From Actinomycetes bacterium (GTDB taxonomy: Bacteria; Actinomycetota; Acidimicrobiia; Acidimicrobiales; Ilumatobacteraceae): a stretch of 64,000 bases of DNA. A program made the position numbers and the translations under genes. Shown piece by piece: positions 1 through 64,000 of this stretch; the first letter of the stretch is position 1; every line of letters begins with the position of its first letter. The notes beneath the pieces were generated by a model. It had not been told where the DNA came from and made no database searches. It saw nothing but the letters and a program-made list of their open reading frames with translations. The stretch spans positions 62,001-126,000 of the forward strand of contig JANYCT010000040.1 of NCBI GenBank assembly GCA_025360105.1. The letters run 5' to 3'.

Positions 1-200
1 CTGACGCCGAGGCATTCGCCGGCGAGTCGGTGAGCTTTGCACGGAGGAGCGCCACACCCGCCACCGTGGCGCGTTTCGGCGAACTTGCTGCGGCCGCAAG
101 TCACCCCATCGACGATCATCGCGCCACAGCCGCATATCGTCGGCACGCTGTGGGTGTGCTTGCGAGCCGACTTCTGCGAAGGGCGTTTCCGAATGACTGA
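1..200 (+). CDS. FAD-binding subunit of a molybdenum hydroxylase (CoxM/XdhB-like), C-terminal fragment
   Basis: The frame whose first complete codon is at base 3 stays open from the window edge to a TGA at 198-200, giving about 65 C-terminal residues. They end in a region reading DDHRATAAYRRHAVGVLASR, the typical last helix of the CoxM/CutM FAD subunit in which an AYR-H motif precedes the C-terminus. The stop overlaps the start of the [2Fe-2S] subunit gene by eight bases, matching the usual M-S-L subunit order of xanthine dehydrogenase-family operons. The FAD-binding domain itself lies upstream of the window. The call rests on a short tail plus context. Confidence 0.78.
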   Translation, partial: DAEAFAGESVSFARRSATPATVARFGELAAAASHPIDDHRATAAYRRHAVGVLASRLLRRAFPND

Positions 201-726
201 CGATTTCGACTCGAGTCGCGGGTTGCACTCCGACGTGTTCGCCCTGAGCGAGATCTACGCGCTCCACGTGAATGGAGGCACCCACGAGGTCCGCGATGCG
301 TGGATCGGCGAGAGCCTGCTCTTCGTGCTGCGCGAGCGACTCGGTCTGATGGGCAGCAAGGGCGCTTGCGAGCAGGGTGAGTGCGGATCATGCAGTGTGA
401 TGGTTGGCGGCGAGCTCGTGTGCAGTTGCCTCGTGCTCGCAGCGAGCGCCGTCGAACAGTCCATCGTGACCATCGAAGGTATTGCTCCGGTGGGCTCGCC
501 AAGCGATGTGCAGCAGGCATTTGTCGACGCAGGAGCCGTGCAGTGCGGGTTTTGTACACCGGGACTCATCATGGCGACGCACGCACTCTTGGAGCGTTCA
601 CCAGAGCCGACAGAATTCGAGATACGTGAGGAACTGAGCGGCAACGTGTGTCGCTGTACCGGATATGGCCGCATCATCGACGCCGTCCAACGCGTTGCCG
701 TCCGCCGCCGAGCAGTGCAGCCATGA
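193..726 (+). CDS. [2Fe-2S] subunit of a xanthine dehydrogenase-family molybdenum hydroxylase
   Basis: A 177-residue protein with both iron-sulfur domains of the family. A plant-ferredoxin-type cluster motif, CEQGECGSC, lies near residues 58-66, and the second four-cysteine domain has QCGFCTPG near residue 118 and NVCRCTGY near the C-terminus. It carries electrons from the molybdenum site to FAD. I chose the ATG at 193 because it overlaps the upstream stop codon and gives normal family length; the frame is open further upstream but that region codes for the preceding subunit. The stop overlaps the start of the large subunit (ATGA), so the three subunits should be translationally coupled. Confidence 0.93.
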   Translation: MTDDFDSSRGLHSDVFALSEIYALHVNGGTHEVRDAWIGESLLFVLRERLGLMGSKGACEQGECGSCSVMVGGELVCSCLVLAASAVEQSIVTIEGIAPVGSPSDVQQAFVDAGAVQCGFCTPGLIMATHALLERSPEPTEFEIREELSGNVCRCTGYGRIIDAVQRVAVRRRAVQP

Positions 727-2999
727 GCGCGCTCGTCGGCGAGCGCACACGAGCAGGACGTCTGGGAGACAGCATCACCCGTCCAGACGGTACTGCCAAA
801 GTGCAGGGCAGCTTTCAGTTCTCGTCGGACCTCAACGCCGAGAACTGCCTGTGGGGCGCGACACTTCGTTCACCGCACCCATCGGCGCGCATCGTCAGTA
901 TCGACCTGTCAGCGGCTTACCGAATCAGCGGGGTCGAGGCCATTGTCACGGCGGCCGACGTGCCCGGCCAGGCCACCTATGGTTTGATCAGCCAAGACCA
1001 GCCGGTGTTCGCGAGCGACGTCGTGCGTTACGTTGGCGAGCCCATCGCCGCTGTCGCCGCCGATCACCCCGAGACCTGCCGCCGAGCCCTCGAGGCGATC
1101 GTGGTGGTGTACGAGGTCATGGCGCCGCTCACCGACCCCGAGCGGGTGCTTGATGGTAGTCATCCCCCGATCCACCCCGATGGCAACCTCATTCGTCACC
1201 AGCGGGTCCTATGTGGAGACGCCAATGCAACCGGTCCGATCGTGGTCGAGGGAACCTACGAGATCGGCATGCAGGATCAGGCGTTCCTTGGTCTCGAGGC
1301 GGCATTGGCACTTCCCGATCCGGGCGCGGCCGGGGTGGAGTTGTATGTCGCCACGCAGTGGTTGCACGAAGACCAAAAGCAGATTGCCGCTTGCCTCGGC
1401 CTGGCTCCCGCAGCCATTCGACTGACCCTTGGGGGAGTCGGCGGTGCCTTCGGCGCTCGCGAAGACATCAGCCTGCAGGTGCACACATGTCTGCTAGCGC
1501 TGCGCACGGGGCGTCCCGTGAGGATGCATTACAGCCGCGAGGAGAGCTTTCTCGGTCACGTGCATCGTCATCCTGCACGCATCTGGATGCGCCATCACGC
1601 AACTGCTGACGGTCTGCTCGTGAAGGTCGAGGCACGGATGGTCTTCGACGGTGGCGCATATGCGTCGACATCGTCGGCCGTTTTGATCAATGCCGTCACG
1701 CACACGCAGGGTCCGTACCGTTGTCCGAACGCGGTTGTCGATGGTTACGCCGTGCGCACGAACAACCTTCCATGCGGCGCGATGCGCGGGTTCGGCGTGG
1801 TACAAGCGTGCTTTGCGCACGAGGGACAGATGGACCGACTCGCCGCAGCGTGCGGTATTGATCCGGTTGATCTCCGGCTCCGCAATGCCATGGTCATCGG
1901 CGACAAGCTCATCACCGGTCAAGTCATCGAGAACGTGGCTCCTGTCGAGCGATGTATTCGTGAGACGGCCGCGTTGCCGCTGCCGGACGAGCCCGTGGGA
2001 GGCCACGATCGCAACACGATGAGGCTTCCAGGTGGTGCTGGTCGCACGGCCGATGCCGGCCACATTCGGCGCGGCATCGGTTTCGCCGTGTCGATAAAGA
2101 ACCTGATGTACAGCGAAGGCTTCGACGATTATTCCACAGCACGTTGTCGCCTCGCCGACGGCGTGGTCACCTTGAAGTTCGCGACGAGCGAAGTGGGCCA
2201 GGGATTCGTCACGATTGCTGGCCAGATTGCGCGCAGCGTGCTCGGTGTCGACGAGGTCGTGCTCGGCACCATCGACACGGGCGTGGGTTCTGCAGGGTCC
2301 ACCTCGGCATCGCGTCAGACGTGGATGAGCGGAGGTGCTGTCAACGCAGCATGTCTGAAGGTACGCGGCCTGCTGTTCGACGCCGTTGCGGCGCTTTATC
2401 ACGTTGATGCGAACAGCTTGTCCATCGAAGGTTCGGACATCGTCGGCGCCTCCGGCGCGCTGCGAGTCTCGGTCCTCGAGGCCTCGACAGGTTTGGAGTT
2501 CGACGAGACCGTCGAATATCGCCACAAGCCGACTGAGGATCTCGACGACAACGGCCAAGGTGACTGCCATACAGCCTTCGCCTTTGTTGCCCACCGCGCT
2601 GTGGTGGATGTCGATCCTGAGTTGGGTCTGGTCAAGGTGATTCAGATCGCGACCGCGCAGGACGTGGGTCGGGCACTCAACCCGCTCAGCGTGCTCGGTC
2701 AGATCGAAGGTGGTATTGCCCAGGGACTCGGTCTGGCAGTGATGGAGGAGATCATCATGTCCGAGGGTCGGGTCCGCAACCCGAGCTTTACTGATTACCT
2801 GCTGCCCACGTTCTTGGACATGCCATCGGTCGTTGTCTCGTTGATCGAGGAACCTGATCCGATCGCGCCTCTCGGTGCCAAAGGTGTGGGGGAGCCGCCG
2901 ACCATTTCTAGTACCCCCGCCATCGTCGCGGCCATCCGTGACGCGATCGGTCGTCCACTTGATCGCGTGCCGGTTCGCCCGATCGACATCATCGGCTGA
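723..2999 (+). CDS. Molybdopterin-binding large subunit, xanthine dehydrogenase family
   Basis: A 758-residue catalytic subunit with a molybdenum cofactor-binding fold. GGVGGAFG lies near residue 236, GAMRGFGVVQ near 350, and GAKGVGEPP near 718, the last carrying the conserved active-site glutamate. It lacks the AYxCSFR loop of form I CO dehydrogenase and the AYRGAGR loop of form II, so it is better called a hydroxylase of the xanthine dehydrogenase/N-heterocycle type. The neighbouring phosphoribosyltransferase favours a purine substrate, but the substrate is not proven. The start at 723 overlaps the stop of the small subunit gene. Confidence 0.92.
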   Translation: MSALVGERTRAGRLGDSITRPDGTAKVQGSFQFSSDLNAENCLWGATLRSPHPSARIVSIDLSAAYRISGVEAIVTAADVPGQATYGLISQDQPVFASDVVRYVGEPIAAVAADHPETCRRALEAIVVVYEVMAPLTDPERVLDGSHPPIHPDGNLIRHQRVLCGDANATGPIVVEGTYEIGMQDQAFLGLEAALALPDPGAAGVELYVATQWLHEDQKQIAACLGLAPAAIRLTLGGVGGAFGAREDISLQVHTCLLALRTGRPVRMHYSREESFLGHVHRHPARIWMRHHATADGLLVKVEARMVFDGGAYASTSSAVLINAVTHTQGPYRCPNAVVDGYAVRTNNLPCGAMRGFGVVQACFAHEGQMDRLAAACGIDPVDLRLRNAMVIGDKLITGQVIENVAPVERCIRETAALPLPDEPVGGHDRNTMRLPGGAGRTADAGHIRRGIGFAVSIKNLMYSEGFDDYSTARCRLADGVVTLKFATSEVGQGFVTIAGQIARSVLGVDEVVLGTIDTGVGSAGSTSASRQTWMSGGAVNAACLKVRGLLFDAVAALYHVDANSLSIEGSDIVGASGALRVSVLEASTGLEFDETVEYRHKPTEDLDDNGQGDCHTAFAFVAHRAVVDVDPELGLVKVIQIATAQDVGRALNPLSVLGQIEGGIAQGLGLAVMEEIIMSEGRVRNPSFTDYLLPTFLDMPSVVVSLIEEPDPIAPLGAKGVGEPPTISSTPAIVAAIRDAIGRPLDRVPVRPIDIIG

Positions 3000-3094
3000 G
3001 CCAACGCGGCCAGGTGTTCGGCCGCATCTGACGAGCCACAGTGCGATCGGGTAGCTTTGCCGGAAACGAACGAATGGTTCGACAGAACGGGGTA

Positions 3095-3598
3095 ATGCAG
3101 GTGACTTCCGAACGTGAAGTAATGACATGGGAGATGTTCGGACAGGCTTCGCGAGATCTGGCACAAATGGTTGCCGATGACGGCTACGAACCCGACATGA
3201 TTCTGTCGATTGCGCGCGGAGGCCTGCTCATCGGTGGTGCACTCGGCTACGCGCTCTCGGTGAAGAACGTGTACACGATGAACGTCGAGTTCTACACCGG
3301 TGTCGACGAACGACTCGAAGTGCCGCGCATCCTTCCCCCGGCACCTGACTTCGTCGACGTGTCCGATGCGAGAATCCTGATCGCCGATGACGTTGCCGAC
3401 ACCGGCCATACGCTGCGCAGCGTGCTCGATTTCTGTGCTGGCAAGGTGGCCGAGGTACGCAGCGCCGTCTTGTACGAGAAGTCTCACTCGGTGGTGCAGT
3501 GCCAATACGTGTGGAAGCTCACCGACCAGTGGATCAACTTTCCATGGAGCGACAAAGATCCTGTTGCCCGACGCGACTGGGCTGTGCGCGACGCCTGA
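3095..3598 (+). CDS. Phosphoribosyltransferase, possibly purine/xanthine type
   Basis: A 167-residue type I phosphoribosyltransferase. ILSIARGGLLIGG lies near residues 35-47, and the PRPP-binding signature ILIADDVADTGHT near residues 93-105, with the acidic pair followed by TG. Such enzymes transfer a nucleobase to PRPP. Placement just after a xanthine dehydrogenase-like operon suggests xanthine/guanine salvage (Gpt-like), which is inference. A possible -10 hexamer TAGCTT at 3052-3057 would give a leader of about 30 bases, so it may have its own promoter. The ATG at 3095 is preferred over an ATG at 3041; an ATG at 3122 is also possible. Confidence 0.85.
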   Translation: MQVTSEREVMTWEMFGQASRDLAQMVADDGYEPDMILSIARGGLLIGGALGYALSVKNVYTMNVEFYTGVDERLEVPRILPPAPDFVDVSDARILIADDVADTGHTLRSVLDFCAGKVAEVRSAVLYEKSHSVVQCQYVWKLTDQWINFPWSDKDPVARRDWAVRDA

Positions 3599-3607
3599 CG
3601 CCGCCGG

Positions 3608-5161
3608 TCATCGGTTCTGCAGAACCACCATGGCTGCGTTGCGGCCGCTGGCCCCCCACACGCCTGCGCCGGGGAACGTGGCTGCCCCCGTGATGTACAG
3701 CCCGCTCACAGGTGTTTCGTAACGAGTGAGCTCGGGGTTCTTGTTGCGAAGTGCGGCAAGCGGGCCCCCCGCGAAACTGGTGGCATGACCCTGGGGCAAA
3801 TGGAACTCGCGCTCGTAGCTTGCCGGGGTCACCACCCGCCACTGCTCGATGCAGTCCGGGAATGAGTCGTCGACGAGCGTGGAGTACTGCTGCATCCATC
3901 GCATCGGCTCGTCATCTGCTGACCAACCCTGCGTGAAGTTGTATGGCGTGTAGATGGCCTCGAGGCTGAGCACATGCTTGCCGGCTGGGGCCATCGTGGG
4001 ATCGAGCGCGGTTGGCACATTGACGAGCAGGCCGGGTTGCTCCAAGATCTCGCCCCGGCTCATGAGTTCGTAGCCGCGATGCATGTCTGCAATCGTGGGC
4101 GCAATGGCGGCTGTGCACGCCTCAGCGTCGATGCCGAGTCGCTCGAAGAGCGCTGTGTCGAGATGGCGGAATCGCGGAATCGCACTCATGACCGCGTCGA
4201 TCTTGGACTCGTAGCCCTGGCTGTGCGGCATCGTTCGCCAACGCTGGATCAGCTTGGTTGCCTGCGGTGGGGCGTTAGTGAGCCACTCGACGAACGTACG
4301 GTGCGGATCGCACGCAGAGATCACCGTGCGCGACCGAATGTCGGTGCCATCGACGAGGCGTACCCCGATGACCCCGGTGTTGTCGCACATGATCGAGGTC
4401 ACCGGGCTCGATAGACGTACCTCGCCGCCGTACGACTGGAATGCAGCCAGGATTGACTCTGGAACCATCCCGCTGCCGCCAACTGGTCGCCCAACATTTG
4501 CGACGTGACGGAGCGCGTAAGTGAGCGCGCCCAAACCAGAGCCGGAGAACTCAGGAGAGATGCCCCACACCATCGGCCCGACCAACAGCCCGGGTGCGCG
4601 CAGCGCCTCCGTATCGAAGAAGCTGCGCATCACATCGGCTGCGCTCCGCCGGCTCCAAGCGAACATCGTGCTCACCCCGCGCATCCGGTTGTTCATCGCC
4701 TTGCGGGTGAGTCCGCCAAACGACGGCGGATCATTGGCGGCGTCGAAGAGCAACCGCACTGCCGGGAGTGCGGCTTTGAGATAGCGGCGGTAGCCCTCGA
4801 CCTCGCGTGGGTGAAGCGCGTTGAGGGCGTCGATCGTGCGATCGATGTCGTGAAAAATCGGCCACGGTGCAGATCCATCCCACGCCATGTTCAGTTGCGA
4901 CGGTTCAACGTCGAGGTAGCGCAGACCGTGCTCGGCGAGACGTAACTCAGTCATCACCGGCGTGGTGCGGAACGTGAGATGGTCGCAGTTGCAAATGTTC
5001 ACCGTTGCGTCGGCGAAAGGCTCGCTGCCTGCAGTTCCGCCCACCGCCGCGCGTGCTTCGAGGAGGAGTGTGTTCATTCCCGCCTGCGCAAGATACGCCG
5101 CTGTGACCAAACCATTGTGACCTGCTCCGACAACGATTGCATCAACATCAGGTACGGGCAC
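3608..5161 (-). CDS. Phytoene dehydrogenase-like FAD-dependent oxidoreductase (NAD(P)/FAD Rossmann)
   Basis: A 517-residue flavoprotein. The N-terminus has the dinucleotide-binding motif VVGAGHNGLVTAAYLA (residues about 10-25), and the C-terminus the second flavin motif, LYITGAATFPGAGVWG. This layout is typical of the CrtI/phytoene desaturase and retinol saturase-like group, which includes many actinobacterial enzymes of unknown substrate. The start is a GTG at 5161. It converges with the phosphoribosyltransferase gene and lies head-to-head with the creatininase-family gene, 34 bases apart. No carotenoid genes are nearby, so a carotenoid role is not supported by context. Confidence 0.85.
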   Translation of the reverse strand: MPVPDVDAIVVGAGHNGLVTAAYLAQAGMNTLLLEARAAVGGTAGSEPFADATVNICNCDHLTFRTTPVMTELRLAEHGLRYLDVEPSQLNMAWDGSAPWPIFHDIDRTIDALNALHPREVEGYRRYLKAALPAVRLLFDAANDPPSFGGLTRKAMNNRMRGVSTMFAWSRRSAADVMRSFFDTEALRAPGLLVGPMVWGISPEFSGSGLGALTYALRHVANVGRPVGGSGMVPESILAAFQSYGGEVRLSSPVTSIMCDNTGVIGVRLVDGTDIRSRTVISACDPHRTFVEWLTNAPPQATKLIQRWRTMPHSQGYESKIDAVMSAIPRFRHLDTALFERLGIDAEACTAAIAPTIADMHRGYELMSRGEILEQPGLLVNVPTALDPTMAPAGKHVLSLEAIYTPYNFTQGWSADDEPMRWMQQYSTLVDDSFPDCIEQWRVVTPASYEREFHLPQGHATSFAGGPLAALRNKNPELTRYETPVSGLYITGAATFPGAGVWGASGRNAAMVVLQNR

Positions 5162-5195
5162 GTCTCCATTCTGGCCGCGGCGCTAGCGTGAGGGC

Positions 5196-5987
5196 GTGAC
5201 TGAGCACACGACAATTCGCGTACGACACCTTGCCGATCTCAGCGGACCCGACGTCGAGCGGCTCCTCACCGAAAATTCCATCATCGTGCAGCCACTGGGC
5301 GCCGTTGAGCAGCATGGTCCGCACCTCCCGCTCAACACCGATCTGCTCGTTGCACAATTGGTTGCCGAGGCCGCCGTCGCCCGGGTCGGCGACGAAGTCG
5401 ACGCGTGGGTGCTTCCGCCGCTCGCTTATACGAAGTCGAACGAGCACGCTTGGTCGGCCGGCACCATTTGGCTGTCGGCATCTACGTTGTTGGCCGTACT
5501 CGACGATCTCGGGCGCTGCATCGCCAAGACGCCCGCGAAGCGCCTGGTGTTCCTCAATGGCCATGGCGGCAACAGCGCTCTCGTCGGCGCGGCCAACCGC
5601 GAGCTGCGCCTCAAGTACGGTCTGATGACCTTTCTCGCGCATCCGGGTATGCCCGCCGATCAAGGCGGCACATCGGCAGAGGGCGAACTCGGCATGGGTG
5701 TGCACGGCGGCACCGACGAGACCAGCATCATGTTGCACCTCGCACCGCATCTGTGCGACATGTCCACGGCCGAACGGCGTATACCCGCCTCGCTCGCTGA
5801 CAACGCCTACGTCAAGTTCGGCGGACGGGTCAGTTTCGGATGGTTGTCGAACGACTTCTTCCCCGACGGCTACATCGGTGACCCCACCACGGCCACGGCG
5901 GAGCGTGGCAAGCAACTCTTCGACGGCTCGGTCACATCGTTCTGCGAGGCGCTGCGCGAGATCAGTACGTTCAACTTCGGGAAGTAG
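5196..5987 (+). CDS. Creatininase-family amidohydrolase
   Basis: A 263-residue protein of the creatininase family. It has GAVEQHGPHLPLNTD near residues 33-47, supplying Glu, His and Asp metal ligands; NGHGGN near 115; and GVHGGTDETS near 170. Known members open the cyclic amide of creatinine or act on related small cyclic amides in cofactor pathways. The GTG at 5196 follows a TAGCGT hexamer at 5184-5189 by six bases, fitting a leaderless transcript. The next gene starts two bases after the stop, so the two form an operon. With an N-carbamoyl/allantoate-type hydrolase beside it, a role in creatinine, hydantoin or ureide breakdown is likely but unproven. Confidence 0.88.
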   Translation: MTEHTTIRVRHLADLSGPDVERLLTENSIIVQPLGAVEQHGPHLPLNTDLLVAQLVAEAAVARVGDEVDAWVLPPLAYTKSNEHAWSAGTIWLSASTLLAVLDDLGRCIAKTPAKRLVFLNGHGGNSALVGAANRELRLKYGLMTFLAHPGMPADQGGTSAEGELGMGVHGGTDETSIMLHLAPHLCDMSTAERRIPASLADNAYVKFGGRVSFGWLSNDFFPDGYIGDPTTATAERGKQLFDGSVTSFCEALREISTFNFGK

Positions 5988-5989
5988 CC

Positions 5990-7273
5990 GTGCCCCCTTC
6001 CGACCCCACTCCGCACCGCTCGGCGTCCTTGCGGGTCGACGCCGGTCGGCTGGTGCGCCGGTTGAATGAGCTCGGCGCCATCGGCGCCGTACATGGCCCA
6101 AACGGCGAGCATGGCTGCGCACGGCTTGCGCTCACCGATGCAGATCGCGATGGCCGCGAACTGGTGGTCACCTGGATGCGCGACCTCGGCTTGAGTGTGT
6201 CCATCGACGCCATCGGAAACGTGGTCGCTACACGTGCCGGAACCAACCCAAACGTTGCACCCGTCATGATCGGCTCGCACATCGACACGGTGCGCACGGG
6301 CGGTCGTTTCGACGGCAACCTCGGGGTGCTGGGCGGACTCGAAGTGATCGAGACGCTGCAGCAGCACGGGATCGAGACAGATCACGCGATTCAGGTTGCC
6401 TTCTTCACCGACGAGGAAGGTGCGCGATTCGCGCCCGACATGCTCGGCAGTCTGGTGTACGTCGGCGGCCTCGCGCTCGAGCAAGCGCTCGATGCGCGTG
6501 CCGCTGACGACGGAGCACGACTCGGTGACGAGTTGGTTCGTATCGGCTATGCCGGCTCCACACCCTGCCCAACAGCTTCGTCGCCGAGCAGCTTCATCGA
6601 GCTACACATCGAGCAAGGGCCGGTGCTCGAGGAAGCGGGAGTCACCATCGGTGTCGTCACCGGTGTGCAGGGCATCTCGTGGACCGAGGTCACCATCACC
6701 GGTCGCTCGGCCCACGCCGGCACAACTCCAATGCGGCTTCGACGCGACCCGCTCTTCGCCGCCGCTGCAATCGCCACCGAAGCTCGTCGTTTGGCTGGCG
6801 ACATGGGAGGGACCCAAGTGGCCACTGTTGGCCGCTTCGAGGTGTTCCCGAATCTGGTCAATGTGATCCCTCAATCAGTCACCTTCACAATTGACGTGCG
6901 CAACACCGACGATGCGCTGCTCCGCCGGGCGGAGCAACACCTGTTGCAGTTCGTCGAGCAGATCTGCACGCAGGAGTCATGCACGCTGCAGATGCGCACG
7001 ATGGCCCGATTCGAGCCCGTTTCCTTCGACGAGTCGATGATCAACAGAGTCGAGCGCGTCGCAACGGCTCACGGCAACAGCACACTGCGCTTGCCATCCG
7101 GTGCAGGCCACGACGCGCAGATGCTTGCGCGGGTCTGCCCGACATCGATGATCTTCGTACCATCGGTGAACGGCCTGTCGCACAACATCGCCGAGTTCAC
7201 CGAATCAGCCGACATCGAAGCGGGCGCCAACGTGCTCCTGCACGTAGTGCTCGAACTCGCCAAACCGTCGTAG
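5990..7273 (+). CDS. M20-family Zn-dependent hydrolase (N-carbamoyl-amino acid hydrolase / allantoate amidohydrolase type)
   Basis: A 427-residue dinuclear metal hydrolase. Ligand motifs occur in the family order: GSHIDTVRTGGRFDGNLGV (His, Asp), TDEEGARF (Glu), ELHIEQGPVLEE (His) and GAGHDAQ (last His). This pattern is that of the hydantoinase/carbamoylase subfamily (AllC, HyuC, beta-ureidopropionase), which hydrolyses ureido groups to release ammonia and carbon dioxide. A GTG start lies two bases after the creatininase-family stop. Sequence alone cannot tell allantoate, N-carbamoyl-beta-alanine and N-carbamoyl-amino acids apart. Confidence 0.88.
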   Translation: MPPSDPTPHRSASLRVDAGRLVRRLNELGAIGAVHGPNGEHGCARLALTDADRDGRELVVTWMRDLGLSVSIDAIGNVVATRAGTNPNVAPVMIGSHIDTVRTGGRFDGNLGVLGGLEVIETLQQHGIETDHAIQVAFFTDEEGARFAPDMLGSLVYVGGLALEQALDARAADDGARLGDELVRIGYAGSTPCPTASSPSSFIELHIEQGPVLEEAGVTIGVVTGVQGISWTEVTITGRSAHAGTTPMRLRRDPLFAAAAIATEARRLAGDMGGTQVATVGRFEVFPNLVNVIPQSVTFTIDVRNTDDALLRRAEQHLLQFVEQICTQESCTLQMRTMARFEPVSFDESMINRVERVATAHGNSTLRLPSGAGHDAQMLARVCPTSMIFVPSVNGLSHNIAEFTESADIEAGANVLLHVVLELAKPS

Positions 7274-7291
7274 CTGCACGACCGAGAATGC

Positions 7292-7327
7292 GTTGAGGGG
7301 CGCCGGCCGAAGCCGACGCCCCTCAAC
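7292..7327. terminator. Bidirectional intrinsic-type hairpin between convergent genes
   Basis: A perfect 11-bp inverted repeat (GTTGAGGGGCG at 7292-7302, CGCCCCTCAAC at 7317-7327) with a further CGGC/GCCG pairing inside after one mismatch. It lies between the M20 hydrolase stop (7273) and the stop of the convergent binding-protein gene (7376). There is no long T run on either side, so it may be a Rho-independent terminator of the high-GC type or a stabilising 3' hairpin. Confidence 0.8.
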
Positions 7328-7375
7328 AGTGACTTCAGACCGAGCTGTCACCAACTCAGTTCCAATCAGCGACGA

Positions 7376-8581
7376 TCAGAGATGGATGCTCTTGTCGATG
7401 AATTCGTTGGTCACGATGTCCGACGCCTTCAGACCTGCCTTTGGCGGGCTGTCCTGAGCGGTGTACACCGGGATTGCCTTCTTGATCAGGTCATCGACGC
7501 GGGCCATGTCGAAGCTACCCATGACGCCATCGGCGCCGTTGGCAACGAGGCCGTCCTTCTTGATGGTCTCGACTGCGTATGCGGCCGTGCCGGCGCTGTA
7601 GACCCAACCGAAGTTGGTGCCGAACTGTGCGACGGCGTCGAGGATCACCTTGTTACCGTTGTCGGGCTTGTTGATGTAGTCAACAGCCGACTGTTGGATG
7701 ACGGGAACGAGCTTCTTGAAGCAGTCGGAGTACTTGGTGATGTTCTCCGGCAGCGTCGCAATCGACTCGGCGTAGTTCTTCCAACCGACATCGTTGATGT
7801 ACTGGTACTTGACCGGCTTCATCCAGGTGGGGATTTCCTTCTCGTACGAGTAGGGCTCGGCCGAGCCGAAGCCCTGCTGGGCAGACTTGCCCTCGTCAGC
7901 GACGAACAGGCTCGGGTCGCCGCTGTAGGAGCCATCGACCTGATCCTTCGACAGCACACCGGTGGCGGTGAGGAAGTCCATATAGGCAGCGCCACCGAAG
8001 TAACGAACCTTGACCTTTTTGGTGCCGAGGTCGGCAATGCCCTTCACGTCGGGGTATGTGCCCGGATCCCACATGATCATCTGCGGGTTCTTCTCGTAGC
8101 CGGATTGGATGGCAACGGTGGGGAACTTCGCAGAGTTCTGGATGGCCTCATCGGTGTAGACGAAGCCGAGCAGGATGCTCTTGTCGGCGTACATCAAAGT
8201 GGTGTCGCTCTGGAAGCCTGACGCCTTGCCCCCCGAGAGAATCGTGAGCTTCACGCCGGTGTCGGTGCTGCCCGACATCAGCGGACCGGTCACCGTTGCC
8301 TTGTCCTTATTGACGGTGTAGCCGGCGCCGATCATGTTGTACAAAAAGCCGTGCTCGGCCTCTGGCAACCAGTCGGTCTGCACCTTGATCTCGTCGGGGC
8401 AGATCGTCTTCAGGCTGACGCCGGTGGTCATTGCCGTCGTGCCGCCCGTGGTGCCGGCGGTGGTAGCGCCGGTGGTACCCGGAGTGGTTGTCGCAGTTTT
8501 TTTGTCGCTGCCGCAGGCAGTCAGGGCGAGGCCCGTGACGACTGCGAGAGTGACCAGCGATGTGCTGAGTCGGTGTTGCAT
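7376..8581 (-). CDS. ABC transporter substrate-binding lipoprotein, THI5/NMT1-like
   Basis: A 401-residue secreted lipoprotein. The signal peptide ends in the lipobox LTAC with the lipidated cysteine at residue 23, followed by a Thr/Gly-rich linker. The body opens with TDWLPEAEHGFLY, which resembles the NMT1/THI5/SsuA domain used for pyrimidine precursors, riboflavin, nitrate and sulfonates. I chose the ATG at 8581 because AGGAG lies ten bases before it and it places the signal peptide correctly; an upstream in-frame ATG at 8611 would add ten residues. It follows the permease gene by 81 bases in the same transporter set. Confidence 0.9.
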   Translation of the reverse strand: MQHRLSTSLVTLAVVTGLALTACGSDKKTATTTPGTTGATTAGTTGGTTAMTTGVSLKTICPDEIKVQTDWLPEAEHGFLYNMIGAGYTVNKDKATVTGPLMSGSTDTGVKLTILSGGKASGFQSDTTLMYADKSILLGFVYTDEAIQNSAKFPTVAIQSGYEKNPQMIMWDPGTYPDVKGIADLGTKKVKVRYFGGAAYMDFLTATGVLSKDQVDGSYSGDPSLFVADEGKSAQQGFGSAEPYSYEKEIPTWMKPVKYQYINDVGWKNYAESIATLPENITKYSDCFKKLVPVIQQSAVDYINKPDNGNKVILDAVAQFGTNFGWVYSAGTAAYAVETIKKDGLVANGADGVMGSFDMARVDDLIKKAIPVYTAQDSPPKAGLKASDIVTNEFIDKSIHL

Positions 8582-8662
8582 TGTGTTATTGCTCCTTTGT
8601 TGGTTGTTCACGCTGGGTTGTGAACCTGCGAACAGGCTCGGGTGGGTAAGAACACGTGCCGG

Positions 8663-9604
8663 TCAGGCTGCCTTGCGCGCCGATTCGTGCCAGTGGCCGA
8701 CGACTCGTTTCGAGACCCAACCAAAGACGAGGAACATCGCGATGCCGAGCCCCGCTGCGATGATGAGACCGCCATACGTCTGGGGATAGATGCCCTTTTG
8801 GCGGTACTGCTCCATGACGATGCCGATACCGGGCTTGCTGCCCTGACGGAAGAACTGTTCGCCGACGACGGCGCCGATGACCGACAGACCTGCAGAGATG
8901 CGGAAACCGGTGAAGATTGCCGGCATTGCAGACGGCAACTGCAGCTTTCGCAAACGCGTCCAGCGCGATGCGCCGCGCAGGGTGAACAGATCGTGCTGGC
9001 CGACATCGGCTGATTGGAGGCCGAATAACGTGTTGGTCACGATTGGGAAGATTGAGATCATCACGACAACCAGGAGTCGTGCATTGATGCCGCCCCCGAA
9101 GACCGAGTTGATGATCGGCACGATGGCAAGAATCGGAATGGCCTGCAGGGCAACGAGGTACGGGTACGTGGAGCGCTCGACCCATTTCGCCTGGGCCATC
9201 ATCACCGCGAGCGAGATGCCGATCACGATGGTGATGGCGAGACCGGTGAGGGCAACCAGCGTGGTCCAGCCGAGGCCATTGATGAGGTTGTTCCGAGCTT
9301 TGGCGTTGACGAAAGAATCATTGATCACTGTGACCGGCGACGGCAGCAAGAAGCCCGGCTTGTCGAAGAACGTGCGCATGCCGCTCTCGTGCATGTACTG
9401 CCAGAACGCAATGAAGAGCACGAAGATCACGGCCGGACCGACGACGCGACTCCACTCGAAAGCGGGCTTCACCGGGGCAAAGGGTTGCACCGAGTCGAGG
9501 TCGGCGACCGAGTAGCGCCCATCGAAGGTGGCGAAGTCGCCGGCAAGGCCGTGGCTCGTGGTCGGTGCCACCTCGTTCAATCGGATGTCGACTTGTTCGC
9601 TCAT
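8663..9604 (-). CDS. ABC transporter permease (SsuC/ThiX-type)
   Basis: A 313-residue integral membrane permease with about six hydrophobic segments. The cytoplasmic EAA-like loop reads LRGASRWTRLRKLQLPSAMP, the surface that docks with the ATPase. A hydrophilic N-terminal extension of about 45 residues precedes the first membrane helix. The start overlaps the stop of the ATPase gene (ATGA), giving translational coupling. With the ATPase and the THI5-like binding protein it forms a complete importer, probably for a small N-heterocycle; the ligand is inferred from neighbours only. Confidence 0.92.
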   Translation of the reverse strand: MSEQVDIRLNEVAPTTSHGLAGDFATFDGRYSVADLDSVQPFAPVKPAFEWSRVVGPAVIFVLFIAFWQYMHESGMRTFFDKPGFLLPSPVTVINDSFVNAKARNNLINGLGWTTLVALTGLAITIVIGISLAVMMAQAKWVERSTYPYLVALQAIPILAIVPIINSVFGGGINARLLVVVMISIFPIVTNTLFGLQSADVGQHDLFTLRGASRWTRLRKLQLPSAMPAIFTGFRISAGLSVIGAVVGEQFFRQGSKPGIGIVMEQYRQKGIYPQTYGGLIIAAGLGIAMFLVFGWVSKRVVGHWHESARKAA

Positions 9605-10398
9605 GCGTGCGCTCCTCTGAGTGCGTGTGAGATTTCGCCCGACAACACGGCAAAAGCCGGGTCGAAACGAAGCTCGGGGGATCGTGGATAGGCGAATGGC
9701 ACGGCGAAGTCACCGACAATTCGACCAGGTCGAGCGCTCATCACGATGATGCGCGTGGACAAGAAGACGGCCTCACTGATCGAGTGGGTGATGAACAGTC
9801 CGGCGAAGCCGTTGCGCTGGAAGAGCGCGATGACCTCGTCGTTGAGACGCTCACGCGTGATTTCGTCGACTGCCCCGAACGGCTCGTCGAACAGAAACAC
9901 CTTCGGATCGAGCACGAGCGACCGGGCCAACGATGCGCGCATCTTCATGCCGCCCGACAACTGCTTGGGGTACTTGGTCTCGAATCCTTTCAAGCCGACG
10001 AGTTCGATCGCTTCAGTCGCGCGTGAGTGTCGTTCGGACCTGCTGATGCCTTCGAGTTCGGCCATGAGCTCGACGTTGCGCTGCACGTTGCGCCACTGCA
10101 GCAGGGTCGGATCCTGGAAGACATATCCGACATGCGAGCGGTCCACGGTGACCGAACCCGTCGTGGCCTTGTGTAGACCCGAAGCGATGCGGAGCAGCGT
10201 GCTCTTGCCGCAGCCCGACGGTCCGACCACGGTGACGAACTCTCCGGCGCGAACGTCGAACGATGTTTCACTGAGTGCGTGGGTTCCGTCGGGGAAGACC
10301 ATCGAGACCCCCGAGAACCTCAGTGCCGGAGCCGCCGCTGAATCGATCATCCTCTGAAACATAGTGGTTTCCATATGTGTGCTCGCTGTTCGGTCCAT
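9601..10398 (-). CDS. ABC transporter ATP-binding protein (SsuB/TauB-type)
   Basis: A 265-residue ATPase with Walker A GPSGCGKST, signature LSGGMKMRASLARS and Walker B VFLFDEPFGAVDE. It is in the nitrate/sulfonate/taurine/pyrimidine importer group and powers the adjacent permease. The ATG at 10398 has GGGGGA six bases upstream; internal ATGs at 10374 and 10362 are alternatives. It lies 22 bases downstream of the SDR gene and probably shares its transcript. Confidence 0.93.
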   Translation of the reverse strand: MDRTASTHMETTMFQRMIDSAAAPALRFSGVSMVFPDGTHALSETSFDVRAGEFVTVVGPSGCGKSTLLRIASGLHKATTGSVTVDRSHVGYVFQDPTLLQWRNVQRNVELMAELEGISRSERHSRATEAIELVGLKGFETKYPKQLSGGMKMRASLARSLVLDPKVFLFDEPFGAVDEITRERLNDEVIALFQRNGFAGLFITHSISEAVFLSTRIIVMSARPGRIVGDFAVPFAYPRSPELRFDPAFAVLSGEISHALRGAHA

Positions 10399-10420
10399 GC
10401 GCGTTCCCCCGAGCCCGTGC

Positions 10421-11188
10421 TCAGTGCATCACCATTCCGCCGGAGACGTTCATGGCCTGACCCGTGCAGTAGCTGGCATCGTCTGATGCGAGGAACAGCG
10501 CCATATTGGCAACGTCGGTGGTTTCGGCCAAGCGGCCAAGGGGAGACTTCGCCGACCACGTACGGACCAATTCGGGAGTACGCGTCGCCGCGCCCATCTC
10601 TGTGAGCACATAGCCGGGGCAAATGCAGTTGACGGTGATGTTGTGCGGGCCAAGCTCCATTGCGGAGACGCGGGTGAGCGAGATCACCGCTGCCTTGGAG
10701 GCGGCATAGTGAGCTTGGTTCGGTGAGCCGATTTTGCCGCCCATACTGGCCATGTTGATGATCGTTCCCTGGCGCTGTGCGATCATCGATCGAGAGGCAA
10801 TCTGGGTGGTGACGAACATTGCGCGCACATTGATGTCGAACGTGAGATCCCAATTCTCGACAGTGAGTTCGAGCAGCGGTGCCATATTCAAAATGCCGGC
10901 GTTGTTGACCAAGATGTCGATCCCGCCGAGCGTCACGATGGCCTGCTCTACGGCCCCGGCGGTAGCGGCAGCGTCGGCAAGGTCCACACAGAGTGACCCG
11001 GCCCCGAGGGTTGCAGCCAGAGCTGCAACTTCGTCGTCGGCAAGATCGAGCAGAACCAGGTCGGCACCCTCGCGATGGAAGGTGCGTGCGATCTCGGCGC
11101 CAATACCTCGGGCAGCGCCTGTAATGACAGCGCGGCGGCCTGTGAGACGCCCCACAGATTGCGCTGTCCGTACAGCTCCCTCTCCCAT
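10421..11188 (-). CDS. Short-chain dehydrogenase/reductase (SDR)
   Basis: A 255-residue classical SDR. The cofactor motif TGAARGIG is at residues 23-30, the NAG motif is in LVNNAGIL, and the catalytic Ser-Tyr-Lys are in NMASMGG and HYAASKAAV. Substrate unknown. The ATG at 11188 lies eight bases after a TACTAT hexamer (complement of 11197-11202), so this gene probably starts a leaderless transcript that also carries the ABC transporter genes. A GTG at 11194 is the alternative start. Co-transcription with the importer suggests it acts on the imported compound or a breakdown product. Confidence 0.9.
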   Translation of the reverse strand: MGEGAVRTAQSVGRLTGRRAVITGAARGIGAEIARTFHREGADLVLLDLADDEVAALAATLGAGSLCVDLADAAATAGAVEQAIVTLGGIDILVNNAGILNMAPLLELTVENWDLTFDINVRAMFVTTQIASRSMIAQRQGTIINMASMGGKIGSPNQAHYAASKAAVISLTRVSAMELGPHNITVNCICPGYVLTEMGAATRTPELVRTWSAKSPLGRLAETTDVANMALFLASDDASYCTGQAMNVSGGMVMH

Positions 11189-11266
11189 GAGCACAGATAG
11201 TAGGCGAGCCGATGACGCCTTCTGTCCGCGGAATCGTTAACAGTTCGTTTCGTGATTCGCAGGCCA

Positions 11267-12463
11267 TCAGACAGCAATTGACGAGGACACGATTGCGCCA
11301 CGATGCATCACCAAGCGGGGGGTGGCGCCGAAGGCGAGTGCCTCGCGTTCGGTGTGCGCAGGTAAGGCCACGAGGTCGGCCCGACTACCCGCAGAGACCG
11401 TCGCCGGTTCAAGCCCGAGCGCGCTGCGAACATTCGGACCAATTGTTGCGATGGCCTGCTCGGGCAACATGTGGGCAAGCATCACCATCAGCGAACCCGT
11501 CTCGAGCGGTGCCCCGCGACCCATTGGATTGAACGGGTCCTGCAGGTTGTCGGCTCCCGCACACACGTTGACGCCGGCGGCGCGAAGTGCCTTGACTGCT
11601 GTGAGCGCGCGCGGCATCCTCTGTTGGTGCTCGCGCCCTTGCAGGAACAAGTTCGTGTGTGGCAGGGCCACCACGTTGATTCCCGCGGCAGCAACAACAG
11701 CGGCGATCTCGTCCTGACGGGCGACGGTCTGCATACCCAAGCTGACGCAATGACTCGCCGTGACGCCGTGGGCAAATCCAGAGCTGATCACGCGGTGGGC
11801 AAGATCCTCGAGTGCGAGTTTGCTCGGATCGAGCGTCTCGTCGGTATGAAGGTCCACGCCACGTTCGAACTCTGCAGCGATGCTGAGCAGCGTCTCGTTG
11901 GCCCCAGCGGGGTCGTCGTCGAGGTGCGGACAGCCACCGACGAGGTCGGCGCCGGCCTGCAGTGCTTCGCGCAGCAGCGCACGCGAGTTGGCACCCTGCG
12001 GTCCGGTGATCGGCCAGCTGACCAGTGCTGCCACCTGTAGGTCGCAGATCGTCGACGTGCGCCGGCGCACCTCTGCGAGCGCTTCGACCGACATGAGGCC
12101 GTTCTCGAGCGTGGTATCGGCGTGACTACGAATCGCGGTGGCGCCATTGCCGACCATCAGCCGCACCGCACGCTCGGCCCGTTCGACGGTGTCCTCGAAG
12201 GTGACCAGATGGCGGTTGTGGTGCATCGCCATGATCGCGCCCATCAGGTCACCGGTTGGATTCGCAATGCGTTCGGACAGAAATGCCTTGTCGAGGTGAG
12301 CGTGTGGCTCGCCGAACGCGCCGACCACAAGGTGTCCGGCGAGATTGATGACCTGTTCGCCTGGTTGGGCGGCCAGCGTTGTGGCTACGGCGTCGATCGT
12401 GTCGAGGCACACGCGTATGTCTACGACGTGTCCGTCGGCGACTGTGGCCGAGCGAAGCAGCAT
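11267..12463 (-). CDS. Amidohydrolase family protein, cytosine deaminase (CodA)-like
   Basis: A 398-residue TIM-barrel amidohydrolase. The metal motif is GEPHAHLDKAF, followed by DLHTDETLD, TASHCVSLG and CAGADNLQDPFNPMG, the last carrying the catalytic aspartate. This order matches cytosine deaminase and N-isopropylammelide/creatinine-deaminase relatives, which deaminate or hydrolyse pyrimidine- and triazine-like rings. The start is two bases downstream of the LLM oxidoreductase stop, so the pair is coupled. It is shorter than E. coli CodA and lacks enough diagnostic residues to name the substrate. Confidence 0.86.
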   Translation of the reverse strand: MLLRSATVADGHVVDIRVCLDTIDAVATTLAAQPGEQVINLAGHLVVGAFGEPHAHLDKAFLSERIANPTGDLMGAIMAMHHNRHLVTFEDTVERAERAVRLMVGNGATAIRSHADTTLENGLMSVEALAEVRRRTSTICDLQVAALVSWPITGPQGANSRALLREALQAGADLVGGCPHLDDDPAGANETLLSIAAEFERGVDLHTDETLDPSKLALEDLAHRVISSGFAHGVTASHCVSLGMQTVARQDEIAAVVAAAGINVVALPHTNLFLQGREHQQRMPRALTAVKALRAAGVNVCAGADNLQDPFNPMGRGAPLETGSLMVMLAHMLPEQAIATIGPNVRSALGLEPATVSAGSRADLVALPAHTEREALAFGATPRLVMHRGAIVSSSIAV

Positions 12464-12465
12464 GA

Positions 12466-13656
12466 CTAGACGAGTGGCGAGCCGGTGATGGGGCGGCGTT
12501 CGATCGGTTCGCCGAGCCGCGGGAACACTTCTTCGGCCACGAGGTGCATTTGCTCATTCATCTCATCGCGGGTGAGGCCCGGGTAGTCGAAGAAAAAGCA
12601 GATGTGCTTTAGGTCGAGTAGCTCGCGCCAAAAGCCAATGGCGTCGACAGCGTCGTCGATGGAGCCAACGATTTGGATTTTCTGATCGTTGGATTCCTCG
12701 ACGGTGGGGCAGTGATCGAACGCCACCTTGGACCCATCGGTATTGCGATAGCTGGTGAAACGACCGTACGGCGACAGGAACTTGTTGAACTCGTCCTGAC
12801 CGGGGCGACCCTTCAGCATGGCCTGCTCTCGGGTCTTGGCGACGTGCAAGTTCAACACAAGGCAACGATCTTCGCCGGGACCGACAGGTTGGCCCATGTC
12901 CTCGCGAATTTCGGCGTAGCGATCCCATTTCTGTTTTTGGCTCTCGGCATTCTGCAACCAATACACGGCCTTGTGGCCCGCACGCGGTACGTATTCGATG
13001 GTCTCGGGGGATGTGACCGGTTGGTAGATGTCGACGACCCGAAGTGGCTTGGGGATGAGCGTGAGGTGATCGACGTAGCTGCCGCGATCGGGCACGTCGT
13101 CGGGTGGCAGCACGAACTGCTTGCCGCGATACGAGAACGTTTCGTTGTACCAGGCGAGCTTGATGATCTCCATCGACTCCTCGAAGAGCTGACGGTTGAT
13201 GCGATCATGCTCGCCGCTCATTGCGTTGTCGCCGCTGGCGACCACCGTGCCGAGCGCCCATGCCTCGCGCGGCACCGTGCCGCGACCGACGCCGAACTCC
13301 ATTCGGCCCCCGGTGATGATGTCGGCAAGCGCGAAATCCTCGGCGAGGCGGAGTGGATGCCACTGAGGAACCACGTTGAACATCTGGCCGAGGCGCAGGT
13401 CCTTGGTGAGATGGGCCAGATGCATACCGAACATGATCAGGTTCGGCAGGACCTCATAGCCCTCGTGTTGGAAGTGATGCTCGGTGAGCCACATCGTGTC
13501 GAAGCCGAGCTCGTCGGCGGTGCGACTCCAATCGACCAAATTCTTGTAGCACTCGATGACATCGTTGTTGCCGTAGCGCCTCGCGGTTGTGGATACGTTC
13601 GGGTCGCCAGCATCGGGCATGGGGACGGTACAGAAGAAGTTGGTATCGACGCGCAT
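12466..13656 (-). CDS. LLM-class flavin-dependent monooxygenase (bacterial luciferase-like)
   Basis: A 396-residue luciferase-like protein. It opens with a strand ending in TNFFCTVP, has MWLTEHHFQHEGY near residue 55, and ADIITGGRMEFGVGRG near 120, the flavin-binding barrel signature of the LLM family. It probably uses reduced FMN or F420 with oxygen. It is not clearly RutA. The ATG at 13656 follows TACGCT (complement of 13663-13668) by six bases, so it should head a leaderless transcript with the cytosine-deaminase-like gene. That pairing suggests oxygenation and then hydrolysis of a ring compound. Confidence 0.88.
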   Translation of the reverse strand: MRVDTNFFCTVPMPDAGDPNVSTTARRYGNNDVIECYKNLVDWSRTADELGFDTMWLTEHHFQHEGYEVLPNLIMFGMHLAHLTKDLRLGQMFNVVPQWHPLRLAEDFALADIITGGRMEFGVGRGTVPREAWALGTVVASGDNAMSGEHDRINRQLFEESMEIIKLAWYNETFSYRGKQFVLPPDDVPDRGSYVDHLTLIPKPLRVVDIYQPVTSPETIEYVPRAGHKAVYWLQNAESQKQKWDRYAEIREDMGQPVGPGEDRCLVLNLHVAKTREQAMLKGRPGQDEFNKFLSPYGRFTSYRNTDGSKVAFDHCPTVEESNDQKIQIVGSIDDAVDAIGFWRELLDLKHICFFFDYPGLTRDEMNEQMHLVAEEVFPRLGEPIERRPITGSPLV

Positions 13657-13718
13657 GCCGTGAGCGTAGTTCTCCTGCCGGTTGTGCTGGCGCGTCGGGC
13701 GTCAGGTTGGGGCGAAGT

Positions 13719-15299
13719 TCACAGTCCCGCAACAGAACCGATGCGAGTGCGCGGATCCGCGGCGCCACACAGCAGTCCGTCTGGCTCGACGACGATCGCG
13801 TGAGCGTGTCCGAACCCGCTGTCGTACGGAGGGCTGACCCGCACGTCGTGTCCCCGTGCTGCCAGGCCGGTTCGCCATTCGTCGGACGCGTGACCCTCGA
13901 CCAACACATAGGGTCCGGCCGGGTCGGTCCAGGTGTCGAAGCCGGTGACGGGTCCGTGCAGAACCCAGCGGCCTGCATGGAGTGCGGCTGCTGGACTCTG
14001 ACCGTGATGGAACAGCCGCGCCGCGACCTGGAGCAGGATCTGTGGCTGACCGTCGCCGCCCATGGTGCCGAACACCGCCGCGAGTGAACCGTCTGCGCGG
14101 GTGGCCAGTGCGGGGGACAACGTGTGCGCTGGTCGACGACCCCCTGCGAGCTCGGCCGGATGGCCTTCCTGCAACGAGAACCCGAGGCCCCGGTTATGCA
14201 GGTTGATCTGCGTACTCGGCTCGACGAGCCACGATCCGAAGTTCGACGCATTCGACTGGATCAGCGACACGCCCATCCGGTCGGCATCGACGGTGCAGAG
14301 GTACGTCGTATCGCCATCGAATGTCGGGGGCAGACGATGACTGGCGATGTCGGGATCGATCGAGTCTCGACGCCCCGCGATCGCGGCGAGAAGCGCGGGC
14401 CCGTCAGCCCCTTCATGCAGCACCGCTGGACGGTCATACCCGGCGGCCTTTGCAGACTCGATGAGGAGATGTGCCCACTGCGCGTCATCGGGGTCCGACG
14501 GTAGTGCGAGCGTGTCGGCGAGTGCGGCACTGCCCAGCAGCAGGTAGCCCTGCGAGTTCGGGGGGATGCTGTGCAGGGTGTATCCAAATGCCAGCTGTGA
14601 AAGGGGAGTGACCCAGGTTGCTCCCGGCGTAGACAAGTCGGACTCGCTGTACAGACCGTTGCCGAGTTGACGCAGGCCCTCACCAAATTCTCCGAGATAA
14701 AAGCCATCGCGCCCCCCAGCGGCAATCGCCCGCAGGGCTCGTGCCACCCCCGGTCGGCGCACCAGATCGCCCGGCGCGCGGGCTTGGGACACCAACTCAC
14801 CGAGTGACTCGCGAGCGCGCTCGTCGAGGAGAGCAAACGCGCCGATGAGCAGTGGCGATGCCGGGAAACCACTCTCCGCCAGACGAATCGCGGGGGCCAG
14901 TAGTTGCGCGAGCGGCAGTCGGCCGAAACGCTCGTGCAACGCGCACCAGCCATCCACGCAGCCCGGCACCGTGACCACTCGAAGGTCATGACGGAAGGGC
15001 ATGTCGGTGTGGCCCTCAGCGCGAAGCCTGGCTGAATCGGACCCCGATCCGGCGCGGCCGGTGGAGTTCAGCGCGTGCACCGCGTTGCCATCGTGGATCA
15101 GCGCGTAGAGGTCGCCACCCAGGCCACACAGGTGGGGTCCTGTCACTGCGATTGCAGCGTTCGTCGCGATCGCAGCGTCGACCGCATTGCCGCCCTGCGC
15201 CAACGCCAACATACCGGCCTGTGTGGCGAGCTGATCGGCGGAGGCGACCATCGCTCCGGTGGCTCGAGTTGACGTGAACGGTGCGTTGCTGGCGGCCAT
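13719..15299 (-). CDS. Gamma-glutamyltransferase family protein
   Basis: A 526-residue Ntn-hydrolase precursor. N-terminal motifs include ATGAMVASADQLATQAG and GGNAVDAAIA. The autoprocessing site is in GDTTYLC, with the expected nucleophile Thr near residue 331, and a GTMGGDGQPQ glycine-rich motif follows. These proteins cleave themselves into two subunits and hydrolyse or transfer gamma-glutamyl groups. The ATG at 15299 follows TACATT (complement of 15306-15311) by six bases and gives normal family length. With that start no signal peptide is visible, so a cytoplasmic location is likely, unlike classical periplasmic GGT. Confidence 0.9.
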   Translation of the reverse strand: MAASNAPFTSTRATGAMVASADQLATQAGMLALAQGGNAVDAAIATNAAIAVTGPHLCGLGGDLYALIHDGNAVHALNSTGRAGSGSDSARLRAEGHTDMPFRHDLRVVTVPGCVDGWCALHERFGRLPLAQLLAPAIRLAESGFPASPLLIGAFALLDERARESLGELVSQARAPGDLVRRPGVARALRAIAAGGRDGFYLGEFGEGLRQLGNGLYSESDLSTPGATWVTPLSQLAFGYTLHSIPPNSQGYLLLGSAALADTLALPSDPDDAQWAHLLIESAKAAGYDRPAVLHEGADGPALLAAIAGRRDSIDPDIASHRLPPTFDGDTTYLCTVDADRMGVSLIQSNASNFGSWLVEPSTQINLHNRGLGFSLQEGHPAELAGGRRPAHTLSPALATRADGSLAAVFGTMGGDGQPQILLQVAARLFHHGQSPAAALHAGRWVLHGPVTGFDTWTDPAGPYVLVEGHASDEWRTGLAARGHDVRVSPPYDSGFGHAHAIVVEPDGLLCGAADPRTRIGSVAGL

Positions 15300-15360
15300 C
15301 CCTGAAATGTACGCCGTCGAAGAGCTCAGACCCCCACGATGGGATGTGTATGTAGTCGTC

Positions 15361-15687
15361 TCATCGACAGTCGGTCGCGACCTCGAGAGCGCCGCAGATT
15401 TCGCGCATACGCGAGTCACTCAGCCGTCCGATGCGCTCGACGAGCAGCGCCACAGCCACCGACTCCACGGAGTCGAGGTTGACGGCGCTGCGACGTGGGA
15501 TGGGATCCTCGTCGGGGTCCAAGGCGACCTCACTGGCCAGTCCACGAATCGTTGTCGTGCACGGCGCGATCAACGCTCGGCGCAGTCGTGGGATCGCGGC
15601 ATCGCGGGACAGCACGACCACCGGTCGACGGCCGATGTCCGGTGGTTCGCACCACCACACCTCTCCACGTCTCGGTAGGTCAGTCAC
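15361..15687 (-). CDS. MazF/PemK-family toxin (endoribonuclease)
   Basis: A 108-residue protein with the MazF fold signature: [20 protein letters not shown] at the N-terminus (including RRPVVVLS), then [12 protein letters not shown], and [16 protein letters not shown] towards the middle. MazF toxins cleave single-stranded RNA at short sequences. The start overlaps the stop of the antitoxin gene by four bases, the usual antitoxin-first order. It ends about 60 bases before the gamma-glutamyltransferase start. Confidence 0.88.
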
Positions 15688-15920
15688 CGCGCGACCGCAT
15701 CGCGAAATGACGCAAGGTCACCCCACACGTCGGGCTCGTCGATTGGGTGAGCTGCGTACGCTGCGGCATACGCAGCATCGATTTCGGCCGCCCGATACCG
15801 CATCAGGAGCGCTTCCAGGGCTTCGTCGATCAGTTCGGCGTCGGTGGTTCCCGTACGTGTCCTGCGGGCGTGGTCGAGCAGATCTCGGTCCACTGTGGTG
15901 CTCAGTCGGGTGCGAGTCAT
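15684..15920 (-). CDS. MazE-like antitoxin (ribbon-helix-helix type)
   Basis: A 78-residue protein beginning [20 protein letters not shown], typical of the ribbon-helix-helix DNA-binding antitoxins in which a short basic strand is followed by two helices. A helical acidic/alanine-rich tail probably binds the toxin. I chose the ATG at 15920 because it gives the family length and lies directly after a palindrome; the longer open frame upstream is antisense to the diesterase gene. It overlaps the toxin start by four bases. Autoregulation by binding the palindrome is inferred. Confidence 0.85.
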
Positions 15921-15934
15921 GGCATAATCATGCC
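15921..15934. promoter_or_regulatory. Palindromic putative operator of the mazEF-like pair
   Basis: GGCATAATCATGCC is an inverted repeat (GGCAT / ATGCC, four-base spacer) directly abutting the antitoxin start codon. On the minus strand it contains CATGAT six bases from the ATG, a plausible -10 variant. Antitoxin binding here would block transcription of both genes. Confidence 0.55.
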
Positions 15935-15985
15935 ACAGATATGCTACGCCGGCAACGGACAGAGCTTCGCAGAGCGCTGGGTCAC

Positions 15986-16735
15986 CTAGACCCACATGCC
16001 GCGTTCGATGAGCACGTCGCGCAGCACTGTCGGCCGGTCGGTCATGATGCCGTGCACACCGAGGTCGAGGAGACGGTTGATCTCGGGGGCCTCGTCGATG
16101 GTCCATGCATGGACTTTCAAGCCGAGCCGATTCGCGCGAGCGAGAAAGCGTTCGTTGATAACTGTGAGTGGACCCTGCTGCACGGGCACCTGCGCCGTCA
16201 TCGCGGTTGTTTTGCGCATGTGGCCGAAGAGCAATGAACTCACTCCTGCAGGTCCCAAGGCCGAACACAGGCCGCTGCCGAGGATGGCGCGCAGCTTGCG
16301 GATTCGGAGGTCGCTGAACGCACCGACGCACACGCGATTGAGCGAGTCGGTGCGCCGCAGTGATGCCACTAGCGCGTCAACGGCCTCGTCGCTCTTACAG
16401 TCGATGTTCACGCGCGCCGCAGGCCATGTGCCGAGCAACTCTTCGAGTGTCGGTATTGGCGCCTCACCATCGACGCGCGCCTTGCTCACCTGCTGCCAGG
16501 TCATCTCGCTGATCTTCTGGTCGATGCCGCACGTGCGTTTGAGGTTGTAGTCGTGGAACGCAACAAGCACTCCGTCGGATGTGACCTGCACGTCGGTCTC
16601 GATGTAGCGGTAGCCGAGATTGATGGCGTACTCGAACGCCGGCATGGTGTTCTCGGGCGCATCGCTTGCGCCACCGCGGTGGGCAAAGGGAATGGGGAAG
16701 GGCCAGTCGAGGAAGGGGTGGGTGGACGTCGGCAC
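15986..16735 (-). CDS. Glycerophosphodiester phosphodiesterase
   Basis: A 249-residue GDPD-family TIM barrel. [14 protein letters not shown] near residues 17-30 supplies the His and Glu of the active site. [18 protein letters not shown] near residues 45-62 supplies further metal ligands and the second catalytic His. It hydrolyses glycerophosphodiesters to glycerol-3-phosphate and an alcohol. No signal peptide is visible, so it is probably cytoplasmic. The GTG start at 16735 follows TACTCT (complement of 16741-16746) by five bases. Confidence 0.92.
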
Positions 16736-16740
16736 AGTTC

Positions 16741-16766
16741 AGAGTATTGCTGATCGCAAGTAACGT
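16741..16766. promoter_or_regulatory. Divergent leaderless promoters, diesterase / aldehyde dehydrogenase
   Basis: The minus-strand hexamer TACTCT (complement of 16741-16746) lies five bases from the GTG at 16735. The plus-strand hexamer TAACGT (16761-16766) lies seven bases from the ATG at 16774. The two -10 elements are only 14 bases apart, so the promoters must overlap. Confidence 0.6.
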
Positions 16767-16773
16767 CATGCAC

Positions 16774-18201
16774 ATGTCCGATGTACGCGCCCTACCTCTT
16801 GCCGGTGAACGATTCAGCTCGACCAGTTCGTTCGAGGTGCGGTCCCCCTACGACGATGCACTGATCGGTCGCGTACCGGCGTGCATGCCTTCCGATGTGG
16901 ATCGCGCGGTTGCGATGGCCAAGGCGGCGTTGCACGCCGGGCCAATGCCGCTGTGGCAGCGTGCGCAGATCCTCGACACTGCGGCGGTTCGTTTGGCTGC
17001 CCGCCGCGACGAGTTCGCTGAAATCGTGTGCCGTGAGGCCGCGAAGCCGATCAAGACGGCACGTGTCGAGGCCGAACGGGCCGTAGGAACTTTCCAATTC
17101 GCGGCAGCGGAAGCCCGCAAGCTCAGCGGTGAGATGATCCCGCTCGATGCGATCCAGGCCGGCGAAGGCAAACTCGGCTTCACGCTCCGGGTGCCCATCG
17201 GCGTTGTGGGCGCCATCGCTCCGTTCAACTTCCCGCTCAATCTCGTGGTGCACAAGCTCGCGCCGGCCATCGCCGCGGGTTGCCCGGTCGTGCTCAAGCC
17301 CGCGTCACAGACGCCATTCAGTTCCATTGCCCTCGCGGAGATGCTCATCGACGAATGCGGGCTCCCGGCCGAGTACCTGCACGTCGTCACTGGCGGCGGA
17401 GGCACCGTTGGTAACGCCATCGTGGATCATCCCGACATTGCACTCATTACCTTCACGGGCTCTCCCGCTGTGGGTTGGGGCATCCGCAGTCGTGCGCCGC
17501 GCAAGCGGGTCGGATTGGAACTGGGCAACAACGCGCCGGTGATCATCGAGGCCGATGGCAACTGGCGCCTCGCCGCCGACAAGATCAAGGTGGCGGGCTT
17601 CAGCCATGCAGGCCAGAGCTGTATCAGCACGCAACGCATCTTTGTCCACTCATCGATCGCTGCCCACTTCACCTCAGCCTTGGCAGAGCGTGTCGCCACG
17701 CTGGTCGTGGGTGATCCGCTCGACGAGGCCACCGACGTGTCGGCGATCATCTCGCTCAGCGAGCGCGATCGCGTCAAGAGCTGGGTCGACGAAGCAATTG
17801 CCGGGGGAGCCGAGCTCGTCTGTGGCGGAGATATCGGCGCCGATGGCGTGCTCGCACCAACGGTGCTCGCGAATGTCTCGCACGACATGAAAGTCTGCGC
17901 TGGCGAGGTCTTCGGCCCCGTGGTCGGTATCGCTGCATACGACGATCTCGACGAAGCGTTGCGCCTGGCCAACGACTCTGCCTTTGGCCTGCAGGCCGCC
18001 ATCTTCACCAGCGACATCGGCAAGGGACTGAAGGCCATCCGCACCCTCGACTTCGGGGGCGTACTCGTAAACGAGGTGCCGACATGGCGTGCTGATCAGC
18101 AGCCGTATGGCGGTCTCCGCGACAGCGGCAACACCCGCGAGGGCCCGGCCTTCAGCGTGAAGGAAATGACCGAGATCCGTATGGTGGTCATCAGTAGCTG
18201 A
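16774..18201 (+). CDS. Aldehyde dehydrogenase family protein
   Basis: A 475-residue NAD(P)-dependent aldehyde dehydrogenase. It has GVVGAIAPFNFPLN near residue 145, the cofactor loop TFTGSPAVGWGI, the general-base Glu in GLELGNNAPVII and the nucleophile Cys in AGQSCIST. The usual ELGG(K) reads ELGN here, which occurs in GapN/lactaldehyde-type branches. The substrate is not predictable. The ATG at 16774 is preferred over the ATG at 16768 because it lies seven bases after TAACGT, giving a leaderless start. It is followed by a convergent acyl-CoA synthetase gene. Confidence 0.92.
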   Translation: MSDVRALPLAGERFSSTSSFEVRSPYDDALIGRVPACMPSDVDRAVAMAKAALHAGPMPLWQRAQILDTAAVRLAARRDEFAEIVCREAAKPIKTARVEAERAVGTFQFAAAEARKLSGEMIPLDAIQAGEGKLGFTLRVPIGVVGAIAPFNFPLNLVVHKLAPAIAAGCPVVLKPASQTPFSSIALAEMLIDECGLPAEYLHVVTGGGGTVGNAIVDHPDIALITFTGSPAVGWGIRSRAPRKRVGLELGNNAPVIIEADGNWRLAADKIKVAGFSHAGQSCISTQRIFVHSSIAAHFTSALAERVATLVVGDPLDEATDVSAIISLSERDRVKSWVDEAIAGGAELVCGGDIGADGVLAPTVLANVSHDMKVCAGEVFGPVVGIAAYDDLDEALRLANDSAFGLQAAIFTSDIGKGLKAIRTLDFGGVLVNEVPTWRADQQPYGGLRDSGNTREGPAFSVKEMTEIRMVVISS

Positions 18202-18216
18202 ACGGCCGTCAGCGGC

Positions 18217-19767
18217 TCAGATCAGTCGGCCCGCGTCTTTCCAGTACTCGTCCTTGAGCAACCGCTTGTAAAGCTTGCCGGTGGGATGGCGGGGGAGTTC
18301 GGGACGAAAGTCGATGGTGCGCGGACATTTCACATCGGCGAGTTGCGACTTGCAGAACTGAATCAACTCGGTGGCGAGTGCACGCGCCTCGTCGTCGTTG
18401 GCGGGCATCTGCGCCGGATGCACGACTGCTTTGACCTCCTCGCCGAAGTCGTCGTTCGGCACGCCGAACACGGCCACGTCGACGACTTTGGGATGAGTGA
18501 CCAACACGTTCTCGGCCTCCTGCGGATAGATGTTCACGCCTCCGGAGATGATCATGTACGCCTTGCGATCAGTGAGGTACAAGAAGTTGTCCTTGTCGAG
18601 ATACCCCACATCGCCGAGTGTGCTCCAGCCCAGGTGGTGCCGCGAACTCGCAGTCTTCTCCGCGTCGTTGTGGTACTCGAACGAGCCGCCGCCCTCGAAG
18701 AAGATGGTTCCGCTCTCGTAGTGAGCGAGTTCTTCGCCGTTGTCATCGCAGACGTGCACGATGCAATTGATGGGTGTGCCCACGGTGCCTTCGTGTGCGA
18801 GCCACATATCGCTGTTGCAGTAGACGAAACCATTGCCCTCGGTGCCCGCGTAGTACTCGTGCACGATGGGGCCGAACCACTCGATGATGCCACGCTTCAC
18901 CGGGATCGGACACGGCGCGGCGGCATGGATGAGACAACGCATGGAGCTGACGTCGGCCTGTGCGCGAACGGCGTCGGGCAGCTTCATCAGGCGCACGAAC
19001 ATCGTGGGGACCACCTGGCTCGCGGTAGCCCGGTACTTTTCGATCAGCGCAAGGTATTGCTCGGGATCGAAGTGCTCCATCACGATCACGGTTGCGCCAA
19101 GCGCCATCGCCGACATGCAAAAACGCAGCGGAGCGGCATGGTACAACGGCGCGGGCGACAGGTACGTGGACTCGTCGTTCACCCCGAACAGCATCGTGAG
19201 CAGTGGGGCGACCGAGCCGGGTGTGGACTCCAGTGGCGTCGGTTTGAACTCACGCATCACACCCTTCGGGCGACCGGTGGTGCCCGACGAATACAACATG
19301 TCGGTGCCGGCGATGCGCTGTTCGAGCGGAGTACTTGGTTGGATCGATGTGGTGTCCTCGTAGCTCTCGAAGCCATCGACGACGCCGTCGAGCATGAGGC
19401 GCAACTCGACACCGGGGGTATCGACGATGATCTCGAGCGCCTGATCGGCCTTGTACTTGCTGGTGATGAAGACGCGTGCGGTGCAATCGTTGAGGATGTA
19501 GGCCAGCTCGGCGCTGGTGAGGCGGCTGGAGCAGGCGGTGTACACCAAACCCGCGTAGTGGCAGCCCCACATGACCTCGAGATAGCGGGGGTGGTTCTCC
19601 ATACAGATCGCGACATGATCGCCGGCGCGCAGTCCTGCGCCGTAGAGCACGTGGCTGAGTCGATTGGCCGCTGCATCGAGTTCGGCGAACGTCTGCGTAA
19701 AGCCGGTTGAACCCATGATGAGGGCCGGCTTGTCAGGAGTAGTGGTCACGAACGCACCTGGGTACAT
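18217..19767 (-). CDS. AMP-dependent acyl-CoA synthetase/ligase (FadD-like)
   Basis: A 516-residue member of the ANL superfamily. The phosphate loop reads MLYSSGTTGRPKGVM near residue 165; the hinge region is DVGYLDKDNFLYLTDRKAYM, followed by GGVNIYP; and the C-terminal catalytic lysine is in PTGKLYKR. It adenylates a carboxylic acid and forms the CoA thioester. The group contains medium- and long-chain fatty acid and aromatic acid ligases, and no closer choice is possible. The ATG at 19767 follows TACCGT (complement of 19776-19781) by eight bases, giving a leaderless transcript head-to-head with the next gene. Confidence 0.92.
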   Translation of the reverse strand: MYPGAFVTTTPDKPALIMGSTGFTQTFAELDAAANRLSHVLYGAGLRAGDHVAICMENHPRYLEVMWGCHYAGLVYTACSSRLTSAELAYILNDCTARVFITSKYKADQALEIIVDTPGVELRLMLDGVVDGFESYEDTTSIQPSTPLEQRIAGTDMLYSSGTTGRPKGVMREFKPTPLESTPGSVAPLLTMLFGVNDESTYLSPAPLYHAAPLRFCMSAMALGATVIVMEHFDPEQYLALIEKYRATASQVVPTMFVRLMKLPDAVRAQADVSSMRCLIHAAAPCPIPVKRGIIEWFGPIVHEYYAGTEGNGFVYCNSDMWLAHEGTVGTPINCIVHVCDDNGEELAHYESGTIFFEGGGSFEYHNDAEKTASSRHHLGWSTLGDVGYLDKDNFLYLTDRKAYMIISGGVNIYPQEAENVLVTHPKVVDVAVFGVPNDDFGEEVKAVVHPAQMPANDDEARALATELIQFCKSQLADVKCPRTIDFRPELPRHPTGKLYKRLLKDEYWKDAGRLI

Positions 19768-19775
19768 GCTTGGCG

Positions 19776-19795
19776 ACGGTAGCCGACGCTACGTT
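19776..19795. promoter_or_regulatory. Divergent leaderless promoters, acyl-CoA synthetase / SirB1-like gene
   Basis: TACCGT on the minus strand (19776-19781) is eight bases from the ATG at 19767. TACGTT on the plus strand (19790-19795) is six bases from the GTG at 19802. The start codons are only 34 bases apart, so each promoter's upstream region lies inside the opposite gene. Confidence 0.58.
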
Positions 19796-19801
19796 CGGGA
19801 G

Positions 19802-20500
19802 GTGGATTCGAAGGATCGCTTTCAGTTGCTGCTGCGCCAACCCGATGCGCAGCTGCCACTCGACGTGCTGTGTTTGCTCATCTGTCAGCTCGCAGGCGAT
19901 GAGATCGTGGTCGAACACGAGCAGGAACAGATCGATGTGCTTGCGCTCGCAATTGCCTCGACATGCGCAGCGGCACCCACCTTCCACGACGTGGTTTCGT
20001 TTCTGTTCGGCGTCGACGGCCCGTTTCGCGGCAACGTGGACGACTACTACGCAATCGACAACTCGCTTCTCTCGCGAGTGCGCTCCAGCGGACGCGGCAT
20101 GCCGATCACCCTGTCGGTTCTCGCCATCGAGTGCGCTCGACGGCTCAATGTGGCGATGGTGGGTATCGGGCTGCCCGGTCACTTCATCGTGCGGAGCGCA
20201 GACGATGACGCTCTCTTTGCCGACCTCTTCAACGGTGGCACGCTGCTCGATCGTGACGGCGCGCGATCGCTCTTTCATCGCATGGCCGGGACCCATGCGC
20301 CCTGGCACGACACCTTCCTGCGCCCGGTGAGTAGCCGCGACATCGTGTTCCGGATACTGAACAATCTCAAGGTTGCGTGCACCCGAAGCGTCGTCGACCA
20401 TGCGAAGCTGCCGTGGGTGCTGGAGCTGCTGAGCTGGTTTCCCCAAGGCGAACCATTCAATTCGCAAGCCGTTTCCCGACTGATGTCGCCGTACAACTGA
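19802..20500 (+). CDS. SirB1/transglutaminase-like superfamily protein (Transglut_core2)
   Basis: A 232-residue protein with the SirB1-type transglutaminase-like core: a central DDYYAIDNSLLSRV, then RGMPITLSVLAIECARRLN and MVGIGLPGHFIVR. This family is widespread in bacteria and its biochemical role is unclear; many members lack the catalytic cysteine, and I see none at the expected position (the segment reads RGMPITLS). I prefer the GTG at 19802, six bases after TACGTT, over an ATG at 19766 that would overlap the opposite gene's start codon. A flavin reductase-like gene follows 15 bases later. Confidence 0.78.
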   Translation: MDSKDRFQLLLRQPDAQLPLDVLCLLICQLAGDEIVVEHEQEQIDVLALAIASTCAAAPTFHDVVSFLFGVDGPFRGNVDDYYAIDNSLLSRVRSSGRGMPITLSVLAIECARRLNVAMVGIGLPGHFIVRSADDDALFADLFNGGTLLDRDGARSLFHRMAGTHAPWHDTFLRPVSSRDIVFRILNNLKVACTRSVVDHAKLPWVLELLSWFPQGEPFNSQAVSRLMSPYN

Positions 20501-20515
20501 ACCGCGAGGGACCCC

Positions 20516-21097
20516 ATGATCGATCAGGCCATCAAGCGCAGCCTCGGGCAGATGATGAAGGGCGTGCAACTCGTCGGCTCGGCCCACGATGGTCTGGTCA
20601 GGGCGTATTGCAGCCACTGGGTCTGTCAAGTGAGCTTCGAAGAACCCATCGTGATGGCGAGCGTGTCGCCCAAGCACGACACGTATCCGCTGATGGTCGC
20701 TTCCGGACAGTTCACCGTGTCGATTCTGGCGGGCGACCAGGTCGACGTCGGCCAATACTTCTCATACCCGGGGCGGAAGTTTCACTACATCGCCGATGAG
20801 TATCTCGAGCTGCTGCCGGGTGGTCTGCCCGTCGCGAAGAACTGCATATCGTGGTTGCGGTGTGAGACCTTCGAGATCAAGACCATGGTCGATCACGAGT
20901 TGTTCTTCGCCCGCGTCGTCGAGGTCGGTGCGGGGAGATTGAAAGACCCACCGCTGCTGTACAGCAGTCGACTCGGCTGGCGAATCACCGGCGACAGAGC
21001 GCGAGAACCCGGCTACAGCGTGCGCGACAAGCTGCTCGATCGTTTGGCGGCGGCCGGCTTCGACACAAGCGGAGCCGAGGTCGATGACCAGGAGTGA
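20516..21097 (+). CDS. Flavin reductase-like domain protein
   Basis: A 193-residue FMN-binding split-barrel protein. It has the family pattern in which a Trp/Cys-containing strand (YCSHWVCQVSFEEP) is followed by MASVSPKHDTYPLM and FTVSILA. These proteins reduce flavin with NAD(P)H, often for a partner monooxygenase, or bind FMN without a known partner. GAGGG lies about eight bases before the ATG at 20516, so this start is a normal leadered one, and the gene is probably co-transcribed with the SirB1-like gene. The luciferase-like enzyme at 12466-13656 is the nearest monooxygenase, too far away for a firm link. Confidence 0.82.
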   Translation: MIDQAIKRSLGQMMKGVQLVGSAHDGLVRAYCSHWVCQVSFEEPIVMASVSPKHDTYPLMVASGQFTVSILAGDQVDVGQYFSYPGRKFHYIADEYLELLPGGLPVAKNCISWLRCETFEIKTMVDHELFFARVVEVGAGRLKDPPLLYSSRLGWRITGDRAREPGYSVRDKLLDRLAAAGFDTSGAEVDDQE

Positions 21098-21240
21098 GTC
21101 CTTGCCCCCAGGCCGTAACGATGACGAGCTGACCTGCGCGGCGAGATCGGCTCTCGGTTGGTCTCCGTTTCGATTCGGTCTGTAGTGTGTCAATCGTCGT
21201 TCGCAGAACGCATCAAACGAACCCCGGGGGTTGTGCCGCA

Positions 21241-22446
21241 ATGACCGTTATCGAATCCTCGCTCACGACGGAAGAGCAACAGGTCGACGATCTCGTGACC
21301 GAGCTCCTCGAGCAGTTCCCCCCGAGGGTCACCGATGCGGTTACGTTCCTTGGTGCGCAATTCGATGCAGGTCTGGCGTGGGTGCACTTTCCCGTTGGTC
21401 ATGGCGGCCTCGGCTTGAACCCGAAGGTGCAAAAGCTCGTGAACGAGCGCGTCTTCGCGGCCGGTGCCCCGCACCCTGTTGCGCGCAACCCGATCGGACA
21501 CGGGATGTGCGGCCCCACCGTTGCTGTATGGGGTAGCGAGGCCCAAAAGAAGCGGTATCTGCGCCCACTGTTCACGGGCGAGGAGATCTGGTGCCAGCTG
21601 TTCAGCGAGCCCGGTGCTGGCTCCGATTTCGCCGGGTTGTCGTCACGCGGTGTCAAAGACGGAGACGAGTGGATCTGCAACGGTCAGAAGGTGTGGACCA
21701 CGCTGGCGCACCTCTCGCGCTGGGGCCTGCTGGTCGTGCGCACCGACACCGAGGCCGTGAAGCACGCCGGCCTCACCGCATTCGTGGTCGATATGCATGC
21801 CCCCACCGTCGACGTTCGCCCGCTGCGCCAAATGACTGGCGAGGCCGAGTTCAACGAGGTCTATTTCACCGACACTCGTATTCCGAACAGTGAGATGCTC
21901 GGTGGCCCCGGCGATGGCTGGCGCGTTGCGCTCACCACCCTTATGAATGAGCGTGTCTCTATCGGTGGCGCGATTCCCACCAAGGGCTCGGGCACCATTC
22001 GCGATCTCGTCAAAACGTGGCAAGCGCTTCCGGAGGACCGTAAGGATCCCGCCTCACGCGACGACGTCATGAAGTTGTGGATCCGCGCCGAATTGCTGCG
22101 TCTCACCAACATTCGTGCCAACCAGATGCGCAAGATGGGCGATCCGGGTCCCGAGGGTTCCATCGGTAAATGTGCCTCGGCAGATCTCAACAAGGACATC
22201 TACGCCGAAGTCGTGAACCTGATGGGCGCCGAGGGCATGCTCTACGGCAGCTACGCAATGGTGCAGCCCGACCACGCGATGGGCTTCGACACCTTACAAA
22301 AGGCATTCCTGCGCACACGGGCGAACTCCATCGAGGGCGGCACCACCGAGGTCATGAAGAACATCCTCGGCGAGCGCGTGCTCGGCCTTCCCGGCGACGT
22401 TCGCGTCGACCGTGACCGTCCCTGGAGTGAAGTTCCGCGCAACTAA
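21241..22446 (+). CDS. Acyl-CoA dehydrogenase family protein
   Basis: A 401-residue flavoprotein with the acyl-CoA dehydrogenase signatures CQLFSEPGAGSDFAGL (FAD/substrate region) near residue 120 and IEGGTTEVMKNILGERVLGL at the C-terminus. It oxidises acyl-CoA at the alpha-beta position in fatty acid, amino acid or steroid side-chain catabolism. A possible -10 (TAGTGT, 21183-21188) would give a leader of roughly 45 bases. A GTG at 21187 is an in-frame alternative that would add 18 unlikely residues. Confidence 0.92.
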   Translation: MTVIESSLTTEEQQVDDLVTELLEQFPPRVTDAVTFLGAQFDAGLAWVHFPVGHGGLGLNPKVQKLVNERVFAAGAPHPVARNPIGHGMCGPTVAVWGSEAQKKRYLRPLFTGEEIWCQLFSEPGAGSDFAGLSSRGVKDGDEWICNGQKVWTTLAHLSRWGLLVVRTDTEAVKHAGLTAFVVDMHAPTVDVRPLRQMTGEAEFNEVYFTDTRIPNSEMLGGPGDGWRVALTTLMNERVSIGGAIPTKGSGTIRDLVKTWQALPEDRKDPASRDDVMKLWIRAELLRLTNIRANQMRKMGDPGPEGSIGKCASADLNKDIYAEVVNLMGAEGMLYGSYAMVQPDHAMGFDTLQKAFLRTRANSIEGGTTEVMKNILGERVLGLPGDVRVDRDRPWSEVPRN

Positions 22447-22471
22447 GCTGACAGGCCGGACTGCTTGATCA

Positions 22472-22494
22472 TCCGGTCTGGCTCATCGACCGGA
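22472..22494. terminator. Weak hairpin between convergent genes
   Basis: TCCGGTC (22472-22478) and GACCGGA (22488-22494) form a seven-base stem with a nine-base loop downstream of the acyl-CoA dehydrogenase and between convergent genes. There is no T run, so termination here is only possible. Confidence 0.35.
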
Positions 22495-22561
22495 CTGGCA
22501 GGAGATCCGTGCCCTGTCGAACTCACACGTACTGCCAGATCGGGTTGGTGGCTTGGGCGGG

Positions 22562-22969
22562 TCAGGCGCCAGTGTGCAGCAGGACGCCCAGAAACACAGC
22601 GGCGACCGACGACATCGCGCCGATTGCGCCGCCGAGGGCCAAGGCCAGCTTCGAGGTTGCGGAGATGTGGGCCGCGGTCGCGACGCCTGCCGTAATGGCG
22701 ACGGCGATCTTGATGAACACGGTGACCTGGTAACTGTTCGATTGCGCGGTCACGTCGATGGCCACCAGGTTCCACATGCCGGTCACGACCAAGATGCCGA
22801 ACGCGGGCCAGGCGATGCGGTTGAAGGCCCGGGCGGCGAGCTTGGCGGAACCTTCGAACTTGCGCAACACGGGTAGCAACCCGGCGAGTGTGAACTGGCC
22901 GCCCACCCAGATCGTTGCTGCCAGCACGTGCAGGGTGATGCGGATCGTTGCAGCGGTTGGAGTCATCAT
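22562..22969 (-). CDS. Small integral membrane protein, CopD-like
   Basis: A 135-residue protein with four predicted membrane helices. It starts IRITLHVLAATIWVGGQFTL, in which a histidine and an IWVGG turn resemble the CopD/copper resistance D and related haem/copper membrane families. A second helix reads FGILVVTGMWNLV. Function is not known; copper or redox membrane roles are possible. It may start at the second of two adjacent ATGs (22966). It converges on the acyl-CoA dehydrogenase and lies downstream of ispH on the same strand. Confidence 0.7.
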   Translation of the reverse strand: MMTPTAATIRITLHVLAATIWVGGQFTLAGLLPVLRKFEGSAKLAARAFNRIAWPAFGILVVTGMWNLVAIDVTAQSNSYQVTVFIKIAVAITAGVATAAHISATSKLALALGGAIGAMSSVAAVFLGVLLHTGA

Positions 22970-23011
22970 CGTCGTTAGCTTGGCACCTTGGGCCGGGCGG
23001 CGAGCAAACCG

Positions 23012-24043
23012 CTACGAGCAGAGTGCGGCGAGCACCTCGCTGGCCGGTACCGCACGATCGTCGATGGCGGCTGCGTCGGATGATGCGCCGAGCAGTACCG
23101 CTGCGGCACGGCTGATCGCGGCCTGAAGATCGCGGATGTTGCGCGGGGGAGGAAAGTACTCATCCTCCTCGGTGGCCTTGACCGTCTCGACGCCCTCGCG
23201 AGGTGCGAGGTGGGTAAGGACTGCCTGCACCAGATCCTCAGGAGCTGAAGCGCCCGCAGTGACGCCGACGATACCGGTGAGGTCGTTGGGCAGTTCGTCG
23301 ACGTGGTTGATACGAAACACGCGCGGACAGCCTGCCTCGATGGCCAGTTTTTCCAACGCCCGAGTGTTCGAGGAGTTCGCCGAGCCGATGACGATCAGCG
23401 CGTTCACCCTCGGGGCGATGCTCATCAGTGCCGACTGCCGGTTCGTCGTTGCGAAGCAGAGATCACTGCGGCCCGGCGACCACACATCGGGATAACGCTC
23501 TCGCACTGCGACGGCGACACCCTCCCAATCGCGATGCGACAATGTCGTCTGCGCAAGCAGGGCAACCGGCTCGTCGAACTGGGGGAGTGCGAGCACTTCG
23601 GTGACCGACTCGACGCGGCTGATCGCGTCAGGCGCTACCGCCATCGTGCCAACCGCTTCCTCGTGACCCTCGTGGCCGACGTACACGACGCGGTAACCCT
23701 TGCCGGCGCGAACCTTGACCTCGTGATGCACCTTGGTCACCAGGGGGCACACCGAATCGACCACGTAGCTGCTCCGATCGCGTGCAGCAGCCACGACCTC
23801 GGGGGCTGAGCCGTGAGCTGACAGCATGATCGGCCGACCGACCGGGACGTCGGCGATATCGTCGACGAACACCACGCCCTGCGCCTCGAACTTTTCGACG
23901 ATGAGCTTGTTGTGCACGATCTCGTGATAGCAGTACACCGGAGCGGGAAAGCTGCGCACCATGAAGGCAAGGGCCTTGATGGCCATCTCGACGCCAGCAC
24001 AAAAGCCACGCGGTTCGGCGAGCAGCACGCGATCGACATCCAC
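23012..24043 (-). CDS. ispH: 4-hydroxy-3-methylbut-2-enyl diphosphate reductase
   Basis: A 343-residue [4Fe-4S] reductase, the last step of the MEP isoprenoid pathway, making IPP and DMAPP. The three cluster cysteines are at residues 15 (PRGFCAGV), 99 (DSVCPLV) and 196 (SDLCFATTNRQ). The substrate-binding EIVHN, SAHG and TTNRQ motifs are all present. I chose the GTG at 24043 because it lies six bases after TAGCGT (complement of 24050-24055). A GTG at 24049 would touch that hexamer. Length is somewhat above the 310-330 typical of the family. Confidence 0.95.
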   Translation of the reverse strand: MDVDRVLLAEPRGFCAGVEMAIKALAFMVRSFPAPVYCYHEIVHNKLIVEKFEAQGVVFVDDIADVPVGRPIMLSAHGSAPEVVAAARDRSSYVVDSVCPLVTKVHHEVKVRAGKGYRVVYVGHEGHEEAVGTMAVAPDAISRVESVTEVLALPQFDEPVALLAQTTLSHRDWEGVAVAVRERYPDVWSPGRSDLCFATTNRQSALMSIAPRVNALIVIGSANSSNTRALEKLAIEAGCPRVFRINHVDELPNDLTGIVGVTAGASAPEDLVQAVLTHLAPREGVETVKATEEDEYFPPPRNIRDLQAAISRAAAVLLGASSDAAAIDDRAVPASEVLAALCS

Positions 24044-24049
24044 GGGCAC

Positions 24050-24145
24050 ACGCTACCGGTGTGGCCCGTCGGGACTTCGCGATGACGGTCTGCGCCGCCC
24101 GTCACGCCTGGTCCCGGACCACTCACCGATGGCACACGGTAGCCT
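24050..24145. promoter_or_regulatory. Divergent promoter region ispH / DUF512 gene
   Basis: A minus-strand -10 TAGCGT at 24050-24055 serves ispH (six bases to the GTG at 24043). A plus-strand -10 TAGCCT at 24140-24145 serves the DUF512 gene (nine bases to the ATG at 24155). The roughly 80 bases between them hold no other feature I can support. Confidence 0.55.
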
Positions 24146-24154
24146 TGGCGGGCT

Positions 24155-25564
24155 ATGTCCCTGCCCATTGTCACCCTCGTTGCGCCCGGCTCACCCGCCG
24201 AGCAGGCTGGTCTTGTGGCCGGCGACGAGGTACTACGCCTCAACGGACAGGTCCCTCGCGACATCATCGAATGGCGATTTCTGGTCGACGAGGCCGCGCT
24301 CGACATCGATCTGCGCCGCGGCAACGTGGAGTTGTCGATCGAGATTGCCAAACGCGAGGGCGAGCCACTCGGTGCCGAGGTGCAGAGCGCGTTGTTCGAT
24401 CGCGTTCGCACCTGCGACAACCACTGTGAGTTCTGCTTCATCTACCAATTGCCCAAGGGGCTGCGCAAGAGCCTGTACCTCAAAGACGACGATTATCGAC
24501 TCAGCTTTCTCTACGGCAATTTCACCACGCTCACCCGATTCACCGAGGCCGACCTCGAACGCGTGATCACCGAGCGGCTCTCGCCGCTTCACGTGAGCAT
24601 TCATGCCACCGATCCCGACATCCGTAGTCGAATGCTCCGCAATCCTCGCGGCGGGATGAGTCTGCGCTGGCTGCGAGCCCTGCTCGACAACGGCATCACG
24701 GTGCACGGCCAGATCGTGGTGTGCCCCGGCGTGAACGACGGTGCGGTGCTCGACGACACGCTCGCCGGTGTGCTCGATCAGTATCCAGAACTGGCGTCGA
24801 TTGCCTGTGTCCCGTTGGGTCTCAGCCGCTTCAACGCCGAATCTGCGATGCGGATGCACACCATCGACGAGGCCAATGCTGTCGTCGACACCGTGCACGA
24901 CTGGCAACAGATCTTCCAGACCGTGCTCGGCACCCGCATGGTCTTCGCCGCCGACGAGTACTACCTGATGACCGGCCGCCCGTTCCCCGAGGCCGAAACA
25001 TACGCGGGCTTCGACATGCACGAGGACGGCATCGGAATGGCGCGTACGTTCGCGATGGAGTTCACCGGACTGGTCGATGCGCCGGTCGGCCCGCAAAGTG
25101 GCTTCTTCGCATCGGTCGACGGCGCGCCCGGGGCGGGCTATCGTGCGCCACGCAACCCGGCCGGCGACACCGGTCTGCGCGGTTGCGCGACCGTCGGCGG
25201 CGATGTTGGTTCGGTGATGCTGCGGCCACGAGCAGCGGCTCCTATCGGCATTCTCACCGGTGAGTTCGGAGCGCAGGTGCTGCAGCCGCTCGTTGCCGGT
25301 TTGCACCGCGACGACGTGCGCGTCATCCCGGTACCGAACGAGTTCTTCGGCGGCAATACCGCTGTCACCGGCCTGATGGTGGGTGCCGACATCGCCCGCG
25401 TGCTCGCCCGCGAGCCGCTGACGCATCGGTACCTGCTGCCCGACGTGTGCCTCAGCGAGGGACGTTTCCTCGACGGCACCACGGTTGATTCTCTGCCCCG
25501 CTCCGTTGAAGTGGTTCCCACCAACGGCATTGCGTTGCGGCAAGCCTTGGAGGTGGGGCGATGA
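24155..25564 (+). CDS. PDZ-like / radical-SAM-like DUF512 family protein
   Basis: A 469-residue protein in three parts. A PDZ-like N-terminus has VAPGSPAEQAGLVAGDEV at residues about 9-26. A central domain holds the three-cysteine motif CDNHCEFCFIYQ (CX3CX2C) near residue 88, expected to bind a [4Fe-4S] cluster with S-adenosylmethionine. A C-terminal DUF512 domain carries a glycine-rich GLRGCATVGGDVGS segment and EFFGGNTAVTGLMVG. The reaction is unknown. The family often lies beside der, as here, where the stop overlaps the der start (ATGA), which hints at a ribosome-linked role. The start follows TAGCCT by nine bases. Confidence 0.85.
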   Translation: MSLPIVTLVAPGSPAEQAGLVAGDEVLRLNGQVPRDIIEWRFLVDEAALDIDLRRGNVELSIEIAKREGEPLGAEVQSALFDRVRTCDNHCEFCFIYQLPKGLRKSLYLKDDDYRLSFLYGNFTTLTRFTEADLERVITERLSPLHVSIHATDPDIRSRMLRNPRGGMSLRWLRALLDNGITVHGQIVVCPGVNDGAVLDDTLAGVLDQYPELASIACVPLGLSRFNAESAMRMHTIDEANAVVDTVHDWQQIFQTVLGTRMVFAADEYYLMTGRPFPEAETYAGFDMHEDGIGMARTFAMEFTGLVDAPVGPQSGFFASVDGAPGAGYRAPRNPAGDTGLRGCATVGGDVGSVMLRPRAAAPIGILTGEFGAQVLQPLVAGLHRDDVRVIPVPNEFFGGNTAVTGLMVGADIARVLAREPLTHRYLLPDVCLSEGRFLDGTTVDSLPRSVEVVPTNGIALRQALEVGR

Positions 25565-26916
25565 CTGATATCGATGAAACACCCGTACTCCCGACCGTTG
25601 TGATCGTCGGTCGGCCGAACGTGGGCAAGAGCACGCTGTTCAATCGCATTGTCGGTGAACAGGTTGCCATCGTGGAGGACCGCCCTGGCGTCACTCGCGA
25701 CCGCAAAGAGGTGGAGGCCGAATGGCTCGGCCGGCCATTCACCCTCGTGGACACCGGCGGCTGGTTGCCGAGCGGCAGTGAACTCGACGACAAGGTGAGC
25801 CGTCAGGTGGAGGCCGCTGTCAAGAGAGCAGACCTCGTGTTGTTCATGGTCGACGGTTCGGTGGGTGTCACCGACGACGACGAGCAGATCGCGATCTGGC
25901 TTCGCCGCATCAAGCCACCGGTATTGCTTGTGGTGAACAAGGCTGACAACGACCGGCGCGAAGGCGACCGATGGGAGTTCCTCTCGCTCGGGCTCGGTGA
26001 TCCCGTGCCCGTGAGCGCTCTCCACGGCCGCCGCGCCGGCGACTTGCTCGACGAGGTCATCGCCCGTATTCCCGATGTGAGCGCCGCCGGCATCGTCGAG
26101 GCACACATCGAGGCAGATGAGGACTGGACCCCGCCCGAGCAGGCGCCGCCACGCGTCGCCGTTGTCGGTCGTCCCAACGTGGGCAAGAGCACGCTGTTCA
26201 ACCGGCTTGTCGGCGAGAACCGTTCGGTGGTGCACGACATGCCCGGCACCACACGCGACGCGATCGACACCCTGGTCGAAACCGAGGACGGACCGATCGT
26301 GTTCGTCGACACGGCCGGTATGCGCCGACGCGCGAAGATCGATGACTCTGCCGAGTACTACTCATTCGTCCGTGCGCTGCGAGCCATCGACGATGCTGAC
26401 ATCGCGTTGTTCGTCATCGACGCAACCGAGGGTGTCACCGGCCAGGATCAGCGCCTCGCTGAGCGCGTCGATGCGGCCGGATGTCCCATCGTGTTGCTGC
26501 TCAACAAGTGGGAGCTGATCGAAGATGCCGAACAGCGCCTCGACATCGTGGCCGACGTGAAGCGCAAGCTCGGCTTTATCGGCGACGCACCGATCCTGAA
26601 GATCTCCGCGCTGAGCGGCAAGGGCGTGAACAAGCTCCGCCCTGTCCTCCAGGAAGCCATTCTGCAGTACCACCGTCGCGTGCCGACGCGCGACGTGAAC
26701 AAAGTCATTGCTGCTGCGCAGCAGAAGCAGCCGGCTCCCGGCGGTACGAAGGTGCTGTACGCAATGCAGGGCGCCACCGACCCACCCACGTTCACGCTGT
26801 TCGTGAATCGCGAGTTGCCGCACACATATCTGCGATATCTCGAGCGCAGCATCCGCGAGGCGTTCGACTTCGGTTCCACGCCGCTGAAGCTGCGCGTTCG
26901 GCGACGCACGGAGTAG
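25561..26916 (+). CDS. der: Ribosome biogenesis GTPase Der (EngA)
   Basis: A 451-residue protein with two tandem GTPase domains. P-loops GRPNVGKST occur near residues 17-25 and again near 203-211, each followed by DTGG or DTAG switch II motifs and NKAD/NKWE guanine-specificity motifs. The C-terminal KH-like domain contains KVLYAMQGATDPPTF. Der is needed for 50S subunit assembly. It is translationally coupled to the DUF512 gene upstream through a four-base overlap. Length is normal. Confidence 0.97.
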   Translation: MTDIDETPVLPTVVIVGRPNVGKSTLFNRIVGEQVAIVEDRPGVTRDRKEVEAEWLGRPFTLVDTGGWLPSGSELDDKVSRQVEAAVKRADLVLFMVDGSVGVTDDDEQIAIWLRRIKPPVLLVVNKADNDRREGDRWEFLSLGLGDPVPVSALHGRRAGDLLDEVIARIPDVSAAGIVEAHIEADEDWTPPEQAPPRVAVVGRPNVGKSTLFNRLVGENRSVVHDMPGTTRDAIDTLVETEDGPIVFVDTAGMRRRAKIDDSAEYYSFVRALRAIDDADIALFVIDATEGVTGQDQRLAERVDAAGCPIVLLLNKWELIEDAEQRLDIVADVKRKLGFIGDAPILKISALSGKGVNKLRPVLQEAILQYHRRVPTRDVNKVIAAAQQKQPAPGGTKVLYAMQGATDPPTFTLFVNRELPHTYLRYLERSIREAFDFGSTPLKLRVRRRTE

Positions 26917-26928
26917 GTTGACGGCTCC

Positions 26929-27186
26929 ATGCCCTGGTGTGAGGATTGCGCCAAATACTTCGCTCCATCAGCGATGACCGAATCGGGTGAATGCCCCACG
27001 TGTGGTCGAGTACTCGAGGCACCGCGAACCAGCACTCCGATCACTGCGAAGAATCTTGATCTGCGCAAGCTTGCTTCCGGCGAAAATGGCGTCGACGAGG
27101 ACGTTAAGGCGCCATGGCACTTCAAGCTGATGATGGTGATGCTGGTGCTCTATTTCGTGTATCGCATCGTGCAGCTGTTTCGCTGA
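26929..27186 (+). CDS. Small zinc-ribbon membrane protein
   Basis: An 85-residue protein. Two CxxC knuckles (CEDC at residues 4-7 and CPTC near residues 22-25) form a rubredoxin-like zinc ribbon. A polar linker follows, then one C-terminal membrane helix (LMMVMLVLYFVYRIVQLF), so it is tail-anchored with the zinc ribbon in the cytoplasm. I do not recognise a named family. A TAGGTT hexamer (26914-26919) nine bases before the ATG fits a leaderless start inside the end of der, though co-transcription with der is also possible. Confidence 0.75.
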   Translation: MPWCEDCAKYFAPSAMTESGECPTCGRVLEAPRTSTPITAKNLDLRKLASGENGVDEDVKAPWHFKLMMVMLVLYFVYRIVQLFR

Positions 27187-27218
27187 CAGAAACGCCCGCG
27201 GGTCCGACCGACCAGTGT

Positions 27219-28049
27219 TCAGCGTGGCAAGCGGGTGAGGGACACCGAAACGTGGATCTCGCGTCCGCGGCCGCCGGTGAAGATCCCGCTCATCGGACTC
27301 ACGTCGTGGTAGTCGCGGCCGCGTGCCACGACGATGTGTTGCTCGCCGACCTCACGACCGTTCGTGGGATCGATCGGGTGCCAGTAGCCAACCCATGCCT
27401 CGACCCACGAGTGTGATTCACCAATGATCGTCTCGCCGATCTCGCCGCTTCCGGAGTAGAGATACCCCGAGACGTAACGCGCCGGAATGCCGGCCGAGCG
27501 AAGAATCGAGAGCATGATGTTCGTGTAGTCCTGACAGACCCCGCGCCCGCTCTCCCACGCCTGACTCGCCGGGGTGAAGACATGTGTAGCGCCGGGCCAA
27601 TACTCGACCCGCTGGCCGATGAGTACGGCGAGGCCCTCGACGGCGTCGCGCGGCGTGGCATACGCGCGCATGTCGTAGCCGTGTGGGACGGCATCGATGA
27701 GCTTTGTGAGCGGCAGATACTCACAATAGTCGTCGAGCACCTGCGCCGACGCAAGGTCGCCCCATGCGGCCGACTCCTGGGGAGTGCTGGTGGAGTACGA
27801 GTCAACGAGGCTTTCGACGATCACGCTCAGGCTCATGTGCGGCGTCTGCAGATCGAACGACTGCACCGTCGTCCCCCAGTAGTCGCGGTACGTGAAAATG
27901 GGCGCGGTTGGGCCAACGCTCGTGCGGTGCTGAATGAGGATCTGATGTTCGTCGGTCAAGGGCGTCATACGTAGTTCGTTGAACGACGCGTGCACCTCGG
28001 ATTCATAGACGTAGGTGGTGTGGTGAACCACCTCGAGCCGCCACGCCAT
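27219..28049 (-). CDS. Transglutaminase-like protease-fold protein
   Basis: A 276-residue protein with an N-terminal beta region (bacterial transglutaminase N-domain) and the catalytic triad context: Cys in GVCQDYTNIML, His in ESHSWVEAW and Asp in HPIDPTNGR. It is the standard third member of the ATP-grasp/alpha-E/transglutaminase operon found in many bacteria, proposed on comparative-genomic grounds to make or modify small peptides; no reaction is established. Its start overlaps the stop of the alpha-E gene, so all three genes are coupled. Confidence 0.9.
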   Translation of the reverse strand: MAWRLEVVHHTTYVYESEVHASFNELRMTPLTDEHQILIQHRTSVGPTAPIFTYRDYWGTTVQSFDLQTPHMSLSVIVESLVDSYSTSTPQESAAWGDLASAQVLDDYCEYLPLTKLIDAVPHGYDMRAYATPRDAVEGLAVLIGQRVEYWPGATHVFTPASQAWESGRGVCQDYTNIMLSILRSAGIPARYVSGYLYSGSGEIGETIIGESHSWVEAWVGYWHPIDPTNGREVGEQHIVVARGRDYHDVSPMSGIFTGGRGREIHVSVSLTRLPR

Positions 28050-28954
28050 CAGTGGCTCCAGACGATCGAGCCAACGGGCCGAAAGAACTGATTGCGCGTT
28101 CCGACGCTGGTGTTCGCAACGGCGCGGATGGATTGACCGACCAGATGCTCGACCCGCGCGTCATCGATGGTGGCCGACGAGTACGTCAACTCACTGCGCA
28201 GCAGTCCGATCGACTGCACCAACTCATCGACGCGTGTGGACGTCGCCATCGCGATTTCCTTGATGGCCTCCTCGCTGCGTACCGCGCTGTGCAGCAGCGA
28301 GCGAGGAAAGACCGAGTCGGTCACCAGGAATGCCCGCACCCTGTCGGCGGTGAGGGGCACGTGCCCTCGCAGGAAAGTGCTGAGTCCTCCGACGGCGCGC
28401 AACATCGTTGCCGGACCCTGATCGGGCCACATCCGCTCGACATGCATATTGAGCATTCGGCTGACGATGTCGAGTCGCTCAAGCGACATTCCGAGGTTGA
28501 AGAATGATCTCGCCTCGTCGCGCGGGGCTATCCAGTCGAACACGCCCTGCACACCGGCAAGGCTTTCCAGAAAGCCGCGGAGCGTGCCGCCGGGTGAGCG
28601 TGGATCAGGCCGCTCGCTCGCGGTTCGAAGGTATGCCTTGTTGAGCGTCTCGAAAAAGTCGGCGGGTATCGAGTCGCGAATGGATCGAGCGTTGTTGCGC
28701 GCAGCAGTGAGGGCCCCAACGATGGTGCTGGGTGACTCTGCCGATCCGTAGACGACAAGCACCAGCTCTGCCGGCGTGGTTGCCTTCTCGGTGAGGCCGA
28801 ACCGCTCGGTGAGCAGGTCACATCCGCGAGCCGGGTCATTGCGGTGTTCCTGCACGATCAGCTGGTGGTGTTCGATCAAGAGTCGTGTCGTGCCCTCGGC
28901 GCGCTCGAGATACCGACCCATCCAGAAGTACGACTCGGCCAGCCGACTCAGCAT
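28049..28954 (-). CDS. Alpha-E domain protein (DUF403)
   Basis: A 301-residue, mainly helical protein beginning MLSRLAESYFWMGRYLERAE, the conserved opening of the DUF403/alpha-E family. Members are always found with, or fused to, circularly permuted ATP-grasp proteins. The conserved acidic and Arg residues of the first helix are present. Function is unknown. It overlaps the upstream ATP-grasp gene by seven bases and the downstream transglutaminase gene by one base. Confidence 0.9.
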   Translation of the reverse strand: MLSRLAESYFWMGRYLERAEGTTRLLIEHHQLIVQEHRNDPARGCDLLTERFGLTEKATTPAELVLVVYGSAESPSTIVGALTAARNNARSIRDSIPADFFETLNKAYLRTASERPDPRSPGGTLRGFLESLAGVQGVFDWIAPRDEARSFFNLGMSLERLDIVSRMLNMHVERMWPDQGPATMLRAVGGLSTFLRGHVPLTADRVRAFLVTDSVFPRSLLHSAVRSEEAIKEIAMATSTRVDELVQSIGLLRSELTYSSATIDDARVEHLVGQSIRAVANTSVGTRNQFFRPVGSIVWSH

Positions 28955-30606
28955 GGCGGCACCTCCGTGGACGCTTCACGTTGTTGCTGTTGCTGTTGCT
29001 GCTGTTGCTGCTGTTGCTGCTGTTGCTGCTGCTCCTCCTGCTGGCGTAGCCGGTTGAAGGGCAGTACGTCGGGGCCGTGCTCGCGTGGGATGTCCTCGAT
29101 CTCATCGACGCTTTCGACGGCAGCGGACCGAATGATTGATGATGTGTCGTCGATCTCAGCATCGCCATCACCGATCTCGGTGAGCACCCATGTGTCCTTG
29201 GTGCCACCGCCCTGACTGGAGTTAACGACGAGGCTGCCCTCCACGAGAGCGACGCGCGTCAACCCGCCCGGCAACACCCAGATGCCATCGCCCTGATTGA
29301 CCGCAAATGGTCGAAGGTCGACGTGTCGACCAGCGAGCGTGCCATCGTCGAGCACCGTTGGGCATGTCGACAGGCCAACAACTGGTTGTGCAATCCACCC
29401 CCGGGGATCTGCCTTGATCTCGTGCATCACCGTGACGAGTTCCTCGTCGGTCGCGCGCGGTCCGATGACGATGCCGTATCCACCTGAGCCGGCTACCGGC
29501 TTGACCACCATCTCGTTGATGTTGTCGAGCACATGATGCATGGCCTCGGGATCTTGCAGATCGTAGGTTTGCACGTTCGGCAGGATCGGCTCCTCGTTGA
29601 GGTAGTAGCGGATCATGGTGGGCACATACGGATACAGACCCTTGTCGTCGGCCACACCGTTGCCGATGCCGTTGGCGATGGTCACGTTGCCGGCTCGCGC
29701 TGCGTTCACGAGGCCGGGCACACCAAGCACACTGTCGGGGAGGAAGTGCACGGGATCGAGGAAGTCGTCGTCGATGCGGCGATAGATCACATGCACCGGT
29801 TCTGCGCTACGCGTCGTGCGCATGAACAGCGCATTCCCTTTGCAGAACAGGTCACGTCCCTCGACCAACTCGACGCCCATCCGTCGAGCGAGGAAGGCGT
29901 GCTCGAAATGTGCCGAGTTGTGTACGCCAGGTGTCAACACCGCAACGGTTGGGTAGCGCACCCCCGATGGAGCCGATGCCTTCAGCGCGGTCAGCAACTG
30001 TTCGGGATACTCCTGAATCGATCGCACCGAGTAGGCCGAGAACAACTCAGGCACCACGTGCCCGAGGGTGCGCCGGTTTTCCATCACGTAACTCACGCCA
30101 GACGGGCAACGCAGATTGTCTTCGAGGACGCGGAAGACGCCCGCGCCATCGCGCACGAGGTCGATGCCGGCGACGTGCACCCGTACGCCGTTCGGCGGGC
30201 GAAGTTCGTGAGCGCAACGGTGGTAGTGCTCCGAACTGGTGACCAGCGCCTTGGGCACAATCCGGTCGGCAATGATCTTCTGTCGCCCGTACACATCGTC
30301 GAGGAACATCTCGAGAGCCTTCACCCGTTGGATGATTCCAGCCTCGATGCCCGTCCATTCCCCTGCGCCGATGACTCGGGGGACCAAGTCCACCGGCAGC
30401 GGCCGCTCTCGGCCTGACAACGTAAAGGTGATGCCCTGCATCGATAGATACGCGTCGCGTTGGAGGCCTCGCTTGACCAAGCCATCGCGCCCTATCGATT
30501 GCAAGGTATCCCACAGCTGTTCGATACCGACTCGAGGGGTTTCGCCATCGAGGAGCTCATCGACAAATTGCACGCCTTGTGTGTACCCCTGTTGTGTTTC
30601 GTGCAT
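28948..30606 (-). CDS. Circularly permuted ATP-grasp protein (DUF404/DUF407) with C-terminal polyglutamine
   Basis: A 552-residue protein with the permuted ATP-grasp fold. It has VRVHVAGIDLVRDGAGVF and EDNLRCPSGVSYVMENR in the first half, and the nucleotide loop GSGGYGIVIGP in the second. The family is predicted to ligate amino acids or peptides using ATP. The C-terminal tail is unusual: after an EE pair it has 17 consecutive glutamines and then a short REASTEVPPC end. The ATG at 30606 follows TACGAT (complement of 30615-30620) by eight bases, so it heads a leaderless three-gene operon. Confidence 0.9.
   Translation of the reverse strand: MHETQQGYTQGVQFVDELLDGETPRVGIEQLWDTLQSIGRDGLVKRGLQRDAYLSMQGITFTLSGRERPLPVDLVPRVIGAGEWTGIEAGIIQRVKALEMFLDDVYGRQKIIADRIVPKALVTSSEHYHRCAHELRPPNGVRVHVAGIDLVRDGAGVFRVLEDNLRCPSGVSYVMENRRTLGHVVPELFSAYSVRSIQEYPEQLLTALKASAPSGVRYPTVAVLTPGVHNSAHFEHAFLARRMGVELVEGRDLFCKGNALFMRTTRSAEPVHVIYRRIDDDFLDPVHFLPDSVLGVPGLVNAARAGNVTIANGIGNGVADDKGLYPYVPTMIRYYLNEEPILPNVQTYDLQDPEAMHHVLDNINEMVVKPVAGSGGYGIVIGPRATDEELVTVMHEIKADPRGWIAQPVVGLSTCPTVLDDGTLAGRHVDLRPFAVNQGDGIWVLPGGLTRVALVEGSLVVNSSQGGGTKDTWVLTEIGDGDAEIDDTSSIIRSAAVESVDEIEDIPREHGPDVLPFNRLRQQEEQQQQQQQQQQQQQQQQQREASTEVPPC
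28981..29031 (-). repeat. CAG/CAA tract encoding 17 glutamines
   Basis: Seventeen consecutive glutamine codons on the minus strand, ten CAG and seven CAA, largely in a nine-base CAACAGCAG rhythm. It lies near the 3' end of the ATP-grasp gene, next to the start of the alpha-E gene. Length changes would stay in frame. Confidence 0.95.
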
Positions 30607-30614
30607 GTGTCGTC

Positions 30615-30692
30615 ATCGTAAAGGTACAAAACGCTATGCCGCGCTGTTGTCGGGCACGAGTGTTGTCGCGGGGAGTCGGACGCCGTTACCAT
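30615..30692. promoter_or_regulatory. Divergent promoter region: ATP-grasp operon / tRNA-Pro
   Basis: On the minus strand, TACGAT (complement of 30615-30620) lies eight bases from the ATP-grasp start. On the plus strand, TTGTCG (30663-30668) and TACCAT (30687-30692) are 18 bases apart and resemble -35 and -10 elements. They would start RNA near base 30,699, about 28 bases before the mature tRNA. Confidence 0.5.
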
Positions 30693-30726
30693 CTGTCGGC
30701 CGATTGAAATCGGGTTCCGTGGTCAA

Positions 30727-30803
30727 CGGGCTGTAGCGCAGCTTGGTAGCGCACTTGTCTGGGGGACAAGGGGTCGTGGGTTCAAATCCCGCCAGCCCGA
30801 CCA
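30727..30803 (+). tRNA. tRNA-Pro (anticodon GGG)
   Basis: A 77-base cloverleaf with CCA encoded. The acceptor stem CGGGCTG (30727-30733) pairs with CAGCCCG (30793-30799), followed by discriminator A and CCA at 30801-30803. The anticodon stem CTTGT/ACAAG encloses the seven-base loop CTGGGGG, giving anticodon GGG for proline CCC codons. The T arm contains GTTCAAATC. Upstream there is a promoter-like pair, and downstream a strong terminator. The 157 bases from that terminator to the next gene hold nothing else I can identify. Confidence 0.97.
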
Positions 30804-30817
30804 AGAAGAGAGCAGGT

Positions 30818-30848
30818 CAGAGCCGGTCCGTAAGGGCCGGCTCTGTTT
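30818..30848 (+). terminator. Rho-independent terminator of tRNA-Pro
   Basis: CAGAGCCGG (30818-30826) pairs perfectly with CCGGCTCTG (30837-30845). Three more pairs (one G-T) extend the stem to 12 base pairs with a GTAA loop, followed by TTT. It starts 15 bases after the tRNA CCA end. Confidence 0.88.
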
Positions 30849-31005
30849 CGTTGCACGGCAAGCTGGCACACGTGTGACGCCACGCTGTGTGGGCTTAACC
30901 GGCCAAATATTGCCGTCTTTCGGCTCAACTCGGGCCTGCAGCTGACCGATACCTGTGTGACACCCCTGGATCAGCCATGGGGTTCGGCACCAAGACGGAT
31001 CGGGT

Positions 31006-31482
31006 ATGACCATCGCAACGAGCGTGCACAGAGACGAGGTGCCAGGTCGCGCTCAGCGCGATCAGGGCTTCAGCATTGTGGAGCTCGTGGTGACAATTGG
31101 GATCCTGGGCGTGTTGATTGCCCCGCTGATGTCGGCCGCGATTGCATCAATTCGAGCGTCGTCGTCGACTCGGAATCTGGCCCAGGTGCAGACGGTCTTG
31201 CAGAACGCAGCCGACCGCGTGAACCGTGCCCCGAAGGGTTGCGACTACACCGTGTATGCACAAGCAGCAGCCCAGTCTCAGGGCTGGGCTGCTGGCCAAG
31301 CCACCATCGTTCAGTCGCGCTATGTGCCTGGATCGACACCGGCGGCCGCAGGTAGCTGGGTCAGCGGCGCGTGCTCGGGTCTCGTTCCCGACGCATTGCT
31401 CGTGCAAGTGGTCACCGTGACGGTGACAAGTCCCGATGGTTCAACCAAAAGTTCCGTACAGGTGGTGAAGAGTGATATCTGA
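31006..31482 (+). CDS. Prepilin-like protein (type IV pilin/pseudopilin, PilV/minor-pilin type)
   Basis: A 158-residue protein with a class III prepilin signal. A charged leader of 21 residues ends in glycine, followed by FSIVELVVTIGILGVLIAP. Cleavage is expected between Gly21 and Phe22, leaving the conserved glutamate at mature position 5 and a hydrophobic helix. The rest is a small globular domain with two cysteines. It is first of three overlapping genes (it overlaps the next by 11 bases) with the order of minor-pilin cassettes. No strong ribosome-binding site is visible. Confidence 0.86.
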   Translation: MTIATSVHRDEVPGRAQRDQGFSIVELVVTIGILGVLIAPLMSAAIASIRASSSTRNLAQVQTVLQNAADRVNRAPKGCDYTVYAQAAAQSQGWAAGQATIVQSRYVPGSTPAAAGSWVSGACSGLVPDALLVQVVTVTVTSPDGSTKSSVQVVKSDI

Positions 31483-34303
31483 CCAAACACATTCGCGTCG
31501 TGACGACGGGATCAGCCTCGTCGAGATCGTGATCGGAGTGGCGATCTTCGGAATGATCATGTCGTCGTTGGCCTTCGCGATCATTACCATCGCCCGCCAG
31601 AACCCGAACACCACGGGTCGACTGAACAACGCCCGATCTGAGGAGGGCGTTGGACTCTGGATGCCCGCAGATCTTTCATCGGCACAAACGGTGAGCGTGC
31701 TGCCCGGCGCATCGCCGTGCAGCCCGAACTGCCCCGTTGGCCTGAATGTCGGTGGTTCGAACGCGCTCATGCTTACATGGACCACCCAAGATGCGGGCTC
31801 AACGTCAGCGGTCACCACCACCACCACCGTGTCCTATCGCTACGTGCAGGTCGGCACCGAGTGGCAGATCATCCGTGTCAAGTGCGTCAGCATCGCTGGA
31901 GGCGCTCCAACGTGTTCGTCCGCCGTTGTGTTGCACAATCTCGATGCGCCACCGGATGGTCAGACCTGGATACCAGGCACCACCGTTCCGAGTTGGGTTA
32001 TCCAGGTGAGCCAACCCCTCGATCCTGCGGACCCAGGTACTACAGGCACAACGATTCTGGCGAACCCGGCCACGTCGAAGAACGCGCAGCGTGTGCTTGT
32101 AACCATCAATGGTGGCGGCAATGCGGCCGGCGCGGGCGGTGGTCAGAACCAGATCAGCCTCAGCGCGGGCGGCACGAACCGCAAGACGATCGATGCTGCG
32201 AGCCTGAATGGAACTCCGACATTCAGTCAAACGCAGTCCCGCTGCGGCGGCAATATCGTTCTCATCGTCGATACCTCCGGGTCGATCGGCGCCTCGTCGA
32301 TGACCTCCATCAGAAACGCAATCAGCAGCTTCATTGACAAGTTCGAGGGCACCCCTGTGAAGCTCGAGCTGGTCACGTTCAGCACGAAGGCAACCGTGCT
32401 CGGCACGTCCGGTTGGACCCGCTACTTCGACATGTTGAACGCCGCCGACGTTGCGACGCTGCGCAGCGCCTTGTCTTCGCTGGTGTCGAGCGGTTCCACG
32501 AACTACGAAGACGCCTGGTATCGCACGTTCTTCAATACCGACGGTACGACTCAGAGCATCATCCCCGACCTGGTCGTGATGTTCACCGACGGTATCCCCA
32601 ACTACAGCCGTCTGAACGCCACGAACGCGACTGGACCCACGTTGCCGCCTGCGGCCCTGGTTGGGTACCCGGCTGCAAACGGCAGCGCATACAACCAGGA
32701 GGCCTTCTATCGCGCCAACGAAATTGCTCGCCTGTTCCGGTCAACCGTGAAGTTCATCGGTGTGGGCGTTGGCACCGAGATCGCAGGCACGTCATCGTGG
32801 ATCAACAGCGTGTTGGGTTGGCACTACACCTACCAGAGGGGCTACCAACCAGTTCTCCAGCGCAGTTTCCATTATCAGCGGAACTTCCATTATCAGCGGA
32901 GCTTTCACTACCAGCGGAGCTTTCACTACCAGCGCAGTTTCCATTATCAGCGCAGTTTCCATTATCAGCGCAGTTTCCATTATCAGCGCAGTTTCCATTA
33001 TCAGCGGAGCTTTCACTATCAGCGCAGTTACCACTACCAGGCCAAGGTGAGTGGCACCTGGACAACCATGCTGCCGACCGACCCGAGGTATACGAGCTCC
33101 AGCAATGGCAACAAGCGCACGGTCTACGAGGCAGCGCTCAACAACAGCTTCGACTTCTGGGATGCCGACACGACGCTGGCCAACTACAACGCAGCAGTCA
33201 CAAACGGGCGGCGCATCACATTCGAAGCAGCGTCGGGAAGCAACGACTTCTGGGAGGCCAACACCACCTTGGCGCTCTACAACGCTGCGGTGTCCACCGG
33301 TCGCCGCATCACCTACGAGGCGACGTCGGGAACCAACGACTTCTGGGAGACCGACACGACGCTCGCGCTCTACAACGCCGCTGTGTCCACGGGTCGCCGC
33401 ATCACGTACGAGGCGTCCACCGGCTCGAACGACAACTGGGAGGCCAGCACCACTCTGGCGTTGTACAACGCGGCCGTGTCAGGCGGCAGGCGTATTGCAT
33501 ATGGCGTGCCCACTGGGACAAATGACTACTGGGAAGACACCACGCAAGCGCTGTTCAACGTGGGGAACACGACGAGCGACGAGACCGATGGTTGGCGAGA
33601 CAGGCTGTACGCGGCACCGTACGTAGCCTGGGAGAACACCACCCTGACGTTGTACAACGCGAACAACACAACAGCCGACTCGACCGATGGCTGGCAGGTC
33701 ATTCAGGACTACTCGTTGCCGTTCGACAGCTTTACCACCAACAGCGTGACCACCAACAACAGCACGATTCTGACTCGGTTGATCGCAGGTAACGACTATG
33801 GCGTGTCGGCCATATTGTCGGCTGGTGCATACACCAACGCAGCGCAGGCAAACATGTACGTCATGCCGGACTACACGGCGCTGCCCGCCGCGTTGCAGGC
33901 GGTGGCCCTCTCGCAGTGCGGCGGCACGATCACGCTGCAGACCAAGGTTGGCACCAGCGCAGCCGCGGACCCGTTCACCTACCAGAACACGGCGACGAAG
34001 GACTCGAACGGTACTGCAATCAACATGGGTCAGAACGCGGTGACGACGTCGGCGCAGTTCACGAGCGGCACGTTGGACTTCTCGATCCCGAGCGGTCAGT
34101 ACCTCACCGTCGACATCCAGCCACAGAATCTTTCGGTGCTCACCGGCTACAACCCGTCGAGTTGGTCGTGCAAAGCCGGCCCGAATACGCGTACCTTCAC
34201 GACGATTCCGATCGCCGGGACCACGTGGACAGGTATCCGGGTGCAGGTCGCGGCGAACGAGGCGGTCTCGTGTATCCAAACCGTCACCCGTGTGACGCCA
34301 TGA
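31472..34303 (+). CDS. Giant prepilin-like protein with vWA domain, tandem repeats and prealbumin/SpaA-like tail
   Basis: 943 residues. Residues 1-40 are a prepilin signal: Gly13, then ISLVEIVIGVAIFG, with Glu at mature position 5 as in PilW-type minor pilins. Residues about 260-450 form a von Willebrand A domain with the MIDAS motif DTSGS at 267-271 and a second ligand loop in FTDG (Asp373). Residues 464-523 are ten copies of RSFHYQ or close variants, and residues 548 onward are 31-residue repeats. After about residue 790 a segment resembling the last vWA strand/helix (MPDYTALPAALQAVA) leads into QCGGTITLQTKV, a prealbumin/SpaA-like domain to the C-terminus. I infer a pilus- or surface-anchored adhesin; it combines roles usually split between PilW and PilY1. 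The repeat array seems inserted in the vWA domain. Confidence 0.85.
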   Translation: MISDQTHSRRDDGISLVEIVIGVAIFGMIMSSLAFAIITIARQNPNTTGRLNNARSEEGVGLWMPADLSSAQTVSVLPGASPCSPNCPVGLNVGGSNALMLTWTTQDAGSTSAVTTTTTVSYRYVQVGTEWQIIRVKCVSIAGGAPTCSSAVVLHNLDAPPDGQTWIPGTTVPSWVIQVSQPLDPADPGTTGTTILANPATSKNAQRVLVTINGGGNAAGAGGGQNQISLSAGGTNRKTIDAASLNGTPTFSQTQSRCGGNIVLIVDTSGSIGASSMTSIRNAISSFIDKFEGTPVKLELVTFSTKATVLGTSGWTRYFDMLNAADVATLRSALSSLVSSGSTNYEDAWYRTFFNTDGTTQSIIPDLVVMFTDGIPNYSRLNATNATGPTLPPAALVGYPAANGSAYNQEAFYRANEIARLFRSTVKFIGVGVGTEIAGTSSWINSVLGWHYTYQRGYQPVLQRSFHYQRNFHYQRSFHYQRSFHYQRSFHYQRSFHYQRSFHYQRSFHYQRSFHYQRSYHYQAKVSGTWTTMLPTDPRYTSSSNGNKRTVYEAALNNSFDFWDADTTLANYNAAVTNGRRITFEAASGSNDFWEANTTLALYNAAVSTGRRITYEATSGTNDFWETDTTLALYNAAVSTGRRITYEASTGSNDNWEASTTLALYNAAVSGGRRIAYGVPTGTNDYWEDTTQALFNVGNTTSDETDGWRDRLYAAPYVAWENTTLTLYNANNTTADSTDGWQVIQDYSLPFDSFTTNSVTTNNSTILTRLIAGNDYGVSAILSAGAYTNAAQANMYVMPDYTALPAALQAVALSQCGGTITLQTKVGTSAAADPFTYQNTATKDSNGTAINMGQNAVTTSAQFTSGTLDFSIPSGQYLTVDIQPQNLSVLTGYNPSSWSCKAGPNTRTFTTIPIAGTTWTGIRVQVAANEAVSCIQTVTRVTP
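32861..33040 (+). repeat. Ten tandem 18-bp units encoding RSFHYQ
   Basis: Ten contiguous 18-base units without spacers. Units 1, 5, 6, 7 and 8 are identical (CGCAGTTTCCATTATCAG). Units 3 and 4 are identical to each other (CGGAGCTTTCACTACCAG). Unit 9 is a hybrid. Differences between the two unit types are all synonymous; only unit 2 (Ser to Asn) and unit 10 (Phe to Tyr) change the peptide. The unit length keeps the reading frame when copies are gained or lost. Confidence 0.97.
33113..33580 (+). repeat. Tandem 93-bp units encoding a 31-residue repeat
   Basis: Three full units of exactly 93 bases (33209-33301, 33302-33394, 33395-33487) start with RRIT[FY]EA and contain DFWE or DNWE, then TTLALYNAAVS. 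A diverged first copy (33113-33208, 96 bases) and a decaying copy after 33488 flank them. The units are clearly related but much more diverged at DNA level than the 18-bp array, so this array is older. Confidence 0.9.
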
Positions 34304-35754
34304 TTCGTCGCGGCGCACCACGGGCCCGGGCAGGGCGAACCGACGACGGGTCCGCACTGGTCCTTGCCTTGGTCATGGTGCTCGTGTGTTCCTTGGTGGT
34401 TCTACCGGTACTCACGTACGCAATTGCGGTCACGCGGTCGACCCGCGTCCTGCAATCGAAGTCGGTGTCGGTCGAGGCGGCAAAGGGTGGGCTGCGGACC
34501 ACACTCGCGGATCCGATATCGCTGTACAAGACGTGCGACCTGGCCGGGCTCACCGTCTCGGTCTCGCTTGCCTCGCCGGGGCTCACTACGCCGGTCACGA
34601 ACAAGTGCTACAAGATGAGCGATGTCCAGGCGCAGGACCCCACCAGCCTGCGTTACGCCATAGCGGCCACACAGGTGGGCGCTACGCTGCCGACCGGTTA
34701 TAGCGGGTTGGCCTATCCGGGCTCGGGAGGAACGCCAGAGAACGCGTGGCAGAACGCCGATTCGCTGACATCGACGTTCAACACCATCTGGGCGCCGTAT
34801 CTGCCGGTTCACGGTCTCAACCAGCGCTCTGCAACCCCCTACTCGATGCCGAGCGGCTTCCCGACATGCTCGGTCTACTTCCCCGGCACGTACAAGGATC
34901 CCGTGACGATCACCGGATCCACGCCGGTGTTCTTCACCTCGGGCATCTATTACTTCGAGGACCCCGTGCGTATCAGCGGCAACGCCAACGTCGTGGTTGG
35001 CGATGGCGCCACACAGGGATGCACAACGGATCAGCAGGCTGCGTTCTACGCGACCAACGCGCCGGCCACCCACAACGTCACCGGCCTCGGCGCAACCTTC
35101 GTGTTCGGCGACGCCGGTCGGCTCGTCGTCGACAACGTGACGAGCGGGACATCGCTCAGCCTCATCTTCAATCAGCGATACGTGGCACCCACCGATATCA
35201 GCTCGGCGCCCTCGGCGGGGGTGTCGATCGAGTCGGTCAACGGCGTCGCGTCGGGTTCGGACGCCATCGACCTGAGTCTGCCCGGCTACCTGTCGGTACC
35301 GCAGTCGAGTGTCGGCGGCGCAACGGTCACGCTGGCAACCGCGCAGCAATACCTGCCATCCACGCTCGTGCCCGTTTCGCCGGTGGCTCCAGCGGTGGTG
35401 CCGACGAACCCATTACCCATCGTCGATATCAACCTCAGCAACACCTCAACTGTGAAAGTAAACGTTCCCGGCTATGTGTACGTGCCGCAGGGTTTGGTGA
35501 ACGTCAATGTGTCCACTGCGGCCGCCGCCGCAAACAAGGACATCCAACTCCTCGGCGGGGCCCTGGCCGCCTCGTACACGGTGTCGGCGATCCGACCGTC
35601 TACGTTCGTGATCGGCTTGCTGAACCCCGTCATCCAAAAGGTCTTCAAGATCGTCAGCACGACGACAGGAACTCCTCCGAACATTGTCTCGACGGCCATC
35701 GTGCAGGTGAACCAGAATGGCGCCTACGCAATCAACTCCTGGGGCGTGCAATAG
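34300..35754 (+). CDS. PilX-like pilus assembly/surface protein
   Basis: A 484-residue protein whose N-terminus (DDGSALVLALVMVLVCSLVV) matches PilX-type minor pilins: a glycine-ended charged leader and a long hydrophobic helix, without glutamate at mature position 5. The long exported part is rich in Thr, Ser, Val and Gly, with beta-strand-like text such as SGIYYFEDPVRISGNANVVV, and may form a beta-helix or sandwich. It contains few cysteines. The ATG at 34300 overlaps the stop of the 943-residue gene (ATGA), so it is coupled. Longer in-frame extension upstream is the alternative frame of that gene. Confidence 0.78.
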   Translation: MIRRGAPRARAGRTDDGSALVLALVMVLVCSLVVLPVLTYAIAVTRSTRVLQSKSVSVEAAKGGLRTTLADPISLYKTCDLAGLTVSVSLASPGLTTPVTNKCYKMSDVQAQDPTSLRYAIAATQVGATLPTGYSGLAYPGSGGTPENAWQNADSLTSTFNTIWAPYLPVHGLNQRSATPYSMPSGFPTCSVYFPGTYKDPVTITGSTPVFFTSGIYYFEDPVRISGNANVVVGDGATQGCTTDQQAAFYATNAPATHNVTGLGATFVFGDAGRLVVDNVTSGTSLSLIFNQRYVAPTDISSAPSAGVSIESVNGVASGSDAIDLSLPGYLSVPQSSVGGATVTLATAQQYLPSTLVPVSPVAPAVVPTNPLPIVDINLSNTSTVKVNVPGYVYVPQGLVNVNVSTAAAAANKDIQLLGGALAASYTVSAIRPSTFVIGLLNPVIQKVFKIVSTTTGTPPNIVSTAIVQVNQNGAYAINSWGVQ

Positions 35755-35785
35755 CGTCTCTGCGCTGCCCAACAGGGCACCGCGC

Positions 35786-36664
35786 TCAGCTGAGACCGAG
35801 TACCCGGAGTGCGTTATCGCGCAGGAACTTGGGCCACACGTGGTCTTTGAACGGCACGTGCGGCATGTCGCCCATGATGCGCTCGTAGGTGAGCCCCATC
35901 GGCCAGTATCCGGCGTAGATGATCTTGTCGCTGCCGCGCGTGTTGGCGTAGTCGATGATGCGTTGGTTGTAGTGCTGCGGGGCGAAGGCGCTGGTGCTGT
36001 AATGCAGGTTCGGCCATTTGAGCATCAGCTTCACGGCGAGCTCGGTCCATGGTTCGCACCCGTGGCGGGTGACGATGGTGAGTTCGGGGAAGTCGTAGCA
36101 AACGATGTCGAGGAGCTCGACGTGCTGACACATACTCGGCAAGCGCGGCCCGGGAATTCCGGCGCAGATGAAGATGGGGATGCCGAGTTCGGCGCACACC
36201 GAGTAGATGGGATACCAACGCGCGTGGTCGATGGGGATCTGCGGATGGCATCCGGCAGGAAACGTGCCGACGGCGCGAAGGCCGAATTCCTCGTGAGCTC
36301 GTCGGATCTTGCGTACCTCTTCGACGCCGTTGTTGCCATCGGCCGAGATCGATGGGATGAATCGATCGGGATGCTGGCGCATTGCATTCCGCCCGACCTC
36401 GCCCTCGATACCGATGAGCGACCGCTCGATGCCGAAGTGATCCATTGTGTTGATCGCGACCTCGATTGGATCGAGTGTGTCGGGCATCGCGCCGGGCACG
36501 TTGCCCTTGAACAGGTACTCGACAGGAAACATCGTCTCCTTGCTCGCAACGTCTTTGATGTTCGGGCGGAAGAATTCGTAGAGCCGACGTGGATCTGCGT
36601 CGGGGAATCCCATCATCGTTTCGATGATGCCCAGGCCACCTGGGCCCACAATGGGCATGGTCAT
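35786..36664 (-). CDS. Amidohydrolase family 2 (ACMSD-like) protein
   Basis: A 292-residue TIM-barrel protein of the Amidohydro_2 group. Recognisable elements are DHFGIERSLIGIEG, RAVGTFPAGCHPQIP, PELTIVTRHGCEPW (barrel strand ending in His) and KIIYAGYWPMG near the C-terminus. The N-terminal HxH metal motif of the family is not evident, so it may be a partner or a variant enzyme. It starts two bases after the stop of a second amidohydrolase gene, so the two form an operon. Substrate unknown; members include decarboxylases and hydratases of aromatic acids. Confidence 0.78.
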   Translation of the reverse strand: MTMPIVGPGGLGIIETMMGFPDADPRRLYEFFRPNIKDVASKETMFPVEYLFKGNVPGAMPDTLDPIEVAINTMDHFGIERSLIGIEGEVGRNAMRQHPDRFIPSISADGNNGVEEVRKIRRAHEEFGLRAVGTFPAGCHPQIPIDHARWYPIYSVCAELGIPIFICAGIPGPRLPSMCQHVELLDIVCYDFPELTIVTRHGCEPWTELAVKLMLKWPNLHYSTSAFAPQHYNQRIIDYANTRGSDKIIYAGYWPMGLTYERIMGDMPHVPFKDHVWPKFLRDNALRVLGLS

Positions 36665-36666
36665 GC

Positions 36667-37839
36667 TCAGGCCCCGATCAGTTCGTAGGCGTTGTCACGC
36701 ATGATCACGCGAACCTCGGCATCGCTGAAGCCATGCAGGTCGTTCACGAATGAGGTGGGCACGGCAAGCCCTTCTGCATGGGGATAGTCGCTGCCGAACA
36801 GCACCCGATCAGAACCGATCGCGTTGGCGAGACCGCGGATGTCGTCTTCGTAGAACGGGGCGACCCACACGTGATCGCGGAACTGCTGAATGGGGTCCGC
36901 GCCGAATGCGAATGGGTTCTGCGCAAAGGCCTTCTTGAACTTCTTGAGCAACGGCTGTACCCACTCGCTGCCGGCCTCAATACTCGCGCAGCGCAGATCG
37001 GGGTGTCGGGTGAACACGCCGTGGCACACGAGCACGGCGAACATGTCGAACGGGGCGCGGTCGCCTGTAATCGTGCGCAGCGCCGAGAACTTGAACGCTT
37101 CGAAGTCTCCGCCGGGCTCCCAGTCGTCGACGTACTTGCCGTATCCCGCGTCGCCCGAGTGGAACGCGACGACAACACCCGCCTCGGCCGCCCGCGCCCA
37201 GAACGGGTCGAAGAGGGCGTCGCCGGGGGAGCGGGTCTGACCCCCTGGAGCCAGTGCTGGAGCGGTACGCATCACGATGACGCGCACACCGCGACCAATC
37301 GCCCAATTCAGCTCATCGAGTGCCCATTGCGGATCAGCGAGCGTGATGTACGGAGCGCCGTAGATGGTGTTCTTGTACGAAAAACCCCAGTCGTCGTCGA
37401 GCCAGCGGTTGAACGCGCTGAACGCCGCCGTGAGCGCCGGCAGGTCGTGCCTGAGGGACTCCTCCATCCCGACGCCGAGGGTGGGGAAGAACAACGCTGC
37501 GTCGAGACCCTGTTGCTGCATCAATTCGAGTCGGGCGTCGCGGTCGCGGTACTCGGCCGGAATCGGATCGAGTTCTCCGAACATCGACTTGAGATCGGAG
37601 CCAGCCACCTTGCCCCGAAAGTAGAGGTCGAGGGCGCCCGGCTTGGAGACGGGATCGAACGTGGGGTTCGGGATGAACCGGTTCACCTTGCCGCCCACGA
37701 GCAGTCGCTGACGGCCGTCGAGTTCGACCCATTGCATGCACCGCTTTGCCATCGATGGTTCGATGTGGCGAGTGAAGGCATCTCTTGCCTCGTAGTAGTG
37801 ATTGTCGGCATCGAACGACTTGAAACCGAGTTCGGTCAT
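36667..37839 (-). CDS. Amidohydrolase family 2 (ACMSD-like) protein
   Basis: A 390-residue TIM-barrel protein. It starts FKSFDADNHYYE, the DxDxH variant of the metal-binding first strand, has VVAFHSGDAGYGKYVDDW in the centre (metal His) and RVLFGSDYPHAEGL near the C-terminus with the catalytic Asp. This is the common actinobacterial Amidohydro_2 pattern of decarboxylase/hydrolase-like enzymes. GAAAAGGG precedes the ATG at 37839 by about ten bases, a possible ribosome site. It is coupled to the smaller paralogue downstream. Confidence 0.85.
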   Translation of the reverse strand: MTELGFKSFDADNHYYEARDAFTRHIEPSMAKRCMQWVELDGRQRLLVGGKVNRFIPNPTFDPVSKPGALDLYFRGKVAGSDLKSMFGELDPIPAEYRDRDARLELMQQQGLDAALFFPTLGVGMEESLRHDLPALTAAFSAFNRWLDDDWGFSYKNTIYGAPYITLADPQWALDELNWAIGRGVRVIVMRTAPALAPGGQTRSPGDALFDPFWARAAEAGVVVAFHSGDAGYGKYVDDWEPGGDFEAFKFSALRTITGDRAPFDMFAVLVCHGVFTRHPDLRCASIEAGSEWVQPLLKKFKKAFAQNPFAFGADPIQQFRDHVWVAPFYEDDIRGLANAIGSDRVLFGSDYPHAEGLAVPTSFVNDLHGFSDAEVRVIMRDNAYELIGA

Positions 37840-37930
37840 GACGCATACCCTTTTCTTGAATCATCACGTCTCGAATCTGACGCAGCGTCAGAAACCTAGT
37901 CGACGGTCGTGACGAGATACCGTACGAAGC

Positions 37931-38677
37931 GTGTGCGGCCGTTTCGTTTCCACTCAAACACCCGAGCAGATCGCATCGTTCTTCGGTGCATCGTTCGAGG
38001 GTGATCCGCTCGCGCCCAGCTACAACGTTGCTCCGACGAACGATGTGTACGCAGTGGTGCACGATGTCGACCACGGCCAGACCGTGCACGCATTTCATTG
38101 GGGGCTGGTGCCGGTGTGGGCCAAGGACACCAAGATCGGCTCCTCGATGATCAACGCGCGAGCCGAGACGCTGGCTGAGAAGCCGACCTTCAAGGGGCTG
38201 CTGCGCAAGCGCCGTTGCATCATCCCGATGGACGGTTTCTACGAGTGGCGGGCAGCCGCAGCGAGCGCTCCGCTCGGGCCGAGAGCAAAGCCGGTCAAGC
38301 AGCCGATGTTCATCCACCGTGCCGACGGTGATCCGCTTGCGATCGCTGGCCTGTGGACGGCCTGGCACGACAAGTCGGGCCCCGCAGACGGCCCGTGGTT
38401 GCACAGTTGCACCATCATCACCACGGCGGCGAACACGACGATGTCGCCTGTGCACGACCGCATGCCAGTGATCCTGAGTCGTAGCGACTGGGCGCAGTGG
38501 CTCACCCCCGACGAGAGCGACGTCGGTGCGCTCACCGCACTCTTGCTTCCCGCTGGCAGCGACATCTTGACGATGCACCCCGTGTCCACTCAGGTGAACA
38601 ACGTGCGCAACAAGGGCGCTGAGTTGGTTGTACCCATTGAGCCAGGCGCAGATCCGAACGCCGGCGCTCAGCTGTAG
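37931..38677 (+). CDS. SRAP domain protein (HMCES/YedK), abasic-site shield
   Basis: A 248-residue SOS-response-associated peptidase family protein. After removal of Met, Cys2 (MCGRF) forms a thiazolidine crosslink to abasic sites in single-stranded DNA. Further active-site elements are PSYNVAPTN, SSMINARAET, DGFYEWR and MHPVSTQVNN. The GTG start at 37931 places the cysteine correctly and follows TACCGT (37918-37923) by seven bases. The 3' end overlaps the convergent LLM gene by ten bases. Confidence 0.94.
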   Translation: MCGRFVSTQTPEQIASFFGASFEGDPLAPSYNVAPTNDVYAVVHDVDHGQTVHAFHWGLVPVWAKDTKIGSSMINARAETLAEKPTFKGLLRKRRCIIPMDGFYEWRAAAASAPLGPRAKPVKQPMFIHRADGDPLAIAGLWTAWHDKSGPADGPWLHSCTIITTAANTTMSPVHDRMPVILSRSDWAQWLTPDESDVGALTALLLPAGSDILTMHPVSTQVNNVRNKGAELVVPIEPGADPNAGAQL

Positions 38678-39567
38678 AGGTCGAACAACTCGCGTATCGC
38701 CTTGGCCTGGCCACCTGACGTGCTGCTCATCACGGCGATCGGCGTGACGCCGGTGGCATGCCACTCGGCGAGGCGATCGCGCACGCGCGTAGCACTGCCG
38801 CTGATTGTGCAGTCGTCGATCCAGCGATTGCTCATTGCGGCCGAAGCAGCATCGCGATCGCCGGCTGCCAGCGCCAGTTCGATGGAGTCCATTTCGTCGC
38901 CGTAGCCAGCAGTACGCCAGTAGTTGCGGTAGTTCGGCAGGCTGATGTAGCCGCCCAAGGTGCGCCGATGAATCGCGCGCGCCGCGTCGAGGTCGGCGTC
39001 GATCACGGTCGGCACCATGTTCGCCAGTCGGAACGACTCCCGCCTGATTGCCGGGATGCGTTGTACTTGCGTCGGAGTGTGCGAGAGCGATGCGTTTGCC
39101 CACAAAGCGCCGTCCGCGATCTCGAGCGCGAGGTCGAGCATGCGGTCGCGTAAGGCGGCGAGCAAGATCGAGGGAAGGGCTCCCGCACTTCGTTCCGACT
39201 TGCGCAGGGATGCGAGGTACTCGCGCATGTCGGACAAAGGTTTGCCGGTGGCGAGTCCCATTCGATCGAGCATGGGTGAATGACTCACGCCGAGCCCAAG
39301 GCTGAATCGCCCGCCACTGACTTCGGCGATGTGGGCCGCGTTTGCTGCAGTCTCTAGGGGGTGAGCGAGATAGATCGGCTGAATCGACGACCAGAACGAG
39401 ATGGTGTTGGTGGTATGCGCCAACGACACGCACAGCGCCAGGTTGCCGCCGACCCCAGGACACGCAAGTCCGGCGAAGCCGCGCGCCTCGGCCTCGGCGG
39501 CGAGTTCGAGGATCGCGAGGCGCTTGTTCGGCGAACCGATCACGGATAGTGCAGGCATCAGGGTCAT
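38668..39567 (-). CDS. LLM-class flavin-dependent oxidoreductase (probably F420-linked)
   Basis: A 299-residue luciferase-like TIM barrel with LELAAEAEARGFAGLACPG near residue 20 and VSGGRFSLGLGVSHSPMLD near residue 90. The latter is typical of the actinobacterial F420-dependent branch. No substrate can be assigned. The ATG at 39567 follows TACCGT (complement of 39575-39580) by seven bases, so it is leaderless, and it converges with the SRAP gene, overlapping it by ten bases. Confidence 0.86.
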   Translation of the reverse strand: MTLMPALSVIGSPNKRLAILELAAEAEARGFAGLACPGVGGNLALCVSLAHTTNTISFWSSIQPIYLAHPLETAANAAHIAEVSGGRFSLGLGVSHSPMLDRMGLATGKPLSDMREYLASLRKSERSAGALPSILLAALRDRMLDLALEIADGALWANASLSHTPTQVQRIPAIRRESFRLANMVPTVIDADLDAARAIHRRTLGGYISLPNYRNYWRTAGYGDEMDSIELALAAGDRDAASAAMSNRWIDDCTISGSATRVRDRLAEWHATGVTPIAVMSSTSGGQAKAIRELFDLYS

Positions 39568-39648
39568 ACACGCGACGGTACTCGCGCGGGTCGGGGGAGG
39601 CTCGTTTGGTTGAAATCACTCGTAGGGCGTTGGGGTAGGGTCTGGCCG

Positions 39649-40854
39649 GTGCTGCAGCAGATCGATCGGCCATCAGAGCGCCCTCGACGAGCGCTGCGCA
39701 TCGGTATCGTCTGCCCGTACAGCCTGAGTATTCCGGGCGGCGTGCAGGCCCAGGCGATGGGTTTGGCGCGTGAATTGCGAGCGATGGGCTATGAGACACG
39801 CGTGCTGGGTCCGTGCGACGGGCCGCCGCCGGCGAGCTTCGTGAGTCCGCTCGGCAACAGCCTGCCCACCGCCTCGAACGGGTCGGTGGTTCCTATCGCG
39901 CCGGATCCGAGTGCTCAGTTTCGAATCATCCAGTTGCTCAACGACGAGGCATTCGACATTCTGCACGTGCACGAGCCACTCGCCCCCGGGGCCTCGGAGA
40001 CCACCCTTTTCCTCCATCCAGCGCCGATCGTTGGTACGTTCCACGCGGCCGGGGAGTCGTCGTCGTATCGCCTACTCACCGGTCCGCTGCGTCGTCTCGC
40101 CGACAACATCGCCCATCGGGTCGTGGTCTCCAAGGATGCACTTTCGCTCATTCAGGGCTACATGGGCGGGGATTATGAAGTGCTTTTCAACGGAGTCGAA
40201 TTGGAGCGCTTCCACGATGCAACCCCATGGCCATTAGAGGGACAGACGATCTTCTTCTGCGGACGGCACGAGGAACGCAAGGGTCTGGGCGTGTTGCTTG
40301 CTGCCTTTGCCGACTTGCCCCCCACCGTGCGTCTTTTCGTTGCCGGCAGCGGCCCCGACACCGAGCGGCTCCAGCAGCAGTACGCCGGGGATACCCGCAT
40401 CGAGTGGCTGGGTCGGATCAGCGACGAGGACAAGATGCAATACCTCAAGGGCGCCTCGGTCTTTTGTGCGCCCTCGTTGCGCGGTGAGTCGTTTGGCGTG
40501 GTACTCATCGAGGCAATGGCGGCAGGTACGCCGGTGGTGGCCAGCGCGCTCGACGGCTACCGCAACGTTGCGACCCACGAAGTGGACGCACTCTTGTGTG
40601 ATCCCGGCGATGTCGCCGGTCTCACAGCGGCGATTCGGCGAGTGCTCGATGACGCCGATCTTGCTGCTCGAATGCGCGCTGCAGGAACGATCCGAGCGAA
40701 CGACTTCAGCATGGCGCGGTTGGCGTCGTTGTATGCCGACATTTACGAGCGTCTTGCCCGGGAACACCGAGCGACCGTCGCTGCACAGGTCTCGCGGGTG
40801 CGGGTCCTGAAGACCGCTGTGCAACGTATGCTTCATGACAACACGATGCGGTAA
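39649..40854 (+). CDS. GT4-family glycosyltransferase, PimA-like (phosphatidylinositol mannosyltransferase)
   Basis: A 401-residue GT-B enzyme. The acceptor-side loop reads CPYSLSIPGGVQAQAMGLAR, VHEPLAPGAS follows, and the donor site reads GRHEERKGLGVLL and then GESFGVVLIEAMAAGTPVVA, the GT4 EX7E motif. These features, and its position upstream of pdxS-pdxT, match mycobacterial PimA, which adds the first mannose to phosphatidylinositol. A GTG at 39649, seven bases after TAGGGT (39636-39641), gives a leaderless start; a TTG at 39610 is less likely. The usual pgsA and acyltransferase neighbours are absent here. Confidence 0.85.
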   Translation: MLQQIDRPSERPRRALRIGIVCPYSLSIPGGVQAQAMGLARELRAMGYETRVLGPCDGPPPASFVSPLGNSLPTASNGSVVPIAPDPSAQFRIIQLLNDEAFDILHVHEPLAPGASETTLFLHPAPIVGTFHAAGESSSYRLLTGPLRRLADNIAHRVVVSKDALSLIQGYMGGDYEVLFNGVELERFHDATPWPLEGQTIFFCGRHEERKGLGVLLAAFADLPPTVRLFVAGSGPDTERLQQQYAGDTRIEWLGRISDEDKMQYLKGASVFCAPSLRGESFGVVLIEAMAAGTPVVASALDGYRNVATHEVDALLCDPGDVAGLTAAIRRVLDDADLAARMRAAGTIRANDFSMARLASLYADIYERLAREHRATVAAQVSRVRVLKTAVQRMLHDNTMR

Positions 40855-40935
40855 GACCCGGCGTCGGGACCTCTTGCCCAACGTGTTGCGTTTCGCTCAC
40901 GCCGAATTGCCGGCGACGAATCCACAAGGAGAGTC

Positions 40936-41490
40936 ATGGTTGTTCTACTCATCGTGATCGGGATCGCGGTTGTGCTGGGGCTGTTCGTCGTAGCCGCGTA
41001 CAACGGCCTCGTCCGACGCCGCAATCAGGTCGACAACGCCTGGTCCCAGATCGACGTGCAACTCAAGCGACGTATCGACCTCATTCCCAACCTGATCGAG
41101 ACCGTCAAGGGGTACGCAGCGCACGAAAAGACCACCCTTGACGCCGTGATCACGGCACGGAACGCAGCGATGTCGGCGGCCCCGACTCCGGGCGCTCAGG
41201 CGCAGGCAGACAACGCGCTCACCGGTGCGCTGCGCCAAGTGTTTGCGCTCAGCGAGGCCTACCCAGACCTTAAAGCCAACCAAAACTTCCTCGCCCTTCA
41301 GGAAGAACTCACCGCCACCGAAGGTCGTGTTGCATACGCCCGGCAGTTCTATAACGACAGCGTGCTGGGCTACAACAACAAGCTGCAGACCTTTCCCACC
41401 GTGGTCTTCGCCTCGATGTTCAACTTCGACAAGCGTGAGTACTTCGAAGCAGACAGTGCCGACCGAGCGGTTCCCAAGGTGCAGTTCTGA
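40936..41490 (+). CDS. LemA family protein
   Basis: A 184-residue membrane-anchored helical protein. One N-terminal membrane segment (VVLLIVIGIAVVLGLFVVAA) is followed by the LemA signature NQVDNAWSQIDVQLKRR and DLIPNLIETVKGYAAHE. LemA proteins have an unknown, envelope-linked role and often neighbour HtpX, as here. A strong ribosome site AAGGAGAG lies just before the ATG at 40936. Confidence 0.93.
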   Translation: MVVLLIVIGIAVVLGLFVVAAYNGLVRRRNQVDNAWSQIDVQLKRRIDLIPNLIETVKGYAAHEKTTLDAVITARNAAMSAAPTPGAQAQADNALTGALRQVFALSEAYPDLKANQNFLALQEELTATEGRVAYARQFYNDSVLGYNNKLQTFPTVVFASMFNFDKREYFEADSADRAVPKVQF

Positions 41491-41534
41491 GCTGTCGGAC
41501 ATTCGGGGCATCAGGCCTCTAGCCTGCGATCACC

Positions 41535-42440
41535 ATGTTCGAAATGATTCGGTCCAACAAACGCAAGAGCATCGCGATGATCGCGTGCTTTGTTCTGCTG
41601 CTCGTGGCGGTCGGCGCAGCGGTCGGTGTGCTCGTCGGCTACGGCGTGCAGGGCACGATCGCGGCGCTCGTGTTCTCAGGGGCGATGGCAGCGGTGTCGT
41701 ACTGGAAGGCTGATTCCATCGCGCTGAGTATCAGCCGTGCGGTACCGGCCGATCCAGAGGAGTACCGACGGCTCCACAACCTTGTTGAGGGGCTTTGCAT
41801 TGCGAGCGGAATACCCAAACCAGCCGTCTACATCGTCAACGATCCGGCCCCGAACGCCTTTGCCACCGGGCGAAATCCCAAACATGCTGCGATCGCCGTC
41901 ACCACCGGCTTGCTCGAGAAGATGAATCGCGTCGAACTCGAAGGCGTGCTCGCACACGAACTGTCACACGTTCGCAACTATGACATCTTGGTATCGACCC
42001 TGGCCGTCACGCTGGTGGGCTCGATTGCGCTGTTGTCGGACATGGCGATTCGAATGATGTGGTGGAATGGTGGGCGCGTGCGCCGCTCGGGCGATCAGAA
42101 CGACACGGGCAATCCGGTCGCGATCGTCGGATTCGTCTTTCTCATCTTCTCGCCGCTGATCGCCAAGGCGATGCAGGCCGCCGTAAGTCGCAAACGCGAG
42201 ACACTCGCCGATGTCTCAGCGTGCCAGATGACCCGCTATCCACCGGGTCTTATCTCTGCGCTCGAAAAGCTGCGCGACGATTCCACCGTCACGCATTCTG
42301 CAACCACTGCGACCGCGCACATGTGGATTGAACAGCCGATGTCTGGCGTCGCCGACGAGGGCAAGATGAGCCGGCTCCACCGCATGTTCGACACCCACCC
42401 ACCGCTCGAGGAGCGCATCGAACTGCTGAGGGAATTGTGA
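41535..42440 (+). CDS. htpX: M48 family metalloprotease HtpX
   Basis: A 301-residue membrane protease. Two membrane helices lie at residues about 13-58, the zinc motif HELSH at residues 141-145 and the third ligand in RETLADVSA. A further membrane segment pair precedes the last motif. HtpX degrades damaged membrane proteins. TAGCCT (41520-41525) lies nine bases before the ATG, suggesting a leaderless promoter separate from lemA. Confidence 0.94.
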   Translation: MFEMIRSNKRKSIAMIACFVLLLVAVGAAVGVLVGYGVQGTIAALVFSGAMAAVSYWKADSIALSISRAVPADPEEYRRLHNLVEGLCIASGIPKPAVYIVNDPAPNAFATGRNPKHAAIAVTTGLLEKMNRVELEGVLAHELSHVRNYDILVSTLAVTLVGSIALLSDMAIRMMWWNGGRVRRSGDQNDTGNPVAIVGFVFLIFSPLIAKAMQAAVSRKRETLADVSACQMTRYPPGLISALEKLRDDSTVTHSATTATAHMWIEQPMSGVADEGKMSRLHRMFDTHPPLEERIELLREL

Positions 42441-43546
42441 GCAACCCATCCACGGCGCGCCGTGCGCGCCGTGGATGCGCCGTCATTGCAGTCGTTGGTC
42501 TCACGTTGAGCGCGTGCAGTTCCAGCCACAAGACCGCAAGCACAACCGCTTCGTCGCCCCCGGCCTCGGACGTGCCATCGACCACGTTGGCACCGACGAC
42601 TTCGTCGGCAGCGCCGACCACGACCGAGCCCTTTGGACCCACGTCACCGCTCACGGGTCTCGCTCTGATCGACCCCAGCATCGCCACTCGCCCGGCGCTC
42701 GTCGTGAAGATCGACAATCATCCCTTGGCGCGGCCTCAGAGCGGCCTGAACGAGGCCGACATCGTGTTCGAGGAAAACGTTGAACAGCTCACACGGTTTG
42801 CAGCCGTGTTCCAGAGTCAGGCATCGAACCCGGTCGGCCCGATCCGCTCCGGACGCACGCAGGACGTCGCTCTCCTTGGCTCGTTCAATCGCCCGCTATT
42901 TGCGTGGAGCGGTGGGAATCGTCGGGTCACCGACGCCATCCAGGGCAGCGATCTCCGTCAGTTGAGCGCACAACAGCAGAGTGGCTTCTTCCGCTCGAAC
43001 GATCGCCCGGCACCGCACAACCTCTACTCGAGGACAGACGCCCTGTTTTCGCTCGCCCCAGCCGACGCTGGACCCCCACCTGCACAGTTCAGCTATCGCT
43101 CGGCGACCACGGCCGCGGTCGGCGACGACATCGCCGGCGTCAACGTGTCGATGGACGGGGTCAAGGTGAGCTGGCACTGGGACTCCGGCAGCGGAACGTT
43201 CCTGCGCTTCAGCGACGGCAAGCCGCAGGTCGATGCGATCTCCAAGACACAGGTCTCCACCAACAACGTCGTTGTGCTTTCCGTGGTGTACCTGCCGAGT
43301 CCGGCCGATGCGCAGAGCCCCGAAGCACAAACGCTCGGCACCGGCGACGCCGTGGTGTTCTCTGCTGGGAAGTACCAACCGGGCACGTGGACTCGCAGCG
43401 ATCGGCTTCAGCCCTTCACCGTGAAAGATGCTGTCGGAACTGTTCTTGCACTCACCCCTGGGCGCACCTTCGTCGAGCTCGCACGGTCGGGATCGGCAGC
43501 CCCTGTCCCGGCTGGAACCGATCCGAATTCGGTTGCCTTTCCGTAA
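42437..43546 (+). CDS. DUF3048 domain lipoprotein
   Basis: A 369-residue secreted lipoprotein. The lipobox LSAC places the lipidated cysteine at residue 27. A Thr/Ser/Pro-rich linker follows, and then the DUF3048 (YerB-like) domain with VVKIDNHPLARPQSGLNEAD, VGPIRSGRTQD and a C-terminal WTRSDRLQPF segment. The domain is of unknown function and common in Gram-positive envelope lipoproteins. A GTG start overlaps the htpX stop, so it is coupled to htpX. Confidence 0.88.
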   Translation: MSNPSTARRARRGCAVIAVVGLTLSACSSSHKTASTTASSPPASDVPSTTLAPTTSSAAPTTTEPFGPTSPLTGLALIDPSIATRPALVVKIDNHPLARPQSGLNEADIVFEENVEQLTRFAAVFQSQASNPVGPIRSGRTQDVALLGSFNRPLFAWSGGNRRVTDAIQGSDLRQLSAQQQSGFFRSNDRPAPHNLYSRTDALFSLAPADAGPPPAQFSYRSATTAAVGDDIAGVNVSMDGVKVSWHWDSGSGTFLRFSDGKPQVDAISKTQVSTNNVVVLSVVYLPSPADAQSPEAQTLGTGDAVVFSAGKYQPGTWTRSDRLQPFTVKDAVGTVLALTPGRTFVELARSGSAAPVPAGTDPNSVAFP

Positions 43547-43625
43547 CCCGTGACGGAATGAGACACGTGGCACTCAGCCAGATTCCAGTCGTCGTGATTC
43601 ATGCAGCGATGGGTACGATAGCGCG

Positions 43626-44528
43626 ATGAGTTTCGACGAATCCTCCACAACGCGTGCAACTGGCACTTACCCCGTCAAGCGGGGTTTGGCCGAGATGTTG
43701 AAAGGCGGGGTGATCATGGACGTGGTCAACTCCGAGCAGGCCAAGATCGCCGAGGACGCCGGCGCATGCGCCGTCATGGCGCTCGAGCGTGTGCCCGCCG
43801 ACATTCGTCGCGATGGCGGAGTTGCGCGCATGAGCGATCCCGACATGATCGATGCGATCAAGGCAGCTGTCTCGATCCCGGTGATGGCCAAGGTGCGCAT
43901 CGGCCACTTTGTCGAGGCACAGATCCTCGAGGCGTTGGGCGTGGACTTCATCGATGAGAGCGAGGTGCTCACGCCGGCCGACGAGGCCCACCACATCGAC
44001 AAATACAAATTCTCGGTTCCGTTCGTGTGTGGTGCCACCAATTTGGGCGAGGCGCTGCGGCGTATCTCCGAGGGCGCGTGCATGATCCGATCAAAGGGCG
44101 AGGCCGGAACAGGCAACATCGTCGAAGCCGTCCGCCATCTTCGATCCATCATCGGCGACATACGCAAGATCACCCAGGCCGACTCAGCCGAACTATTCGA
44201 GTGGGCCAAGCACCTGCAGGCTCCGCTACCCCTCGTGCAAGAGATTGCAGAGACAGGCTGGCTGCCGGTGCCGATGTTCTGTGCGGGCGGTATCGCCACG
44301 CCGGCCGACGCTGCCCTTGCGATGCAGTTGGGCGCCGAAGCGGTGTTCGTTGGATCGGGCATCTTCAAAAGCGACGACCCAACACCCCGGGCCAAGGCCA
44401 TCGTCGAGGCAACAACGCATTTCAGCGACCCGCACATCTTGGCCAAGGTCAGTCGCAGTCTCGGCGCCCCGATGACCGGCATCGGCATGGACGAGATCAA
44501 TCAGCGCTACGCAGAGCGTGGCTGGTAG
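43626..44528 (+). CDS. pdxS: Pyridoxal 5'-phosphate synthase subunit PdxS
   Basis: A 300-residue (beta/alpha)8 enzyme that makes PLP from ribose 5-phosphate, glyceraldehyde 3-phosphate and ammonia supplied by PdxT. The ribose 5-phosphate Schiff-base lysine is in VMAKVRIGH (Lys89), with [16 protein letters not shown] and the phosphate loop [12 protein letters not shown] also present. TACGAT at 43614-43619 lies six bases before the ATG, so the mRNA should begin at the start codon. pdxT follows 57 bases downstream. Confidence 0.97.
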
Positions 44529-44585
44529 AGCGTCGTCGGCGAAGCGAAACAACTCGAGTGTTCACATCCAGTTCGGAGCCCCCAG

Positions 44586-45152
44586 GTGCTGGTCGGCGTT
44601 CTTGCTCTGCAGGGCGCCTTCTCGGCGCATCAGTCGGCTCTCGCTGACTGCGGGGCGAGCACCCGTCAGGTACGCGTCGCTGGTGACCTCGACGGCCTCG
44701 ACGCGCTGGTGATGCCCGGCGGCGAGAGTACGACGATGTCGCGTCTGCTCTCCACGTCAGGGCTGTTCGATCCACTCGCGGAGCGCATTCGAGACGATCT
44801 CGCCGTGTTCGGCACGTGTGCCGGCATGATCCTGCTCGCCCGCGACGTACTCGATGGGCGCCCCGACCAGCGCAGCTTCGATGCAATCGACATTACCGTG
44901 CGGCGCAATGGGTATGGCCGACAGGTCGACAGCTTCGAAGCAGACATCGATGTGCCCTCGCTCAACAGTCCGTTTCATGCCGTTTTCATTCGCGCTCCCA
45001 AGGTCGAGCGGATCGGCCCCGATATCACCGTGCTTGCCTGCCACGACGGCGTGCCGGTGCTGGCGCGACAGGGACGGGTCTTCGTGGCGTCGTTTCACCC
45101 CGAACTCACACCCGATCCACGTCTTCATTCGTTGTTCCTTCAGGAGGTCTAA
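44586..45152 (+). CDS. pdxT: Pyridoxal 5'-phosphate synthase glutaminase subunit PdxT
   Basis: A 188-residue class I glutamine amidotransferase. It has the nucleophile Cys78 in GTCAGMILLA, the oxyanion/regulatory loop PGGESTTMSRLL near residues 44-55 and the catalytic His-Glu in SFHPELT near residue 170. It delivers ammonia to PdxS. A GTG start at 44586 has GGAG seven bases upstream. Length and N-terminus (VGVLALQGAFSAH) are standard. Confidence 0.96.
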   Translation: MLVGVLALQGAFSAHQSALADCGASTRQVRVAGDLDGLDALVMPGGESTTMSRLLSTSGLFDPLAERIRDDLAVFGTCAGMILLARDVLDGRPDQRSFDAIDITVRRNGYGRQVDSFEADIDVPSLNSPFHAVFIRAPKVERIGPDITVLACHDGVPVLARQGRVFVASFHPELTPDPRLHSLFLQEV

Positions 45153-45155
45153 GCA

Positions 45156-45908
45156 ATGTCAGGTCACTCAAAGTGGGCCACGATCAAGCACCAAAAAGGT
45201 GCCAAGGACAAAGCACGCGGCAAACTGTTCAACAAGATCGCCCGCCAACTCGAAGTCGCGGCCCGAGAGGGCGGTGGCGACCCGTCGAGCAACTCGTCGC
45301 TACGAACGGCCATCCAAAAGGCCAAGGCCGGACAGATGACGAACGACGCGATCGACAGGGCGATCAAGCGCGGCACGGGGGCCGATGATGGTGGCACGTA
45401 CGAGGCCATCATGTACGAGGGTTACGCACCCGGGGGGGTCGCGATCTTGGTCGACACCCTCACCGACAACCGCAATCGCACGGGCTCTGACGTGCGCAAC
45501 ATCTTCTCGAAGCTGGGTGGCAGTCTGGCCGAGCCGGGCGCAGTTGGTTGGCAGTTCAGTCGCAAAGGAGTCATCATCGTCGATGGTGCCGCCGGGGAAG
45601 ACGACGTCATGATGGCTGCGCTCGACGCGGGCGCCGACGACGTAGCCGCCGACGGCGACGGCGACTGGCGGGTGACTTGTACCCCAAATCATGTCTACGA
45701 CCTGCAGGCCGCACTCGAGGCGGCAGCACTCATCGTGAAGTCAGCCGAGAGCACGATGGTGTCCTCGGTGATCATCGAGGTGACCGACGCCGCCGATGCG
45801 CGTAAGATTCTGCGGATGTTGGACGCATTTGAGGACAACGACGACGTGCAGGACGTATTCAGCAACTTCGATATCTCCGATGAGCTGATGGAGGAGGCGA
45901 GCACATGA
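45156..45908 (+). CDS. yebC: YebC/PmpR family protein (TACO1-like)
   Basis: A 250-residue protein starting MSGHSKWATIKHQKGAKD, the invariant YebC opening, with the acidic C-terminal domain ending DDVQDVFSNFDISDELMEE. Family members regulate transcription or aid translation of difficult motifs. A strong AGGAGGT precedes the ATG by eight bases. Its position between pdxT and ruvC is conserved in Actinobacteria. The next gene overlaps its stop by four bases. Confidence 0.96.
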   Translation: MSGHSKWATIKHQKGAKDKARGKLFNKIARQLEVAAREGGGDPSSNSSLRTAIQKAKAGQMTNDAIDRAIKRGTGADDGGTYEAIMYEGYAPGGVAILVDTLTDNRNRTGSDVRNIFSKLGGSLAEPGAVGWQFSRKGVIIVDGAAGEDDVMMAALDAGADDVAADGDGDWRVTCTPNHVYDLQAALEAAALIVKSAESTMVSSVIIEVTDAADARKILRMLDAFEDNDDVQDVFSNFDISDELMEEAST

Positions 45909-46363
45909 GTGTCGGCATCGGTGACAAGGCCCCCGATTTCACCCTCACTGGTACCGGCGGCAGCACATATTCACTCGAGTCGTACCGCGGTCAAGCTGTT
46001 GTTCTCGTGTTCTATCCGGGCGATGACACACCCGTGTGTACTAAGCAGCTGAACACATACAACAACGATCTGGCGCAGTTCGACCAGGTGGGAGCGCAGG
46101 TGTTGGCCATCTCGGCGCAGGATCTGGCCAGCCACGACAAATTCAGCGGCAAGCACGGCTTCAAATTCCCACTGCTGGCCGACACCGACAAGGCAATCGC
46201 AGGCCTGTACGGCACGCTTGGGCCGTTGGGCTTTCCCCGACGCAGCGTGTTCGTGATCGATGCCAATGGCATCATCCGCTACGCACACCGCGCGATTGCC
46301 GGCCTCACCTATCGTCCGGTCAACGAACTCGTCGATGCAGTTCGAAACGCCCAGACCGCCTGA
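45905..46363 (+). CDS. bcp: Peroxiredoxin, Bcp/PrxQ type
   Basis: A 152-residue thioredoxin-fold peroxidase. The peroxidatic Cys45 is in YPGDDTPVCTKQ. The usual resolving cysteine five residues later is Asn50 here, and there is no other cysteine in the protein, so this is a one-Cys enzyme that needs an external thiol. GAGGAGG lies before its ATG and the start overlaps the yebC stop. It sits in the gap where many relatives have ruvC directly after yebC. Confidence 0.93.
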   Translation: MSVGIGDKAPDFTLTGTGGSTYSLESYRGQAVVLVFYPGDDTPVCTKQLNTYNNDLAQFDQVGAQVLAISAQDLASHDKFSGKHGFKFPLLADTDKAIAGLYGTLGPLGFPRRSVFVIDANGIIRYAHRAIAGLTYRPVNELVDAVRNAQTA

Positions 46364-46422
46364 TTGCGTGGGTCTCGACCTATCCGCGTGATCTTGCGTT
46401 GTCTGGGTTACGATACGAACCT

Positions 46423-46965
46423 GTGTTCGTGATGCGCTCACCCAACGAGCCCCTCGTCGTGTTGGGCATCGACCCTGGCCTCACTCGCTGCGGCTATGCG
46501 GCCGTGCAGGCCAACGGCCCCGGTGCGGCGGTGGCGCTCAGTCTTGGTGTCATCCGAACGCCTGCCACCGATCCGCTTCCGAAACGCCTCGCGGAACTGC
46601 GCGCCGAGTTCGCAACCCTGATCGCCGAGTTCCGCCCGCACGTGGTGGCTGTCGAGCAGGTGTTCTTCCAGAACAACGTACGCACCGCGATGAGCGTCGG
46701 ACAGGCCAGCGGTCTCGCCCTGGCCGAGGCGTGGGCCTGCGGTTGCGAGGTGGTGCAGTACACCCCGAATCAGGTCAAAGGCGCCGTTGCCGGCTGGGGT
46801 GCTGCCGACAAGATCCAGGTACAAAAGATGGTGCAGGCGCGGCTTGGATTGTCTGGCGTCCCCAAACCCGCTGATGCCGCCGACGCTGCAGCTCTCGCGC
46901 TGTGTCACCTTGCGATGGCTCCGCTGCGTCAACGCGTGCGTCTTGCAACCGGGGGCGCCACATGA
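46423..46965 (+). CDS. ruvC: Crossover junction endodeoxyribonuclease RuvC
   Basis: A 180-residue Holliday-junction resolvase. The acidic catalytic residues are in GIDPGLTRCG, VEQVFFQNN and the C-terminal DAADAAALALCH. It resolves junctions migrated by RuvAB. I chose the GTG at 46423 because it lies eight bases after TACGAT (46409-46414); an ATG at 46432 is the alternative and gives a 177-residue protein. Its stop overlaps the ruvA start. Confidence 0.95.
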   Translation: MFVMRSPNEPLVVLGIDPGLTRCGYAAVQANGPGAAVALSLGVIRTPATDPLPKRLAELRAEFATLIAEFRPHVVAVEQVFFQNNVRTAMSVGQASGLALAEAWACGCEVVQYTPNQVKGAVAGWGAADKIQVQKMVQARLGLSGVPKPADAADAAALALCHLAMAPLRQRVRLATGGAT

Positions 46966-47558
46966 TCGGCTCATTACGCGGCGTGGTACTCGAGCGTGGG
47001 GTCGACACCGAGGTGCTGATCGAAGTGGGTGGAGTGGGGTACCTCATCACGGTGACACCCCGCACCCTCGCCGAACTCGAACCGAGCGCCAACGTCTTTG
47101 TCTATGTGCACCATCACATTCGCGAGGACACCCAGACCCTGTTCGGCTTTCTTCGACGCGAGGATCGCGCCACGTTCCAAGTGCTGATCGCCACCCACGG
47201 TGTCGGCCCGGCGCTCGCGATGGCCATCCTCGCAACGCACACGCCGGCGGCTCTGGTCGACATCGTCACCAGCGCCGACAACGCGTCGTTGTGTCTGGTG
47301 CCCGGTGTCGGCAAAAAGACCGCCGAGCGATTACTCATCGAATTGAAGAATCGGCTCAACCTGCCGATGCTCGATCCGATTGCCGCTGGAGTCGCGGCGG
47401 GTGGCAACGCGGTGCTCGGCGATGTGCGCGAGGCGTTGTACGGACTCGGCTATGCGCCCGAGGAAGTGCGCGATGCGCTCCGCGATGTGTCCGGTGGCGA
47501 CGACGCTTCTCGCGTGTTGCGCGAGGCGTTGCAGTTGTTGGGGGCTCGACGTGCGTGA
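46962..47558 (+). CDS. ruvA: Holliday junction branch migration protein RuvA
   Basis: A 198-residue protein with the OB-fold start [11 protein letters not shown], helix-hairpin-helix regions ([19 protein letters not shown] and [15 protein letters not shown]) and a C-terminal RuvB-binding domain ([15 protein letters not shown]). It holds the four-way junction. The ATG overlaps the ruvC stop (ATGA) and the stop overlaps ruvB by eight bases. Confidence 0.97.
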
Positions 47559-48585
47559 GGAATTCCTCGATCCAGGCGTGAACAACGAGGTCGAGGAGAC
47601 CGACGAAATCGGTCTGCGTCCGCGTCGACTATCCGATTTCGTTGGTCAGCGTGAACTCAAAGAACACCTCACCATCGTCATCGAGGCCGCGCGCCGACGC
47701 AACCAACCCATTGATCATCTCCTGCTCGCCGGCCCACCCGGCCTGGGCAAGACCACCATGGCGGGCATCGTGGCTGCCGAGATGGGCGTGCACCTGCACA
47801 TCACCTCGGGTCCTACGCTCGAACGTGCCGGCGACCTCGCGGCCATCCTCACCAAGCTTGGTGAAGGCGACGTGTTGTTCATCGACGAGATCCATCGGCT
47901 GTCTCGAGCAGTCGAGGAAATTCTGTATCCCGCAATGGAGGATTTCCAACTCGACATCGTCGTGGGCAAAGGACCCGCCGCATCGTCGATCCGGCTACCG
48001 CTTCCACCGTTCACGCTGGTGGGTGCCACCACGCGCACCGGCATGATCACAGGCCCGCTCCGTGACCGGTTCGGTCTGGTGGCCCGCCTGGATTTCTACG
48101 AGGTCGACGAACTCGAGGCAATCGTGCGCCGGGCCGCTGGCATTCTCGACGTCACCGTCAGCAACGAAGGCGCGTGGGAGATCGCCCGACGCAGTCGGGG
48201 CACCCCGCGTATCGCCAACCGCTTGCTGCGCCGGGTGCGTGATTATGCCGAGGTGCGTGGCGACGGCACCATCGACACGAACACCGCACGCCACGGCCTT
48301 GCCGTGTTCGGCGTCGATCAGCGCGGCCTCGACAAGGTGGACCGCGCGATTCTCACTGCGATCTGTGTTCAGTTCCGGGGTGGGCCGGTGGGTTTGTCGA
48401 CGGTTGCGATCAGCGTCGGCGAGCAAACCGAAACGGTCGAGGACGTGTATGAGCCTTTCTTGATTCAGCAGGGGCTGTTGGCTCGCACGCCGCGTGGTCG
48501 CATTGCGATGCCGTCTGCGTGGTTGCATCTGGGCCTCGAGCCACCGCCGCTGGGGAACGAGAGCAGTCCGAACCTGTTCAGATGA
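47551..48585 (+). CDS. ruvB: Holliday junction DNA helicase RuvB
   Basis: A 344-residue AAA+ motor. Walker [11 protein letters not shown], Walker [10 protein letters not shown], the arginine/sensor region [18 protein letters not shown] and the C-terminal winged-helix [10 protein letters not shown] are all present. A GTG start within the ruvA stop region gives coupling. The last eight bases overlap the stop end of the convergent dienelactone hydrolase gene, so no terminator space exists between them. Confidence 0.97.
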
Positions 48586-49294
48586 CGGGCAAGTACAACC
48601 CTAAGAATGCCATCGTCTTCGCCCAGGCAGCCTTTGCCGCCGTCTCGTTGTAGAACATCTCCGACTCGTGGTTGTCGAAGGCGTGCCCGGCGTTTTCCAC
48701 GTTCAGCACGAACCCTTCACGCCCAGCGATGGCAGCGCTGATGGCGTCGACGCCCTCGTTGGGGATGAACGCGTCGGCATTGCCGAAATGGAACAACGTG
48801 GGACACGACACCTGATCGATCATGCCCAGCATCGCCGGAACGCCCGATCCGTAGTAGCTCACACAGCAGCTTGGTTCTGCCGACGCAGCAACCGCCCACG
48901 CCAGTGTACCGCCGAGGCAGTAGCCGAGGACGCCCGGAGCCCGGTCGGCCGTGGTGAGCGTGGTGAGATGATGAAGGGCGGCGACGCAATCACCGATCGC
49001 CGTAGGAACGTCGAGTTGTTGCACCTTTTCCATCGATGCGCCGAGGCCCGCCTCGGTGTGATCCGATTGCCAATTCGGAGCGAAGCGCCAGAACACGTCG
49101 GGCGCACCCACGATGTAGCCGACCGCCGCGAGGCGCTCGGCTACAGATCGGATGTACGGACCGACCCCGAAGATCTCCTGAATCAGCAACACCGAGACCG
49201 AGGCCCCACCAGTGGGTGTCCAGACATGCAGGTCCATGCTGCCTGCATCACCACAGGGGACAGTGTCAGTGCGAAATGTTGGGGAAGTGCTCAT
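48578..49294 (-). CDS. Dienelactone hydrolase family protein
   Basis: A 238-residue alpha/beta hydrolase. The nucleophile Cys is in LGYCLGG, the Asp in [10 protein letters not shown] and the His in NAGHAFDN, the Cys-Asp-His triad of dienelactone hydrolases. [19 protein letters not shown] is the conserved N-terminal helix. The substrate is unknown and no aromatic pathway is nearby. It is inserted antisense between ruvB and queA. I chose the ATG at 49294; an ATG three codons upstream (49303) is possible. Confidence 0.9.
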
Positions 49295-49363
49295 GCTGAT
49301 CATCGTGGCACACCGCCGTACTCTCGGTTCCACATGGGCGCACATCCCGTAGCCTTGGTGCCC

Positions 49364-50389
49364 GTGCGCCTCTCTGATTTCGACTACCACCTGCCGAACG
49401 GGCGCATCGCGCAGACCCCCGTTGAGCCACGCGACGCTGCGCGGCTTCTCGTCGATGAGGGCCTGCACGCACCACTGCACCGCCACGTTCGCGATCTCGG
49501 TGAGTACCTGAGGCCCGGCGACCTGCTCGTCGTGAACGACTCCAAAGTCATCCCCGCCCGGCTGCGTCTGCATCGAGCCAGCGGGGGAGCGGCAGAGGTA
49601 CTGCTGCTGGAACCCATGTCGGGGCAGGCGAACGACGGTGTGCATCGAACGTGGGAGGCACTGGTGCGGCCGGGAAAGAAGCTGCGCATCGGAGAGCAAT
49701 TGTTCACCAACGCAGGCGAGGCACTGGTCGAGATCGGTGCCCGTTGCGAGTCAGGCGACACGTTTGCGGTCACGCTGTTGGGTGACGGTGATCCGCTTGA
49801 CCTGCTCGCCGGGCACGGCGACATGCCGTTGCCCCCTTACATCACCACACCACTCGCGCAGACCAGTCGTTACCAAACCGTGTATGCCAGCGCGCCTGGG
49901 TCTGCGGCCGCACCCACCGCCGGCCTGCACTTCACGCCAGAACTTCTCGATTCCCTGCACTCGTTGGACGTCGGCCTCGCTCGCGTCGAACTCGTCGTCG
50001 GTCTCGACACGTTTCAGCCGATGAGCACCGCCGATCCCCGTGATCATCTCATCCACAGCGAGCGGTACTGCGTCACCGCGGAGGTGCTCGAGCGATGTCG
50101 AAGCGCGAAGCGGGTCATAGCGGTCGGCACTACAGCCACTCGCGCACTCGAGTCAGCGGCGACGTTCGGCGAATTGGAGGGCCGAACCCGGCTGTTCATC
50201 CATCGGGGTTACCAGTGGCAGTTGGTGGACCTGTTGATGACCAATTTCCATCAGCCACGCACCACGCTGTTGCTCATGATCGACGCGTTCGTCGGGTCCC
50301 GCTGGAGGCGGTTGTATGAAGAAGCGCTTGCCAATGGCTATCGCTTCTTGTCGTTCGGCGATGCGATGCTGCTCGACCGGAGTCTCTGA
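49364..50389 (+). CDS. queA: S-adenosylmethionine:tRNA ribosyltransferase-isomerase QueA
   Basis: A 341-residue enzyme that adds the epoxycyclopentane ring in queuosine synthesis. It starts MRLSDFDYHLPNGRIAQTPV with the family motif; YQTVYASAPGSAAAPTAGLH and LMTNFHQPRTTLLLM are diagnostic. The GTG at 49364 lies eight bases after TAGCCT (49350-49355) and matches the family N-terminus; an ATG at 49334 would add ten residues. Stop and next start overlap by one base (TGATG). Confidence 0.95.
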   Translation: MRLSDFDYHLPNGRIAQTPVEPRDAARLLVDEGLHAPLHRHVRDLGEYLRPGDLLVVNDSKVIPARLRLHRASGGAAEVLLLEPMSGQANDGVHRTWEALVRPGKKLRIGEQLFTNAGEALVEIGARCESGDTFAVTLLGDGDPLDLLAGHGDMPLPPYITTPLAQTSRYQTVYASAPGSAAAPTAGLHFTPELLDSLHSLDVGLARVELVVGLDTFQPMSTADPRDHLIHSERYCVTAEVLERCRSAKRVIAVGTTATRALESAATFGELEGRTRLFIHRGYQWQLVDLLMTNFHQPRTTLLLMIDAFVGSRWRRLYEEALANGYRFLSFGDAMLLDRSL

Positions 50390-51486
50390 TGCACCCCGTT
50401 CGGATCGAGTTGCTTGCCACCGACGGCGCGGCGCGCACCGGTATCGGCTCTACCGCCAACGGGCAGTACCGCACCCCCTGCTTCATGCCAGTGGGCACCA
50501 GGGGCGCGATCAAGTATCTTTCTGCTGTCGACTACGCACGCCTCGGTGCAGAGATCGTGCTGGGTAACACGTATCACCTGATGCTGCGCCCAGGAGCAGA
50601 GACGGTTGCATCCTTGGGCGGGCTGGGCGCCTTCGCGGGTTGGCACGGTCTCACCCTCACGGACTCTGGTGGCTTTCAGATCTTCTCGCTGGAACCCAAA
50701 GTCGACGACGACGGCGCCACCTTTCGCAGCACCTACGACGGATCGATCCATCGCTTCACACCCGAGGCCGCCGTCGCCACCCAGGAACTCCTCGGTGCCG
50801 ATATCCAGATGGTGCTCGATGTCTGTGCGCCACTCCCATCGAGTTCCGACGTCATTCGTGTTGCGCTTGATCGCACCAGCGCGTGGGCCGCGAGGGCCCG
50901 CGCAGCACACCGACGTACCGACCAAGCGCTGTTCGGTATCGTCCAAGGTGGCCTCGACCCGGTGCTTCGCGCTGAGTCGGCGCGGCGAACCGTGTCGTTG
51001 GACTTCGACGGGTACGGTATTGGCGGTTTGAGCGTCGGCGAGACCCGCGCCGAGATGCTGCCTGCGCTCGCGGCTGCGATCGAGCACCTTCCATCCGATC
51101 GGCCGCGATACCTGATGGGTGTCGGCGATCCTGCGTCGCTCGTCGAGGCCGTGGCGCTCGGAGTCGACCAGTTCGACTGCGTGATGCAAACGCGGATCGG
51201 TCGCCACGGCACAGCGCTCACGTCGAGCGGAAAGATACACGTCAAGAACGCTCGCCACGCGCTGTCGCAGGAACCGATCGACGCAACGTGCTCGTGCGAG
51301 GTCTGCGCACAACATTCCCTCGGCTACATCCGACACCTCTTCCAGGTCGGCGAGCCGACGGGCCCGAGACTCGTGAGCCTGCACAATCTGGCGTGGACCC
51401 TGCAGTTGATGGATCACATGCGTGCGGCGATCGCTGCGGGGACGTTCGCTTCGCTGCGGCGCGAGATCCTCGCCGTCTGGGGTTGA
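50389..51486 (+). CDS. tgt: Queuine/preQ1 tRNA-ribosyltransferase Tgt
   Basis: A 365-residue TIM-barrel enzyme that swaps guanine 34 for preQ1 in tRNAs with GUN anticodons. DSGGFQIFSL carries the catalytic base Asp, GVDQFDCVMQTR the nucleophile Asp, and CSCEVCAQHSLGYIRH the zinc-binding cysteines and His. It is coupled to queA. With queA it supports local queuosine synthesis, which many mycobacteria lack. Confidence 0.97.
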   Translation: MHPVRIELLATDGAARTGIGSTANGQYRTPCFMPVGTRGAIKYLSAVDYARLGAEIVLGNTYHLMLRPGAETVASLGGLGAFAGWHGLTLTDSGGFQIFSLEPKVDDDGATFRSTYDGSIHRFTPEAAVATQELLGADIQMVLDVCAPLPSSSDVIRVALDRTSAWAARARAAHRRTDQALFGIVQGGLDPVLRAESARRTVSLDFDGYGIGGLSVGETRAEMLPALAAAIEHLPSDRPRYLMGVGDPASLVEAVALGVDQFDCVMQTRIGRHGTALTSSGKIHVKNARHALSQEPIDATCSCEVCAQHSLGYIRHLFQVGEPTGPRLVSLHNLAWTLQLMDHMRAAIAAGTFASLRREILAVWG

Positions 51487-51623
51487 CGCTCATCACGTCC
51501 GATCACCAAGGCCTTCGTACATCTCACGTTCATCGCCGTGACGGGGAAATAGGTCACCGAGATGACTAGGCTTTCCCGCTGGCCCGACCCCCTGTCGGAG
51601 CACGAATCAATTTGGATGTTGTG

Positions 51624-52010
51624 ATGCCTACTCCTGTCATTCTTGAAGCCACCAATTCCTCCGGCGGCAGCGCAATCAGCCTGCTCATCTTGCCGTTGAT
51701 GATGGTCGGTATGTACTTCTTGCTGATCCGTCCGCAGCGCCGTCGTATGAAGCAGCAGGCTTCGATGCAGACCAGCCTCGGTGAGGGTGACGAGATCGTC
51801 ACCACGTCGGGCATGTACGGCTTCATCACCGGCTTCGACGGCGACGTCGTCTGGCTCGAGATCGACGACAACATTCAGATTCGCGTGGCTCGTGCCGCGA
51901 TCCAGCGCAAGGTCGACACCAGCGCAACAGCTGGCGCCGACACTTCTTCGTCCCGCTCGAACAGTCGGGGCAACGACTCAGATGCTGACGACGACAAGTC
52001 CGAGAAGTAA
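51624..52010 (+). CDS. yajC: Preprotein translocase subunit YajC
   Basis: A 128-residue protein with one N-terminal membrane helix (AISLLILPLMMVGMYFLLI) followed by RPQRRRMK, and a cytoplasmic domain with EGDEIVTTSGMYGFI. The Ser/Asp/Lys-rich tail is longer than usual. It associates with SecDF. A putative -10 TAGGCT at 51567-51572 gives a leader of about 45 bases. The stop overlaps the secD start. Confidence 0.93.
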   Translation: MPTPVILEATNSSGGSAISLLILPLMMVGMYFLLIRPQRRRMKQQASMQTSLGEGDEIVTTSGMYGFITGFDGDVVWLEIDDNIQIRVARAAIQRKVDTSATAGADTSSSRSNSRGNDSDADDDKSEK

Positions 52011-53731
52011 TGCATCGTAAACTTGTGTATTCGTTGGTCGGGATCATCGTCCTGGCTGTCGGCCTGCTGACGCTGAACGTTGCTGCCGGATTCAAACCGG
52101 CCCTTGGCCTCGACCTACGCGGCGGCATCTCGGTCACGCTGCGACCCGTACCGGGGCAGGAGTACGACAAGGCGAGCCTCGACCTGGCGGTCGAACGCAT
52201 CCGCGAGCGAGTCGACAGCTTCGGCGTGGGTGAGCCTGAGATCCTGCGCCAGGACGACGCGATCGTCGTGAACCTCCCTGGCGTCAACGATCAGCAGCAG
52301 GCACTCGATCTGGTCAACGTGACTGGCAAGGTGTACTTGCGCCCGGTTATCGCGTGCCAAGCGGCGCCGAGCATAACTCCGTCGACCACAGTCCCCAGCA
52401 CAGGAACCACAGTGGCAGGCGCAACGACAGTGCCCGGCTCCACATCAGTGTCGGGGCCCGCCGTATCGCCGGTGACAACATCGCCGGCCACGACGTCCAA
52501 GCCTGGTCCGTCGCGTCGAGTGGACACCACTCCGCCCACCTCGCCACCTACCACTGTTGGGGCTGCCGTCACGGGCACCGTGGTTACCGGTGCCACGACC
52601 GCCACGACCGCCACGACAATTGCGGTCACGCCTATCTCGGCGCCGAGCGGTGCGTCGAGCACAACGGTGGCCGGCGGCGCCCCTGTCACCACCAATCTGC
52701 CGTTCTCGGATCCGCGGGCCACGCAGATTCTGCCGACCCGCGACGGTGGGCGCTGTCAGGTCGGCCCGGCGAATGCTACGGGCGATACGAGCCCCAATGC
52801 CCAGATCATCACTGGCGAGGTGTTCGTTCGTGACTCCGCCCAGGCCCGCATCATCGGCGGCGGCTGGGGTGTCACTGTCGACCTCAAGAGCGGCGCAGAT
52901 GGCGAGGGTAAATGGAACGCACTCGCCAAGGAGTGTTACAACGGCACTGCTATCTGCCCGTCACATCAGTTGGCCATCGAACTCGACGGTCAAATCCAGT
53001 CGGCGCCAACGGTGAATGCGCCGAGCTTCACCGGCAGCGTGCAAATCACCGGAAGCTTCACCAAGGCAGAGGCGTCGAAGCTGGCGCAGGTGATGAACTC
53101 AGGCGCGCTGCCGATCACGCTGCAGGCCGAGGCCGTGCAGAACGTATCGGCCACCCTCGGTAAGGACTCGCTGCGCGCCGCGCTGATTGCCGGCGCGATT
53201 GGCGTCGCCCTCGTTCTGTTGTTCATGTTCTTGTACTACGGCCGTCTCGCCGTCGTGGTGCTCGTCGGGCTCTGCATCTCTGGCGCACTGATCTACAGCG
53301 TGACAGCGTTGATTTCCCGCTTCTACAACGGTGTGCTCTCGCTGGCCGGCGTTGCGGGACTCATCGTGTCGATTGGCGTCACCATCGACTCGTACGTGGT
53401 CTATTTTGAGCGTCTCAAGGACGAATTGCGCGCCGGACGGTCGATGCGAAACTCTGCAACTCGCGGCTTCAAAGCGGCGTTCCACACGATCTTGGTGGCC
53501 GATGCTGTCTCGCTCATCGGCGCGACAGTGCTCTGGTACTTGTCGGTGGGCGCAGTACGCGGCTTCGCCTTCTACCTCGGGTTGTCCACGCTGATCGACG
53601 TGTTCGTGGCCTACTTCTTCACCAGGCCTGCTGTCATCCTGCTCGCACGGAGCCGATTCTTGTCGGGTCGAAGGATCATGGGTATCGAAACCTCTGTCGA
53701 GGCGCCGAGACTGTTGGGAGCTACGTCATGA
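52010..53731 (+). CDS. secD: Protein translocase subunit SecD
   Basis: A 573-residue membrane protein. Its first membrane helix is followed by FKPALGLDLRGGISV, the SecD signature, and a periplasmic domain resumes with FTGSVQITGSFTKAEASKL. Six membrane helices in total are expected; the last block includes GVTIDSYVVYFERLKDELR. Between residues about 117 and 230 lies an unusual Thr/Pro/Ser/Ala/Val-rich low-complexity insertion within the exported domain. It is coupled to yajC upstream and secF downstream. Confidence 0.95.
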   Translation: MHRKLVYSLVGIIVLAVGLLTLNVAAGFKPALGLDLRGGISVTLRPVPGQEYDKASLDLAVERIRERVDSFGVGEPEILRQDDAIVVNLPGVNDQQQALDLVNVTGKVYLRPVIACQAAPSITPSTTVPSTGTTVAGATTVPGSTSVSGPAVSPVTTSPATTSKPGPSRRVDTTPPTSPPTTVGAAVTGTVVTGATTATTATTIAVTPISAPSGASSTTVAGGAPVTTNLPFSDPRATQILPTRDGGRCQVGPANATGDTSPNAQIITGEVFVRDSAQARIIGGGWGVTVDLKSGADGEGKWNALAKECYNGTAICPSHQLAIELDGQIQSAPTVNAPSFTGSVQITGSFTKAEASKLAQVMNSGALPITLQAEAVQNVSATLGKDSLRAALIAGAIGVALVLLFMFLYYGRLAVVVLVGLCISGALIYSVTALISRFYNGVLSLAGVAGLIVSIGVTIDSYVVYFERLKDELRAGRSMRNSATRGFKAAFHTILVADAVSLIGATVLWYLSVGAVRGFAFYLGLSTLIDVFVAYFFTRPAVILLARSRFLSGRRIMGIETSVEAPRLLGATS

Positions 53732-54921
53732 CCGATGTCGACACGTCAATGTCCCCGTCAGCGAGTGCGATCATCGGCGGCGACGCTCCGCTCGGGCGAA
53801 GTGTCTGGGGCCGGCTTTATCACGGCGAGACCAGCATCGATTTCATGGGTCGCAAGTGGTGGGGCATCGGTGTATCCGCCCTCCTCATCGTGGTCACCAT
53901 AATTTCGCTTGTGGCGCAGGGCCTCAATCTCGGCCTCGACTTCAAAGGAGGCGTGCAGTGGGAGGTTCCCTCGGCAAAGCTCACCGAAGCACAGGCTCGT
54001 GACGTACTCACCGCCAATGGCATCAACGCGGCCGACGCAAAGATCGTGACGGTCTCGGCAAGCGGCGTCGAACGCCTTCGAATCCAGACCTCCGAGCAGC
54101 CGGCGGCCGTGCGTCAGAAAGTGACCAACGATCTTGCCAAGGCCGCCCAGGTCGACGAAAAAGAGATCAGCAGTAACTCGGTGACGTCGTCGTGGGGTTC
54201 GGAGATCACCAAAAAGGCCATCCGGGCACTTGTGGTGTTCATCATTCTCGTTGCGCTGTTCATCTCCTGGCGCTTCGAATGGTCGATGGCCGTGAGCGCC
54301 ATTGTCGCGATGTTGCACGACGTGCTGATCAGCGTCGGTGTGTATTCGGTGCTGCAACTCGAGGTCACCCCTGCGACGGTCATTGCTTTCTTGACGATTC
54401 TGGGTTTCTCGCTCTATGACACCATCGTGGTATTCGACAAGGTAAATGAGAATACAGTGCGGTTCGCCGGGGCACGGTTGCCGTATGACGACGTGATCAA
54501 CGTGTCGATGAATCAGGTGCTGATGCGCTCGCTCAACACCAGCCTCGCCGCTATCTTGCCGGTGCTGTCGTTGTTGGTGGTCGGCGCGGGGCTGCTGGGT
54601 GCGATCTCGCTGCGAGAGTTCGCACTTGCGCTCTTCGTCGGCCTGATCACCGGCTCGTACTCCTCCATCTTCATCGCATCGCCGCTCTTGGCGTGGCTGA
54701 AGGGTCGCTCACCGAAGTATCGCAACCTGCGCGCGCCGCGCGCGGTCGGCATCGACCTGCAGCGCCTGGTGTTGGGCGGATCGCCCGCCGCCCGCCGCGA
54801 GGCGCAGCGTCTTCGCGCCGTCGGCCACGGTGACGAGACTCACGCTGCGGCTGTCGTGGCACCGACCGCACACGCAGTGCTCACCCATCCGCCGCGGCCG
54901 CGTAAGAAGAATCGCCGCTAG
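53728..54921 (+). CDS. secF: Protein translocase subunit SecF
   Basis: A 397-residue partner of SecD with GLNLGLDFKGGVQWEVP (SecF signature), helices containing TIVVFDKVNENTVR and a C-terminal basic tail. It uses the proton gradient to aid late export. It overlaps secD by four bases. An N-terminal stretch of about 30 residues precedes the first conserved region, and the Arg/Ala/His-rich C-terminus is unusually long. Confidence 0.95.
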   Translation: MTDVDTSMSPSASAIIGGDAPLGRSVWGRLYHGETSIDFMGRKWWGIGVSALLIVVTIISLVAQGLNLGLDFKGGVQWEVPSAKLTEAQARDVLTANGINAADAKIVTVSASGVERLRIQTSEQPAAVRQKVTNDLAKAAQVDEKEISSNSVTSSWGSEITKKAIRALVVFIILVALFISWRFEWSMAVSAIVAMLHDVLISVGVYSVLQLEVTPATVIAFLTILGFSLYDTIVVFDKVNENTVRFAGARLPYDDVINVSMNQVLMRSLNTSLAAILPVLSLLVVGAGLLGAISLREFALALFVGLITGSYSSIFIASPLLAWLKGRSPKYRNLRAPRAVGIDLQRLVLGGSPAARREAQRLRAVGHGDETHAAAVVAPTAHAVLTHPPRPRKKNRR

Positions 54922-54964
54922 CGCATCCGAGCGAGACCGGCTTATCGGTCGCTAACCTGCAAGC

Positions 54965-55507
54965 ATGCCAGCCGATCAACAGCGCAGCGATTCAACTTGG
55001 CTTCGCGCCCTCGTTCGCGACATCGCAGATTACCCCCAACCGGGCGTTGTCTTTCGCGATATCACTCCGTTGCTCGGAGACAGCGTCGGCTTTCATCGGG
55101 CCATCATCGAACTCGTTGACCGATTCGACGCCGTACCCGTCGACCGCGTCTTGGGCATGGAAGCGAGAGGATTCATCCTCGCAGCGCCCGTGGCGTTCAG
55201 CATCGGGGCGGGTTTTGTGCCGGTTCGCAAGTCTGGCAAGTTGCCATGGGCCGTCGTGCGCGAGGAATACAGCCTCGAATACGGCACCGACAAACTCGAG
55301 ATGCATCGAGACGCCATCCATCCTGGCGAGCGGATCCTGGTCATTGACGACGTCTTGGCCACGGGCGGGACGGCGTCGGCGACGTGTCGCCTCGTTGAAG
55401 AACTGGGCGGCGTTGTTGTGGGTCTCGGGTTCCTCATCGAGATCGGCGGTCTGAACGGCCGCTCCAAGCTCGGCTCTCATCGGGTCGAGAGTCTGGCGGT
55501 CTACTAA
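54965..55507 (+). CDS. apt: Adenine phosphoribosyltransferase
   Basis: A 180-residue enzyme that salvages adenine to AMP. It has DYPQPGVVFRDITPLL near the N-terminus, GMEARGFILAAPVA and the PRPP motif ILVIDDVLATGGTASAT near residues 122-138. TAACCT (54953-54958) lies six bases before the ATG, a leaderless start. relA starts three bases downstream, so apt and relA form one transcript as in other actinobacteria. Confidence 0.96.
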   Translation: MPADQQRSDSTWLRALVRDIADYPQPGVVFRDITPLLGDSVGFHRAIIELVDRFDAVPVDRVLGMEARGFILAAPVAFSIGAGFVPVRKSGKLPWAVVREEYSLEYGTDKLEMHRDAIHPGERILVIDDVLATGGTASATCRLVEELGGVVVGLGFLIEIGGLNGRSKLGSHRVESLAVY

Positions 55508-55510
55508 CCG

Positions 55511-57730
55511 ATGGGCACAGTTGACCGAGTGCTGCCGTGGCGCCGACAACACCAGCCCACCAACGACGCGCTTGCGCCTGTGCTGATCGCGTATCGTCGC
55601 CGTCATCCCAAGGCAAGCACTGCGATGATCACCCGCGCCTACGCCATGGCGAACGAGGCACATCGACATCAGACCCGCAGTAGCGGTGAGGGCTATATCA
55701 ATCATCCCCTTGCGGTCGCACGCATCGTCGCCGATATCGGCCTCGATGACACCTCGTTGGCAGCGGCGCTGCTGCACGACGCAGTCGAGGACACCGAAAT
55801 CACCATTGCCGAGGTGGAGAAGCAATTCGGCGCCGACGTCGCGGCCATCGTCGACGGCGTCACCAAACTCGAGCGATTGCAGTTCGACTCGAAGGAGGCG
55901 CAACAGGCAGCCACGATGCGCAAGATGCTGGTGGCGATGGCTCGCGATCTCCGTGTGCTCATCATCAAGCTCGCGGACCGTCTGCACAACATGCGCACCA
56001 TCGCTGGCATGCCCGCCGACAAGCAGCGCCGCATAGCGCAGGAGACGCTCGACATTTATGCGCCGCTGGCTCACCGGCTCGGCATGCAAGAACTCCGCCA
56101 GCAACTCGAGGATCTCAGCTTCGCGTCGCTGTACCCCAAGCGATTCGCGGAGCTTGATCATCTCGTCGCAACCCGCAGCCCAGAACGTGATGTGTATCTC
56201 GCGCGGGCCTTGGCCGAGGTGCGGGGTCGTCTTGCCGAGCTGAACATTAAGGCCGAGGTCACCGGTCGCGGCAAGCACATGTGGAGCATCTACGAAAAGA
56301 TGATCCAGAAGAACCGTGACTTCGACGAGATCTTCGATCTGGTTGCCATTCGCGTCACCGTCGATTCGATCAAGGATTGCTATGCGGCGCTGGGCTGCAT
56401 CCATGGTCGATGGAAGCCTGTGGTGGGTCGGTTCAAGGACTACATTGCGATGCCGAAATTCAACCTCTACCAGAGCCTGCACACCACGGTCATTGGTCCC
56501 GATGGCAAGCCCATCGAGGTGCAGATCCGCACACGCGAAATGCACCAACGCGCCGAGTGGGGCGTGGCTGCGCATTGGGCCTACAAAGAGGATGCGCCCA
56601 CACAGGACATCGATTGGTTGAACCGAATCATCGACTGGCAGGCCGAGGTCAGTGACCCGAACCAGTTCATGGAGAGTCTCAAGACCGACCTCGAGCAGGA
56701 GGAGGTCTTCGTGTTCACCCCCAAGGGGCGCGTGGTCACCCTGCCGATCCATTCCACCACGGTCGATTTCGCCTACGCAGTGCACACCGAGGTCGGCCAC
56801 AAGTGCATTGGAGCCAAGGTAAACGGCCGATTGACACCGCTCGATCATCAACTCCGTAGTGGCGATACCTGCGAGATCTTCACGTCGAAGCTCGAGACTG
56901 CAGCGCCTTCGCGCGACTGGCTCACCTTCGTCGAGTCGCCGCGGGCGCGCAACAAGATTCGTCAATGGTTCAGTCGTGAGCGCCGCGGTGACGCCATCGA
57001 GTCCGGGCGTGAGGAACTCGCCAAGGAGTTCCGTCGCGAGGGCTTGCCTGTTCACGGCATGTGGGCGTCCGAAGTGCTTTTGAAAGAACTCGAGGCGCAT
57101 GGCTATTCCGATTTGGAGACGGCTTTGGCCGCAATCGGCGAGCGCCACTTGTCACCCCGCTCGCTGGTGCAGAAGGTGGCGCGCGAATTCCGCACCGGCG
57201 ACCAAGAAGAGCAACTGTCGACGTCACAGGTGCTCAACCCACGCGGCTTCCGCCGTGCGCGTTCTAACGCAGGTATTCATGTTGAGGGTCTCGACGATGT
57301 GCTCGTGCGACTGTCGAAGTGCTGTACGCCGGTGCCGGGCGACGAGATCATGGGCTTCGTCACCCGCGGGCGCGGTGTCAGCGTCCACCGCTCGGACTGC
57401 GCGAACGCAGTGTCGTTGATGAGCGATCAAGCCTCGCGCCTGATTGAGGTTGAGTGGGATGGCGATAACCGCAAGACCGTGTTCCGGGCGGGCGTGGAAG
57501 TTGTTGCGCTCGATCGATCGCGGTTGTTGCGCGACGTGGCCAACTCACTCAGCGAGCAGCACGTGAACATCGTGGCCTGCAGCACCCACACTGGAAACGA
57601 CAAGGTAGCCAAGATGCGCTTCGAATTCGAACTTGCCGACCCCGGCCACCTCGATGCTGTTCTTCGCACGATCAAGACCGTCGACGGTGTCTACGACGCC
57701 TACCGCCTCGTTCCCGGCAAACACAGCTGA
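55511..57730 (+). CDS. relA: Bifunctional (p)ppGpp synthetase/hydrolase RelA/SpoT
   Basis: A 739-residue Rsh enzyme. The HD hydrolase domain includes HPLAVARIVADIGLDD and LLHDAVEDT. The synthetase domain has GRGKHMWSIYEKM and YIAMPKFNLYQSLHTTV. A TGS domain contains VFVFTPKGRVVTLP, followed by a conserved CC motif (LVRLSKCCTPVPGDE) and an ACT domain. Domain completeness suggests both synthetic and hydrolytic activity. Length is normal for actinobacteria. Confidence 0.96.
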   Translation: MGTVDRVLPWRRQHQPTNDALAPVLIAYRRRHPKASTAMITRAYAMANEAHRHQTRSSGEGYINHPLAVARIVADIGLDDTSLAAALLHDAVEDTEITIAEVEKQFGADVAAIVDGVTKLERLQFDSKEAQQAATMRKMLVAMARDLRVLIIKLADRLHNMRTIAGMPADKQRRIAQETLDIYAPLAHRLGMQELRQQLEDLSFASLYPKRFAELDHLVATRSPERDVYLARALAEVRGRLAELNIKAEVTGRGKHMWSIYEKMIQKNRDFDEIFDLVAIRVTVDSIKDCYAALGCIHGRWKPVVGRFKDYIAMPKFNLYQSLHTTVIGPDGKPIEVQIRTREMHQRAEWGVAAHWAYKEDAPTQDIDWLNRIIDWQAEVSDPNQFMESLKTDLEQEEVFVFTPKGRVVTLPIHSTTVDFAYAVHTEVGHKCIGAKVNGRLTPLDHQLRSGDTCEIFTSKLETAAPSRDWLTFVESPRARNKIRQWFSRERRGDAIESGREELAKEFRREGLPVHGMWASEVLLKELEAHGYSDLETALAAIGERHLSPRSLVQKVAREFRTGDQEEQLSTSQVLNPRGFRRARSNAGIHVEGLDDVLVRLSKCCTPVPGDEIMGFVTRGRGVSVHRSDCANAVSLMSDQASRLIEVEWDGDNRKTVFRAGVEVVALDRSRLLRDVANSLSEQHVNIVACSTHTGNDKVAKMRFEFELADPGHLDAVLRTIKTVDGVYDAYRLVPGKHS

Positions 57731-57787
57731 GGTACGCAGGCAAACCGCCAGAGTGTTCACGCGCCTGACGCTCTAACCTAGACCTCT

Positions 57788-59065
57788 ATGCCCGAGTTCC
57801 AGCACAGCCCAGGGATGCGCGACATCCTGCCGCCCGAGTCGGGTCGGTGGCGTCGGTTCCAGGCCGTGTTCGCCGAGGTCGCCGAGGCAGCAGGCTACGG
57901 CGAGGTGATGCCGCCGCTCATGGAAGACATCGGCGTGTTTCAGCGCGTCGGCGAGCACACCGATGTTGTCACCAAAGAAATGTACGACTTCGTCGACAAG
58001 GGCGAGCGCCACATTGCGCTGCGTCCCGAGCAGACTGCGAGTGTGTGTCGTGCGTTCGCCCAGCACCGGCCGCTTACGCCCTGGAAGGTGTACTACGCGG
58101 GACCGAACTTCCGCTACGAAAAGCCCCAGCGCGGGCGCTATCGACAGTTCGATCAGGTGGGTATCGAGGTGCTCGGAGCCGACGATCCATATCTCGACGT
58201 GGAAGTCATTGCCATTGCGTGGGAGTTCTACAAGCGGCTCGGTCTGCAGCAGGTGACCCTGTTGCTCAACTCCCTCGGCGAACCGCAGGACCGGGCCGAC
58301 TACACCGCAGCGCTGCAGGACTACTTCGAACAGCACCTCGAAGCACTTTCGCCGGAGAGCCGCATCACCCTCGCGAAGAACCCGTTGCGGGTGCTCGACT
58401 CGAAGCGTGCCGTCGACGCGGCGGTGCTTGCGGGCGCTCCGCACATCTCGAAGTTCTATAGCGCAGACGCAGCGGCGCACTTCGAGGCCGTGCAACAGGG
58501 ACTCAACGATCTCGGCATCCCCTTCACCATCGACACCTCGTTGGTGCGTGGCCTCGATTACTACCGGCGCACCACGTTCGAGTTCCAGGGCGGCACGCTC
58601 GACTCCGCGCAAAACGCGCTCGGCGGTGGTGGTCGCTACGACGGTCTCGTCGAGTCACTCGGCGGTCCTCCTACCCACGGCATTGGATTTGCACTCGGCC
58701 TCGATCGCACACTCTTGGCGTGCGACGACGAGGGTGTCTTTGCCGCTCCTCAGGCTGTGGTCGATGTTTTCGTGGTCGACACCACCGGTGGACGCGAGGC
58801 ATTACTCATCACTGCTGAACTCCGCTCCGCGGGCATCTCGGCTGACCGCGCCTTCGAGAACCGCAGTATGAAGAGCCAGATGAAGGGCGCCGACCGCAGC
58901 GGCGCGCCCATCGCCATCATCGTCGGGTCCAACGAAGTCGAAGCGGGTGTCGTCACCCTGCGTCCCCTGCGTGGCGAAGACTTGCAACGTCTCGTCCCCC
59001 GTGGCGAACTGATCTCCGAAGTCACCCAAAGCCTTGAACAGGCTGCGAAAGAGGCAACAGCATGA
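57788..59065 (+). CDS. hisS: Histidyl-tRNA synthetase
   Basis: A 425-residue class II synthetase. Motif 2 is near YYAGPNFRYEKPQRGRYRQF; the histidine-binding signatures LVRGLDYYRRTTFEF and motif 3 GIGFALGLDR are present; and an anticodon-binding C-terminal domain follows. TAACCT (57774-57779) lies eight bases before the ATG, giving a leaderless start. Its stop overlaps the aspS start by four bases. Confidence 0.97.
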   Translation: MPEFQHSPGMRDILPPESGRWRRFQAVFAEVAEAAGYGEVMPPLMEDIGVFQRVGEHTDVVTKEMYDFVDKGERHIALRPEQTASVCRAFAQHRPLTPWKVYYAGPNFRYEKPQRGRYRQFDQVGIEVLGADDPYLDVEVIAIAWEFYKRLGLQQVTLLLNSLGEPQDRADYTAALQDYFEQHLEALSPESRITLAKNPLRVLDSKRAVDAAVLAGAPHISKFYSADAAAHFEAVQQGLNDLGIPFTIDTSLVRGLDYYRRTTFEFQGGTLDSAQNALGGGGRYDGLVESLGGPPTHGIGFALGLDRTLLACDDEGVFAAPQAVVDVFVVDTTGGREALLITAELRSAGISADRAFENRSMKSQMKGADRSGAPIAIIVGSNEVEAGVVTLRPLRGEDLQRLVPRGELISEVTQSLEQAAKEATA

Positions 59066-60807
59066 GTGCTACCAGCATGCGCACCAACATGTGCGGCGAA
59101 CTTCGCACCGAACACATCGGCCAGACCGTCAGCGTGTGTGGCTGGGTTGCCAGTCGCCGCGAGCATGGCACGCAGTTGGCCTTCGTGGATCTGCGTGATC
59201 ACACTGGCGTGGTGCAGTGTGTGGTCGACAACGATGTCGATGTACGCAGCGAGTTCGTCCTGCGCATCACTGGTGTGGTGCGCGCTCGACTGCAGGGCAC
59301 CGTGAACACGAACCTTCCAACCGGCGAAATCGAGCTGGGAGAGTGTCAGGTCGAGGTGCTCCGCACAGCCGAACCGCCGCCCTTCCCCATCGATTCGCGC
59401 GCTGACAAGGTCGAGGAAACCACTCGTTTGCAGTTTCGCTATCTCGACATCCGCCGCGAGCGCATGCAGCGCAACCTGCGCGTGCGTGCCAGGGTGAACT
59501 CGGCGCTACGCGGCGCGATGGAAGCACAGAGTTTTGTCGAGGTCGAGACGCCAATGCTCGTGCCGTCCACACCCGAAGGCGCTCGCGAGTTCTTGGTGCC
59601 AAGTCGTAAGGAGCCCGGTTCGTTTTATGCGCTACCGCAGAGCCCGCAGTTGTTCAAGCAGCTCCTGATGGTGGCCGGCATCGACCGCTACTACCAGATC
59701 GCCCGATGCCTGCGAGACGAGGATTTGCGCGCCGACCGGCAGTACGAGTTCATGCAACTCGATGCGGAGATGAGCTTCGTGAGCCAGGACGACGTGCTCG
59801 CCGCAATCAGTGAGGCAGTGATGAGTGCCGCCGAGGCCGTCACGGGGGAGCGCCCCCCGACCATCGAGCAGATGACATGGATCGACGCGATGAACCGTTT
59901 TGGCGTGGACAAGCCTGATCTTCGCTTCGGTATCGAGTTGATCGAGCTCACCGATGTGTTTGCGTCGACAGAGTTCAAGGCGTTCGCGAGCGCGCCCACG
60001 ATCAAGGGCATCAACGTGGCCGGTAAGGCCGACGAGCTCGGCCGAAACAAACTCGATGCGCTGACCGACCGCGCCAAACAGATGGGCGCCAAGGGCCTCG
60101 TGTGGCTCAAGGTCGCAGAAGATGGGTCGTTGGAGTCGCCCGTTGCAAAGTTCCTCAGCGCCGACGAGCAGGCCGAGGTGAGCCGCCGCCTCGACGCCCA
60201 GCCGGGTGACCTCATTCTCATCGTGGCCGACGAATGGGCCACCACCTGCGAGGTGCTCGGCCAGCTGCGCAACGATCTCGGCCGGCCGCCTGTGTGGCAG
60301 GGCCCGTATCGCTATGTCTGGATCACCGAGTTCCCCCTGTTCGTGGGAATCGACAAGGTCACCGGTTCGCCCAAGCCGGGACACCATCCCTTCTGCCAAC
60401 CCCATCCCGACGATCTCGACAAGCTCGATGCAGACCCGATGTCGGTTCGAGCGATGGCCTACGACCTCGTCCTCAATGGCTGGGAACTGGGCTCCGGCTC
60501 CATTCGCATCCACGAGAGCGATCTGCAGAGACGCGTGTTTGCCGCGTTGGGTATCAGCGACGAGGACGCCGAAAAGAAGTTCGGCTTTTTCCTGCGTCCG
60601 TTCGAGTATGGCGCACCGCCCCACGGTGGGTTTGGTATGGGTATCGACCGATTGGTGGCCGTACTTGCTGGCGAAGAGAACATTCGCGAAGTGATCGCCT
60701 TTCCGAAGACGCAGAGCGGTTCGGACCCGATGACGAATTCGCCAACGCCGGCCGACCCGAAGCAGCTCGTCGAACTCGGCATTCGCACGCTGCCGCCCAA
60801 AGTCTGA
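59062..60807 (+). CDS. aspS: Aspartyl-tRNA synthetase
   Basis: A 581-residue bacterial-type class IIb synthetase. An N-terminal OB anticodon-binding domain (VSVCGWVASRREHG) is followed by motif 1 (FVEVETPMLVPSTPEGAREF), motif 2 (YQIARCLRDEDLRADRQYEF), the GAD insertion and motif 3 (GFGMGIDRLVAVL). Whether it also charges Asn-tRNA cannot be told here. It is coupled to hisS. Confidence 0.97.
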   Translation: MSATSMRTNMCGELRTEHIGQTVSVCGWVASRREHGTQLAFVDLRDHTGVVQCVVDNDVDVRSEFVLRITGVVRARLQGTVNTNLPTGEIELGECQVEVLRTAEPPPFPIDSRADKVEETTRLQFRYLDIRRERMQRNLRVRARVNSALRGAMEAQSFVEVETPMLVPSTPEGAREFLVPSRKEPGSFYALPQSPQLFKQLLMVAGIDRYYQIARCLRDEDLRADRQYEFMQLDAEMSFVSQDDVLAAISEAVMSAAEAVTGERPPTIEQMTWIDAMNRFGVDKPDLRFGIELIELTDVFASTEFKAFASAPTIKGINVAGKADELGRNKLDALTDRAKQMGAKGLVWLKVAEDGSLESPVAKFLSADEQAEVSRRLDAQPGDLILIVADEWATTCEVLGQLRNDLGRPPVWQGPYRYVWITEFPLFVGIDKVTGSPKPGHHPFCQPHPDDLDKLDADPMSVRAMAYDLVLNGWELGSGSIRIHESDLQRRVFAALGISDEDAEKKFGFFLRPFEYGAPPHGGFGMGIDRLVAVLAGEENIREVIAFPKTQSGSDPMTNSPTPADPKQLVELGIRTLPPKV

Positions 60808-60846
60808 TCGAGCGTCGCAACGGCAAGCCAGTATCGTCTCAGGTCT

Positions 60847-61284
60847 ATGGCCAATCCGAACTTTCGTGCCGGTGTTGTCATGATCGTGCGAGGTCTCGAC
60901 GATCGGCTGTTGGCCTTCGAGCGCGGCGATGTGCCCGGGCAGTGGCAGTTCGCGCAAGGTGGACTCGAGACGCACGAGACACCGCTCGACGCGGCGTGGC
61001 GAGAACTCCACGAGGAGGCAGGGCTGGGGCCCGATGACGTGCACGCGGTTGCCGAATATCCGGACTGGGTGGTCTATGAATACCCCGACGATCTGAAGAC
61101 CGCTAAGGGACGTCTCGGGCAGGCACATCGTTGGTTCCTGTTCGATGCCCACAGCGCCGACATCACCCCCACGGTCGACAATCGAGAGTTCGTGGCATGG
61201 CAGTGGGTGACCCGCGAGTGGCTGATCGAGAACGTCGTTGCGTTCCGCCGACCGGGCTACGAGTTGGTGCTGAGCTCGCTGTGA
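60847..61284 (+). CDS. Nudix hydrolase, RppH-like
   Basis: A 145-residue Nudix protein. The Nudix box spans residues about 38-60 with the REL-EE core (AWRELHEEAGL). WQFAQGGLETHE before it, and GQAHRWFLFDAHSAD after it, resemble RNA pyrophosphohydrolase RppH, which removes pyrophosphate from mRNA 5' ends. Other substrates are possible. TATCGT (60832-60837) lies nine bases before the ATG. Its stop overlaps the rarA start. Confidence 0.88.
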   Translation: MANPNFRAGVVMIVRGLDDRLLAFERGDVPGQWQFAQGGLETHETPLDAAWRELHEEAGLGPDDVHAVAEYPDWVVYEYPDDLKTAKGRLGQAHRWFLFDAHSADITPTVDNREFVAWQWVTREWLIENVVAFRRPGYELVLSSL

Positions 61285-62609
61285 GCAACGACCTGTTCAG
61301 CTCGGTCGCGGCCGACCGCCTGCGCCAGCAAGCCCCATTGGCCGCGCGGCTTCGGCCGCAGACCCTCGACGAAGTGGTCGGACAGAAGCATCTCGTCGGC
61401 CCGGGGCGTCCGCTGCGCAGGCTGGTCGAGCAGGATCGACTCAGCTCAGCGATCTTTTGGGGTCCACCGGGCACCGGCAAGACCACCCTTGCTCTCGCGG
61501 TGGCCGGAACCACCCAACGCGCCTTCGAGCAACTGTCAGCGGTGACAGCCGGCGTCAAGGACGTGCGTGAGGTCATCGAGCGCGCTCGTCAACGTCTTGG
61601 CGAGCACGGGCGCGGAACGATCCTGTTTCTCGACGAGATCCACCGGTTCTCCAAGGCTCAACAAGACGCCCTGCTTGCTGCTGTCGAAGACGGCACGCTC
61701 ACGCTGATCGGAGCCACCACCGAGAACCCCTTCTTCGAAGTGAATGCGCCCCTGCGTAGCCGGAGCACGCTGTTTCGTCTGGAGCCACTTGACCGCGAGG
61801 CGATCGTGTTGCTCATCGGGCGGGGTCTCGTGTCCGAATCTGCCCGAGCCGACGCCGACGCAATCGCACTGCTTGCCGACCGATCTGGAGGCGACGGACG
61901 CCAGGTGCTCACCGCGCTCGAGGTCGCGTGTGCGCTCGCATTTCCAGGCACCATCACGGTGCAACACGTGGAGTCAGCGCTCGGCACCAGTGCGCTGCGT
62001 TATGGCCGCGATGATCACTACGACGTGATCAGCGCCTTCATCAAGAGTATTCGTGGCAGCGACGCCGATGCTGGGCTGTACTGGTTGGCGCGCATGCTCG
62101 AAGCGGGTGAGGATGCCCGCTTCATCGTTCGCCGTCTCATCGTGCTCGCCAGCGAGGACATCGGCATGGCCGACCCGATGTCGCTGCTTGTCGCGGTTGC
62201 CGCAGCGCAGGCCGTTGAGCACGTCGGCCTACCCGAGGCGCAGCTGAACCTTGCCCAAGCCGTGGTGCACCTCGCGACGGCGCCGAAGAGCAACCGGTCG
62301 GCGCTCGGCGTCTGGAATGCCCGAAGCATGGTGCGCGATGGTGCAGTCGGCGAGGTACCTGCGCATCTTCGCGATGCCCATTACCAGGGCGCTGCATCGC
62401 TGGGCCATGGCACCGGCTACGTGTACCCTCATGATGATCCCCGTGGTTGGGTGCCTCAGCAGTACCGGCCCGACGAAATGGTCGGCGTCACGCTCTACGA
62501 GCCCACAACACATGGTTTCGAGCAGGAAGTGACCACCCGCATGGAACGACATCTGAGTCATCCGATCAATGCCACTGACGCGATCCCCCAGACCGAGGAT
62601 GCACCATGA
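61281..62609 (+). CDS. rarA: Replication-associated recombination protein A (RarA/MgsA)
   Basis: A 442-residue AAA+ ATPase. LRPQTLDEVVGQKHLVGPG is the conserved N-terminus, Walker A is WGPPGTGKTTLA, Walker B LFLDEIHRF, and sensor 1 IGATTENPFFEVN. The C-terminal part (DDHYDVISAFIKSIRGSD) is typical of RarA. It acts at stalled replication forks. A GTG start overlaps the Nudix stop. The gene order aspS-(Nudix)-rarA followed by two small genes is common in actinobacteria. Confidence 0.95.
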   Translation: MSNDLFSSVAADRLRQQAPLAARLRPQTLDEVVGQKHLVGPGRPLRRLVEQDRLSSAIFWGPPGTGKTTLALAVAGTTQRAFEQLSAVTAGVKDVREVIERARQRLGEHGRGTILFLDEIHRFSKAQQDALLAAVEDGTLTLIGATTENPFFEVNAPLRSRSTLFRLEPLDREAIVLLIGRGLVSESARADADAIALLADRSGGDGRQVLTALEVACALAFPGTITVQHVESALGTSALRYGRDDHYDVISAFIKSIRGSDADAGLYWLARMLEAGEDARFIVRRLIVLASEDIGMADPMSLLVAVAAAQAVEHVGLPEAQLNLAQAVVHLATAPKSNRSALGVWNARSMVRDGAVGEVPAHLRDAHYQGAASLGHGTGYVYPHDDPRGWVPQQYRPDEMVGVTLYEPTTHGFEQEVTTRMERHLSHPINATDAIPQTEDAP

Positions 62610-63043
62610 CCGCTGGTGAACTGGCCATCCTCCTCGCCACCGTGTTGTGCTCCCTTGGTTTCGCGGCGTTGATCGTGGTACTGATGCGAGTGCTCGACAC
62701 TCTCAAATCGTTGCGTGGAGAGGTTGAGTCATTGCGGAGCGAGACTCGTCCGCTGCTCGCCGAGTTACAACTCTCGACCGACGAAGCCCGCATCACCATG
62801 GCGGCGGCACGCAACGATCTCGATCGTTTCGACAAGGTTCTCGGCTCTGCGGAGGCGATCAGTGATGCCGTGTCCGGCAGCGGACGCGTTGCACGAGCGG
62901 CGCTGTCGGTTCCAGTGATCAAGGCAGCCGGCATCGCCACGGGCACCGGACGGGCCTGGCGACGACTGCGGCGTAAGGACGCCAAGGCGCTGGCCAAGGG
63001 CGAGCGTCGTATCACGCGGATCAGCCAGGGGCGGCAATCATGA
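62606..63043 (+). CDS. Small membrane protein, DUF948-like
   Basis: A 145-residue protein with an N-terminal membrane helix (LAILLATVLCSLGFAALIVVL), a heptad-rich coiled segment (LDTLKSLRGEVESLRSETRP) and a basic C-terminus. It fits the DUF948 small-protein type that follows rarA in actinobacterial genomes. Function unknown. It overlaps rarA upstream and the next gene downstream by four bases each. Confidence 0.75.
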   Translation: MTAGELAILLATVLCSLGFAALIVVLMRVLDTLKSLRGEVESLRSETRPLLAELQLSTDEARITMAAARNDLDRFDKVLGSAEAISDAVSGSGRVARAALSVPVIKAAGIATGTGRAWRRLRRKDAKALAKGERRITRISQGRQS

Positions 63044-63429
63044 TGAAGCGATTGACCTGGTTCATGGGCGGTGCCGTTGCTGGTGTGGCGGGCGTGGGCT
63101 TCGCCAAGAAGAAGATGAAAGAGACCGCATCGTTGATGGCGCCGACGCATATCGCTCGTTCCGCGATGGTTCGCTTGCGTGGCCGTGGCCACGATGTCTC
63201 CGAAGCCATCAGCGAAGGTCGTCGCGCGATGCACGACAAAGAAGCCGAGCTGCGCGCTCGTCGCGATGGCACGGCGGCGTCACTCGCCGATGAACTCGAA
63301 CCCGATGATCAGGTGCTCGTTGATGGTCAGCCGGTGGAACCAGGCCAGGTCATCGTGCTCCGGCAGGTGCGCACGAACGACCATTCCGGTCCGCGGCGCA
63401 GCAGTCGTCGCACACGCCGCAACGCATGA
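63040..63429 (+). CDS. Small basic protein with N-terminal hydrophobic segment (DUF6167-like by position)
   Basis: A 129-residue protein starting MMKRLTWFMGGAVAGVAGVG, a glycine-rich hydrophobic segment, followed by charged and helical text (EAISEGRRAMHDKEAELRAR) and a very basic tail. The layout matches the DUF6167-type gene after DUF948 genes in actinobacteria, but I cannot confirm the family. It overlaps the flavoprotein gene start by four bases. Confidence 0.65.
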   Translation: MMKRLTWFMGGAVAGVAGVGFAKKKMKETASLMAPTHIARSAMVRLRGRGHDVSEAISEGRRAMHDKEAELRARRDGTAASLADELEPDDQVLVDGQPVEPGQVIVLRQVRTNDHSGPRRSSRRTRRNA

Positions 63430-64000
63430 GCTGCTTGATCGACGACCTCGGTGTGGCGGTGTCGCCGGACCGGGTTCGTGCCGGGCACGCCGAGTTGAGT
63501 CTGTATCGACGCGATGCGTCGAACTTCGATGGCAGTGCGTCGGTGGTGTGCTTTCCGATGACGACCGCAGAGGTGCAAGCCGTGGTGCGCGTGTGCGTTG
63601 CTCATGCAACGCCATACGTTGCGCGAGGTTCCGGCACCGGACTCGCTGGTGGGGCGACCCCGCTCGATGGAGCCGTCGTGGTATCGCTTGCGAAAATGGA
63701 TCGGATCATCTCCATCGACGCACAGGCACGCCAAGCCTGGGTCGAGCCAGGGGTATTGAACCTCGACCTCAGCAAAGCAGTGGCCCATCTCGGCCTGCAC
63801 TTCGCCCCTGACCCGAGTAGCCAGCAGAGTTGCACGATCGGTGGCAACGTCGCCAATAACTCGGGCGGACCACATTGCCTCGCCGACGGTGTAACGGCCG
63901 CACACATCGTCGCGCTCGAGGTGGTGCTCCCCGAAGGGGACATCGTCATCATCGGCGGCGAGGATCCGGACCCGGACGGTCTCGATCTCCGCGGTGCCTT
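63426..64000 (+). CDS. FAD-linked oxidase, GlcD-like (partial, runs off the window)
   Basis: The first 191 residues of an FAD_binding_4 (PCMH-type) flavoprotein. Motifs are VARGSGTGLAGGATPLDGAV near residue 65 and FAPDPSSQQSCTIGGNVANN near residue 130, the GlcD/D-lactate dehydrogenase pattern. The frame is open from the ATG at 63426 to the end of the window, with no stop. It oxidises a 2-hydroxy acid, probably glycolate or D-lactate. It is coupled to the preceding small gene (ATGA). The C-terminal FAD-oxidase domain lies beyond the window. Confidence 0.88.
   Translation, partial: MSCLIDDLGVAVSPDRVRAGHAELSLYRRDASNFDGSASVVCFPMTTAEVQAVVRVCVAHATPYVARGSGTGLAGGATPLDGAVVVSLAKMDRIISIDAQARQAWVEPGVLNLDLSKAVAHLGLHFAPDPSSQQSCTIGGNVANNSGGPHCLADGVTAAHIVALEVVLPEGDIVIIGGEDPDPDGLDLRGA

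Follow-up and report, generated by a model that had tools for sequence, protein, structure and literature searches.

A modular minor pilin with a split vWA domain, a probable type IV pilus tip adhesin in the Ilumatobacteraceae

Main finding

The window analysed here is a stretch of 64,000 nucleotides from a genome of the actinobacterial family Ilumatobacteraceae, and all unprefixed positions refer to it. At 31472-34303 on the forward strand it holds a single open frame with a GTG start, encoding a protein of 943 residues. This is probably a modular minor pilin that serves as the tip adhesin of a type IV pilus (T4P). Its N-terminus is that of a prepilin, followed by a predicted vWA domain, which is interrupted by a long array of repeats, and by a predicted C-terminal beta-sandwich.

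On this reading the prepilin peptidase would remove a leader of 13 residues, after which the N-terminal helix would pack into the pilus as in any pilin. For the bulky vWA part a place at the tip or close to it would fit best, shared with the pilV-like and pilX-like partners of its operon; the S. sanguinis pilin PilB provides the precedent for such a position. On the outside, the vWA pilin would then bind a surface, a polymer or a cell with its MIDAS face and with the predicted repeat arm that emerges from the loop between beta5 and alpha6. Extension driven by the machinery protein PilB, and retraction driven by PilT, would pull the cell along.

The find extends vWA modular pilins to a mostly uncultured aquatic actinobacterial family, where the role proposed here is testable in a cultured strain that has been sequenced.

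The gene and its neighbours

The frame, which an earlier note on this DNA had picked out, is real: the protein of a sister species is 70% identical, and 60 of the 151 family genomes have matches. The gene is the middle one of a three-gene operon on the forward strand, where it takes the position of PilW. The first gene (31006-31482) encodes a pilV-like minor prepilin of 158 aa, with a Pfam N_methyl score of 24.5 bits, above the cut-off. This gene runs 11 nt into that of the vWA pilin before it reaches its stop. The stop of the vWA pilin in turn overlaps, as ATGA, with the start of the third gene (34300-35754), for a protein of 484 aa called pilX-like from its sequence and conserved homologs.

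A tRNA-Pro gene with a terminator-like stem sits directly upstream of the operon, and downstream of it there are opposite-strand genes, for unrelated amidohydrolases. A promoter scan gave no candidate. Further upstream, 28948-30606 encodes a circularly permuted ATP-grasp protein with a run of glutamine codons (28985-29043) near its C-terminus. That gene is clustered with Alpha-E and transglutaminase-like genes (27219-30606).

Nearly every homolog of the vWA pilin has a pilV-like gene directly upstream and a pilX-like gene downstream. This near-constant position is also what could be expected of an assembly or priming subunit, in which the vWA part and the arm, with the pilV-like and pilX-like partners, merely lock the tip complex. 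Minor pilins and PilY1 reportedly prime pili in other bacteria. As the main role this is unlikely: it would be odd for a part with a purely internal assembly role to keep its core constant and yet vary between 10 and 609 residues at a single site, and the vWA domain of PilB binds ligands directly (PMC8179133).

From prepilin leader to C-terminus

The leader (residues 1-13, 31472-31510) reads MISDQTHSRRDDG and is followed by ISLVE. Cleavage is expected after Gly13, which puts Glu18 at mature position 5, and both residues are invariant in 41 of 41 homologs. A hydrophilic leader with Gly or Ala as its last residue, a hydrophobic stretch and this glutamate together make up a class III signal peptide, and the protein has one. 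The Pfam N_methyl model is a closer call: the vWA pilin scores 17.3 bits in hmmscan, where the cut-off is 21.2, and 21.4 bits in the genome search. This marginal score counts against the reading as a type IV pilin tip adhesin. Among 23 homologs, 18 match the model at E <= 0.01.

The type IV pilin module, with a linker, extends to residue 255 (31511-32236). AlphaFold2, run on a 41-row alignment, predicts a helix of 55 residues (16-70) and an antiparallel pilin-like sheet with strands between 96 and 180, the long N-terminal helix and sheet that mark a pilin. The module is also covered by the VIA alignment to PilB (7b7p), which runs over residues 44-816. The PilW-like prepilin start described in the earlier note, with its glutamate at mature position 5, is thus confirmed.

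The first part of the vWA domain covers residues 256-435 (32237-32776). Pfam VWA matches residues 261-379 with E = 1.2e-10, and the DTSGS motif occupies residues 267-271, as had been claimed. The MIDAS is complete (D267, S269, S271, T343, D373) and invariant in 41/41 homologs. In the same AlphaFold2 model the vWA fold is predicted mostly at pLDDT >90. HMM searches and structure prediction had been proposed as checks in the earlier note, and these predict both the vWA fold and the prepilin helix.

The repeats then interrupt the domain, between beta5 (FIGVGVG, 427-435) and alpha6, which starts at about residue 763. The vWA fold resumes at around 758 and closes at C816; this second part (758-816, 33743-33919) holds alpha6, the last strand, the last helix and C816 itself. 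The range of 255-460 first given for the domain therefore takes in its first part and runs on into the insert, but misses the stretch from about 758 to 816. Likewise, the order of a vWA domain followed by repeats has to be revised, as the repeats lie inside the domain. An insert forming an independent domain behind the vWA was considered and dropped, because the vWA fold picks up again at about 758.

Two cysteines, C258 and C816, bracket the vWA domain and are invariant in all 41 homologs. Such a pair might make the protein a sensor of surface contact or force, and not an adhesin, with tension on the bracketed domain as the signal. Sensing has been proposed for PilY1 (PMC9210963) and for CpaL (PMC12607857). 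The cysteines could however just stabilise the ends of the domain, and sensing and adhesion are compatible, which makes sensing in place of adhesion improbable. Beside adhesion, both assembly priming and force sensing could be additional roles.

The protein ends in a beta-sandwich (residues 819-940, confidently predicted by AlphaFold2; region 33920-34303) with cysteines C900 and C934, near-invariant among the 41 homologs. The earlier note had called this a cysteine-bearing tail of the prealbumin or SpaA-like kind. The cysteines and the beta-rich domain hold up, and a prealbumin-like identity is plausible: the prealbumin-like family SpaA_4 matches just 1 of 23 homologs (E 0.008), and when the part from vWA to C-terminus of a relative was modelled, SpaC and PitA were top Foldseek matches to the model over its whole length. 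An LPXTG-type sorting signal is absent; the sequence ends in ...AVSCIQTVTRVTP (...CIQTVTRVTP), with no hydrophobic tail.

The repeat insert

Across 41 homologs the core measures 553-643 residues, against 10-609 for the insert. Even close relatives differ in insert length (332 vs 382, and 471 vs 609), and a tree built from the core without the insert calls for two switches between long and short forms. With a fixed core and a single variable loop in a presumed tip domain, the family offers a natural series on arms around a pilus-tip MIDAS.

The insert consists of two arrays. Array A (32816-33046) is made up of aromatic and His-rich strand repeats, including ten hexapeptides of the QRSFHY type encoded by 18-nt units. 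The unit is of the RSFHYQ/QRSFHY type here and of the RGYHLENF or HGYHYTYT type in other homologs. Array B (33047-33742) has about seven beta-alpha-beta repeats of 31 residues (93-nt units), of the type SPYSLWEATTEALYNANNTTADSTDGWR.

For the insert of the 943-residue protein itself AlphaFold confidence is low, with pLDDT blocks of 25-45 over residues 470-677. A relative with a cleaner alignment (L083) reaches a mean pLDDT of 86.9 over vWA, insert and C-terminal domain. In its model array A is a single strand run of 45 residues, and array B folds into five beta-alpha-beta units.

In 17 homologs the length of array A correlates with the number of units in array B (r = 0.93; r = 0.79 and p = 1.6e-4 in phylogenetic contrasts), with repeat boundaries placed by hand. 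One clade keeps to 8.7-8.9 array A residues per B unit. The 943-residue protein (77 residues for 7 units) and its sister (59 for 9) deviate from that ratio, in opposite directions. Such co-variation suggests a single composite rod built from both arrays. Tentatively, and with somewhat less than even confidence, the insert can be read as a new rod of tunable length, in which the strand of array A pairs with successive beta-alpha-beta units and both arrays lengthen or shorten jointly. It would project from the MIDAS side of the vWA domain at the pilus tip, and would provide either a reach that varies or another surface for binding.

In the established vWA topology, the MIDAS face carries the loops that come after the parallel strands at their C-terminal ends. 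The arm leaves from the loop between beta5 and alpha6, so by this topology, and not by coordinates, its start should lie near the MIDAS.

The hexapeptide units differ from each other at 0.90 synonymous and 0.026 protein-level differences per site, where it should be kept in mind that block-copied units are not independent. So many synonymous differences, with almost no protein-changing ones, speak for selection on the peptide. The same divergence makes it unlikely that the insert is sequence noise or a fresh product of slippage.

Searches with the insert against Pfam, PDB sequences and phages gave no significant match, and among 393 other actinobacterial genomes it was matched in three family members only. 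No known repeat family could thus be assigned with significance; the structure searches were swamped by the vWA domain, which leaves room for a known fold.

The longest insert (609 residues; L087:7998-11651) has an array A made up mostly of His, Tyr, Thr, Ser and Gly (HGYHYTYTHSYH...). Such a composition might bind metals or adhere to surfaces.

Pilus machinery and distribution

The genome of the vWA pilin encodes pilA, pilB, pilC, pilD and pilT in one region elsewhere. A prepilin peptidase of the A24 family is encoded in it. Within the 151 family genomes, strong homologs of the vWA pilin (best E below ~1e-30) and PilT (above the family cut-off) are found together in 40, the vWA pilin alone in 5, PilT alone in 9 and neither in 97. 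Fisher's test gives p = 2.8e-22 for this co-occurrence, a figure that ignores relatedness and is inflated by it. The distance between pilT and the vWA pilin is 2.3-4.7 kb in 13 genomes. By genomic association, that is the machinery genes and the co-occurrence and linkage with pilT, the vWA pilin would work with a T4P machine.

Type IV filaments of monoderm bacteria reportedly also serve competence, so the filament could be one for DNA uptake or secretion, with the vWA pilin capturing the substrate. This is very unlikely given the co-occurring PilT-type retraction ATPase, found above its family cut-off, and the direct precedent for a vWA adhesin.

Matches to PilM (PF11104) occur in only 4 of the 151 family genomes, though 49 have a strong PilT; this says little on absence. 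The platform in the inner membrane may have diverged or be of another kind. Similarly, no PilY1 Pfam match was found in the 151 genomes, in a search without a positive control that is weak on absence.

Across 298 genomes from the order, only this family has matches that cover the pilin part and the vWA part together; elsewhere the pilin part or the vWA domain is matched alone. The search for the same order in related bacteria that had been suggested earlier therefore succeeds within the family and, among these genomes, not beyond it. Named relatives are Ilumatobacter, Ilumatobacteraceae, and Acidimicrobiaceae/Acidimicrobiales MAGs.

One genome (G012) is putatively that of Ilumatobacter coccineum YM16-304. 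A single cluster of this genome holds pilB, pilC, pilD and pilT, and there are two homologs of the vWA pilin (pil genes and homologs at L165:3614-9586, L166:1449-3440 and L164:3014-5254). A homolog of 664 residues in I. coccineum YM16-304 carries a short insert. The I. coccineum paper states that there are no pili genes (PMC3910706); if the identification of G012 is right, that statement is corrected. By electron microscopy I. coccineum, a cultured relative, was reported to lack pili, which counts against the tip-adhesin reading (PMC3910706).

There are more minor pilins around. The genome that the window comes from has another cluster, on a contig of 3,079 bases (G000:C96, L157:172-3079), with pilA-, pilV- and pilX-like genes. 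Its PilW-like prepilin, which includes DUF7305 and He_PIG (Ig-like) parts, is a second modular pilin of this organism. In the sister species a second, tandem pilV-pilW-pilX-like cluster lies just upstream (L071:3284-7339). Its PilW-like protein of 689 aa has no Pfam match.

Comparison with known systems

Modular pilins are not new. More than 1,200 of them, in 264 architectures, have been listed, and those with vWA (IPR002035) are among the 15 commonest (PMC8179133). One of them, S. sanguinis PilB, has been crystallised: a vWA domain is grafted onto a minor pilin, and its functional MIDAS lies between two arms (PMC8179133). It binds fibronectin and fibrinogen, and modelling left the tip as the only compatible place, making it a probable tip adhesin (PMC8179133). 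Metal binding by the MIDAS of PilB was dispensable for binding both ligands, which counts against the tip-adhesin reading here (PMC8179133).

PilB 7b7p is the top Foldseek match of the whole model (E 1.2e-7). VIA aligns the two with Z 18.2 over 307 residues across pilin and vWA at an rmsd of 15.1, a high value because the modules are oriented differently, or because the orientation in the model is unsure. The vWA domain of a relative aligns to that of PilB with Z 18.8 and an rmsd of 3.0 over 200 residues. As in PilB, a pilin module is followed C-terminally by a vWA domain with a complete, canonical MIDAS and elaborated surroundings (two arms in PilB), in a monoderm T4P. The protein departs from PilB in its long repeat arm of variable length between beta5 and alpha6 and in the beta-sandwich added at its C-terminus. 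By sequence the two are weakly linked (profile match to 7b7p at E 0.049).

CpaL of Caulobacter crescentus, compared here by its published description, is likewise a minor pilin fused to a vWA domain that is split by an insert, in its case two beta-barrels (PMC12607857). CpaL however belongs to a Tad system, and its insert (204-383) sits between the MIDAS DxTxS and the later residues, before T470, projecting away from the MIDAS. In the vWA pilin described here, all MIDAS residues precede the insert. No Tad family is among the Pfam or NCBIfam matches of the vWA pilin, and the operon is of the pilV/pilX-like kind.

With these two precedents published (PMC8179133, PMC12607857), the belief that no described system has this order is refuted. 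The architecture is of a known kind, and a wholly new one is out.

PilY1 of Pseudomonas and PilC of Neisseria are also vWA adhesins or sensors, and Pseudomonas pilY1 sits beside pilV, pilW and pilX. PilY1 is, however, a separate protein and not a pilin. A fusion of PilW and PilY1, as the earlier note had it, is a fair analogy. As a statement of descent it is unsupported: nothing points to PilY1 ancestry, and the closest structural match is PilB. At E <= 0.1 Pfam finds no PilY1 beta-propeller (PF05567) in the protein, and a short beta-sandwich is predicted at its C-terminus instead.

The sortase-pilus tip adhesins SpaC, PitA and RrgA also combine an elaborated vWA domain with beta-sandwich domains. 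These three are sortase substrates. The protein described here differs from them in having a prepilin N-terminus and no sorting signal. The vWA pilin differs from the known kind in its repeat insert and where this sits, in the sandwich at its C-terminus, and in the taxonomic group that carries it.

Follow-up and report, generated by a model that had tools for sequence, protein, structure and literature searches.

The hexapeptide repeats (RSFHYQ) encoded in the analysed stretch of DNA (the window, 64,000 nt of contig JANYCT010000040.1 from a member of the Ilumatobacteraceae) are probably a component of an arm, long and variable in length, carried by a pilus-tip protein of a freshwater actinobacterium. 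The reading favoured here, with moderate confidence, is that the protein is a modular type IV VWA pilin in which the hexapeptides (array A) would form the spine of a beta rod and a second array of longer repeats (array B) would supply one unit for each A unit, giving a pilus-tip arm of adjustable length. The coordinates of the locus are given in Table 1.

Table 1. Features of the VWA pilin operon and of the arrays within the VWA pilin (positions in the window).
Feature	Position (nt)	Strand	Description and evidence
Small type IV prepilin, 158 aa, operon gene 1	31006..31482	+	N_methyl (PF07963) Pfam match at E 1.9e-5; immediately precedes the VWA pilin gene in nearly all relatives
Modular VWA pilin, 943 aa, GTG start	31472..34303	+	Open frame; N_methyl residues 9-33; VWA PF00092, E 1.2e-10; carries the hexapeptide array
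VWA domain, part 1	32237..32773	+	Residues 256-434; MIDAS D267, S269, S271, T343, D373; Pfam, AlphaFold, structural match Z 20.6
Two degenerate array A units, GWHYTYQ and RGYQPVLQ	32816..32860	+	Residues 449-463; same place as the GYH-type units of relatives; predicted strand 440-468
Array A proper	32861..33040	+	Ten RSFHYQ units, residues 464-523; would be the arm's spine strand; sequence, TRF
Array B	33059..33730	+	Seven repeats of 31-34 residues, W...Y..N/A...GRRITYEA or DGW
VWA domain, part 2	33731..33919	+	Residues 754-816; structural VWA matches span 256..816; insert-less relatives run through
C-terminal beta domain, downstream of the conserved CGGT Cys	33920..34300	+	Residues 817-943; median identity of relatives 0.52; beta strands in model
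PilX-like protein, 484 aa, operon gene 3	34300..35754	+	One N-terminal hydrophobic segment; overlaps the preceding stop codon

The three-gene order (small prepilin, VWA pilin, PilX-like protein) is kept in almost every close relative within the Acidimicrobiales, and the PilX-like gene lies directly downstream in most relatives whose contigs extend far enough. A relative of the VWA pilin was found in 21 of 61 related genomes, and the relatives belong to freshwater and other environmental metagenome-assembled genomes labelled Acidimicrobiaceae, Ilumatobacteraceae or plain Actinomycetota. Modular VWA type IV pilins are recognised by a VWA domain with a MIDAS and by a class III prepilin signal, further traits of the group being a pilin fold with a long N-terminal helix and an adhesive role in assembled pili. 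The protein has the VWA domain, with no variation among 30 relatives in the MIDAS residues (DxSxS, T, D). It also carries the signal (N_methyl): the PF07963 motif scored 17.3 bits in the protein scan (cut-off 21.2) and 21.4 bits in the genome search, it is matched in 19 of the 30 relatives, and G13 and E18 are invariant or nearly so. A Pfam search with residues 9-484 of the PilX-like protein gave no match. Elsewhere, the same genome encodes type IV pilus ATPases (one with an MshEN domain), a T2SSF/PilC-type protein and further prepilins; a search of it for the PilM family (PF11104) gave no match. A literature search on Acidimicrobiales pili returned nothing relevant.

A gene for the Pycsar effector PycTM (E 5e-20; L133:13059-13655) is found on contig C25 of the same genome, a few kb from type IV pilus assembly genes. 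In the sister species (reference L056; the contig is also labelled L010/L043, genome G007), another modular prepilin, 695 aa long and with no VWA match (L056:1849-3933), is encoded upstream of the operon and is preceded by a small prepilin of its own. Within the window, an ORF on the minus strand (28948-30606) specifies a 552-aa protein with a run of about 18 Gln near its C-terminus (28985-29043), for which Tandem Repeats Finder (TRF) reports a perfect 9-bp period; genus relatives match this protein only to about residue 507.

Array A proper consists of ten 18-bp units in frame with the ORF, in exactly the place and number given in the earlier note on this DNA, and has a TRF score of 226-249. 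One form of the unit, CGCAGTTTCCATTATCAG, occurs five times (units 1 and 5-8) and another, CGGAGCTTTCACTACCAG, twice (units 3-4), while the other three units have neither sequence. The runs of DNA-identical units (5-8 and 3-4) are present, and the recent duplication that had been read from them is supported. Amino acid changes are confined to two units (S to N in unit 2, F to Y in unit 10), and the variable sites among the units comprise five synonymous and two non-synonymous ones. With a synonymous share of 15-24% expected at random, this corresponds to P = 0.001-0.011, depending on transition bias, and agrees with the earlier comparison of the units; with so few variable sites, and with units copied from one another, the test is only moderate evidence when taken alone. 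The earlier note did not see that the array is extended upstream by two degenerate units, that it is followed by a second array, or that it lies within a VWA domain.

The hexapeptides begin an insert of about 310 residues in the VWA domain. The chain exits after the fifth core strand (427-433), from residue 440, and re-enters before the last helix; in relatives of 640-664 residues, which have no insert, the fifth core strand leads almost straight to the last helix. The distance from this strand to the CGGT motif ranges from 63 to 665 residues across relatives, with the core length kept. Core regions show a median identity of 0.40-0.52 and little change in length, compared with 0.29 and a length CV of 0.4-0.6 for the insert. 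The units of array B start at 33059, 33158, 33251, 33344, 33437, 33530 and 33629 (six given by a profile search, the first assigned by position); the TRF period is 93, and these paralogous units differ mostly synonymously. The larger inserts of relatives are likewise made up of two arrays, a short aromatic A followed by a B array with units of 28-34 residues. The A units are hexapeptides in the window and the sister species; L071/L072 have octapeptides (YHYTYTHS type), and many other relatives have GYH units of 8/9 residues. A Trp opens most B units, which also have a Tyr helix and in many cases DGWR. Sequence searches against Pfam and PDB returned no match for the insert, only the VWA and prepilin motifs. 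In some genomes there are at least two copies of the pilin-VWA-PilX operon (L048/L084 on contig C123 of G026; L051 in G027), and copies within one genome differ in insert length, from none to 5 units.

The lengths of the two arrays vary together. With array A taken to run from where the fifth strand ends to the first tryptophan of B, and array B from that residue to the conserved CGGT, the lengths in 24 proteins are correlated at r = 0.93. Phylogenetic contrasts based on a core-region tree have r = 0.85 (p = 1e-7), or r = 0.96 (p = 8e-11) when the genus of the window is left out. The length of the C-terminus, used as a control, gives contrasts of r = 0.06 (p = 0.77), and for a second control length, between the MIDAS and TDG, the trend is weak and not significant (plain r = 0.38, p = 0.08; one sequence lacks the motif). 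The numbers of A and B units are equal in 21 of the 24 proteins, the units having been counted by hand and most of the matched species coming from one genus; random pairing produced at most 13 equal counts in 100,000 permutations. The exceptions are L046/L074 (8 A, 10 B), L041/L072 (12 A, 14 B) and the window protein (12 A, 7 B). An apparent break in the reading frame of L075 falls near undetermined bases, and its interpretation as a frameshift was set aside; its arrays, counted by eye as 11 and 11, were left out of the statistics. The nearly constant match of A and B numbers across related species points to an arm built jointly by the two arrays.

In the AlphaFold model of the window protein, most of the VWA core has a pLDDT above 90, the N-terminus forms a helix (16-70) followed by strands, and the strand at 440-468 enters the first hexapeptides. 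Confidence is low over the remainder of array A (pLDDT 22-34 in the middle of the array) and most B repeats. In the model of a relative, L058, for which the alignment held nine similar arrays, residues 477-521 form one uninterrupted strand of 45 residues (pLDDT of the block about 84-93), and most B units include two short strands and a helix. Large hydrophobic residues alternate as expected for a beta strand in the window, L056, L071 and L072 (p of 0.0005 or less); by the same test, exact strand alternation is not kept in the 8/9-residue arrays. The structural role that the earlier note had suggested for the array is supported. Given the alternation and the L058 model, one extended beta strand is more likely than either of the forms that note had offered, a beta-solenoid and a disordered stalk. 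The hexapeptides themselves are modelled with low confidence, so it is from these two lines of evidence that we infer a strand fold for the window array. As strands assigned by DSSP need partners, the B strands of the models would be the obvious bridging partners for the A strand within the insert. Structure comparison matched the VWA fold across the insert (256-816; Z 20.6 to 4fx5, 20.2 to 9das) and PilB over residues 44-816 (Z 18.3; rmsd about 12-13 Å over both modules). When both models were searched for similar structures, VWA folds made up most of the matches, so the lack of a match for the insert carries no meaning.

Array A might instead be a flexible and sticky segment, rich in aromatic residues and Arg/His, with a length independent of array B, the correlation then reflecting overall insert size. 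The composition of the window array (29% aromatic, 12 Arg/Lys, no acidic residues), the low confidence of the modelled hexapeptides and the excess of A over B units in this protein would all suit such a segment, but it is unlikely in view of the one-to-one counts, the correlated contrasts, the confidently modelled long strand of L058 and the strand-like alternation of residues.

Relative to the sister species, dN/dS is 0.147 in the array region, 0.146 in the pilin module, 0.153 in the VWA part and 0.135 in the C-terminus, with a higher value (0.27) in the B repeats. Purifying selection on the peptide, as previously argued, is therefore evident, but it does not exceed that on the pilin module, the VWA part and the C-terminus, and a special selection on the array is not borne out. 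The sister species has six exact hexapeptide units compared with ten in the window, the unit differences being synonymous only, and the arrays differ by 18 residues in length; the in-frame length variation that had been predicted between strains is thus seen between lineages. The 18-mer CGGAGCTTTCACTATCAG (window 33005-33022) is letter-identical in L056 (7393-7410), where the commonest unit is one base different. Since this similarity persists despite a flanking dS of 1.0-1.4, both DNA versions of the unit appear to predate the split of the two species, and an origin by recent drift within this lineage is not supported; later exchange between the lineages is a possible alternative. The codon TAT is over-represented in both arrays relative to the rest of the ORF. 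A search of 397 genomes of the order for the RSFHYQ pair pattern matched only the genome of the window, the sister species, which has the array, not being among those listed; the carriers found are the window and the sister species.

A tandem array that is prone to slippage, drifts in copy number and experiences ordinary purifying selection, with no specific structural role, would agree with a dN/dS like that of the remainder of the gene, with identical adjacent copies and with the hexapeptides having been found in two species only. It leaves the numerical match of A and B in relatives unexplained, and we regard it as improbable. The six-residue period and the 18-residue difference between the window and sister arrays would also be expected if the hexapeptides formed a left-handed beta-helix of their own, with three units per turn. 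In classical hexapeptide helices the inward residues have to be small or aliphatic, whereas RSFHYQ would bring Phe and Tyr; periods of 8 and 9 occur in the homologous arrays at the same place, and for one relative the model shows a straight strand, all of which make such a helix very improbable.

The window protein is the strongest exception to the matching of the arrays (residual -3.5 SD). A regression calculated without it implies 72 residues of A for its B, compared with an actual 95. The difference, about 23 residues, is the length of four hexapeptides, and four units (4, 6, 7 and 8) are extra copies with the same DNA as the unit before them. This agreement suggests a recent out-of-register expansion of array A as the simplest reading of the excess, with assembly error as the main alternative. 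An array length produced by misassembly of this metagenome-assembled genome would fit the outlying length of array A and its short, identical units, but is highly unlikely given the same kind of array in the independent assembly of the sister species, the intact reading frame and an array of only 180 bp.

Under the favoured reading of a two-array arm, the pilin module could be built into a pilus filament, most likely at its tip, and would carry a putative VWA adhesion domain. Between the fifth core strand and the last helix of this domain, the RSFHYQ array would be the outgoing leg, an extended, two-faced beta strand with Arg, Phe and Tyr on one side and Ser, His and Gln on the other. The B repeats would be the returning leg, each placing its short strands and helix on about one A unit, and the two legs together may form a beta rod beside the metal site. 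The length of the arm would evolve by matched additions to A and B, leading to a species-specific reach or binding surface, and in the window protein array A would recently have gained about four units beyond the cover of its seven B repeats. The more specific picture, of a tip VWA adhesin whose arm comes from two arrays obliged to grow in step and whose spine has here just outgrown its caps, leaving surplus units exposed, is put forward tentatively, at a little short of an even chance. If the two-array arm is real, repeat copy number would give a direct readout of arm length, and the relatives would represent a natural series of 2 to 14 units for the study of length change in repeat proteins with the register kept. 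It would also open a route to asking how environmental actinobacteria tune pilus-tip reach or adhesion.

VWA pilins are already known, while an arm length set by two separately encoded, number-matched arrays was not found in the literature searched; the available texts on PilB, CpaL and the ARM2 adhesins describe no matched repeat arrays. PilB of Streptococcus sanguinis is a bimodular VWA type IV pilin (PDB 7b7p; PMC8179133) that shares with the window protein a prepilin N-terminus, a pilin module (a probable one in the window protein) followed by a VWA domain with MIDAS, and extra arms on the VWA domain. The arms of PilB are small, the second being a four-stranded sheet, and no repeats are described for them in the available text (PMC8179133); the window protein differs in its insert of about 310 residues, its two coupled arrays and the C-terminal beta domain after the VWA domain. 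CpaL of Caulobacter crescentus, a VWA minor pilin-like protein of the Tad pilus, also has a pilin-like module and a MIDAS-bearing VWA domain split by an inserted beta-rich region (PMC12607857). Its insert sits earlier than that of the window protein, between MIDAS residues D160/T162/S164 and T470, and co-varying repeats are not described in the text available (PMC12607857). ARM2, an insert on the VWA domain of the sortase-pilus and type V pilus tip adhesins RrgA, GBS104 and Mfa5, resembles the window insert, on a presumed tip protein, in its location on the VWA domain and in emerging at the MIDAS side (PMC7835359). ARM2 comes after the strand that bears the final MIDAS Asp (in Mfa5, residues 257-355 after Asp252; PMC7835359), whereas the equivalent loop of the window protein (376-408) is short and its insert comes one core strand later. 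PilY1 of type IVa pili is a VWA tip protein that works with minor pilins (PMC12607857), as the window protein may be, but it is a separate, non-pilin protein, whereas the window protein combines the VWA domain and the pilin in one chain.
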